DNA of 39,492 bases from contig JAJPHE010000072.1 in assembly GCA_021325435.1 (NCBI GenBank), positions 65,666 to 105,157 of the forward strand, in the 5' to 3' direction. Of this stretch, positions 1 through 39,492 are shown piece after piece (within the stretch, counting starts at the first letter, position 1; each line of letters begins with the position of its first letter). This DNA is from Actinomycetota bacterium. GTDB taxonomy: Bacteria > Actinomycetota > Acidimicrobiia > Acidimicrobiales > JAJPHE01. Position numbers and translations under genes: made by a program. The notes under the pieces were generated by a model. That model was not told where the DNA came from. It saw only the letters and a list, made by a program, of their open reading frames with translations, and did no database searches.

Positions 1-138
1 GTGGCCGTCGGCGGGGTCGGAATGCTCGTCCACCAGGCCGCTCACGCCTTCCGCCTGTGGACCGGCGAGGAAGCGCCCCTCGAGGTGATGTCGGCCGTGG
101 CCCTCGAGGCGCTGGCCGGACTGCGGAGGTCGGAGTGA
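1..138 (+). CDS. aroE: Shikimate dehydrogenase, C-terminal end (partial)
   Basis: The window opens inside this gene: an open frame runs from base 1 to a TGA at 136-138 (45 residues). The tail reads GGVGMLVHQAAHAFRLWTG followed by a short helix. That matches the C-terminal helix of AroE enzymes, which reduce 3-dehydroshikimate to shikimate with NADPH. The catalytic Lys/Asp and the nucleotide-binding fold lie upstream, outside the window. The stop overlaps the GTG start of the prepilin peptidase gene (GTGA). The identification rests on a short segment, but four more shikimate-pathway genes follow immediately, which supports it. Confidence 0.8.
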   Translation: MAVGGVGMLVHQAAHAFRLWTGEEAPLEVMSAVALEALAGLRRSE

Positions 139-914
139 GCGGCACCCCCGCCCTGGCCGCCGTGGTCGGCGTGTTCGGGCTGGTGATCGGCTCGTTCCTG
201 AACGTGGTCATCTGGCGGGTGCCCCGCCACGAGTCGATCGTGTCCCCGCCGTCGCACTGCCCGGGATGCGACGCCGAGATCTCGCCCCGCGACAACATCC
301 CGGTTGTCTCCTGGCTGATCCTGCGGGGCCGCTGCCGCCACTGCGGAAAGCCCATCTCTCCCCGCTATCCGGCGGTCGAGGCCCTCACCGGCCTCCTCTT
401 CGCCGCCGCCGCCCTCAAGTTGGGGGCCCACGCCGCCCTGGCCGACTACTGCGCCTTCTTCGCCGTGCTGGTCGCCCTGGCCGGCATCGACCTCGACCAC
501 CGGCTCGTCCCGCGGCGGATCGTGTACCCGGCGGCGGCCGTCTCCCTCGTGTTGCTGGCCATCGCCACTGTCGTGGACGGGGGCACCCGCAACTACGTGG
601 ACGCGTTGATCGGTGGTGCCGCCGCCTTCGCCGCCCTGTTCGTGGTGCACTTCGTCTCCCCGCGGGGGATGGGCTTCGGCGACGTCCGTCTGGCCGGCTA
701 CATCGGCCTGAACGTCGGATGGCTGGGGCTGGCCCGGGTGGCCGTGGGTTTGTTCTCCGGATTCCTCTTCGGGGCGGTGGTCGGGGTGGCGATCATGGCC
801 GCCGGTCGGGGTGGCCGGAAGACCGCGGTCCCCTTCGCCCCCTTCCTGGCCGCCGGAGCGGTCGTGGCCGTGTTGTTCGGCGGTCCCATCGTGCGCGCCT
901 GGCTCGGGCCGTAG
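135..914 (+). CDS. pilD: Prepilin peptidase (A24 family, type IV leader peptidase)
   Basis: This is a 259-residue polytopic membrane aspartyl protease that cleaves, and often N-methylates, type IV prepilin-like leaders. From the GTG at 135, helix 1 carries GSFLNVV (residues 19-25). A cytoplasmic loop then has two CxxC pairs (C42/C45 and C67/C70) and the signature PRYPAVEALTG. The two catalytic aspartates are in GIDLDHRLVP (D119, with D121 nearby) and GFGDVRL (D183). About seven to eight hydrophobic segments follow. The start was chosen because GTG overlaps the aroE stop and a GGAGG lies about 6 nt upstream; an in-frame ATG at 57 lies inside aroE and adds a non-homologous tail. Placement between aroE and aroC is common in actinobacteria, so it is probably co-transcribed rather than functionally linked. 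No pilin gene is in the window. Confidence 0.93.
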   Translation: MSGTPALAAVVGVFGLVIGSFLNVVIWRVPRHESIVSPPSHCPGCDAEISPRDNIPVVSWLILRGRCRHCGKPISPRYPAVEALTGLLFAAAALKLGAHAALADYCAFFAVLVALAGIDLDHRLVPRRIVYPAAAVSLVLLAIATVVDGGTRNYVDALIGGAAAFAALFVVHFVSPRGMGFGDVRLAGYIGLNVGWLGLARVAVGLFSGFLFGAVVGVAIMAAGRGGRKTAVPFAPFLAAGAVVAVLFGGPIVRAWLGP

Positions 915-926
915 ACCGAGCGCCGG

Positions 927-938
927 TAGATTCGCCCC
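927..938 (+). promoter_or_regulatory. Predicted leaderless promoter of aroC
   Basis: A TAGATT -10 hexamer (927-932) is followed by six bases (CGCCCC) and then the GTG start of aroC at 939. The expected transcription start therefore falls on or next to the first base of the start codon. No Shine-Dalgarno sequence lies in the 24-base gap after pilD. No convincing -35 box is seen. Confidence 0.55.
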
Positions 939-2114
939 GTGCTCCGCTACCTCACCGCCGGTGAGTCGCACGGCCGCGGCCTGGTGGTCATCGTCGAGGG
1001 CCTGCCGGCCGGCCTGCCGGTGACGGTGGAGGAGGTCCAGGGCGAGCTGGCCCGGCGCCGGCTCGGATACGGACGGGGCCCCCGCATGCGCTTCGAGGCG
1101 GACGAGGTGACCCTCCTCGGCGGGATCCGCCACGGTCGGACCCTCGGGTCGCCCGTCGCCATCGAGATCGCCAACACCGAGTGGCCCAAGTGGGAGCAGG
1201 AGATGTCCCCGGCGCCGGGCCGCACGGAGAAGCCGCTCACCCAGCCCCGGCCCGGCCATGCCGACCTGGCCGGCATGCAGAAGTACGGCTTCGACGACGC
1301 CCGCGACGTTCTCGAGCGGGCCTCGGCCCGCGAGACCGCCGCCCGGGTGGCCGCCGGCGCCTGCGCCAAGGCGCTGCTGGCCCGCCTCGGGGTCTCGGTG
1401 CTGAGCCACGTCGTGCAGATGGGGCCGGCGCGAAGCGAATCGGAGGGCAGGCCGACACCGGCGGACCTCGAGGCGGTGGACAACTCCCCGGTGCGCTGTT
1501 TCGACGCCGACGCCGAGGAGCGGATGGTCTCCGAGGTGAAGGCGGCGGCCAAGGTCGGCGACTCGCTGGGCGGGGTGGTCGAAGTGCTGGGCTACGGGGT
1601 GCCTGTCGGGCTGGGAAGCCACGTGCACTGGGACCGCAAGCTCGACGCGCTGCTGGCCCAGGCCCTGATGAGCATCCAGGCGGTCAAGGCGGTGGAGATC
1701 GGCGAGGGCGTCTCGGTCGCCGGCCTGCGGGGCTCCGAGGCCCATGACGCCATCTCGTGGGATCCCGACGCCGGCGCCTACTCCCGCGAGACGGCCCGGG
1801 CCGGTGGCATCGAAGGAGGCATGTCGACCGGCGGGCTACTGGTGGCCCGGGCGGCCATGAAGCCGCTCGCCACCCTGAACCGACCGGTGCTGAAGACCGT
1901 CGACGTGCGGACCAAGGAGGAGACGGTCTCGTTCAAGGAGCGCACCGACGTCACCGCCGTGCCGGCCATGGGCGTGGTCGCCGAGACCATGGTCTCCCTG
2001 GTCCTGGCGGGGGAGGCCCTGCGCAAGTTCGGGGGCGACTCTCTCGCCGAGACCATCCGCAACCACGACGCCTACGTCGCCGGCTTGCGCGACCAGCACG
2101 GCCCAGGTGCCTGA
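939..2114 (+). CDS. aroC: Chorismate synthase
   Basis: This 391-residue enzyme converts 5-enolpyruvylshikimate-3-phosphate to chorismate using reduced FMN, the last step of the shikimate pathway. Family signatures are GESHG (residues 8-12), [12 protein letters not shown], and the segment [20 protein letters not shown] ahead of the conserved [26 protein letters not shown] and a C-terminal [15 protein letters not shown] are also present. Length is normal for the family. The GTG at 939 gives the canonical [13 protein letters not shown]-terminus. The gene overlaps aroK by 8 bp. It is the first gene of the aroC-aroK-aroB-aroQ-pepQ string and probably has its own promoter. Confidence 0.97.
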
Positions 2115-2628
2115 GCGGGTTCTGCTCATCGGCATGATGGGCTCGGGCAAGAGCACGGTGGGGCGGATCCTGGCCCGTCGCCTCGGCTGGCGCCTGCTCG
2201 ACAGCGATGCCGAGGTCGAGGCCCGGACCGGCATGACCGTGCCGGAGATCTTCGACTGCCGGGGAGAGCCGGCCTTCCGGGCCGAGGAGTCCAAGGCGCT
2301 GGCCCGGGCGGTGACCTCCGACGTGCCCGTCGTCGTCTCGGTGGCCGGAGGCGCCGTGCTCGACCCGGACAACCGCCGCCTGATCCGCCGGGGCGGCACG
2401 GTCGTGTGGTTGCGGGCCCGACCCGACACCCTCGCCCGGCGGGTGGGCGCCGGCGACGGCCGGCCCCTGCTCGCCGGCGACCCGGCGGCCGCCCTGGCCC
2501 GCCTCGACCGACAGCGCCGCCCGGTGTACGCGACCCTCGCCCATGTGGTGGTGGACGTCGACCAGTTGGGCCCCCCGCAGGTGGTGGAGCGCGTCATGGC
2601 CCGGCTCCGCCCATCCGGTGCCCGGTGA
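2107..2628 (+). CDS. aroK: Shikimate kinase
   Basis: A 173-residue P-loop kinase that phosphorylates shikimate at O-3 with ATP. The Walker [10 protein letters not shown] is at residues 9-17. The shikimate-binding region [11 protein letters not shown] follows, then [14 protein letters not shown]. The lid arginine lies in GRPLLAG, and the adenine-binding segment is near [14 protein letters not shown]. The GTG start at 2107 lies inside the last codons of aroC (8 bp overlap) and gives a normal N-terminus directly before the first beta strand. The stop TGA overlaps the aroB GTG. Length and motifs are typical, with no missing catalytic residue. Confidence 0.96.
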
Positions 2629-3644
2629 ACGGCGGCCTGATCAAGGTGGCGGTGCCCCTCGGCGAACGCTCGTACGAGGTGGTCGTCGGCGACGGCGCCG
2701 ACGCCGAGCTGGCCGCCATGCTGCCGGCGAGGGCCCGGCGGGCGGCGGTGGTCACCCAGGCGCCGGTCGGCGTGGAGGTCGACACCGGCCGCCAACAGCG
2801 CCGTTTCGAGGTACCCGACGGCGAGGGGGCCAAGTCCCTCGGCGTCGTCGAAGAGCTGTGCCGGGGGTTCGCCTCTTTCGGGCTGACCCGGGGCGACGTC
2901 GTGGTCGGGGTGGGGGGCGGGGTGGTGACCGACCTCGCCGGCTTCGCCGCCGCCGTGTACATGCGGGGAGTGGCCGTGGCCCACGTGGCCACCACCCTCC
3001 TGGCCCAGGTCGACGCGGCCATCGGGGGCAAGACCGGGGTGAACCTGCCCGAGGGCAAGAACCTGGTGGGGGCGTTCTGGCAGCCTGTCGGTGTGGTGTG
3101 CGACACGCGACACCTCGCCACCCTGCCGCCCCGTCAGCTGGCCAGCGGGCGGGGGGAGATGGCCAAGTACGCCTTCCTGGGGGTGGCGGACCTAGCCGAC
3201 CTGCCCATCGAGGAGCAGGTCGCCGCCTGCGTCGCCTGCAAGGCAGAGGTCGTCGCCTCCGACGAGCGCGAGTCAGGAGGTCGTGCCCTGCTCAACTACG
3301 GCCACACCCTGGCCCACGCCGTCGAGACGGCCGGCGGCTACGGGATGCTTCACGGCGAGGCGGTAGGCGTCGGTCTGGTGTTCGCCGCCCGTCTCGCCCG
3401 CCGCCTCGGCCGGATCGACGACGACCGGGTGACCGAGCACGAGCGGCTGGTGGGCGGCTTCTCCCTGCCCACCCGCCTTCCACCCGGGCTGGCGGCCGAA
3501 GAGCTGATCGGGCTCATGGGTCACGACAAGAAGGCCGTCGCGGGGCTCACCTTCGTCCTCGACGGTCCGTCGGGCCTCGAAGTGGTGACCGACGTCGGGA
3601 CGGCAGAGGTGGCCGCCACCCTCGCCGAGGTCGGCGCCCGGTGA
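2625..3644 (+). CDS. aroB: 3-Dehydroquinate synthase
   Basis: AroB (339 residues) converts DAHP to 3-dehydroquinate, using NAD+ and one divalent metal. NAD-binding GGGVVTDLAGF precedes the segment HVATTLLAQVDAAIGGKTGV and then GKNLVGAFWQP. The three metal ligands appear as the Glu of RGEMAKYA, the first His of NYGHTLAHA and the His of MLHGEAVGVG. The start was placed at GTG 2625, which overlaps the aroK stop (GTGA) and gives a normal N-terminus. The open frame extends upstream to 2406 only as an overlap with aroK. The stop overlaps the GTG of aroQ in the same way. Confidence 0.96.
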   Translation: MNGGLIKVAVPLGERSYEVVVGDGADAELAAMLPARARRAAVVTQAPVGVEVDTGRQQRRFEVPDGEGAKSLGVVEELCRGFASFGLTRGDVVVGVGGGVVTDLAGFAAAVYMRGVAVAHVATTLLAQVDAAIGGKTGVNLPEGKNLVGAFWQPVGVVCDTRHLATLPPRQLASGRGEMAKYAFLGVADLADLPIEEQVAACVACKAEVVASDERESGGRALLNYGHTLAHAVETAGGYGMLHGEAVGVGLVFAARLARRLGRIDDDRVTEHERLVGGFSLPTRLPPGLAAEELIGLMGHDKKAVAGLTFVLDGPSGLEVVTDVGTAEVAATLAEVGAR

Positions 3645-4093
3645 GCGCCCGCCCGTGCGTCCTGCTGCTGTCGGGACCCAACCTCGACCTGCTGGGCGAC
3701 CGCCAGCCCGAGGTGTACGGGACGGCCACCCTCGACGACCACGTGGCCACGGCCCGGGCGGCGGCCGAGGCCGAGGGGCTCGATCTCGAGCATCACCAGT
3801 CCAACCACGAAGGGTCCCTGATCGAAGCGGTGCACGCCGCCCGGGGGAGATGCGCCGCCATCGTGGTGAACGCCGGCGCCCTCACCCACTACTCGTGGTC
3901 GCTGCACGACGCCCTGGCCGCCTTCGACGGCCCGGTGGTGGAGCTCCACCTGTCGAACCCGGCGGGGCGCGAGCCGTTCCGTCACACGTCGGTCCTGGCG
4001 CCGGCAGCTTCCGGTTCGATCGCCGGTTTCGGCGGCCTCGGCTACGACCTGGCGGTGCGAGCCGCCGCCCGGCTGATCCGAGATCAGTCATGA
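3641..4093 (+). CDS. aroQ: 3-Dehydroquinate dehydratase, type II
   Basis: A 150-residue dodecameric-type dehydroquinase that removes water from 3-dehydroquinate to give 3-dehydroshikimate. The N-terminus has GPNLDLLG followed by the catalytic Tyr (Y26, in PEVYG) and the lid Arg R21. QSNHEGSLIE, an NAGALTHYSWSLHDAL loop and ELHLSN (the catalytic His) then follow in family order, and the segment REPFRHTSVLAP closes the active site. The start GTG at 3641 overlaps the aroB stop. This is the class II enzyme used by mycobacteria and streptomycetes, unrelated to AroD type I. It ends in an ATGA overlap with the peptidase gene. Confidence 0.95.
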   Translation: MSARPCVLLLSGPNLDLLGDRQPEVYGTATLDDHVATARAAAEAEGLDLEHHQSNHEGSLIEAVHAARGRCAAIVVNAGALTHYSWSLHDALAAFDGPVVELHLSNPAGREPFRHTSVLAPAASGSIAGFGGLGYDLAVRAAARLIRDQS

Positions 4094-5190
4094 CCGCCCT
4101 GCCTGCCGCTGAGGTCGACGGTCGCGTCCCCCGGCTGCGGCAGCAGTTGTCCGACTCCGGGTGCGACGCCCTGGTGGTTACGTCGCTGTCGAACATCCGT
4201 TACCTGACCGGCTTCACCGGCTCGGCCGCCATGCTCCTCGCCACCCCGGACCGGTTGCTCCTCACCACCGACGGCCGCTACAAGACCCAGTCGGCCGAGC
4301 AGCTGGGGGCCGCCGGCGTCGAGGCCGACATCGAGATCGGCAACCCGGCGGCCCAGCAGGCGGCCCTGGGCCGGGCGGCCAAGGGATGCGCCCGGGTGGG
4401 ACTCGAGGCCGCCCACGTCAGCTGGGCCCTCCAGCGCACCTTGGAGCAGGAGGTCTTCGCCGGGGCCGAGCTGGTCGCCACCTCCGGGGTCGTCGAAGCC
4501 CTCCGGCGGGTGAAGGACGCCGGCGAGGTAGCCCGCATCGAGGAGGCGGCCCGCCTGGCCGACGAGGCCCTGGCCACCGTCCTGCCCATGCTGGCCGACG
4601 GCCGAACCGAAGCGGAGATCGCTCTCGCCCTCGACCACGAGATGCGCCGCCTGGGGGCGGCCGAGAGCGCCTTCGAGACGATCGTCGCCTCCGGGCCCAA
4701 CGGGGCCAAGCCCCACGCCCGGCCCTCAGGCCGGCCCGTCGGGCGGGGGGAGCTGGTGGTGATCGACTTCGGCGCCACCGTGGACGGCTACCGGTCCGAC
4801 ATGACCCGCACCTTCTCGGTGGGGGAGGCACCGTCCACAGGCGTACGGATGTACGAGGTGGTGGCGGCCAGCCAGGCGGCCGGAGTGGCGGCGGTGGCGC
4901 CCGGGGTGGCCGCCGCCGAAGTCGACCGGGCCTGTCGCGACGTCATCGCCGAGGCCGGCTGGGCCGAGTCCTTCCTCCACTCGACCGGCCACGGCGTGGG
5001 GATCGACATCCACGAGGCCCCGGCGGTGGCTCCCACCTCGACTGATACTCTCGAGGAGTTCTCGGTGGTGACCGTCGAGCCCGGCGTCTACCTGCCCGAG
5101 CACGGCGGGGTGAGGATCGAGGACACCGTCGTCGTCACCACCGGCGGGTGCCGGCCGCTGACGGCGTTCCCCAAGCATCTGACCATCTGA
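4090..5190 (+). CDS. pepQ: Xaa-Pro aminopeptidase (M24 family)
   Basis: A 366-residue cytosolic metallopeptidase with an N-terminal creatinase-like domain (about 1-130) and a pita-bread catalytic domain (about 140-360). Dinuclear metal ligands are visible: the Asp of [10 protein letters not shown], the second Asp in YRSDMTRTF, the His of [14 protein letters not shown], the Glu of [13 protein letters not shown] and the Glu of VRIEDTVVV. It probably removes N-terminal residues before proline from peptides. The ATG at 4090 overlaps the aroQ stop. A PepQ-like gene between aroQ and efp is the usual actinobacterial order. Substrate preference (aminopeptidase P or prolidase) cannot be settled from sequence; the presence of the N-terminal domain fits either. 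Confidence 0.93.
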
Positions 5191-5212
5191 GCCACGACGA
5201 GGACGCGCGCCG

Positions 5213-5773
5213 ATGTCGGTTTCCACCAACGACCTGAAGAACGGGATGACCCTCGATCTACCCGAGGGACTGTTCAGCGTGGTCGAGTTCCAGCACGTGA
5301 AGCCGGGCAAGGGCGGTGCCTTCGTCCGCACCAAGCTCAAGAACGTCCGTACCGGGGCGGTTATCGAGCGGACCTACCGGGCCGACGAGAAGCTCGAGCA
5401 GGCCATCATCGACAAGCGCGAGATGCAGTATCTCTACCGCGACGGCACCCAGTACGTGTTCATGGACAACAGCAGCTACGACCAGCTGCACGTCGACGAG
5501 CCCGCCCTCGGTGACGCCGCCAAGTTCCTGAAGGAGGGCGACTCCGCCGTCCTGCAGATCTACGGCTCCGAGATCGTCGGGGTCGACCTGCCCGCTGCCG
5601 TCGAGCTGTCCGTCACCGACACCGAGCCGGGAGTGCAGGGGGACCGGGTGTCGGGCGCCCGCAAGCCGGCGACGCTCGAGACCGGACTCGTCCTTCAGGT
5701 CCCCCTGTTCGTGAACGTCGGCGACCGCGTCAAGGTGGACACGCGCTCGGGCGAATACCTGACCCGGGCCTGA
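5213..5773 (+). CDS. efp: Elongation factor P
   Basis: EF-P (186 residues) binds between the P and E sites and relieves ribosome stalling at polyproline stretches. The three beta-barrel domains are recognisable: a KOW-like domain I with [17 protein letters not shown], an OB domain II with [15 protein letters not shown], and a C-terminal OB domain ending in [12 protein letters not shown]. The residue at the tip of the domain I loop is Lys33 (PGKGGAF), the position that is modified in several lineages; no modification gene is in this window. A GAGG about 10 nt upstream of the ATG could serve as ribosome-binding site. The gap to pepQ is 22 bp, so the gene may be co-transcribed with the aro cluster. 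Confidence 0.97.
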
Positions 5774-5777
5774 GTCC

Positions 5778-6266
5778 GTGGCCGGAGGCTCGCGCCGGGC
5801 CGCCCGCGAGCGCGCTCTGTCCCTCCTCTACGAAGCGGAGATGAAGGGGCAACGACCGGCCGAGCTCCTCGGATCGCTGGCCGCCCCGCCCGACCCCTTC
5901 GTGGTCGAAGCCGTCTCCGGGGTGGGCGAGCACCTGGCGGAGATCGACGGGCTGATCGGCTCCCTCTCGATCGACTGGCCCCTCGACCGGATGCCCGCCG
6001 TCGACCGCAACGTCCTGCGCATGGCGGTCTGGGAGCTGCGGTGGCGGCCCGACGTCCCTGTCGGGGTGGCCATCTCCGAGGCGGTGGAGCTGGCCAAGCG
6101 CTACTCGACCGACGAGTCCGGCCGTTTCGTGAACGGGATGCTGGCCGCGGTGGCTGCCCGGGTGCGCGACGACCCGGTGCTACCCTTGGCGCCTGACCGT
6201 GAAGCGGGTCCCGAGAGGCCCAAACGGACAGAGGAGCCTTTGTGGCCGAGAGAGAGCGGATGCTGA
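5778..6266 (+). CDS. nusB: Transcription antitermination factor NusB
   Basis: NusB (162 residues) is an all-helical RNA-binding protein that, with NusE/S10, acts in rRNA antitermination. The N-terminus [17 protein letters not shown] and the C-terminal half ([43 protein letters not shown]) are typical. The GTG at 5778 begins 4 bases after the efp stop. The conserved fold ends near base 6170. The last 30 or so residues are a proline- and charge-rich tail with no family counterpart. This tail is encoded by the same DNA that forms the pyr promoter, the PyrR hairpin and the start of pyrR, so its sequence is probably constrained by RNA function. The gene overlaps pyrR by 25 bp. Confidence 0.93.
6181..6186 (+). 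promoter_or_regulatory. Predicted -10 of the pyrimidine operon promoter
   Basis: TACCCT fits the TANNNT -10 pattern used elsewhere in the window. A transcription start 6-8 bases downstream (about 6192-6194) would begin the RNA immediately before the PyrR hairpin at 6197. The -35 region is not recognisable. It lies inside the 3' end of nusB. Confidence 0.45.
6197..6227 (+). promoter_or_regulatory. PyrR-binding RNA hairpin of the pyr leader
   Basis: The RNA can fold into a lower stem CCGU (6197-6200) with ACGG (6224-6227), a 5' internal bulge GAAGC, an upper stem GGGUC (6206-6210) with GGCCC (6217-6221), and a hexaloop CCGAGA (6211-6216). The loop fits the CNGNGA consensus of PyrR-binding loops, and the purine-rich bulge between two stems is the known architecture. 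A GAGGAG ribosome-binding site starts 4 bases after the hairpin, so PyrR bound with UMP could block translation of pyrR. Confidence 0.8.
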
Positions 6267-6811
6267 CGCCCCCCCGTGGGGGCGTTTTCGTTGCCCGGGC
6301 CCAGGTGATGACGGCCGAAGACGTGCGCCGGGTCCTGACCCGGATCGCCCACGAGATCGCCGAGCGCAACCACGGCCTCGAGGACCTGGTCCTGGTCGGC
6401 CTCCAGACCGGGGGTGTGCCGATCGCCCGCCGGCTGGCCGGTCTCATCCACGAGACCCAGGGGGCCGACGTGCCGGTCGGCAGCCTCGATGTCGCCTTCT
6501 ACCGCGACGACATCGGGCTTCGCCCCGTCCTGCCCGAAGCGGTCACCGACATCCCGTGGGACCTGACCGGCCAGACCGTCGTGCTGGTCGACGACGTTCT
6601 CTTCACCGGCCGGACGGTGCGGGCCGCCCTCAACGCCCTCAGCGACTACGGCCGGGCCCGGGCCGTCCAGCTGGCGGTGATGGTGGACCGGGGTCACCGC
6701 GAGCTTCCGGTCCGGCCCGACTACGTGGGCAAGAACCTCCCCACCCGTCGCGACGAGATGGTGGACGTGAGCGAGGACGGGGTCCTCCTCGGCGACGTGG
6801 TGGCCCGGTGA
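6242..6811 (+). CDS. pyrR: Pyrimidine operon regulator PyrR / uracil phosphoribosyltransferase
   Basis: PyrR senses UMP/UTP and binds pyr leader RNA; many members also make UMP from uracil and PRPP. The phosphoribosyltransferase fold is clear: [42 protein letters not shown], the PRPP-binding [18 protein letters not shown] and a C-terminal YVGKNLPT segment. GTG 6242 was chosen because GAGGAG lies 5 bases upstream; it gives 189 residues. The alternative starts GTG 6305 or ATG 6308 would begin nearer the conserved core, but no Shine-Dalgarno sequence was identified for them. With the 6242 start, a terminator-like hairpin (6266-6288) lies within the first codons. Its own leader carries the expected RNA target. 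The stop overlaps pyrB (GTGA). Confidence 0.93.
6266..6288 (+). terminator. Intrinsic terminator / attenuator at the nusB-pyrR junction
   Basis: ACGCCCCC (6266-6273) pairs perfectly with GGGGGCGT (6278-6285) around a four-base loop, and the 3' arm runs into TTTT (6285-6288). It starts at the last base of the nusB stop codon. It can end nusB transcripts and act as the attenuator of the pyr operon. It lies 24 bases inside the preferred pyrR reading frame. Confidence 0.75.
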
Positions 6812-7782
6812 ACGTGACCCTGCCCGAAGTCGCCGAGACGGCGGACACCCGCCACCTGCTGTCGGTCGCCGACCTCGGCCGGTCGGGCATCGAGGAGGTC
6901 CTGCGCCTCACCGACAGCTTCGTCGAGGTCAGCGAGCGGACCATCCCCCGGGTGCCGGCCCTGCGGGGCCGCACGGTGGCGACCCTGTTCTTCGAGGACT
7001 CGACCCGCACCCGCCTCTCCTTCGAGGCGGCGGCCAAGCGGCTGTCGGCCGACACCATGACCTTCTCCGCCGCCAGCTCGTCGCTCAACAAGGGCGAGTC
7101 GCTGCGCGACACGGTGGAGACGGTCACCGCCATGGGAGCCGACGCCCTGATCGTCCGGCACCGGTCGGCAGGCGTGCCCTGGCAGGTGGCGTCGTGGGTG
7201 CCGGCCGCGGTGATCAACGCCGGCGACGGCTGGCACGAGCACCCGACCCAGGCCCTGCTCGACTGCTACACCGTCCGCCAGGCCCTCGTGGCCCGGGGCG
7301 CGGACGGCGCCATCGACGGCATGCGGGTCGGCATCGTGGGGGACGTCAAGCACAGTCGGGTGGCGCGATCCGGGGTGCTGGCCTGGTCGGCGCTCGGGGC
7401 CGACGTGACGCTCATCGCCCCGCCGACCCTCCTGCCTCCGTCGCTGGCCGGTTGGCCGGTCCGGGTCAGCCACGACCTCGACGCCGTGCTGCCCGATCTC
7501 GATGTCGTCTACCTGCTGCGCATCCAGGCGGAACGGATGACCGAGGCGCTCCTTCCGTCGCTGCGCGAGTACACCGCCGTCTATGGGCTCACCCGCCGGC
7601 GAGCCGAGCTGCTGGGCAAGGACGCCGTGGTGATGCACCCCGGCCCGATGAACAGGGGCGTCGAGATCGCCGCCGAGGTCGCCGAGCTTCCCTGCTCGGT
7701 GATCACCCGGCAGGTCTCCAACGGCGTGGCGGTGAGGATGGCGGTCCTCTTCCTCCTCCTCGGGAGCGGGCTCGATGCATGA
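6808..7782 (+). CDS. pyrB: Aspartate carbamoyltransferase catalytic subunit
   Basis: PyrB (324 residues) joins carbamoyl phosphate and aspartate to make N-carbamoylaspartate. The carbamoyl-phosphate site [13 protein letters not shown], the neighbouring [12 protein letters not shown] loop, [11 protein letters not shown] and the C-terminal [12 protein letters not shown] are all intact. GTG 6808 overlaps the pyrR stop and gives a normal N-terminus (the [11 protein letters not shown] helix). No pyrI regulatory chain is nearby, in keeping with the unregulated trimer type in which PyrR and RNA handle control. The 3' end overlaps pyrC by 8 bp. Confidence 0.97.
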
Positions 7783-9082
7783 AATCCTCGTGGGCGGGGG
7801 GACCGTCCTGGACGCGACCGGCGCCCGGCGGGCCGACGTGCTGGTGGGCGAGGGCAGGATCACCGCCGTCGCCGAGTCGATCGAAGCCCCGGCCGGCGCC
7901 CTGGTCCTCGACGCCGGGGGGTGCCTGGTGACCCCCGGCCTGGTCGACCTACACACCCACCTGCGCGAGCCGGGCCGGGAGGAAGCCGAAACCGTCGAGA
8001 CCGGCGCCCGGGCCGCCGCCCTCGGTGGGTACACCGCCGTGGTCGCCATGCCCAACACCGACCCGGCCATCGACTCGGCCGCCGTCGTGCGCCAGGTGCT
8101 CGACCTCGGCGCCAAGGCGGTGTGCCAGGTGTCGGTGGCCGGCGCCATCAGCGTGGGCCGGGCCGGGGAGCTCCTGGCGCCCCTCGCCGAGATGGCGGCC
8201 CTCGGAGTTCGGATCTTCACCGACGACGGCGCCGGGGTGCAGGACGGCCGCCTCATGCGCCGGGCCCTCGAATACGCCGGTCCGCTCGGAGTGGTCCTGG
8301 CCCAGCACTGCGAGGACGCGTCGCTGGCGGCGGGCGGGCACATGAACGAAGGCGAGTGGTCCAGTCGACTGGGCATCCCCGGCGTCCCCGCCGAGGCCGA
8401 AGAGGTCATGGTGATGCGCGACATCGCCCTGGCCCGGTTGACCGGTGGGCGGGTGCACTTCCTCCACCTGTCGACGGCCGGCTCGGTCGCCATGGTCGGG
8501 GCGGCCAAGGCCCAGGGGCTGGCGGTGACGGCCGAAGCCGCCCCCCATCACCTGTGCCTGACCGACGCCGAGGTCTCCGGCTACGACACCCGGTTCAAGG
8601 TCAACCCGCCGCTGCGCAGCGCGGCCGACGCCGCCGCCGTCCGCCGGGGCGTGGCCTCCGGGGTGATCGACGCCATCGCCACCGACCACGCTCCTCACAC
8701 CCAGGAGGCCAAAGAGGCGCCCTTCGACCAGGCGCCGCCCGGAATGACCGGTCTCGAGACGACCCTCGCCGTGGCGCTCACCGAGCTGTGCCAAGCGGGG
8801 GACGACCCCGGGCGCAACCTGAAGCCCGCCGAAGTGGTGGCCGCCCTGTCGTGGCAGCCGGCGGCCATCGCCGGGCTCAGCGACCAGGGCGGCCCGGTGG
8901 CGCCGGGCCGGCCCGCCCACCTGTGCGTCTTCGACCCGGGGCAGTCCTGGGTGGTCGACCCGGCCCGCACCGCGTCTCGCAGCCGCAACAACCCCTGGGC
9001 CGGCCGCAGCCTCACTGGTCGGGTGCGTCATACCGTCTACGGCGGTGAGGCCGTGGTGATCGACGGCGAGGCCCAGCGTTGA
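7775..9082 (+). CDS. pyrC: Dihydroorotase, class I
   Basis: A 435-residue amidohydrolase that cyclises carbamoylaspartate to dihydroorotate. Metal-binding motifs in order are [10 protein letters not shown], a [10 protein letters not shown] segment with the bridging acid, [18 protein letters not shown] and IATDHAPHT. Length and the REPG motif place it in class I, like the gram-positive enzymes. The ATG at 7775 starts inside the last codons of pyrB. The stop overlaps the TTG start of carA (TTGA). Confidence 0.96.
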
Positions 9083-10169
9083 GGCCGCAGGCAGCCCGGC
9101 TGGTGCTGGCCGACGGCGAGGTGTTCGAAGGGGAGGCCATCGGCGCCACACCCCCGGGTGGCATCGCCACCGGCGAGGTCGTGTTCAACACGGTCATGAG
9201 CGGCTACCAGGAGGTCATCACCGACCCCTCCTACGCCGGCCAGATCATCACCTTCACCTACCCCCACATCGGCAATTACGGGGTGGCGCCCGAAGACGAC
9301 GAGAGCAGTCGTCCGTTCTGCCGTGGAGTGGTGGTGCGCGACCTCGCCCGCCGTCCCAGCAGCTGGCGGGCCTCGGCCTCGCTCGGAGAGTTCCTCGCCC
9401 GCCACGGGCTGTCGGGCATCGCCGGTGTCGATACCCGGCGTCTCACCCGCCACATCCGCGACGCCGGTTCGATGCCCGGCGCCTTCGGCACCGCCGACGA
9501 GGACGCGCTCCTAGCCGCCGCCCGGGCCGAGCCCGGCACCGAGGGACAGGACCTGGTCGCCACCGTCACCACCGCCGAGCCCTACACAGTGGGCGACGGG
9601 CCCCTCGCCGTGGTCGCCTACGACTTCGGCATCAAGCGGGCCATCCTCCGCCAGCTGGCCGAGATCGCCACCGTCGAGGTGGTGCCGGCGTCTACGCCCG
9701 CCCAGGCCGTGCTGGACCGGCGACCGGACGGGGTGTTCCTATCCAACGGACCCGGGGACCCCGCCGCCGTGCCGTACGCCGCCGCGGCGATCGGCGAGCT
9801 GTTGGGCAAGGTTCCGGTGTTCGGCATCTGCCTGGGACACCAGCTCATGGCCACCGCCCTGGGCGGGTCCACCTACAAGCTGCCCTTCGGCCACCACGGG
9901 GGCAACCACCCCGTGCGGCGCGTCGTCGGCGGGGCGGTCGAGATAACCAGCCAGAACCACAACTACGCGGTGAAGGACGGCAGCGTCCCCGACGCCGACG
10001 TGACCCACGTGAACCTCAACGACGGCGTAATCGAGGGGATCGCCTGCCGCCAGCTGCCCGCCTTCAGCGTCCAGTACCACCCGGAGGCGGGGCCCGGGCC
10101 CCATGACGCCCGTTACCTCTTCGAAGAGTTCCGGCGCCTCATGACCCGCCCCAACGGGGACGGGGCCTG

Positions 10170-10170
<1 letters not shown>
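9079..10170 (+). CDS. carA: Carbamoyl-phosphate synthase, small (glutaminase) subunit
   Basis: CarA (363 residues) hydrolyses glutamine and channels ammonia to CarB. The N-terminal domain carries [20 protein letters not shown] and YPHIGNYG. The C-terminal class I glutamine amidotransferase domain has SNGPGDP, the nucleophile loop [12 protein letters not shown] and the catalytic His-Glu in [10 protein letters not shown]. The TTG start at 9079 overlaps the pyrC stop and is needed to include the first beta strand ([17 protein letters not shown]). The stop and carB start share one base (TGATG), suiting 1:1 production of the two subunits. Confidence 0.96.
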
Positions 10171-13474
<3,304 letters not shown>

Positions 13475-13478
<4 letters not shown>

Positions 13479-14398
13479 GCGGTGACCCGGACCTGGCGAC
13501 CCGCCTGGGCCCGGTCGGCCTTCCCAATCCGGTCATGACCGCGTCGGGCACCGCCGGTCACGGCGCCGAGCTCGGCGCCTACTTCGACCTCGCAGAGCTC
13601 GGCGCTGTGGTGGTGAAGTCGCTCTCGGCCGAGCCGTGGCCCGGCAACCCGCCGCCCCGGCTCCACCCGGTGTCCGCCGGGATGATCAACAGCGTCGGGC
13701 TCCAGGGGCCCGGGGTGGAGTCGTGGCTGGAGGACGACCTGCCCGGACTGCTGGCCACCGGCGCCCGGGTGGTGGCGTCGATCTGGGGCACGACCGTCGA
13801 CGCCTACGCCAAGGCCGCCTCGGCCCTGGCCGGGGCGCCCGAGCAGGTGGTGGCGGTCGAGGTGAACGTCAGCTGCCCCAACGTCGAGGACCGCCGCCGG
13901 ATGTTCGCTCACTCAGCGCAGGCCACGGCCGAGGCGGTCGGGGCCGCCGGCGGGTGCGGGCGACCGGTCTGGGCCAAGCTCAGCCCCAACGTCACCGATC
14001 TGGTGCCCATCGCCGAGGCGGCCCTGGGGGCGGGCGCTCAGGGCCTCACCCTGATCAACACGGTGATGGGGCTGGCCATCGACGTCGAGCGGCGGGCGCC
14101 ACGGCTCGGGGGCATCGGAGGAGGGGTGTCGGGCCCCGCCATCCACCCGGTGGCGGTGCGCGCCGTCTACGAGTGCCACGCCGCCTTCCCCGATGCGCCG
14201 ATTGTCGGGGTTGGGGGGATCTGGTCGGGGGCCGACGCCGTCGAGCTCCTCCTGGCCGGGGCGTCGGCCGTGCAGGTGGGGACGGCCACCTTCGCCGACC
14301 CCCGGGCCCCGCTGCGGGTGTTGCGCGACCTCGAGGCCTGGTGCCGCCGCCACGGTGTGGCGGGGCTCGACGAGCTGGTCGGCGCCGCCCATCGCTGA
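13475..14398 (+). CDS. pyrD: Dihydroorotate dehydrogenase, class 1 (1B-like)
   Basis: A 307-residue FMN-containing TIM barrel that oxidises dihydroorotate to orotate. Visible motifs are [13 protein letters not shown], the lysine strand [14 protein letters not shown], the catalytic-cysteine loop [45 protein letters not shown] and [20 protein letters not shown] (phosphate site). The SGPAI.P.A...VYE segment and lack of a membrane helix fit the class 1B catalytic chain. That class normally works with an Fe-S/FAD partner, PyrK, which is absent here. GTG 13475 overlaps the carB stop. The gene occupies the place where pyrF sits in many actinobacterial pyr operons. Confidence 0.93.
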
Positions 14399-14465
14399 GC
14401 GGCGGTACTGGCGCGGGGGGCTGGCAGCAGCTGGTCGGATCCACGCCATGGGACAAGCCCGGCGC

Positions 14466-14477
14466 TAGGGTTCTCCC
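14466..14477 (+). promoter_or_regulatory. Predicted leaderless promoter of mihF
   Basis: TAGGGT (14466-14471), six bases (TCTCCC), then the ATG at 14478. The 79-base gap after pyrD holds no other obvious element and no Shine-Dalgarno sequence near the ATG, so a leaderless mRNA is likely. No -35 consensus is seen. Confidence 0.55.
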
Positions 14478-14798
14478 ATGCCTCAGCCCCCCCAACTGTC
14501 ACCCGAACAGCGTGCAGCTGCGCTCGAGAAGGCGGCCGCGGCCCGCCGAGCCCGGGCCGAGCTGAAGGAGAAGCTGAAGATGGGCTCGATCAGCCTGCCG
14601 GAGCTGTTCACCCAGGCCGACAGCAACGAGACCGTGGCCAAGACCAAGGTGGTGTCGGTCCTCGAGTCGCTGCCCGGGGTCGGCAAGGTCAAGGCCCGCC
14701 GGCTGATGGAGGAGAACGGCATTTCCGAGACCCGGCGGATCCAGGGCCTCGGGGCCAACCAGCGCGAGGCGCTGATCGAGGGCACCCGGCGCGCCTGA
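14478..14798 (+). CDS. mihF: Integration host factor, actinobacterial type (mIHF)
   Basis: A 106-residue basic DNA-binding protein unrelated to the HU/IHF-beta fold. The N-terminus (LSPEQRAAALEKAAAARRAR) is a charged helix. A helix-hairpin-helix-like core LPGVGKVKARRLMEENGIS follows, then RRIQGLGANQREAL, which is the DNA-contacting part of the family. It compacts DNA and influences replication and transcription in mycobacteria and streptomycetes. Position directly before gmk and rpoZ is the standard actinobacterial arrangement and one of the best lineage markers in this window. Confidence 0.95.
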   Translation: MPQPPQLSPEQRAAALEKAAAARRARAELKEKLKMGSISLPELFTQADSNETVAKTKVVSVLESLPGVGKVKARRLMEENGISETRRIQGLGANQREALIEGTRRA

Positions 14799-14804
14799 CG
14801 CCGG

Positions 14805-15371
14805 TTGATCTTCGTCGTCTTCGGCCCGGGCGGGGTCGGCAAGGGCACCGTCGTCCGCCGCCTGGTCGAGGCCGACCCTCAGCTCTGGCTCAGCCGCTCC
14901 TGGACGACCCGAGCCCGGCGCCCGGGCGAGGATCCCGACGCCTACACCTGGGTGACCCCCGAGGAGTTCCGCCGGCACATCGAGGGTGGCGGCTTCCTCG
15001 AGTGGGCCCAGTTCCTGGACCACCTCTACGGGACCCCCTTCCCGGAGCCTCCGCCCGGTCGCGACGTCCTGCTCGAGATCGACCTGCAGGGAGCGGTCCA
15101 GGTGCGCCGGCGCGACCCGGAGGCGGTGGTGATCCTCCTGGTGCCGCCCTCCCCGGAGGTCCAGGCCGACCGGCTGCGCCGGCGGGGCGACCCCGAGGAC
15201 CAGATCGCCCGGCGCCTCGCCGTCGCTGAGGGCGAGGTGGGGGAGGGGACCCGCCTGGCCGACCACGTGGTCGTCAACGACGACCTCGAGCGGGCGGTGG
15301 AGGAGGTCGCCGGTATAATCCGATCTCACCGTTCCGCCGGCCCGGACGCCGCGGACCGAGAAAGGCTTTGA
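14805..15371 (+). CDS. gmk: Guanylate kinase
   Basis: GMK (188 residues) phosphorylates GMP or dGMP to the diphosphate. The P-loop is GPGGVGKGT (residues 7-15); most homologues have GPSGVGKG/S, so the Ser to Gly change is a minor variation. The GMP-binding [13 protein letters not shown], the segment [20 protein letters not shown] and the lid region [20 protein letters not shown] are normal. The TTG at 14805 begins 6 bases after the mihF stop and gives the canonical short N-terminus. The stop shares one base with the rpoZ ATG (TGATG). Confidence 0.95.
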
Positions 15372-15637
15372 TGGCCGACCGACCCACCATGATGGACCCG
15401 CCCATCGAGGAGCTCCTCGACAAGGTGGACTCGAAGTTCACCCTCGTCACCCTGTCCGCCAAGCGGGGCCGGCAGATCAACTCGTACTTCAACCAGCTGG
15501 GCGAGGGTCTCGGCGCCCTGGTCCCGCCCCAGGTCGCCTCGGTGTCGCTCAAGCCGCTGTCCATCTCCCTCGAGGAGATCGCCGCCGGCAAGATCACCTA
15601 CGAACGGCCCGACGAGGTCGAGGAGTCGGTCAAGTAG
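15371..15637 (+). CDS. rpoZ: RNA polymerase omega subunit
   Basis: Omega (88 residues) helps fold and hold the beta-prime subunit of RNA polymerase. The recognisable core is the helix [31 protein letters not shown] and the C-terminal [20 protein letters not shown]. The ATG at 15371 overlaps the gmk stop by one base and has a GAAAGG about 5 bases upstream. A TTG at 15368 is in frame but less likely. Placement after gmk is almost universal. Confidence 0.95.
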
Positions 15638-15644
15638 GTCTCCG

Positions 15645-16897
15645 GTGACCGGATCAGCTGGCGGGCAGCCAGCCAGCATCCTCGCCGGCCGCCGCATAGT
15701 GCTCGGGGTGAGCGGCGGTATCGCCGCCTACAAGGCGGTCGAGGTGTGCCGCCGGATGGTGGACCTGGGCGCCCACGTGAGCCCGGTGCTCACCCAGGCC
15801 GCCCTGCGCTTCGTCGGGCCCACCACCTTCTCCGCCCTGGCATCCGAGCCGGTCCGCATCTCCCTCTGGGACGATCCCGACCCGATTCCCCACACCCGGC
15901 TCGGCCAGGGCGCCGACCTGGTGGTGGTGGCCCCCGCCACCGCCCACCTGATCGCCCGCTACGCCCACGGCCTGGCCGACGACCTGCTCACCACCACCCT
16001 GATCGCCACCCGGGCCCCGGTGCTGGTCTGCCCGGCCATGCACACCGAGATGTGGGAGCACCCCTCGGTCCGCGACAACCTCGCCGTGCTCGCCGGGCGA
16101 GGGGTGGCCGTCCTGCCCCCGGACGAGGGACGCCTCGCCGGCGGCGACGTCGGCGCCGGCCGGCTGGCCGAGCCGAGCGCCATCGTGGCCGCCGCCGAGG
16201 AGGTCCTGCTCCGTTCGGTCGGGCGCGGCCCGCTCGCCGGCCGGGTGGTGCTGGTGACCGCCGGGGGGACCCGCGAACCCATCGACCCGGTCCGGTTCAT
16301 CGGCAACCGCTCGTCGGGCAAGCAGGGCCACGCCATCGCCGAGGAGGCGGCCCGGCGGGGGGCCCGGGTGGTGCTGGTGACCACGGCCGACCGGCCCGCC
16401 GGCCCAGGCGTGCGGGTCGTGCGGGTGGAGACCGCCGAGGAGATGGAACGGGCCGTCACCGCCGAGTGCGACCGGGCCGACCTGGTGGTCATGGCGGCGG
16501 CGGTCGCCGACTTCCGGCCCAAGGAGCGGGCCGATCACAAGATCAAGAAGGCGGAGGGGCCGCCCGAGGTCGTCCTCGAGCCGACCCCCGACATCCTCGC
16601 CGGCGTGGCCAGCCGGCGCCGCCCCGGCCAGGTGCTGGTCGGCTTCGCCGCCGAGACCGAGGAGGTGGCGGGCCGGGCCGCCGACAAACTGGCCCGCAAG
16701 GGACTCGACCTCATCGTGGCGAATGACGTCAGCGCGCCCGGGGTCGGCTTCGAGCACGACACGAACTCGGTGACCATCCTCGGCGCTGACGGTTCGTCCC
16801 ACCACGTGGCCCTGACCAGCAAGACCGAGGTCGCCCGGCAAGTACTCGATCTCGCCGCCGCCCGCCTACCGGCGGGGCAACAAGGAGAGCACCTGAC

Positions 16898-16901
<4 letters not shown>
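15645..16901 (+). CDS. coaBC: Bifunctional phosphopantothenoylcysteine decarboxylase / phosphopantothenate-cysteine ligase
   Basis: CoaBC (418 residues) catalyses two consecutive steps of coenzyme A synthesis. The N-terminal flavoprotein half has [15 protein letters not shown], the catalytic His in the [12 protein letters not shown] segment, [16 protein letters not shown] and PAMHTEMW. The last motif has His where many bacteria have Asn (PxMNxxMW); this is usual in actinobacteria. The C-terminal ligase half begins near residue 200 with [20 protein letters not shown], then [20 protein letters not shown] and VGFAAET. GTG 15645 lies 7 bases after rpoZ. It ends in an ATGA overlap with metK. Confidence 0.95.
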
Positions 16902-18094
<1,193 letters not shown>

Positions 18095-19898
18095 CCGCCG
18101 CCGACCGGGTCGTCCGGGTCCATCCGGACCTTCCCGGGGTCGACCGCCCGTTCGACTACTCGGTGCCGCCCGACCTCGACGGGCAGGTGAGCGTGGGCAC
18201 CTCGGTCCGGGTCAGCCTGCACGGCCGTCGGGTCTCGGGCTGGGTCGTCGCCGACCGGGTGACGCCCCCACCGGGCGTCCGCCTCCTTCCTCTGCTGTCC
18301 GTGCGGGGAGCCGGCCCCGCCCCCGAGCTGGTCGAGCTGTCCGAGTGGGCGGCCCACCGGTGGGCCGGCACCCGTTCGGTCGTGCTCGGCGCCACCATGC
18401 CCCCCCGCCTGGTCCGAGCCCTGCCACCGCCCGGCCGTCTGCCGTCGAAGCCGCCGGACGCCCCGGCCGATGGGCCCGGCGCCGAGGTGTGGAAAGCAGC
18501 GGCCGCCGGGCTCGAATCGCCCCAGACCCTCCTGCGCCCCCCGCCCGCCGCGCCCCTGTGGCCGGCCGTGGCCGCCGCCGCCACCCGGCTGGCTCACCGC
18601 CAGTCCGCCCTGGTCCTCGCCCCCTCCGTCGCCGCCGCCCGCCGCCTCGCCGATCGGCTGGCCGGCGCCGGGTGGCCGGTCGCCCTGGTGCCCGACCAGT
18701 GGGCCGAGGCCGCCGCCGGCGGGCGGATCGTGGTGGGGGCCAGAGCGGCGGCGTGGGCCCCCGCCCCCCGGCTGGGCGCCGCCGTGGTCCTCGACGGCCA
18801 CGATGAGGTCTACAAGGAGGAGCGGGTGCCCACCTGGTCGGCGTGGGAGGTCGTGGCCGAGCGGGCCCGACGGGCCGGCGCCCCCTGCCTGATCACCTCA
18901 CCGTGTCCGACCCTCGACCTGCTGGCCTGGAGCGAGCCGACGAACCTGTCGCGCTCCACCGAACGGGGAGGCTGGCCCACGGTCGAGGTCGTGGACCGCA
19001 CCGGCGACGATCCGCGCGCCGGGCTCTTCTCCACCCGGATCGTGGACCTGGTGCGTGACGAGGGCGCCACCCCCGCCCACCCGGTCGTCTGCGTCCTCAA
19101 CCGCAAGGGGCGGGCCCGGCTGCTGTCCTGCTCGGCCTGCGGCGCCGTCGCCCGCTGCGAGCTGTGCGCGGCCGCCCTGGTCCAGGCCCGGGGGGAGGGG
19201 TCCCTGCGCTGCACGGGCTGCGGACTGACCCGCCCGCCCACCTGCGCCGCCTGCGGGTCGGTCCGGTTGTCGGTGCTGCGCCCCGGGGTCACCCGGGTGG
19301 GGGAGGAGCTGTCCGCCCTCGCCGGACGCCTCGTCGCCGAGGTGAGCGCCGACGGGGAGACCGGCCTCGGCCAGGCCGCCGTGGTGGTGGGCACCGAGGC
19401 GGTCCTGCACCGCCTCGAACGGGCGGCGGCGGTGGCCTTCCTCGAGTTCGACCAAGAGCTGACCGCCCCCCGCTTCCGGGCCGCCGAGCAGGCCCTCGCC
19501 CTTCTGGCCCGGGCGGGGCGCCTGGTCGGTGGCCGCCCCGGACGGGTGCTCGTCCAGACCCGCCTGGCCGACCATGAGGTGCTGAACGCCGCCGTCAACG
19601 CCGACCCCGGCCGCCTCGCCTGCGCCGAGGCCGGCCGCCGCCAGGCCCTCAAGCTGCCTCCCTATGCGGCGATCGCCGTCCTGTCCGGCCCGTGCGCCGG
19701 CGAGCTGGCCCAGTCATTGCGGGCGGGCGGCCAGGTCGAGGTGGCCGAGGTGGGGACCGAGCAGTGGGTGCGGGCCGGGGACCGCCAGACCCTGGCCGAC
19801 GCCCTGGCCGCCGCCGGCCGCCCCGCCGCCCGGGTCCGGGTCGACGTCGACCCCCTACGGGCCTAGTCGGGCCGGCGGGAGCGCCCAGGCCGGCCCGG

Positions 19899-19910
19899 TA
19901 GCCTGGGACC
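19899..19910 (+). promoter_or_regulatory. Predicted leaderless promoter of def
   Basis: TAGCCT (19899-19904) plus six bases (GGGACC) lead directly to the ATG of def at 19911. The 44-base gap after priA has no other clear signal and no recognisable -35. Confidence 0.55.
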
Positions 19911-20438
19911 ATGCCCACCTTCGACATCCGGGTGTACGGAGATCCCGTCCTGCGCCAGAAGGTCGCCCCGGTGACGGCGTTCGACGGGGGCCTGGCCCGC
20001 CTGGCCGAGGACATGATCGCCACCATGCACGCCGCCCCCGGCGTCGGTCTGGCCGCCAACCAGGTGGGCGTGCAGAAGAGCCTCTTCGTGTTCGACATCG
20101 GCGACGGTCCCCAGGTGGTGGCCAACCCCCGGATCAGCGAGTCCCGGGGCGAGTGGACCTTCGAGGAGGGCTGCCTGTCCGTCCCCGGGCTGTACTGGCC
20201 GATCGTGCGGCCCAAGGAGGTCCTCCTGTCGGGCCAGGACCTCGACGGGGAGGACATCGAGATCGAAGGCGACGAGCTTCTCGGCCGGGTGTTCCAGCAC
20301 GAGGTCGACCACCTCGAAGGGGTGCTGCTGATCGAGCGGCTGGACCCCGACCAGCGCCGCGAGGCCAAGCGGATCCTCCGGGCCCGGGCCCTGGGCCTGC
20401 CCGAGGAGGACGCTCCCGGCCGGGCGGCCGCCCGCTAG
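19911..20438 (+). CDS. def: Peptide deformylase
   Basis: A 175-residue metallohydrolase that removes the formyl group from nascent N-terminal formylmethionine. The three motifs are complete: GVGLAANQVG (44-53), EEGCLSVPG with the metal-binding Cys88, and QHEVDHLEG with ligands His130 and His134 and catalytic Glu131. Length is typical. It sits with fmt, which adds the formyl group, 17 bases upstream of that gene. It probably has its own leaderless promoter. Confidence 0.97.
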   Translation: MPTFDIRVYGDPVLRQKVAPVTAFDGGLARLAEDMIATMHAAPGVGLAANQVGVQKSLFVFDIGDGPQVVANPRISESRGEWTFEEGCLSVPGLYWPIVRPKEVLLSGQDLDGEDIEIEGDELLGRVFQHEVDHLEGVLLIERLDPDQRREAKRILRARALGLPEEDAPGRAAAR

Positions 20439-20455
20439 CGGCCCCCGTCCGGCCA

Positions 20456-21325
20456 GTGGCCCGACTGGCCTACCTGGGGACCCCCGACCTCGCCGTCCCC
20501 CCGCTGCGGGCCCTCGTGGACGCCGGCCACGAGGTGGTCCTGGTCGTCACCCGGCCCGACCGACGCCGGGGCCGGGGATCCCAGCTGTCCCCCTCCCCGG
20601 TCAAGCGCGCGGCCACCGAGCTGGCCATTCCGGTGACCGAGCAGGTCGACGACGTGGTCGGCGCCGGGGCCGAGCTGGGCGTGGTCGTCGCATTCGGTCG
20701 GATCATCAAGCCCCACGTCCTTGCCGCCCTGCCCATGGTCAACCTGCACTTCTCTCTGCTGCCCCGTTGGCGGGGCGCCGCCCCCCTCGAGCGGGCCATT
20801 CTCGCCGGCGACACCGAGACCGGGGTGTGCCTCATGGCCGTCGAGGAAGGTCTCGACACCGGAGCGGTCTACGACTGCCGGCGGCTCGCCATCGGGGAGC
20901 AGGACACCCTCGAGGACCTGCGCCACCAGCTGTCGCGGATGGGGGCCGAGCTGCTGGTCGAACGGCTGGCCGGCGGCGTCGCCGGCCTCGGGCTCCCAGT
21001 GGCCCAGGAGGGAGAGGCGACCTACGCCCCCAAACTCGACCCGGCCGAGCTGCGCATCGACTGGTCCCAGGACGCCGCCCGGATCAGCCGGGTGGTGCGC
21101 CTGGGCGGGGCCTGGACCACCTTCCGGGGCCGGCGGCTGCGGATTCTGCAGGCCCGGCCAGTGGCGGACGGGCCCGAGCCCGGGCGGATCGCCGGCGTGG
21201 TCGTGGGGGCCGGCGCCGGGGGCGTCGAGCTGGTGGTGGTCCAGCCCGAGGGCCGGGCGGCCATGCCCGCCACCGAATGGGCCCGCGGGGCCCGGCCCGG
21301 ACCCGACGACGTGCTGGGCGGGTGA
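20456..21325 (+). CDS. fmt: Methionyl-tRNA formyltransferase
   Basis: FMT (289 residues, slightly shorter than the usual 310) formylates initiator Met-tRNA using 10-formyltetrahydrofolate. The N-terminal Rossmann-like domain begins LAYLGTPDLAVPPLRALV. The catalytic triad is seen in VNLHFSLLPRWRGAAPLERA (Asn, His) and EEGLDTGAVY (Asp). A C-terminal OB-like domain starts around ARISRVVRLGGAWTTFRGRRL. GTG 20456 was chosen because it directly precedes the first beta strand. The gene ends in a GTGA overlap with rsmB. Confidence 0.95.
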   Translation: MARLAYLGTPDLAVPPLRALVDAGHEVVLVVTRPDRRRGRGSQLSPSPVKRAATELAIPVTEQVDDVVGAGAELGVVVAFGRIIKPHVLAALPMVNLHFSLLPRWRGAAPLERAILAGDTETGVCLMAVEEGLDTGAVYDCRRLAIGEQDTLEDLRHQLSRMGAELLVERLAGGVAGLGLPVAQEGEATYAPKLDPAELRIDWSQDAARISRVVRLGGAWTTFRGRRLRILQARPVADGPEPGRIAGVVVGAGAGGVELVVVQPEGRAAMPATEWARGARPGPDDVLGG

Positions 21326-22473
21326 CGACCCGGACCGACGCCCGGGGGGTGGCGGTGGCCGCCCTGGTGCGGATCGACCAGGGGGCCTACGCCAACCTCG
21401 CCCTGCCGGCCCTCCTCGACGCCAGCACGCTCAGCGGGCGGGACCGGGCCCTGGTCACCGACCTCGTCTACGGCGTCACCCGCATGCGGCGAGCGTGCGA
21501 CTTCCTGGTGGACGCCCATCTCCGGGGGCCGGTCGAACCGGCGGTGCGAGCCGCCCTGCGCCTCGGGGCCTACCAGCTGCGCTTCACCCGGGTGCCGGCG
21601 CACGCCGCCGTGTCCGCCACGGTGGCGGCCGCCCCGGCCCGGGCCCGCGGCCTGGTCAACGCCGTCCTGCGCCGCGTAGCCGAGGCCGGGGAGCCGGCGT
21701 GGCCGTCGCGGGAGGTGGAGCTTTCCTACCCCGGGTGGATCGTCGAGCGGCTGGTCGAGGACCTCGGTGCCGACGACGCCTGGGCGGCCCTCGAGCGGAT
21801 GAACGTGGCCCCACCGGTCACCGAGCGAGCCGACGGCTACGTGCAGGACCTGGCTTCGCAGTGGGTCGCCGACCGGGTCGGGGTGGCGGCCGGGGAGCGG
21901 GTCGCCGACCTGTGCGCCGCCCCCGGGGGCAAGACCACGGCCATGGCCGCCGCCGGCGCCGGCCTGGTCGTCGCCGGTGACGTCCGCCCCGCCCGGGCCG
22001 GTCTGGTGGCGGCCAACGCCGCCCGGCTCGGGGCGGGCAACGTGGCCGTGATGGTCGCCGACGGGACCGTACCGGGGTTGCGACCCGGGTCCCTCGACCG
22101 GGTCCTGGTCGACGCGCCCTGTTCGGGCCTCGGGGTGCTGCGCCGGCGCCCGGACGCCCGGTGGAGGATCGACCCCGACGCGCCCGTCCGCCTCGCGGCT
22201 CTGGCCCGGCGGCTGCTGGCGGCCGCCGCCGCCCTCGTCCGCCCGGGAGGCCAGCTGACCTACAGCGTTTGCACCCTCACCCGGGCCGAGACGGTCGACG
22301 TCGACCGATGGGCCGAGGCCGAGCTGGCCGGGTTCGAAGCGGTCGCCCCGCCCGGCCCCCCCTGGCGACCTCATGGCCGGGGCGCCCTCCTGTTGCCGCA
22401 GTCAGCCGACACCGACGGCATGTTCCTTCTCGGGCTGCGCCGAGGGCCGGGCGGTCACCAACCCGACCGGTAG
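21322..22473 (+). CDS. rsmB: 16S rRNA m5C967 methyltransferase (RsmB/Sun family), short form
   Basis: RsmB methylates a cytosine of 16S rRNA with S-adenosylmethionine. An N-terminal NusB-like helical domain (about 1-140) includes DRALVTDLVYGVTRMRRACD and LRLGAYQLRFTRVPAHAAV. The catalytic domain has DLCAAPGGKTTAMA, VDAPCSGLGVLRRRPDARW and the second cysteine in YSVCTLTRAE. At 383 residues it is shorter than the usual 430-450. The linker from YPGWIVERLV to GYVQDLASQWVA is compressed, so the RNA-contacting segment between them appears missing. GTG 21322 overlaps the fmt stop. The TAG stop forms the first three bases of the predicted rpe -10. Confidence 0.92.
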   Translation: MTTRTDARGVAVAALVRIDQGAYANLALPALLDASTLSGRDRALVTDLVYGVTRMRRACDFLVDAHLRGPVEPAVRAALRLGAYQLRFTRVPAHAAVSATVAAAPARARGLVNAVLRRVAEAGEPAWPSREVELSYPGWIVERLVEDLGADDAWAALERMNVAPPVTERADGYVQDLASQWVADRVGVAAGERVADLCAAPGGKTTAMAAAGAGLVVAGDVRPARAGLVAANAARLGAGNVAVMVADGTVPGLRPGSLDRVLVDAPCSGLGVLRRRPDARWRIDPDAPVRLAALARRLLAAAAALVRPGGQLTYSVCTLTRAETVDVDRWAEAELAGFEAVAPPGPPWRPHGRGALLLPQSADTDGMFLLGLRRGPGGHQPDR

Positions 22474-22484
22474 GCTCGCCGGCG
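22471..22484 (+). promoter_or_regulatory. Predicted leaderless promoter of rpe, -10 fused with the rsmB stop
   Basis: TAGGCT (22471-22476) begins with the stop codon of rsmB and is followed by eight bases before the ATG at 22485. This places the expected transcription start at, or one or two bases before, the start codon. No -35 is evident. Confidence 0.45.
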
Positions 22485-23165
22485 ATGGTGTCGATCGCCC
22501 CGTCGATCCTGTCGGCCGACTTCGCCGAGCTGGCCCGGGCCATCGACACGGTGGCGCCGGAGACCGATCTTCTGCACGTCGACGTGATGGACGGCCACTT
22601 CGTCCCCAACCTCACCATCGGGCCCCCGGTCGTGGCGGCCATCCGCCGCCACTGCGGCGTGTACCTCGACTGCCACCTGATGATGACCAACCCGGGCGAG
22701 TACCTGGAGGCCTTCGCCCGCGCCGGCGCCGACGGGTGCTCCGTCCACGTCGAGATCGGGGGCACGGACGAGCTGGTGAAGGCCATGCGCGACCTCGGCC
22801 TCGACGTCGGGCTGGCGGTGAACCCGGACACACCGCTCGACGCCTACGAGGACTACCTCGACCGCGTCGACCTGGTGCTGCTGATGACCGTGTTCCCCGG
22901 GTTCGGTGGTCAGCAGTTCATGGCCGAGGTGCTGCCCAAGATCGCCCGCACCAGCGAGGAGATCCGGCGGCGACAGCTGCCGGTCCGCCTCGAGGTCGAC
23001 GGCGGCATCGACGTGGCCACCGCCCCCCGGGCCGCCCAGGCCGGGGCCGAGGTGTTCGTCGCCGGCAGCGCCATCTTCGGGGCTGACGATCCGGCGGCGG
23101 CCGCCGGCGCCATCCGCCGGGCCGCCGGGGGGGACGGGCCCCACCACTGGGCCCGGCATGGCTGA
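22485..23165 (+). CDS. rpe: Ribulose-phosphate 3-epimerase
   Basis: A 226-residue TIM-barrel enzyme that interconverts ribulose 5-phosphate and xylulose 5-phosphate. Its activity determines how much ribulose 5-phosphate is available for pentose phosphate flux and for RibB. Motifs are SIAPSILSADFAELA, HVDVMDGHFVPNLTIGP (metal and catalytic residues), DCHLMMTNP, MTVFPGFGGQQF and the phosphate site EVDGGIDVATAP with VAGSAIFG. The ATG at 22485 gives a normal N-terminus. It overlaps the next gene by 8 bp. Its position just before the riboflavin genes makes metabolic sense because RibB consumes ribulose 5-phosphate. Confidence 0.96.
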   Translation: MVSIAPSILSADFAELARAIDTVAPETDLLHVDVMDGHFVPNLTIGPPVVAAIRRHCGVYLDCHLMMTNPGEYLEAFARAGADGCSVHVEIGGTDELVKAMRDLGLDVGLAVNPDTPLDAYEDYLDRVDLVLLMTVFPGFGGQQFMAEVLPKIARTSEEIRRRQLPVRLEVDGGIDVATAPRAAQAGAEVFVAGSAIFGADDPAAAAGAIRRAAGGDGPHHWARHG

Positions 23166-23640
23166 CTCCACCGGCGCGGCGGCCAAGGTGCTCACCGTGT
23201 CGGACGGCGTCGTCGCCGGCACCCGCCAGGACCGCTCCGGGGCCGCCCTGGCCGACCGCCTGGCCGCCGCCGGCTACACGGTCGTCGAGCGCCGGGTGGT
23301 GGCCGACGGCGAACAGAGCGTCGCTGCCGCCCTGACCGAGATGGCCCGGGGCTTCGCCGGCCTGCTGGTCACGACCGGCGGCACCGGCTTCGGTCCCCGC
23401 GACCAGACCCCCGAGGGCACCAAGGCCGTCATCGAGCGCGAGGCGCCCGGGCTGGCCGAGGCGGCCCGGCTGGTCAACCCGCTGGGGCGGCTGTCGCGGG
23501 CCACGGCCGGAACCATCGGCGCCTGCCTGGTCCTGAACACCCCCGGCTCGCCCAGCGGCGCGGTCGAGTGCCTGGAGGCGGTTCTCGACGTGCTGGGCCA
23601 CGCCCTGTCCCTCCTGGCCGGGGAAAACAGCCCCCACTAG
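23158..23640 (+). CDS. MogA/MoaB-family molybdopterin adenylyltransferase-like protein
   Basis: A 160-residue MoCF_biosynth-domain protein. The core has AKVLTVSDGVVAGTRQDRSG, then VTTGGTGFGPRDQTPEGTKAV (the molybdopterin-binding loop). A later segment has PLGRLSRATAGTIG and LNTPGSPSGAVECLEAVLDV. These match MogA/MoaB proteins, which adenylylate molybdopterin before metal insertion. The ATG at 23158 overlaps the end of rpe by 8 bp. No other molybdenum-cofactor gene is in the window, so its task here is uncertain. Between rpe and ribD it may be only a genomic neighbour. The TAG stop coincides with the first half of a predicted -10. Confidence 0.88.
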   Translation: MADSTGAAAKVLTVSDGVVAGTRQDRSGAALADRLAAAGYTVVERRVVADGEQSVAAALTEMARGFAGLLVTTGGTGFGPRDQTPEGTKAVIEREAPGLAEAARLVNPLGRLSRATAGTIGACLVLNTPGSPSGAVECLEAVLDVLGHALSLLAGENSPH

Positions 23641-23643
23641 ACT
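23638..23643 (+). promoter_or_regulatory. Predicted -10 of the riboflavin operon, overlapping the upstream stop
   Basis: TAGACT fits TANNNT and its first three bases are the stop codon of the MogA-like gene. A start near 23650 would give a leader of about 43 bases before ribD. The leader contains a small hairpin (GGCCCG with CGGGTC, 23663-23677) but is too short for an FMN riboswitch. No -35 is clear. Confidence 0.35.
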
Positions 23644-23692
23644 GACCGGTCAAGAAAACCGCGGCCCGATCCGGGTCGCCCCCGGAGCGTGG

Positions 23693-24685
23693 ATGCAGGA
23701 CCAAGAGGCGATGGCACGGGCGGTGGAGCTGGCCGCCTCCGTGCGGGCCGTCACCTCCCCGAATCCCTGGGTGGGAGCGGTGGTGCTCACCGCCGACGGC
23801 CGGGTCTTCGAAGGCGCCACCGAGCCGCCCGGCGGCCGCCACGCCGAGATCGTCGCCCTGGACCGGGCCGGCGCCGCCGCCCGGGGCTCGACCGTGGTGG
23901 TGACCCTCGAGCCCTGCTGCCACCACGGGCGCACGCCGCCGTGCACCGACGCCCTCCTCTCCGCCGGGGTGGCCCGGGTGGTGGGGGCCGTGCCCGACCC
24001 CGACGAACGGGTGGCGGGCCGGGGCTTCGAGCGGCTCCGCCAGGCCGGGGTGGAGGTGGTGACCGGCGTCGGAGCGGACGAGGTCGCCCGCCAGCTGGCG
24101 CCCTACCTCAAGCACCGCCGGACCGGCCGGCCGTTCGTCACCCTGAAGCTGGCGGCCACCATCGACGGACGCATCGCCGCCCCCGACGGGTCCAGCAAGT
24201 GGATCACCGGCGAGGCCGCCCGGCGCGACGCCCACCAGCTGCGGGCCACCAACGACGCCGTGCTGGTGGGCTCCGGCACGGTCCGGGCCGACGACCCCGA
24301 GCTGACGGTGCGGCTGGTGCCCGGGCGCGACCCCCGCCGGGTGGTGCTGGGCACGGCGCCGGCCGGGGCCCGGGTGCACCCGGCGCTCGAGGTGAGCGGG
24401 GACCCGGTCGACGCCCTCGACGAGCTGGGCCGCCAGGGGGTGCTGAGCCTCCTGGTGGAAGGGGGCGGCCGGGTCGCCCACTCATTCCACGGCGCCGGGC
24501 TGGTCGACCTGTACGTGCTCTACCTGGCCGCCGCCATCATGGGCGGCCACGACGGAAAGCCGATGTTCGACGGGCCCGGAGCGGGCACCATGAGCGAGGT
24601 GTGGAGAGGCCGGCTGCTCGCCGTCGAACGCCTCGGTGACGACATCCGGGTCGATCTGGCCCCGGCCCGGGCGGAGGCGGCGTAG
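23693..24685 (+). CDS. ribD: Bifunctional riboflavin deaminase/reductase
   Basis: RibD (330 residues) deaminates and then reduces the pyrimidine formed from GTP in riboflavin synthesis. The N-terminal deaminase domain has zinc ligands in GGRHAEIVALDRAG and EPCCHHGRTPPC. The C-terminal reductase begins near residue 140 with RPFVTLKLAATIDGRIA and includes SKWITG, DAVLVGSGTVRADDP and LVEGGGRVAHSF (NADPH site). The ATG at 23693 has GGAG 5 bases upstream. A nearby GTG at 23689 is in another frame. It is the first gene of ribD-ribE-ribBA-ribH, and its stop abuts the ribE ATG. Confidence 0.96.
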   Translation: MQDQEAMARAVELAASVRAVTSPNPWVGAVVLTADGRVFEGATEPPGGRHAEIVALDRAGAAARGSTVVVTLEPCCHHGRTPPCTDALLSAGVARVVGAVPDPDERVAGRGFERLRQAGVEVVTGVGADEVARQLAPYLKHRRTGRPFVTLKLAATIDGRIAAPDGSSKWITGEAARRDAHQLRATNDAVLVGSGTVRADDPELTVRLVPGRDPRRVVLGTAPAGARVHPALEVSGDPVDALDELGRQGVLSLLVEGGGRVAHSFHGAGLVDLYVLYLAAAIMGGHDGKPMFDGPGAGTMSEVWRGRLLAVERLGDDIRVDLAPARAEAA

Positions 24686-25261
24686 ATGTTCACCGGCATT
24701 GTCGAGGAGATGGGGACCGTCACCGACCGCGACGGCGGCCGCCTCCGCTTCCGGGCCCCGCTGGTGGCGGCGGACGCCGCCGTGGGGGACTCCATCGCGG
24801 TCAACGGCTGCTGTCTCACGGTCACCAGCGTCGGCGACGGTTGGTGGGAGGCGACCGCGGTCGAAGAGACGTTGGCCCGCACCAACCTCGACGACCTCGC
24901 CCCCGGGGACGCCGTCAACCTGGAGCGGCCGTTGCGCCTGTCCGACCGGCTCGGGGGTCACCTGGTGCAGGGACACGTCGACGCCGTCGGCGAGATCGTC
25001 AGCCCCGCCCCGGACCTGGTGGTGCGCACGCCCCCGGAGCTGCTGCGCTACGTGGTCGAGAAGGGCTCCATAACCGTGGACGGATGCAGCCTCACCGTGG
25101 TGGAGCCGCTGCCCGACGGGTTTCGGGTGGCGGTCATCCCCCACACCTGTGAGGTCACCAGCCTCGGCCGCAAGGGCGCCGGCGACCGGGTGAACCTCGA
25201 GGTCGACGTCATCGCCAAGTACACCGAGCGCCTGCTGGGCGCCAGCGCAGAGAGGGCCTGA
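24686..25261 (+). CDS. ribE: Riboflavin synthase, alpha chain
   Basis: A 191-residue enzyme that dismutates two 6,7-dimethyl-8-ribityllumazine molecules into riboflavin. The two tandem beta-barrel repeats are clear: the first from [12 protein letters not shown] with [14 protein letters not shown], the second from [16 protein letters not shown] with [15 protein letters not shown] and [14 protein letters not shown]. The ATG at 24686 directly follows the ribD stop. Its partner lumazine synthase (ribH) lies two genes on. Confidence 0.96.
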
Positions 25262-25263
25262 CC

Positions 25264-26484
25264 ATGCCGTTCGCCCGCATCGAGGACGCCGTCGCCGCCA
25301 TCGGCCGCGGCGAGATGGTGGTGGTCGTCGACGACCACGACCGCGAGAACGAGGGCGACCTCATCATGGCGGCCGAGTTCGCCACCCCCGAGGCCATCGC
25401 CTTCTTCCTCGCTCACACGTCCGGTCTCATCTGCGTGCCGATGACCGGTGACCGCCTCGACCAGCTCGACCTGCCCCTGATGGTCACGTCGAACACCGAG
25501 TCCCAGCGGACGGCCTTCACCGTCACCGTCGACTACCGCCACGGCACGACCACCGGCATCTCCGCCGCCGACCGGGCCGCCACCATCCGGGCCCTGATCG
25601 AGCCGGCCACCCGCCCCACCGACCTCGCCCGCCCCGGCCACATCCTGCCCCTGCGCTACCGGTCGGGTGGCGTGCTCAAGCGGGCCGGCCACACCGAGGC
25701 AGGTGTCGACCTGGCCCGGGCCGCCGGCCTCTACCCGGCGGCCGTGCTGTGCGAGATCGTCAACGACGACAAGACCGACATGGCCCGACTGCCCGAGCTG
25801 GAGGCGTTCGCCGACCGGCACGGCCTGCTGATGATCTCCATCGCCGACCTGATCCGCTACCGGCGCCAGAAGGACAAGCTGGTCAAGCGGGTGGCCGAGG
25901 CCCGCATCCCCACCGACTACGGCGAGTTCACCTGCTACGCCTACGAGTCGGTGATCGACGGGGAGCAGCACCTCGCCCTGGTGAAAGGGGCGGTGCAGGG
26001 CGAGGACAACGTGTTGGTCCGGGTCCACTCCGAATGCCTCACCGGCGACGTGTTCGGATCACAACGCTGCGACTGCGGGCCCCAGCTGGACGCCTCCATC
26101 CGCCGCATCGCCGAGGAGGGACTGGGGGTCGTCGTCTACCTGCGGGGCCACGAGGGCCGCGGCATCGGAATCGGCCACAAGCTGCGGGCCTACCGGCTCC
26201 AGGACCAGGGACGCGACACGGTCGACGCCAACATCGAGCTCGGCTTGCCGGTCGACAGCCGCGAGTACGGCATCGGCGCCCAGATCCTCGTCGACCTCGG
26301 CATCACGACAATGCGGGTGATGACCAACAACCCGGCGAAGTACGGTGGTCTCGAGGGATTCGGCCTCGACATCGTCGAGCGGGTGCCGCTCATGCCGGTC
26401 CCCACGCCCGAGAACATCGCCTACCTCCGCACCAAGCGCGAGCGGATGGGTCACCTCCTGGAGGGTCTCGATGACGTCCTCTGA
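25264..26484 (+). CDS. ribBA: Fused 3,4-dihydroxy-2-butanone-4-phosphate synthase / GTP cyclohydrolase II
   Basis: RibBA (406 residues) supplies both precursors of riboflavin. The N-terminal RibB domain (about 1-200) has [39 protein letters not shown] and [15 protein letters not shown]. The C-terminal RibA domain has the zinc site [44 protein letters not shown] and the closing [15 protein letters not shown]. Both halves look catalytically complete. The ATG at 25264 follows ribE by two bases. The 3' end overlaps ribH by 14 bp. Confidence 0.97.
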
Positions 26485-26971
26485 CCAAAGCGCCCGGCCC
26501 CCGTACCACGGGCAGCTGCGGGGCACCGGCCTGCGGGTGGCCCTGGCCTGCAGCCGCTTCAACGACCTGATCACCGAGCGCCTGGTCGCCGGGGCCCGCG
26601 ACGCCCTCGTGCGCCACGGCGTCGACCCGCTGTCGGTCACCGAGGTGTGGGCGCCGGGCGCCTTCGAGCTGCCGCTGGTGGCCAAGCGGCTGGCCGCCTC
26701 GGGCGAGTACGACGCCGTCATCTGCCTCGGCGCGGTGATCCGGGGCGCCACCGGCCACTACGACTTCGTCGCCGGGCAGTGCGCCGCCGGCATCCAGCAG
26801 GCCCAGCTGGACACCGGAGTGCCCATCGCCTTCGGGGTGCTGACCACCGACACCGTCGAACAGGCCATCGAACGGGCCGGCACCAAGGCCGGCAACAAGG
26901 GGGCCGACGCCGCCGTGGCCGCCATCGAGATGGCCGACCTGCTCCGTCAGCTTCCCAAGGCGGGCTCGTAG
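26471..26971 (+). CDS. ribH: 6,7-Dimethyl-8-ribityllumazine synthase
   Basis: RibH (166 residues) condenses the RibD/phosphatase product with dihydroxybutanone phosphate; the family forms large capsid-like assemblies. Motifs are [51 protein letters not shown] (with the catalytic His) and [20 protein letters not shown]. The ATG at 26471 overlaps the end of ribBA. It gives a 20-residue N-terminal extension before the first strand, normal for the family. The stop TAG is followed without a gap by the TTG of hisG. Confidence 0.95.
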
Positions 26972-27847
26972 TTGCTCACCCTGGTCCTGCCGAAGGGCTC
27001 CCTCGAGCGGTCGACCCTCGAGCTGTTCGAAGCGGCCGATCTGACCGTGCGGCGCAGCTCCGAGGTGGACTACCGCGCCTCGATCGACGACCACCGCATC
27101 GCCGACGTACGCATCCTGCGACCCCAGGAGATCCCGCAGTACGTGGCCGAGGGCTTGTTCGATCTCGGCATAACCGGGCGCGACTGGATCGAGGAGACCG
27201 GAGCCGAGGTGGTGAGCCTCGGCGAGCTGCGCTACTCCAAGGCCAGCGCCCAGCCCATCCGCATCGTCCTCGCCGTGGCCGGCGACTCGTCGGCCCAGAC
27301 CGTCGCCGACCTGGCGGACGGGATCAAGATCGCCACCGAGTATCCCGAGCTGACCCGCCGGTTCTTCGAGAAGCACGGCATCACCGCCGACATCCGCCTC
27401 TCCTACGGCGCCACCGAGGCCAAGGTGCCCGACATCGTGGACGCCGTGGTCGAGCTGACCGAGACGGGCCGGGCGCTACGGGCGGCCGGGCTGCGCATCA
27501 TCGAGACGCTGCTGGTCTCCAACACCGAGCTGGTGGCCAACCCCGAGGCGGCCCAGGACGGTGAAAAGCGCCACGCCATGGGCCAGATCCTCACCCTCCT
27601 GCAGGGCGCCCTCGAGGCCCGCGACAAGGTGCTGGTGAAGCTGAACGTGTCAGCCGATCAGCTGGAGGCGGTCATCGGACTGCTGCCGGCCATGAAGTCT
27701 CCGACCGTCTCGGAGCTGTCGGGGGGCGGAGGCTTCGCGGTGGAGACGGTGGTGCCCAAAGAGGAGATCAACGTGCTCATCCCGGCCCTCAAGGACCGGG
27801 GCGCCAGCGACATCATCGAGCTGCCCATCTCCAAGATCGTCCACTGA
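26972..27847 (+). CDS. hisG: ATP phosphoribosyltransferase, long form
   Basis: HisG (291 residues) performs the first step of histidine synthesis, joining ATP and PRPP. It is the long form with a C-terminal ACT-like regulatory domain (about residues 210-285), so it should be feedback-inhibited by histidine without HisZ. Motifs are LVLPKGSLERSTLELF, RPQEIPQYVAEGLFDLGITG, IKIATEYPELTRRFFEKHG and AKVPDIVDAVVELTETGRAL (PRPP site). The TTG at 26972 directly abuts the ribH stop. In many actinobacteria hisE lies immediately upstream; it is not here. The stop shares one base with the following small gene. Confidence 0.95.
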   Translation: MLTLVLPKGSLERSTLELFEAADLTVRRSSEVDYRASIDDHRIADVRILRPQEIPQYVAEGLFDLGITGRDWIEETGAEVVSLGELRYSKASAQPIRIVLAVAGDSSAQTVADLADGIKIATEYPELTRRFFEKHGITADIRLSYGATEAKVPDIVDAVVELTETGRALRAAGLRIIETLLVSNTELVANPEAAQDGEKRHAMGQILTLLQGALEARDKVLVKLNVSADQLEAVIGLLPAMKSPTVSELSGGGGFAVETVVPKEEINVLIPALKDRGASDIIELPISKIVH

Positions 27848-28083
27848 TGCCCCGGGGGGCGGTGGTGAGCTTCGACGACCAGCGCGGCCTGGGTGAGGTG
27901 GCCGATGCCGGAGGGCAGCGTTACCCGTTCCACTGCACGGCGATCGCCGACGGGACCCGCACCATCGCCGCCGGCACCCATGTCGACTTCGAGGTGGTGG
28001 CCGGCCACCTGGGTCGGTGGGAGGCGGCCGGCATCACTCCGGTGGGCGACGGGCCCCCTGCACCTGCACGAACGCCAGCCTGA
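27847..28083 (+). CDS. Small cold-shock-domain-like protein
   Basis: A 78-residue protein whose frame reads like a divergent cold-shock domain. It has GAVVSFDDQRGLGEV in place of the usual GxVKWFNxxKGFGFI, YPFHCTAI in place of VFVHxSAI, a central GTRTIAAGTHVDFEVV, and a final GRWEAAGITPV strand. The two aromatic RNA-binding motifs (RNP1 and RNP2) are largely lost, so nucleic-acid binding is doubtful. The start ATG shares a base with the hisG stop (TGATG), which supports real, coupled translation. The last 50 bases overlap the 3' end of the convergent DUF1844 gene, and the proline/alanine-rich tail there is probably unconstrained. Function is unknown. Confidence 0.75.
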   Translation: MPRGAVVSFDDQRGLGEVADAGGQRYPFHCTAIADGTRTIAAGTHVDFEVVAGHLGRWEAAGITPVGDGPPAPARTPA

Positions 28084-28432
28084 TCTGGGCCAGCCCGTCG
28101 CGCAGCGTCGCCTCCTCCTCGCCCAGCCGGCCCTCCAACCCCTCGACCAGCGCCGCCATGGCGTCCACGGCCAGGCGGGCGGCGTCGAGGTTCGGCGGGT
28201 CGTGCGACAGGTGCAGGGCGGCCAGCTCGAACAGCCCGTAGCAGTGGTTGCCGACGACCGCTTCGACCGGGGCGTCGGCCAGTTGCCGGCGCAGCTCCTC
28301 GAGGGGGTCCTCGCCGGACGGCGGCGGGGAGGCCGGGTCGGCGGAGCCCGGGGCCCGACCCGGTGGTTCGGAAGGGTCGGGGGACCCGCGGCCCACCGGC
28401 CGCTCGCCTCCAGGAGTCCAGAGACTGCTCAT
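28034..28432 (-). CDS. DUF1844 family protein, divergent from infC
   Basis: The only minus-strand gene (132 residues). The N-terminus MSSLWTPGGERPVGR is followed by a low-complexity Pro/Ser/Gly stretch. The conserved helical domain then runs LEELRRQLADAPVEAVVGNH, GLFELAALHLSHDPPNLDAA, AVDAMAALVEGLEGRLGEEE, LRDGLAQIRLAFVQV. These are hallmarks of DUF1844 proteins, which are found next to infC in many actinobacteria and have no assigned function. The start was placed at the ATG 28432-28430 because the conserved MSSLWTP begins there and a TAGGGT -10 lies 7 bases upstream; the frame opens 7 codons earlier. The 3' end overlaps the small plus-strand gene by 50 bp. Confidence 0.88.
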   Translation of the reverse strand: MSSLWTPGGERPVGRGSPDPSEPPGRAPGSADPASPPPSGEDPLEELRRQLADAPVEAVVGNHCYGLFELAALHLSHDPPNLDAARLAVDAMAALVEGLEGRLGEEEATLRDGLAQIRLAFVQVQGARRPPE

Positions 28433-28445
28433 CACTGCTACCCTA
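28433..28445 (-). promoter_or_regulatory. Predicted leaderless promoter of the DUF1844 gene
   Basis: Read on the minus strand, TAGGGT (28445-28440) is followed by seven bases and then the ATG at 28432. This is the same layout as the aroC, mihF and def promoters. The hexamer overlaps the plus-strand TACCCT by five bases. Confidence 0.5.
28439..28444 (+). promoter_or_regulatory. Predicted -10 of the infC-rpmI-rplT promoter
   Basis: TACCCT on the plus strand shares five bases with the divergent TAGGGT. A transcription start around 28451 would give an infC leader of about 157 bases. An alternative weak -10 is CACAAT at 28451. No clear -35 is seen for either. Confidence 0.4.
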
Positions 28446-28607
28446 CGCGGCACAATCAGGAATGGAAGCGGGGCCGGCTGTCCATCACAGCCCCCACCCG
28501 CCCGTGCCGGTGACGGTTGCGAGGCGGGTTGTCGCCGGACGGCGGGCGCCTCGTTTTCAGCGCCCGCCGTTTCGCGTTCGGCGGGGTTCGACCAGGAGGT
28601 TCAGCGC
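28446..28607 (+). promoter_or_regulatory. Structured 5' leader of infC with competing hairpins
   Basis: This non-coding region can form three stems. ACCCGCC (28496-28502) pairs with GGCGGGT (28523-28529). ACGGCGGGCGC (28539-28549) pairs perfectly over 11 bp with GCGCCCGCCGT (28560-28570), followed by TT, which is terminator-like. CCCGCCG (28563-28569) pairs with CGGCGGG (28579-28585). The second and third stems share bases 28563-28569 and exclude each other. An AGGAGG ribosome-binding site (28594-28599) follows. The arrangement suggests an attenuator for the IF3-L35-L20 operon; the ligand is unknown, though L20 is the regulator in Bacillus. Confidence 0.6.
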
Positions 28608-29228
28608 ATAGCAACTGCACCCATCACCAACGAGCCCAGGATCAACGAGAGGATCCGGGCCCGCGAGGTCCGTCTCGTCGATGCCGACGGCAAGCAGCTG
28701 GGCATCAAGCCGCTGCCGGAGGCCCTCCACATCGCCCGACAGGTCGACCTCGACCTGGTGGAGGTGGCCCCCCAGGCGGTACCGCCGGTCTGCCGCATCA
28801 TGGACTACGGGAAGTTCAAGTTCGATACGGCTCAGCGGGCCAAGGAGTCCCGGCGCAAGGCCAGCAACGTCAGCATCAAGGAGATGAAGTACCGGCCCAA
28901 GATCGGGCCCGGTGACTTCGACACCAAGACCCGCCAGGTCGCCCGCTTCCTCGGAGACGGTCACAAGGTGAAGGTGACGATCATGTTCCGGGGTCGTGAG
29001 ATGAGCCACCCCGAGCTCGGCAAGAAGATCCTCGACCGGGTCGCCGAGCAGGTTGGCGAGGTGGGCAAGGTGGAGCTGCTGCCCAAGCTGGACGGCCGCA
29101 ACATGGTGATGGTGCTGGCCCCGGACCGCCGGGCCCAGCAGGCAGCAGCCAAGGACAAGGCGACGCCCGAGGGCGCGCCGGAGCCCGCGGTCGAGACCGC
29201 GAGCAGTGACGGGACGGAGGAGGCCTAG
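28608..29228 (+). CDS. infC: Translation initiation factor IF-3 (ATA start codon)
   Basis: IF3 (206 residues from the proposed start) binds the 30S subunit and proofreads start-codon choice. The N-domain begins APITNEPRINERIRAREVRLV, the linker has RIMDYGKFKFD, and the C-domain has KEMKYRPKIGPGDFDTK, KVTIMFRGREMSHPELG and DGRNMVMVLAP. A C-terminal Ala/Glu-rich tail follows. No ATG, GTG or TTG lies in frame close upstream. An ATA at 28608 sits exactly 8 bases after AGGAGG, just before the conserved N-terminus. Rare start codons (AUU in E. coli) are a known feature of infC and allow IF3 to repress its own synthesis. The stop directly precedes the rpmI GTG. Confidence 0.93.
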   Translation: MATAPITNEPRINERIRAREVRLVDADGKQLGIKPLPEALHIARQVDLDLVEVAPQAVPPVCRIMDYGKFKFDTAQRAKESRRKASNVSIKEMKYRPKIGPGDFDTKTRQVARFLGDGHKVKVTIMFRGREMSHPELGKKILDRVAEQVGEVGKVELLPKLDGRNMVMVLAPDRRAQQAAAKDKATPEGAPEPAVETASSDGTEEA

Positions 29229-29423
29229 GTGCCGAAGATGAAGACAGATCGAGGGGCGGCCAAGCGGTTCAAGGTGACCGGCACCGGACGGATCCGCCGC
29301 CGTCACGCCTTCCGCAACCACCTGCTCGAGAAGAAGGGCGCCCGCAGGCTGCGCCGGCTGGGCCACGAAGCCGAGGTGAGCGGCGGGGACCTCCGCCAGG
29401 TCAAGCGCCTGCTGGGTCTCTAG
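29229..29423 (+). CDS. rpmI: 50S ribosomal protein L35
   Basis: L35 (64 residues) is a small, very basic large-subunit protein. The N-terminus MPKMKTDRGAAKRFKVTGTG and the RRHAFRNHLLEKKGARRLRRL segment are characteristic. The GTG at 29229 immediately follows the infC stop, and the GGAGGAGG in the last infC codons serves as the ribosome-binding site, so translation is probably coupled. Confidence 0.97.
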   Translation: MPKMKTDRGAAKRFKVTGTGRIRRRHAFRNHLLEKKGARRLRRLGHEAEVSGGDLRQVKRLLGL

Positions 29424-29450
29424 CCGCTCAACGATCAGAGAGGAGGCCCC

Positions 29451-29831
29451 ATGGCCAGGGTCAAGCGCGCCGTCCAGGGACGGAAGCATCGCCGGGCAGT
29501 TCTGGAGAAGGCCCAGGGCTACTACGGCAACAAGAGCCGCAGCTTCCGGGCGGCCAACGAGCAGGTCATGCACTCGTTGCAGTACGCCTATCGCGACCGG
29601 CGGGCCCGCAAGGGAGACTTCCGCCAGCTGTGGATACAACGGATCAACGCCGCCACCCGCCTCCACGGCGTGTCCTACAGCCGGTTCATCGCCGGGCTGC
29701 GGGCCGCCGGGGTGGAGGTGGATCGCAAGGTCCTCGCCGACCTGGCCGTCACCGACCCGGGCGCCTTCGCCCGACTGGTCGAGGTGGCCACCGCGGCGAC
29801 CGGTGAGGACGCAGGGGAGCGCGCCAGCTGA
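29451..29831 (+). CDS. rplT: 50S ribosomal protein L20
   Basis: L20 (126 residues) binds 23S rRNA early in assembly. Motifs are [60 protein letters not shown] and [20 protein letters not shown]. The ATG follows AGGAGG at a 4-base spacing. In Bacillus and E. coli, L20 represses its own operon, which is relevant to the leader upstream of infC. A short acidic C-terminal tail ([13 protein letters not shown]) extends beyond the usual end. Confidence 0.97.
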
Positions 29832-29905
29832 GCCCCCCGCCCCTCCACTACCGCCACCACCGCGTCCAGCGGCTCCGCCGTCTGCTGGCCCGGAGGTCCG
29901 CCCGA

Positions 29906-30646
29906 GTGGCGGAGCGGGCGTTCGTCGCGGAGGGGCCCAAGCTGCTCGAGGAGGCCCTGGTGGCCGGGGCGGCGGTGGAGTCGGTGTACTGGTCGGCCGG
30001 GGCGCCACCGGCGCTCCTCGAACAGGCCGGCGAGGCAGGAGCCCAGCTCTACGAGGTCGAGGCGGCAACCATCGAGCGGGTCGCCGACTCGGTGAGCCCC
30101 CAACCGGTGCTGTCGGTGGTCGCCACCGTCGACCGGCCCCTCACCGCCCTGCAGTCGGCCCGACTGGTGGTGGTGCTTGCCGGCGTGGCCGACCCGGGCA
30201 ACGCCGGAACCGCGGTGCGGGCCGCACTCGCCGCCGGAGCCGAGGGGGTCGTCTTCGCCGGCAGCACCGTCGACCCGTACAACCCCAAGACGGTGCGGTC
30301 TACGGCCGGCACCCTGTTCCGCCTGCCGATCGTCGTCTCCCCCGATGCGCCCGGAGTCCTCCACCAGCTGGGGGAGTGGGGGATGCGCCGCCTCGGAGCC
30401 GTGTCCACCGGGGGGCTCGACTACGCCGAGCGCGACCTGACCCAGCGCACCGCCCTGGTCCTCGGCAACGAGGCCCACGGCCTCGGCGCCGCCGTTCTGG
30501 CCGAGCTCGACGAGCTGGTGTCCATCCCGATGGCCGGCGGGGTCGAGTCGCTCAACGTCGGGGTGGCCGCCGCTGTCCTCTGCTTCGAGGCGTCCCGCCA
30601 GGCCAGGTGTCGCCAGCCCGTCGTCTCGGCGCGCCCGGAGGGCTGA
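29906..30646 (+). CDS. SpoU/TrmH-family RNA 2'-O-methyltransferase
   Basis: A 246-residue (from GTG) SPOUT-fold methyltransferase that uses S-adenosylmethionine to methylate ribose in rRNA or tRNA. The N-terminal substrate-binding domain starts RAFVAEGPKLLEEAL. The trefoil-knot domain has motif 1 VVVLAGVADPGNAGTAVRAA, motif 2 TALVLGNEAHGL and motif 3 SIPMAGGVESLNVGVAAAV. GTG 29906 has GGAGG 9 bases upstream. However, the frame stays open back to the rplT stop, and the upstream codons (HHRVQRLRRLLARRSARV) look like the usual N-terminal helix of the family. A CTG at 29828 overlapping the rplT stop is therefore an alternative start. Position after rplT and before pheS is common. Confidence 0.88.
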   Translation: MAERAFVAEGPKLLEEALVAGAAVESVYWSAGAPPALLEQAGEAGAQLYEVEAATIERVADSVSPQPVLSVVATVDRPLTALQSARLVVVLAGVADPGNAGTAVRAALAAGAEGVVFAGSTVDPYNPKTVRSTAGTLFRLPIVVSPDAPGVLHQLGEWGMRRLGAVSTGGLDYAERDLTQRTALVLGNEAHGLGAAVLAELDELVSIPMAGGVESLNVGVAAAVLCFEASRQARCRQPVVSARPEG

Positions 30647-31705
30647 GTGGACCCCCTCGATGGCCTGCCCGACGCCGTGCTGGTGCTCGACGCCGACCGC
30701 AAGGTCGTCGGGGCCAACCAGGCCGCCGCCGCCCTCACCGGCTACGGGAAGGCGGAGATGGCCGGCAGGGCCCTCCACGAGCTGCTGTCGCCCCACGACG
30801 ACGACGGGCGGGCGCTGCTTGCCGACGGCTGGCCGCGGGCGGCCAACCTGCGCTCGGTGCGCGGGCTCCCCGAACAGGCGGTGACGGTGCGGCGCGCCGA
30901 CGGGTCCGAGCTGCGCACCTTCGTCACCGGCTCGTACCGGCGCGACGCCGAGGGAGCCGTCGCCGGGGCGTCCCTCGTCCTGCGCGACGCCCACCGCCGC
31001 CGCCAGCTGGCGGAGGCCAGCGCCGAGGTCGTGTCCACCGTCAGCCACGAGCTGCGCTCGCCGCTCACGTCGGTGAAGGGCTACACGACCCTGTTGCTCA
31101 ACCGGTGGGAGCGGATCGGCGACGACGACAAGCGCATGATGCTCGAGCAGATCCACCACGACGCCGACCGGGTCACCCGGCTCATCACCGAGCTGCTCGA
31201 CATCAGCCGGATGGCCTCCGGAAGGCTGGTGCTCCGCCGCCAGATGGTGGACCTGCCCGAGCTGATCACCGGCGTGGTCGAGAAGCTCAAGATGGAGTAC
31301 CCCGACATGACGGTGGACTTCGACTTCCCCCCCGGCATGCCCAAGGCCTACGCCGACCCCGACAAGCTCGTCCAGGTGGTCACCAACCTGGTGGAGAACG
31401 CCTGCAAGTACGCCTCGCCCGTCGGGCTACGCATCTCGGCCTCGGCCACCCCCGACGACATCGCCGTCTCGGTGGCCGACCGCGGCGAGGGCATCCCCGC
31501 CGAGGATCTGCCCAAGGTCTTCACCCGGTTCTTCCGCCGCAGCGAGGGACGGCCCACCGGCTCGGGCCTCGGCCTGTGGATCAGCCGCGGTCTGGTCGAC
31601 GCCCACGGCGGAGAACTGGCGGTGTCGTCCGTCCCCGGGCAAGGCTCGGTGTTCAGCTTCACCCTGCCGCTTTCCGCCTTCGAGGACACCCACCCCAACC
31701 CGTGA
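30647..31705 (+). CDS. Soluble PAS-domain sensor histidine kinase, no partner regulator nearby
   Basis: A 352-residue kinase with no membrane segment. A PAS domain (about 5-115) is followed by a HisKA dimerisation domain with phospho-acceptor His134 (in STVSHELRSPLTSVKGY). The HATPase domain has the N box NLVENACKY (247-255), the G1 box VADRGEGIP (about 276-284), an F-box-like FTRFFRR and the G2 box TGSGLGLWIS (304-313). All catalytic motifs are intact, so it should be an active kinase that reads a cytoplasmic signal. No response regulator lies in the window. It is sealed between the methyltransferase (stop TGA, GTG immediately after) and pheS (GTGA overlap), so it is expressed with translation genes. 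Confidence 0.93.
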   Translation: MDPLDGLPDAVLVLDADRKVVGANQAAAALTGYGKAEMAGRALHELLSPHDDDGRALLADGWPRAANLRSVRGLPEQAVTVRRADGSELRTFVTGSYRRDAEGAVAGASLVLRDAHRRRQLAEASAEVVSTVSHELRSPLTSVKGYTTLLLNRWERIGDDDKRMMLEQIHHDADRVTRLITELLDISRMASGRLVLRRQMVDLPELITGVVEKLKMEYPDMTVDFDFPPGMPKAYADPDKLVQVVTNLVENACKYASPVGLRISASATPDDIAVSVADRGEGIPAEDLPKVFTRFFRRSEGRPTGSGLGLWISRGLVDAHGGELAVSSVPGQGSVFSFTLPLSAFEDTHPNP

Positions 31706-32733
31706 CCGACGAGCTCGCATCGACAGTGACCGACGCCATCGAGGCGATCCGGTCAGCCAGCAGCCTGGAGGCGCTGCGCCAGGCGGAGACGGCCGCGCTC
31801 GGGAAGCGGTCGCCCCTCGCCGCCCTGTCGCGCCAGCTGGGCTCGATGCCCGCCGAGCAGCGCAAGGACTCCGGCGCCCGCCTGCAGGAGGCCCGCAGCC
31901 GGGTCAGCGCCGAGCTCGACCGCCGCCGGGCCGAGCTGGAGATCGCCGAGCGCTCGCGTCGCCACGAGGCGGAACGGATGGACCTCACCGAGGTCATCGG
32001 GGAGTCGAGCCGGGGACACGTCCACCTGCTCAGCCAGACCCGCGACGAGCTGGAGGACGTATTCGTCGGCATGGGCTACCGGGTGGCCGAGGGGCCCGAG
32101 GTGGAGACCGACTGGTACAACTTCGAGGCCCTCAACATGCCTCCGGCCCACCCGGCCCGGGGCATGTGGGACACGCTGTATGTGAGGTGGGGAGAGCCCG
32201 AGTCCACCGTCATGCGGACCCACACCTCCCCGGTCCAGATCCGGGTGATGGAGGCCCAGTCGCCTCCCATCTACATCGTGGCCCCCGGCCGGGTTTACCG
32301 GCGCGACACCCCCGACGCCCGTCACCTCGCCACCTTCCATCAGATCGAAGGACTGGTGATCGACCGGGGGATCACCTTCGGCGACCTGGCCGGCACCATC
32401 GAGACCTTCACCGGCTCCTACTTCGGGCCCGGCATCCACTCGCGGCTGCGACCGTCGTACTTCCCGTTCACCGAGCCGTCGGCCGAGTTCGAGGTCACCT
32501 GCGCCATCTGCAAGGGCGACGGCTGCCGCACCTGCAGCGACACCGGATGGGTCGAGCTCGGCGGCTGCGGCATGGTGCATCCCAACGTCCTGCGCGCCGT
32601 CGGAATCGACCCCGAACAGTGGTCCGGTTTCGCCTTCGGTTTCGGTATCGACCGCTGCGCCCAGGTCCGCCACGAGATAGCCGACATGCGGGTGTTCCTG
32701 GACAACGACATCCGCCTCCTGTCCCAGTTCTGA
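31702..32733 (+). CDS. pheS: Phenylalanyl-tRNA synthetase, alpha subunit
   Basis: PheS (343 residues) carries the class II aminoacylation site. An N-terminal coiled-coil arm (about 1-90, rich in Arg/Glu) binds tRNA. Class II motif 1 lies near EVETDWYNFEALNMPPAHPA, motif 2 near YRRDTPDARHLATFHQIEG, and motif 3 near GFAFGFGIDRCAQVRH. A four-cysteine insert (CAICKGDGCRTC) is common in bacterial PheS. GTG 31702 overlaps the histidine kinase stop. pheT follows after 7 bases. There is no T-box or leader, because pheS is inside an operon. Confidence 0.97.
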   Translation: MTDELASTVTDAIEAIRSASSLEALRQAETAALGKRSPLAALSRQLGSMPAEQRKDSGARLQEARSRVSAELDRRRAELEIAERSRRHEAERMDLTEVIGESSRGHVHLLSQTRDELEDVFVGMGYRVAEGPEVETDWYNFEALNMPPAHPARGMWDTLYVRWGEPESTVMRTHTSPVQIRVMEAQSPPIYIVAPGRVYRRDTPDARHLATFHQIEGLVIDRGITFGDLAGTIETFTGSYFGPGIHSRLRPSYFPFTEPSAEFEVTCAICKGDGCRTCSDTGWVELGGCGMVHPNVLRAVGIDPEQWSGFAFGFGIDRCAQVRHEIADMRVFLDNDIRLLSQF

Positions 32734-32740
32734 GGTAGCG

Positions 32741-35116
32741 ATGCGCGTCCCGCTCTCCTGGCTCCGCGACTTCGCGCCGATCGAGGTTCCCCCCGAAGAG
32801 GTCGCCGCCACCCTCGACCGTCTCGGCCTGGTCGTCGAGGCCATCGACCGGGTGGGCCAGGGTCTCGAAGGCGTGGTGGTGGCCCGGGTGTCGGAGATCT
32901 CCTCCATCCCGGGCGCCGACCGCATCCGCCGGGTGGTGGTGGACGCGGGGGACGCCGATCCGGTCGAGGTCGTGTGTGGGGCCTGGAACTTCAACGAGGG
33001 TGACGTGGTGGCCTTGGCCACCGTGGGCACCGTCCTGCCCGGAGCCCCCGGGCCCATCACCCGGCGCAAGATGAAAGGGGCCGTCTCCAACGGCATGCTG
33101 TGCTCGGGCGCCGAGCTGGGGCTATCCGAGGACCATGCCGGCATCCTCGTGCTCCCGTCCGGCCTCGAGCTGGGGGCCCGGTTCACCGACGCCATGGGCA
33201 TCACCGCCGACGTGGTGTTCGACCTCGACATCACCCCCAACCGACCCGACGCCATGAGCATCGTCGGGGTCGCCCGCGACCTCGCCGCCGCGCTGCGCGT
33301 TCCTTTCGACCGGGCCGGGCCGGCGCTCGACGAGTCCGGGCCCGACGCGACCTCGGTGGCGACCATCCGGCTGGAGGCGGGCGAGCTGTGCCCCCGCTTC
33401 GCCGCTCGGGTCATGACCGACGTCGTCGTCTCCGATGCCCCCGACGTCGTCGCCCGCCGCCTCACCCTGGCCGGCATGCGCCCCATCAACTCCGTCGTGG
33501 ACGCCTCGAACTACGTGATGCTCGAGCTCGGTCAGCCCAGCCACCCCTACGACCTCGACCGGCTGCCTGGTGGTGGCCTCCTCGTCCGGCCGGCGCGACC
33601 GGCAGAGATCCTCGTCACCTTGGACGGCGTCGAGCGGCGCCTGGGCGACGGTCCCCATCCGGACTGCCTGATCTGCGACCTCGAAGGCAACCCCGTCGGC
33701 ATCGCCGGGGTCATGGGAGGCGCGTCGTCGGAGATCTCAGAGTCGACCACCCGGGTCCTGCTCGAGGTCGCCTACTTCGACCCGATGGCCGTGGCCCGGA
33801 CCTCGAAACGGCTGGGACTGCGGACGGAGGCCTCGGCCCGCTTCGAGCGGGGCTGCGACCCGGAAGCCCTCGAGCTGGCCGCCGCCCGGGTATGCGCCCT
33901 GACCGCCGCCGCCGGCGCCCGGGTAAGCGCCGGCGCCATCGTCGAAGGCGGCGTTCCCCCGAGGCGACGGATCCGGGTGCGGCCGGCCCGGGTCAACCGC
34001 CTCCTCGGCACGTCCCTGGCGCCGCCGGCGGTCACCGAGTACCTCGAGCCGTTGGGCTTCACCATCCAGGCCGAAGAGCCCGACGCCGTCGAGGTGGAGG
34101 TGCCCAGCTGGCGCCCCGACGTGTCAGAGGAGATCGACCTGGTCGAGGAGGTGGCCCGCCACCACGGTTACTCGCGCATCGAGCGCACGGTGCCCCTCAC
34201 CCCCCAGGTGGGCTCCCTCACCACCTACCAGCGCGAGCGGCGGCGGCTGCGCGAGGTGATGGCCGGGGCCGGCCTCACCGAGGTCTGGACGCCCTCGATG
34301 CTGCCGGAGGGAGACCACGCCCTCGTCGGCCTCGACCCCGCCCACCTGGAGATCGAAAACCCGCTGTCGCGGGACGAGACGGTCCTGCGCCGCACCATGC
34401 TGCCGGGCATCCTGCGGGCCCTGCGCTACAACGCCGGTCACCGCAACGTCGGCCTGCGGGTCTTCGAAGTGGGACACGTCTTCCCCCCACCCGCACCCGG
34501 GCAGCGGCTGCCCGACGAACGAGAGCTCCTGTCGGCGGCGCTGTGGGCGGACGGCGACGACGCCGCCGCCGCCGTGCGCCTCTGGAGAACCGTGGCCGAC
34601 GCCCTGAGGCTCGACTCTCCCGCCCTGGTCGCCTCGACGAGCGCCGGACTCCACCCCGCCCGTTGCGCCCAGGCGAGAGTGGCCGGCGAGCCGGTCGGCC
34701 ACGTCGGGGAGGTCGACCCCTCCGTCGTCGCCGCCTTCGGGGTCGAAGGACGGGTCGGATGGCTGGAGCTCGACCTCGGGCTGCTGGCCGACGCCCCCCG
34801 CCACCCCGGCTCGGCCCAGCCGGTCAGCGTCTACCCCTCGAGCGACATCGACCTCGCCTTCGCCGTCGACGAAGGGGTGCCGGCGGCGACCGTCGAGGCG
34901 ACGCTGCGCGACGCCGCCGGCGAGCTCCTCTCCGGGCTGTGGCTGTTCGACGTGTACCGCGACGCGACGGTCGTGGGGGAGGGGCGGCGGAGCCTGGCCT
35001 GGCGGCTGCGGTTCGTCGCCCTCGACCGCACCCTCACCGACGACGAGGTCGCCGAAATCCGACGTCGCTGCATCGAGGCGGTCGAGTCGAACCACCCGGC
35101 CGCCCTGCGGGGCTGA
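32741..35116 (+). CDS. pheT: Phenylalanyl-tRNA synthetase, beta subunit
   Basis: PheT (791 residues) forms the alpha2-beta2 enzyme with PheS. In order it has an N-terminal MRVPLSWLRDF strand, an EMAP-like tRNA-binding OB domain (about 40-155, with RRKMKGAVSNGMLCSGAELG), the B3/B4 editing domain (about 210-390, including RPINSVVDASNYVMLELGQP), a B5 domain (near 400-480), the catalytic-like core (RDETVLRRTMLPG) and a C-terminal FDX-ACB anticodon-binding domain (about 695-790, YPSSDIDLAFAVDEG). The ATG follows the pheS stop by 7 bases. Length is normal. A GGTCGGCCGACC palindrome lies after the stop but lacks a T run. Confidence 0.97.
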   Translation: MRVPLSWLRDFAPIEVPPEEVAATLDRLGLVVEAIDRVGQGLEGVVVARVSEISSIPGADRIRRVVVDAGDADPVEVVCGAWNFNEGDVVALATVGTVLPGAPGPITRRKMKGAVSNGMLCSGAELGLSEDHAGILVLPSGLELGARFTDAMGITADVVFDLDITPNRPDAMSIVGVARDLAAALRVPFDRAGPALDESGPDATSVATIRLEAGELCPRFAARVMTDVVVSDAPDVVARRLTLAGMRPINSVVDASNYVMLELGQPSHPYDLDRLPGGGLLVRPARPAEILVTLDGVERRLGDGPHPDCLICDLEGNPVGIAGVMGGASSEISESTTRVLLEVAYFDPMAVARTSKRLGLRTEASARFERGCDPEALELAAARVCALTAAAGARVSAGAIVEGGVPPRRRIRVRPARVNRLLGTSLAPPAVTEYLEPLGFTIQAEEPDAVEVEVPSWRPDVSEEIDLVEEVARHHGYSRIERTVPLTPQVGSLTTYQRERRRLREVMAGAGLTEVWTPSMLPEGDHALVGLDPAHLEIENPLSRDETVLRRTMLPGILRALRYNAGHRNVGLRVFEVGHVFPPPAPGQRLPDERELLSAALWADGDDAAAAVRLWRTVADALRLDSPALVASTSAGLHPARCAQARVAGEPVGHVGEVDPSVVAAFGVEGRVGWLELDLGLLADAPRHPGSAQPVSVYPSSDIDLAFAVDEGVPAATVEATLRDAAGELLSGLWLFDVYRDATVVGEGRRSLAWRLRFVALDRTLTDDEVAEIRRRCIEAVESNHPAALRG

Positions 35117-35151
35117 CCCGGTCGGCCGACCCCGCTGGCCCCTTTACCCGG

Positions 35152-35165
35152 TGCATCAATATGCA
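35152..35165 (+). promoter_or_regulatory. Probable ArgR operator (ARG box) of the arginine operon
   Basis: TGCAT-CAAT-ATGCA is a perfect inverted repeat with a four-base AT-rich centre, in the form expected for ARG boxes (TGNAT, four A/T-rich bases, ATNCA). It stands out in an otherwise GC-rich region. It lies 8 bases upstream of the -10, over the -35 position, directly before argC-J-B-D-F. Confidence 0.7.
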
Positions 35166-35173
35166 TGGTCGTG

Positions 35174-35185
35174 TATGCTGCTCAG
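35174..35185 (+). promoter_or_regulatory. Predicted leaderless promoter of argC
   Basis: TATGCT (35174-35179) is followed by six bases (GCTCAG) and the ATG at 35186, so the transcript is expected to begin at the start codon. The -35 position (about 35151-35156, GTGCAT) lies within the ARG box, so repressor binding would block polymerase. Confidence 0.55.
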
Positions 35186-36199
35186 ATGGACGTCGCCATC
35201 ATCGGGGCCTCGGGATACACCGGCGCCGAGCTGCTCCGGCTCTGCGCCGACCACCCTTCGCTGAAGGTCGGCCTGGCCACGGCCGACAGCCAGGCCGGCA
35301 CCCGAGCGGCGGACCTGTATCCCAGCCTGGCCGGCGCCTACCCGCAGCTGGTGTTCGGCGAGGTCGATCCCGACGGCCTGGACGGCTTCGACCTGGTGTT
35401 CCTGGCCATGCCCCACGGCCAGTCGCAGGCTCTGGTGCCCCAGCTGAAGGGCAGGGTCGGCCACATCGTCGACCTGGCTGCTGACTTCCGGCTGCGTGAC
35501 CCGGCCCTTTACCCGCAGTGGTACGGCTCGCCTCATGCCTGCCCGGAGCTCCTGGCCGACTTCGTCTACGGCCTTCCCGAGCTCGATCGCCAGCCGATCC
35601 TGGGGGCGGCCCTGATCGCCGCGCCCGGTTGCTACGTGACCGCGGCGACCCTGGCGCTGGCGCCGCTGGTCCGTCATTCCGTCATCGGGGCCACCGGCGT
35701 GGTCGTGGACGCGGCCAGCGGGGTGTCGGGCGCCGGAAGAAGCCTGCGCCACGACACGCACTTCGCCACCGCCAACGAGGATTTCGCCGCCTACGGACTG
35801 CTCAACCACCGCCACACCCCCGAGATCGAACAGGCGACGGGGGCTCAGGTGATCTTCACGCCTCACCTGGCCCCGATGACCCGGGGCATCCTGGCCACCT
35901 GCTACGCCCGCCCGACCGCGACGACATCCACCGAAGAACTGATCGACCTGCTCCGGTCGGCCTACGCCGGCGAGCCGTTCGTGGTCGTGACCGACGGCCC
36001 GCCGTCGACCAAGTCGACCTACGGGTCGAACTGCGCCCAGCTCACCGCCCGCTACGACCCGAGAACCGGATGGGTGCTGGTCATCTGCGCCCTCGACAAC
36101 CTGGTGAAGGGGGCCTCAGGTCAGGCCCTGCAGTGCGCCAACCTGGCGCTGGGGTTGCCGGAGACGGCCGGGCTTCCGACCGTCGGCGTCTATCCGTGA
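35186..36199 (+). CDS. argC: N-acetyl-gamma-glutamyl-phosphate reductase
   Basis: ArgC (337 residues) reduces N-acetylglutamyl phosphate to the semialdehyde with NADPH. The dinucleotide motif VAIIGASGYTGAELLRL begins at residue 3. VFLAMPHGQS and LAADFRLRD follow, then the catalytic-cysteine loop AAPGCYVTAATLAL. Later come DAASGVSGAGRS, EIEQATGAQVIFTPHLAPMTRGI and LVICALDNLVKGASGQA. ATG 35186 was preferred to ATG 35165 because it gives the standard N-terminus and matches the leaderless -10; the upstream ATG falls within the operator. It heads the arginine operon and overlaps argJ (GTGA). Confidence 0.96.
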   Translation: MDVAIIGASGYTGAELLRLCADHPSLKVGLATADSQAGTRAADLYPSLAGAYPQLVFGEVDPDGLDGFDLVFLAMPHGQSQALVPQLKGRVGHIVDLAADFRLRDPALYPQWYGSPHACPELLADFVYGLPELDRQPILGAALIAAPGCYVTAATLALAPLVRHSVIGATGVVVDAASGVSGAGRSLRHDTHFATANEDFAAYGLLNHRHTPEIEQATGAQVIFTPHLAPMTRGILATCYARPTATTSTEELIDLLRSAYAGEPFVVVTDGPPSTKSTYGSNCAQLTARYDPRTGWVLVICALDNLVKGASGQALQCANLALGLPETAGLPTVGVYP

Positions 36200-37365
36200 G
36201 CGTCACCGCCCCCGCCGGCTTCCGCGCCTCGGGGGTCGCGTGCGGCATCAAGGCCGGGCCGCGGGCCGACCTGGCCCTGGTGGCCACCGAGGACGGCCGG
36301 GCGGTGCCCGCCGCCGCCGTGTTCACCACCAACAAGGCCACGGCGGCGCCGGTGCAGGTCAGCCGGGCCCACCTGCATCGCTCGGGGGGCCGGGCCGCGG
36401 CCGTGGTCCTCTCCAGCGGCAACGCCAACGCCGCCACCGGGGAGGTCGGGCGGCGCGACGCCACCCGCATGGCCGAGCTGGCCGCCGAGGGCGTCGGCTG
36501 CGCCACCGACGAGGTCCTCGTCTGCTCCACCGGCCTCATCGGCTACTACCTGCCGATGCCCTGCCTCGAGAAGGGCGTGCCCGCCGCGGTAGCCGACCTG
36601 GCCGGCGGGGAGGAGGCGTCTCTCGCCGCCGCCCGGGCCATCATGACGACCGACACCCGGGCCAAGCTGACCCTCGTCGACCGGGGCGGATTCCGGGTCG
36701 GGGGCATCGCCAAGGGAGCAGCCATGCTCGCCCCGGACATGGCCACCATGCTCGCCGTGCTCACCACCGACGCGTCCGCCGAGCCCGAGGCCCTGCAACG
36801 CCTGTTGCGCCAAGCGGTTTCCGTCTCGTTCAACCGGCTGATCGTCGACGGGTGCACCTCCACCAACGACACCGTCGCCGTCCTGGCGTCGGGCCGGGCC
36901 GGCCGGGTTGATGAGGACTCTCTGCTCCAGTCGCTGACCGAGGCCTGCCACGACCTGGCCGAGCAGATGGCGGCCGACGCCGAAGGCATCACCCGGACGG
37001 CGGTCATCCGGGTCAGCGGAGCAACCAGCGACCACCACGCCCTCGTCGCCGCCCGGCGGGTGGCCGAGAGCCAGCTGGTGCAGTGCTCACTGCACGGATC
37101 CGATCCCTACTGGGGCCGGATCGTCAGCGAGCTCGGAGCGGCGGGGGTCGACTTCGACCCCGACCGGGTGTCGGTCGCCTACGGCGGGGTGACCGTGTGC
37201 CGGGCCGGGGTCGCCGCCGAGCACGACTCCGACGCCGTGGCCCGCCACATGTCGGCGCCCCGGGTCGAGATCTCGGCCGATCTGGGGCTGGGATCAGGAA
37301 CGGCGGCGGTGCTGACCACCGACCTGTCGCCGGAGTACATCGCCGAGAACCAGGGCACGTCGTGA
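36196..37365 (+). CDS. argJ: Bifunctional glutamate N-acetyltransferase / ornithine acetyltransferase
   Basis: ArgJ (389 residues) transfers the acetyl group from N-acetylornithine to glutamate, closing the acetyl cycle; many members also use acetyl-CoA. The N-terminal part has FTTNKATAAPVQVSRAHL and SSGNANAATG. The self-cleavage site is in KGAAMLAPDMATMLAVLTTD, where the Thr of MATML becomes the nucleophile of the beta chain. VDGCTSTNDTV, SQLVQCSLHGSDPYWGRI and a C-terminal EYIAENQGTS follow. GTG 36196 overlaps the argC stop. With ArgJ present, no separate ArgA or ArgE is needed. Confidence 0.96.
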   Translation: MSVTAPAGFRASGVACGIKAGPRADLALVATEDGRAVPAAAVFTTNKATAAPVQVSRAHLHRSGGRAAAVVLSSGNANAATGEVGRRDATRMAELAAEGVGCATDEVLVCSTGLIGYYLPMPCLEKGVPAAVADLAGGEEASLAAARAIMTTDTRAKLTLVDRGGFRVGGIAKGAAMLAPDMATMLAVLTTDASAEPEALQRLLRQAVSVSFNRLIVDGCTSTNDTVAVLASGRAGRVDEDSLLQSLTEACHDLAEQMAADAEGITRTAVIRVSGATSDHHALVAARRVAESQLVQCSLHGSDPYWGRIVSELGAAGVDFDPDRVSVAYGGVTVCRAGVAAEHDSDAVARHMSAPRVEISADLGLGSGTAAVLTTDLSPEYIAENQGTS

Positions 37366-38228
37366 GACCCGTGAGCGAGCTGGGCGCCCCGGCCAAGGCG
37401 GCGATCCTCGCTGAGGCCCTCCCGTACATCCGCCGCTTCTGGGGGCGGGTCGTTGTAGTCAAGTACGGCGGCAACGCCATGGAGGACCCGGAATCGGTGT
37501 CCGTCTTCGCCCAGGACATCGTCCTCATGCGATCGGTCGGGATGCGGCCGGTCGTCGTGCATGGAGGCGGACCTCAGATCGGGGCCCTCATGGAGCGCCT
37601 CGGCAAGGTCCCGGAGTTCCGTGACGGGCTGCGGGTCACCGACGCCGAGACCCTCGACATCGCCCGGATGGTGCTGGTCGGCAAGGTCAACCGCGAGATC
37701 GTCGGCGCCATCAACTTCCACGCCCCGATCGCGGTGGGACTGTCCGGGGAGGACGCCGGTCTCATCCGGGCCACGCCCCGGTCGGAGGATCTCGGCTTCG
37801 TCGGCGACGTGTCCGACGTCGATCCGACCATCGTGCAACGGCTGCTCAGCCAGGAGCTCATCCCGGTGATCGCCACCATCGGATCGGACCCGGACGGCCA
37901 GTCCTACAACATCAACGCCGACACCGCGGCCGGGGCCGTGGCCGCGGCCCTGGGAGCGGAGAAGCTCGTCTACCTAACCAACGTCCCCGGGCTCCTCAAG
38001 GACGTCGACGATCCGGCGAGCCTCATCAGCTCCACGTCGGTCGGGGAGCTGCGCTCCATGCTTGACGCCGGCGTGCTCGGCTCCGGGATGCTTCCCAAGG
38101 TCGCCTCCTGCATCTCCGCCGTGGAGGCCGGGGTGGGCCAGGCCCACATCCTCGACGGGCGGGTGCCTCACGCCCTGCTGCTGGAGTTCTTCACCGACGA
38201 GGGAGTCGGAACCATGGTGAGCCCGTGA
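37362..38228 (+). CDS. argB: Acetylglutamate kinase
   Basis: ArgB (288 residues) phosphorylates N-acetylglutamate. The nucleotide-binding VVVKYGGNAMED and HGGGPQI loops are intact, as are the segment RVTDAETLDIARMVLVGKVN, the NINADTAAGAVA motif and GMLPKVASC near the end. An N-terminal helix (AKAAILAEALPYIRRFWGR) precedes the fold, as in arginine-inhibited hexameric enzymes, so feedback inhibition is likely. GTG 37362 overlaps the argJ stop; a second GTG at 37371 would shorten the protein by three residues. The 3' end overlaps the opening of the argD frame. Confidence 0.95.
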   Translation: MRPVSELGAPAKAAILAEALPYIRRFWGRVVVVKYGGNAMEDPESVSVFAQDIVLMRSVGMRPVVVHGGGPQIGALMERLGKVPEFRDGLRVTDAETLDIARMVLVGKVNREIVGAINFHAPIAVGLSGEDAGLIRATPRSEDLGFVGDVSDVDPTIVQRLLSQELIPVIATIGSDPDGQSYNINADTAAGAVAAALGAEKLVYLTNVPGLLKDVDDPASLISSTSVGELRSMLDAGVLGSGMLPKVASCISAVEAGVGQAHILDGRVPHALLLEFFTDEGVGTMVSP

Positions 38229-38242
38229 GCGAAGGAGGCCAC

Positions 38243-39433
38243 ATGACCGCCACCGAGCCGGTCGGCTCGCTGATGCAGAACTACGCGGCTCCGGGCGTCA
38301 CCTTCGTCCGTGGCCAGGGAACCGAGCTCTGGGACAACCGCGGCCGGCGCTATCTCGACTTTCTCACCGGGTTGGCGGTGTGCTCGCTCGGACACTCCCA
38401 TCCGGTCGTGGCCGAGGCCATCGCCGAGCAGGCCCGGACCCTGGTCCACGTGTCCAACCTGTTCGGCAACGAGCTGGCCCCCCGCCTGGCCGGCGTCCTG
38501 GATCTGCTGGTGGGGGACGGGACACCCCTGGGAGGAAGGGTCTTCTTCGCCAACTCGGGGGCCGAGGCGAACGAGTGCGCCATCAAGCTCGCCCGCAAGT
38601 GGGCCGGACCCGGTCGCCACGTCGTCGTCAGCGCCTACGGGTCGTTCCACGGGCGCACCCTGGCCACGCTGCACGCCACCGGGCAGCCGAGCAAGCACGA
38701 GCCCTTCCAGCCGCTGCCGGAGGGCTTCCGCCACGTCGCCTGGTCCGAGGTCGACGCCCTCGAGGCCTGCCTCGACCCGTCGGTGGCCGCGGTGCTGCTC
38801 GAGCCGGTGCAGGGCGAAGGTGGCGTCAACCCGGCCGCACCCGGCTTTCTCGCCGAGGTCCGCCGTATCTGCGACGAGCGGGGGATCCTCATGATCATGG
38901 ACGAGGTGCAGGCTGGCCTCGGCCGAACGGGCCGCTGGTTCGGCTTCCAGCACGACGGGGTGGTGCCCGACATCGTGACGATGGCCAAGGCCCTCGGCAA
39001 CGGGTTCCCTATTGGGGCGTGCTGGGCCAAGCCGGACGTGGCCGATGCTTTCGTGCCGGGCGATCACGGCAGCACGTTCGGGGGCCAGCCGTTGGCGGCG
39101 GCGGCGGCGGCGGCGACCCTCCGGGTGATGCGCCAGGAGGACGTGCCCGCCTTGGCCACCAGCAAGGGCGAGGCGCTGGCCCGCGCTCTGGGCGCCCTAC
39201 GGGGGGTGAAGGAGGTCCGCGGCCGGGGCCTGCTCCTCGCCGCCGAGCTGGAGTCCGAGCAGGCCAAGGCCGTCGCGGCCGAGGCCCTGGAGCGCGGCCT
39301 CGTCGTCAACGCCGTCACGTCCACCGCCATCCGCTTCGCGCCGCCGCTTCTGGTGAGCGACGAGGAGATTTCCGAGGCCATGGCGATCCTCCAGGCCTCG
39401 CTCGACGCCGTCACCGCCCGGGAGGACGGGTGA
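38243..39433 (+). CDS. argD: Acetylornithine aminotransferase
   Basis: ArgD (396 residues) is a fold-type I PLP enzyme that transaminates N-acetylglutamate semialdehyde; members often also serve lysine synthesis. Motifs are LGHSHPVVAEAI, FFANSGAEANECAIKLARK, GSFHGRTLATL, PVQGEGGVNPA, IMDEVQAGLGRTGRWF and the PLP lysine in MAKALGNGFPIGA. ATG 38243 was chosen because AGGAGG lies 4 bases upstream and the N-terminus then matches the family. A GTG at 38225 overlapping the argB stop would add six residues. A (GCG)7 tract at 39095-39115 encodes seven alanines after GGQPL. It ends in a GTGA overlap with argF. Confidence 0.95.
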   Translation: MTATEPVGSLMQNYAAPGVTFVRGQGTELWDNRGRRYLDFLTGLAVCSLGHSHPVVAEAIAEQARTLVHVSNLFGNELAPRLAGVLDLLVGDGTPLGGRVFFANSGAEANECAIKLARKWAGPGRHVVVSAYGSFHGRTLATLHATGQPSKHEPFQPLPEGFRHVAWSEVDALEACLDPSVAAVLLEPVQGEGGVNPAAPGFLAEVRRICDERGILMIMDEVQAGLGRTGRWFGFQHDGVVPDIVTMAKALGNGFPIGACWAKPDVADAFVPGDHGSTFGGQPLAAAAAAATLRVMRQEDVPALATSKGEALARALGALRGVKEVRGRGLLLAAELESEQAKAVAAEALERGLVVNAVTSTAIRFAPPLLVSDEEISEAMAILQASLDAVTAREDG

Positions 39434-39492
39434 CCCGCCACTTCCTCGACGTCGACGACCTTTCGGCCCAGGAGCTCGAGGTCGTTCTCGAC
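39430..39492 (+). CDS. argF: Ornithine carbamoyltransferase, N-terminal start (partial)
   Basis: Only 21 codons fall in the window, from the GTG at 39430, which overlaps the argD stop, to the window end. They read TRHFLDVDDLSAQELEVVLD, the usual N-terminal helix of ornithine carbamoyltransferases. The catalytic STRTR motif is beyond the window. The operon order argC-J-B-D-F supports the call. argF would use carbamoyl phosphate made by the CarAB encoded earlier in this window. Confidence 0.85.
   Translation, partial: MTRHFLDVDDLSAQELEVVLD

Follow-up and report, generated by a model that had tools for sequence, protein, structure and literature searches.

The leader studied here lies in a window (the whole stretch of DNA that was analysed, 39,492 nucleotides) that is part of an Acidimicrobiales genome of 73% GC. 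Pfam matches place the genes infC, rpmI and rplT directly downstream of the leader, and the following features define the locus:

28439-28444, plus strand: TACCCT, probable -10 element of the infC promoter (recurrence of TA[CG]CCT)
28594-28599, plus strand: AGGAGG, Shine-Dalgarno sequence of infC (read from the sequence)
28608-29228, plus strand: infC, encoding IF3 (Pfam IF3_N/IF3_C; start codon ATA)
29229-29423, plus strand: rpmI, encoding L35 (Pfam PF01632)
29451-29831, plus strand: rplT, encoding L20, the presumed effector (Pfam PF00453)

The initial annotation had stated that only IF3, L35 and L20 follow the leader. Pfam bore out the three products, whereas the restriction to them failed, as more genes lie downstream on the same strand. 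A SpoU-type rRNA methylase gene (29906-30646) and then a PAS histidine kinase gene (30647-31705) follow rplT on the plus strand with short gaps, and both may share the infC-rpmI-rplT transcript. At the 5' end of infC no suitable ATG, GTG or TTG start was found; the gene starts with ATA at 28608, downstream of the AGGAGG. Non-standard starts were present in 90 of 94 scored relatives (44 ATA, 43 ATC and 3 ATT) and are thus so nearly universal that standard gene callers will mis-start infC. Such starts serve IF3 autoregulation, and ATC is found in Streptomyces (PMC5472188). This mode of control goes with an infC that begins AUU, AUC or AUA, and the AUA at 28608 is in line with IF3 self-control.

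Simple consensus scans of the leader called no classical promoter or terminator. TACCCT at 28439-28444 is nevertheless the probable -10 element of infC, since TA[CG]CCT is common about 20-26 bases 5' of the AAG of the conserved core described below in many relatives. A divergent DUF1844-like gene (28037-28432, minus strand; 26.3 bits, slightly below the cut-off) starts about 7 bases from this element, in an arrangement that recurs in relatives. With that gene starting at 28432, the space up to infC holds the promoter (TACCCT from 28439) and some 155 bases of leader. A short cold-shock-domain-like ORF (27847-28083), also slightly below its Pfam cut-off, stands immediately after hisG and runs with its 3' end about 50 bases into the convergent DUF1844-like ORF.

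The infC leaders of relatives share a core with a fixed motif order: AAG-N, a GC-rich hairpin (P1), one C, and ACCYG...CRGGU (P2). The elements of this core in the window are:

28463-28529, plus strand: L20-leader-like core comprising AAG, P1, linker C and P2 (model R1; pair covariation in 77 leaders)
28466-28468, plus strand: unpaired AAG with a putative L20-contact AA dimer (conservation; AAG opens the core in RF00558 matches too)
28470-28474, plus strand: P1 5' arm, GGGGC (covariation)
28490-28494, plus strand: P1 3' arm, GCCCC (covariation)
28495, plus strand: linker C (motif order)
28496-28502, plus strand: P2 5' arm, ACCCGCC (covariation)
28523-28529, plus strand: P2 3' arm, GGCGGGT (covariation)

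The interval delimited earlier began at 28496, which proved to be too far 3', as the conserved element opens about 33 bases upstream, at 28463. The third stem that had been described there (7 bp, 28496-28502/28523-28529) is present and is the conserved helix P2. Within the AAG, A4 and A5 are invariant and G6 is conserved at 90% or more.

We employed a pattern scan for the core order with a score threshold of at least 10. This score was reached by 69% of the infC leaders of the order, 73% of other infC leaders and 37 of 48 further phylum-wide leaders; in controls it was reached by 0.7% and 0.3% of dinucleotide shuffles and by 0-4% of antisense, far-upstream and downstream stretches. Both in the order and in the phylum sample, a majority of infC genes have the core ahead of them. 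Since the pattern scan selects for pairing, a covariance model (R1) was built as a follow-up from 15 Acidimicrobiales leaders, none of them from the window's family and all originally found by the scan. Because MAFFT slips one column in P2 when registers are mixed, the seed was kept to one register and the remaining leaders were aligned by the model. R1 matched the window at 28463-28529 (33.1 bits, E = 3.3e-6; next best match 14.7 bits), about 66 of the 77 loci of the order, and 16 leaders outside the order at E < 0.04. Genome-wide prevalence estimated with R1 or R2 is a lower bound, as the first filter scores a small share of the candidates and missed the window itself. A 26.5-bit core match (L112, G000:C60:56434-56477) also lies elsewhere in the same genome, away from infC, and is either chance or a second site.

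In the 77 aligned leaders, 97.1% of the cells pair and double-sided changes occur at 12 of 15 pairs (90 cells), values that none of 500 shuffles reached; this alignment was fitted to the model, so pairing and covariation are somewhat overstated. When the partner strand was slid out of register, pairing fell to 29-69% in the same 77 leaders, and a sequence-only alignment of 15 leaders agreed with the covariation result. Covariation, for which the initial annotation had proposed a check of the leader stems, was found for P1, P2 and the 11-bp hairpin downstream, the opposite of the outcome that it had named as speaking against its reading. Folding of the whole leader was barely better than that of shuffles (z = -1.49, 12/200), and on the single sequence alone the case for a leader element is weak.

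Downstream of the core, the leader contains a terminator-like hairpin, hereafter hairpin C, together with strands that could compete with it or with its loop:

28464-28473, plus strand: GGAAGCGGGG, strand able to pair with the hairpin C loop at 28549-28558 (duplex energy; covariation in relatives and swap test)
28539-28570, plus strand: 11-bp terminator-like hairpin C with the loop CTCGTTTTCA (shuffles, conservation, covariation)
28571-28582, plus strand: tail TTCGCGTTCGGC after hairpin C (T enrichment in relatives)
28563-28585, plus strand: 7-bp competing stem of the initial annotation (present in the window, without conservation)

The 11-bp stem (28539-28549/28560-28570) was confirmed as annotated, and it is conserved and covaries in relatives (35 double-change cells, 0/500 shuffles). 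No other perfect hairpin in the 39.5-kb window reaches 10 bp (loop 3-13), and of 2000 dinucleotide-shuffled versions of the leader, 3 reached 11 bp. Stems of at least 9 Watson-Crick pairs downstream of the core were present in 28 of 66 leaders of the order, compared with 1.4 expected; many leaders of the order carry no terminator-like hairpin. The tail in relatives is enriched in T, at 86, 54, 46 and 57% in positions 1 to 4 against a base rate of 18.5%, and is T-rich again at positions 8-11. The window's own tail, TTCGCGTT, begins TTCGCG and holds three consecutive T at most, the last stem base included, so that termination there may be weak. Intrinsic terminators were found in 19 of 20 leaders among relatives of one large-genome family (2.8 expected), in 15 of 26 leaders of an even phylum sample (2.1 expected) and in 14 of 32 leaders of another set (1.9 expected). 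Since ordinary intrinsic terminators occur at the same place across the phylum, transcription attenuation is the favoured reading for the window.

The initial annotation had proposed that hairpin C competes with a 7-bp stem that forms later. This stem is present (28563-28569/28579-28585), at a frequency near chance (shuffle p = 0.06), and its role as a conserved alternative fell away: the longest arm complement averaged 4.9 observed versus 4.3 expected in 28 leaders. A different pairing is conserved. In the window, GGAAGCGGGG at 28464-28473 pairs with CCUCGUUUUC at 28549-28558 over 10 bp, including 3 G-U pairs, with a duplex energy of -18.1 kcal/mol versus -13.4 in shuffles (0/100). Complementarity between the AAG strand and a box at or near the hairpin C loop is retained across genomes while the sequences change (GGAAAGC/GCUUUCC, GGGAAGC/GCUUCCC, AGGAAGC/GCUUCCU, GCGAAG/CUUCGC and CAAGUGAGG/CCUCGCUUG in different genomes), and at position -1 we counted 40 Watson-Crick matches versus 24.0 expected. 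In a swap test, 49 of 66 genomes had a strand of their own that paired better than the median strand taken from the others (Wilcoxon p = 1.8e-5, kinship ignored). The loop pairing is weaker outside the order (10/43 at p <= 0.05). In the window it is incompatible with a closed 11-bp stem, and the energies are -44.5 for P1, P2 and hairpin C together versus -22.8 for the alternative, or -37.5 if the 7-bp stem is included. Since the former wins at equilibrium, an anti-terminator effect could only be a kinetic one. P1 and the putative L20 site also draw on the AAG strand, so L20 binding and loop pairing should be mutually exclusive.

Textbooks present the autoregulation of the infC operon by L20 through a leader RNA, and it is said to occur in Firmicutes only. 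In B. subtilis the protein attaches at the H1/H2 junction and stabilises a terminator, H4, ahead of the same operon (PMC6097659). The L20-interacting RNA of that organism has been called "narrowly distributed to the Firmicutes" (PMC6097659). The window's leader had been described as having no obvious resemblance to the Bacillus L20 leader; once the bases 5' of 28496 are included, it does resemble it (AAG-N-P1-C-ACCYG...P2...CRGGU). It shares with RF00558, the Firmicutes family, the infC-rpmI-rplT operon, the order AAG-N-P1-C-ACCYG-P2-CRGGU and, as far as the window's terminator-like stem goes, a hairpin at the 3' end. The core order occupies 28466-28529 in the window and recurs in the RF00558 matches L102, L107 and L125; of the 3' terminator, the window has the 11-bp hairpin and a short T tail, on which the scanner made no call. 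The two differ in that P1 is GGGG/CCCC in the window and AGAAGC/GCUUCU in Firmicutes, that P2 of the order has a conserved inner CCAC/GUGCG, and that the loop of the actinobacterial terminator-like hairpin has its complement in the AAG strand.

Searches of the window with RF00558 and Rfam, at gathering thresholds and at E <= 10, returned chance matches only and no L20_leader match, and RF00558 exceeded its cut-off (gathering score 58.7 bits) in 0 of 148 genomes of the window's class. The Firmicutes loci L102 and L107 carry RF00558 matches slightly below cut-off with the order AAG-N-P1-C-ACCUG...AGGU, and R2 did not find either of them. L125, an infC leader of the window's class, was matched on the same bases by RF00558 (E = 9.4e-4 on the leader) and by R2 (24.5 bits, E = 0.0044). 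Because R2 misses L102 and L107, what links the phyla is the layout they have in common, together with L125. Sub-threshold RF00558 matches in low-GC genomes of the class (L120-L124) were treated as chance, as no infC stands at those loci. Our verdict is that the window's leader is a variant that probably acts like the RF00558 L20 leader and falls outside RF00558 membership.

Comparison with other systems gives further context. The L20 operator of E. coli (rpmI-rplT) is, as proposed here, autoregulatory through rRNA mimicry and includes a long-range pairing; unlike the reading favoured here, its control is translational, acts on rpmI-rplT and spares infC (PMC10931766). A deltaproteobacterial L20 r-leader candidate of Eckert and Weinberg (2020), which is claimed to imitate the rRNA site's AA dimer and two G-C pairs, has another scaffold and belongs to another phylum; these authors gave the AA dimer and two G-C pairs as the shared L20 determinants (PMC7247131). 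In M. tuberculosis, infC has a 326-nt 5' UTR in which reads exceed those of the coding sequence 2.6-fold in exponential and 4.9-fold in stationary phase, and the study suggested control analogous to B. subtilis (PMC3207917). The read excess fits attenuation; that study assigns no ligand, and the likeness drawn here is one of read data. E. coli 23S rRNA has a single instance of the order AAGA-GGG-loop-CCC-AG-ACC...GGU, at 972-1004. This position is near H40, which we take to be the region of the L20 site. As the order turns up somewhere in shuffled 23S rRNA 9% of the time, only its position near H40 makes the match telling. No 23S rRNA of the genome itself turned up in its assembly.

We consider it probable (about 0.72) that the infC leader (~28452-28607) attenuates transcription in response to L20 and is a divergent actinobacterial form of the L20 leader known from Firmicutes. 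The earlier suggestion of an attenuator and of an actinobacterial autoregulatory RNA is supported by the conservation, the covariation and the terminators at the same place in relatives. When rRNA is short, free L20 would be left over and would bind the P1/P2 junction (AAG and the ACC/GGU pairs), a putative mimic of its 23S rRNA site. Bound L20 would keep GGAAGCGGGG in P1, hairpin C (28539-28570) would form undisturbed, and RNA polymerase would stop near 28571-28580, ahead of infC-rpmI-rplT. Without L20, GGAAGCGGGG would pair with the emerging hairpin C loop and hinder the terminator, and the operon would be read. Conservation, the covariation of the three stems, the T-rich tail and the covarying loop complementarity are computed; L20 as the ligand, termination, the direction of the switch and its kinetics are what we infer.

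An alternative of low but appreciable probability retains the same L20-binding core and places control at translation, with L20 on P1/P2 releasing a downstream strand that sequesters the infC ribosome-binding site. On inspection, L003, a member of the window's family, has a leader with no terminator and with CTCCC...GGGAG across the ribosome-binding site, and in the L056-L065 group CCTCGCTTG is complementary to both CAAGTGAGG and GCAAGGAG. However, hairpin C of the window ends 37 bases 5' of the infC start codon and leaves AGGAGG outside and free, the tail in relatives is T-rich, and most other families have clear terminators. That another ligand, such as IF3, L35 or the ribosome itself, acts on the conserved core is less probable still. 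The operon also codes for IF3 and L35, and IF3 is autoregulated in E. coli (PMC5472188); yet IF3 control acts via the start codon (PMC5472188), which is separately present here, and the core is laid out like the L20 leader, in which the same junction is bound by L20 in B. subtilis (PMC6097659).

A ribosome-stalling attenuator that codes for a peptide appears very improbable. The frame from ATG 28462 is open until a TAG at 28611 that overlaps the infC start, although any ATA-GC start has an overlapping TAG built in. No ribosome site stands at a proper distance from this ATG, which on inspection is absent from L003; paired bases rather than codons are conserved, and a conserved ORF was not seen. 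We give least credence of all to chance hairpins in a leader of 73% GC: G+C-rich inverted repeats are frequent and the whole-leader z-score is low, and against this stand the covariation, the conservation and the model matches.

Returning to the proposed L20-responsive attenuator, its parts vary among relatives. L003, the closest relative in the window's family, keeps the core and lacks the terminator-like hairpin; at 1453-1500 its ribosome-binding site lies inside a hairpin. In L056, L058 and L065 the core is present and, in place of a terminator, a strand pairs with the ribosome-binding site. These leaders may mark a natural change from control of transcription to control of translation. On inspection, L014 and L039 carry a terminator-like hairpin, GGCGGGCGTTGCGTGCCGACGTCCGCC, upstream of infC and have no L20 core; the sensing part may have been lost naturally there. 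Such differences indicate that the platform changes fast while the core mostly stays. We suggest, tentatively and at somewhat less than even odds, a distinct Actinomycetota design in which L20 and the apical loop of the terminator compete for the AAG strand, the loop serving as anti-terminator sensor, and in which the L20 core of one order drives either a terminator or sequestration of the ribosome site.

For Actinobacteria, neither an L20 nor an infC leader appears in a 2020 survey (PMC7247131), our searches of literature accessible without subscription found no actinobacterial L20/infC leader, and none of the Rfam models reports the element in the Actinomycetota loci scanned. We found the core in Acidimicrobiia, Nocardioides, Saccharopolyspora, Brevibacterium, Coriobacteriia and others. 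Its presence throughout the phylum means either that the regulator is old and shared or that one rRNA site has been mimicked repeatedly. A covariance model of the actinobacterial leader could join Rfam, and the leader offers a testable hypothesis for the over-represented infC 5' UTR of M. tuberculosis.
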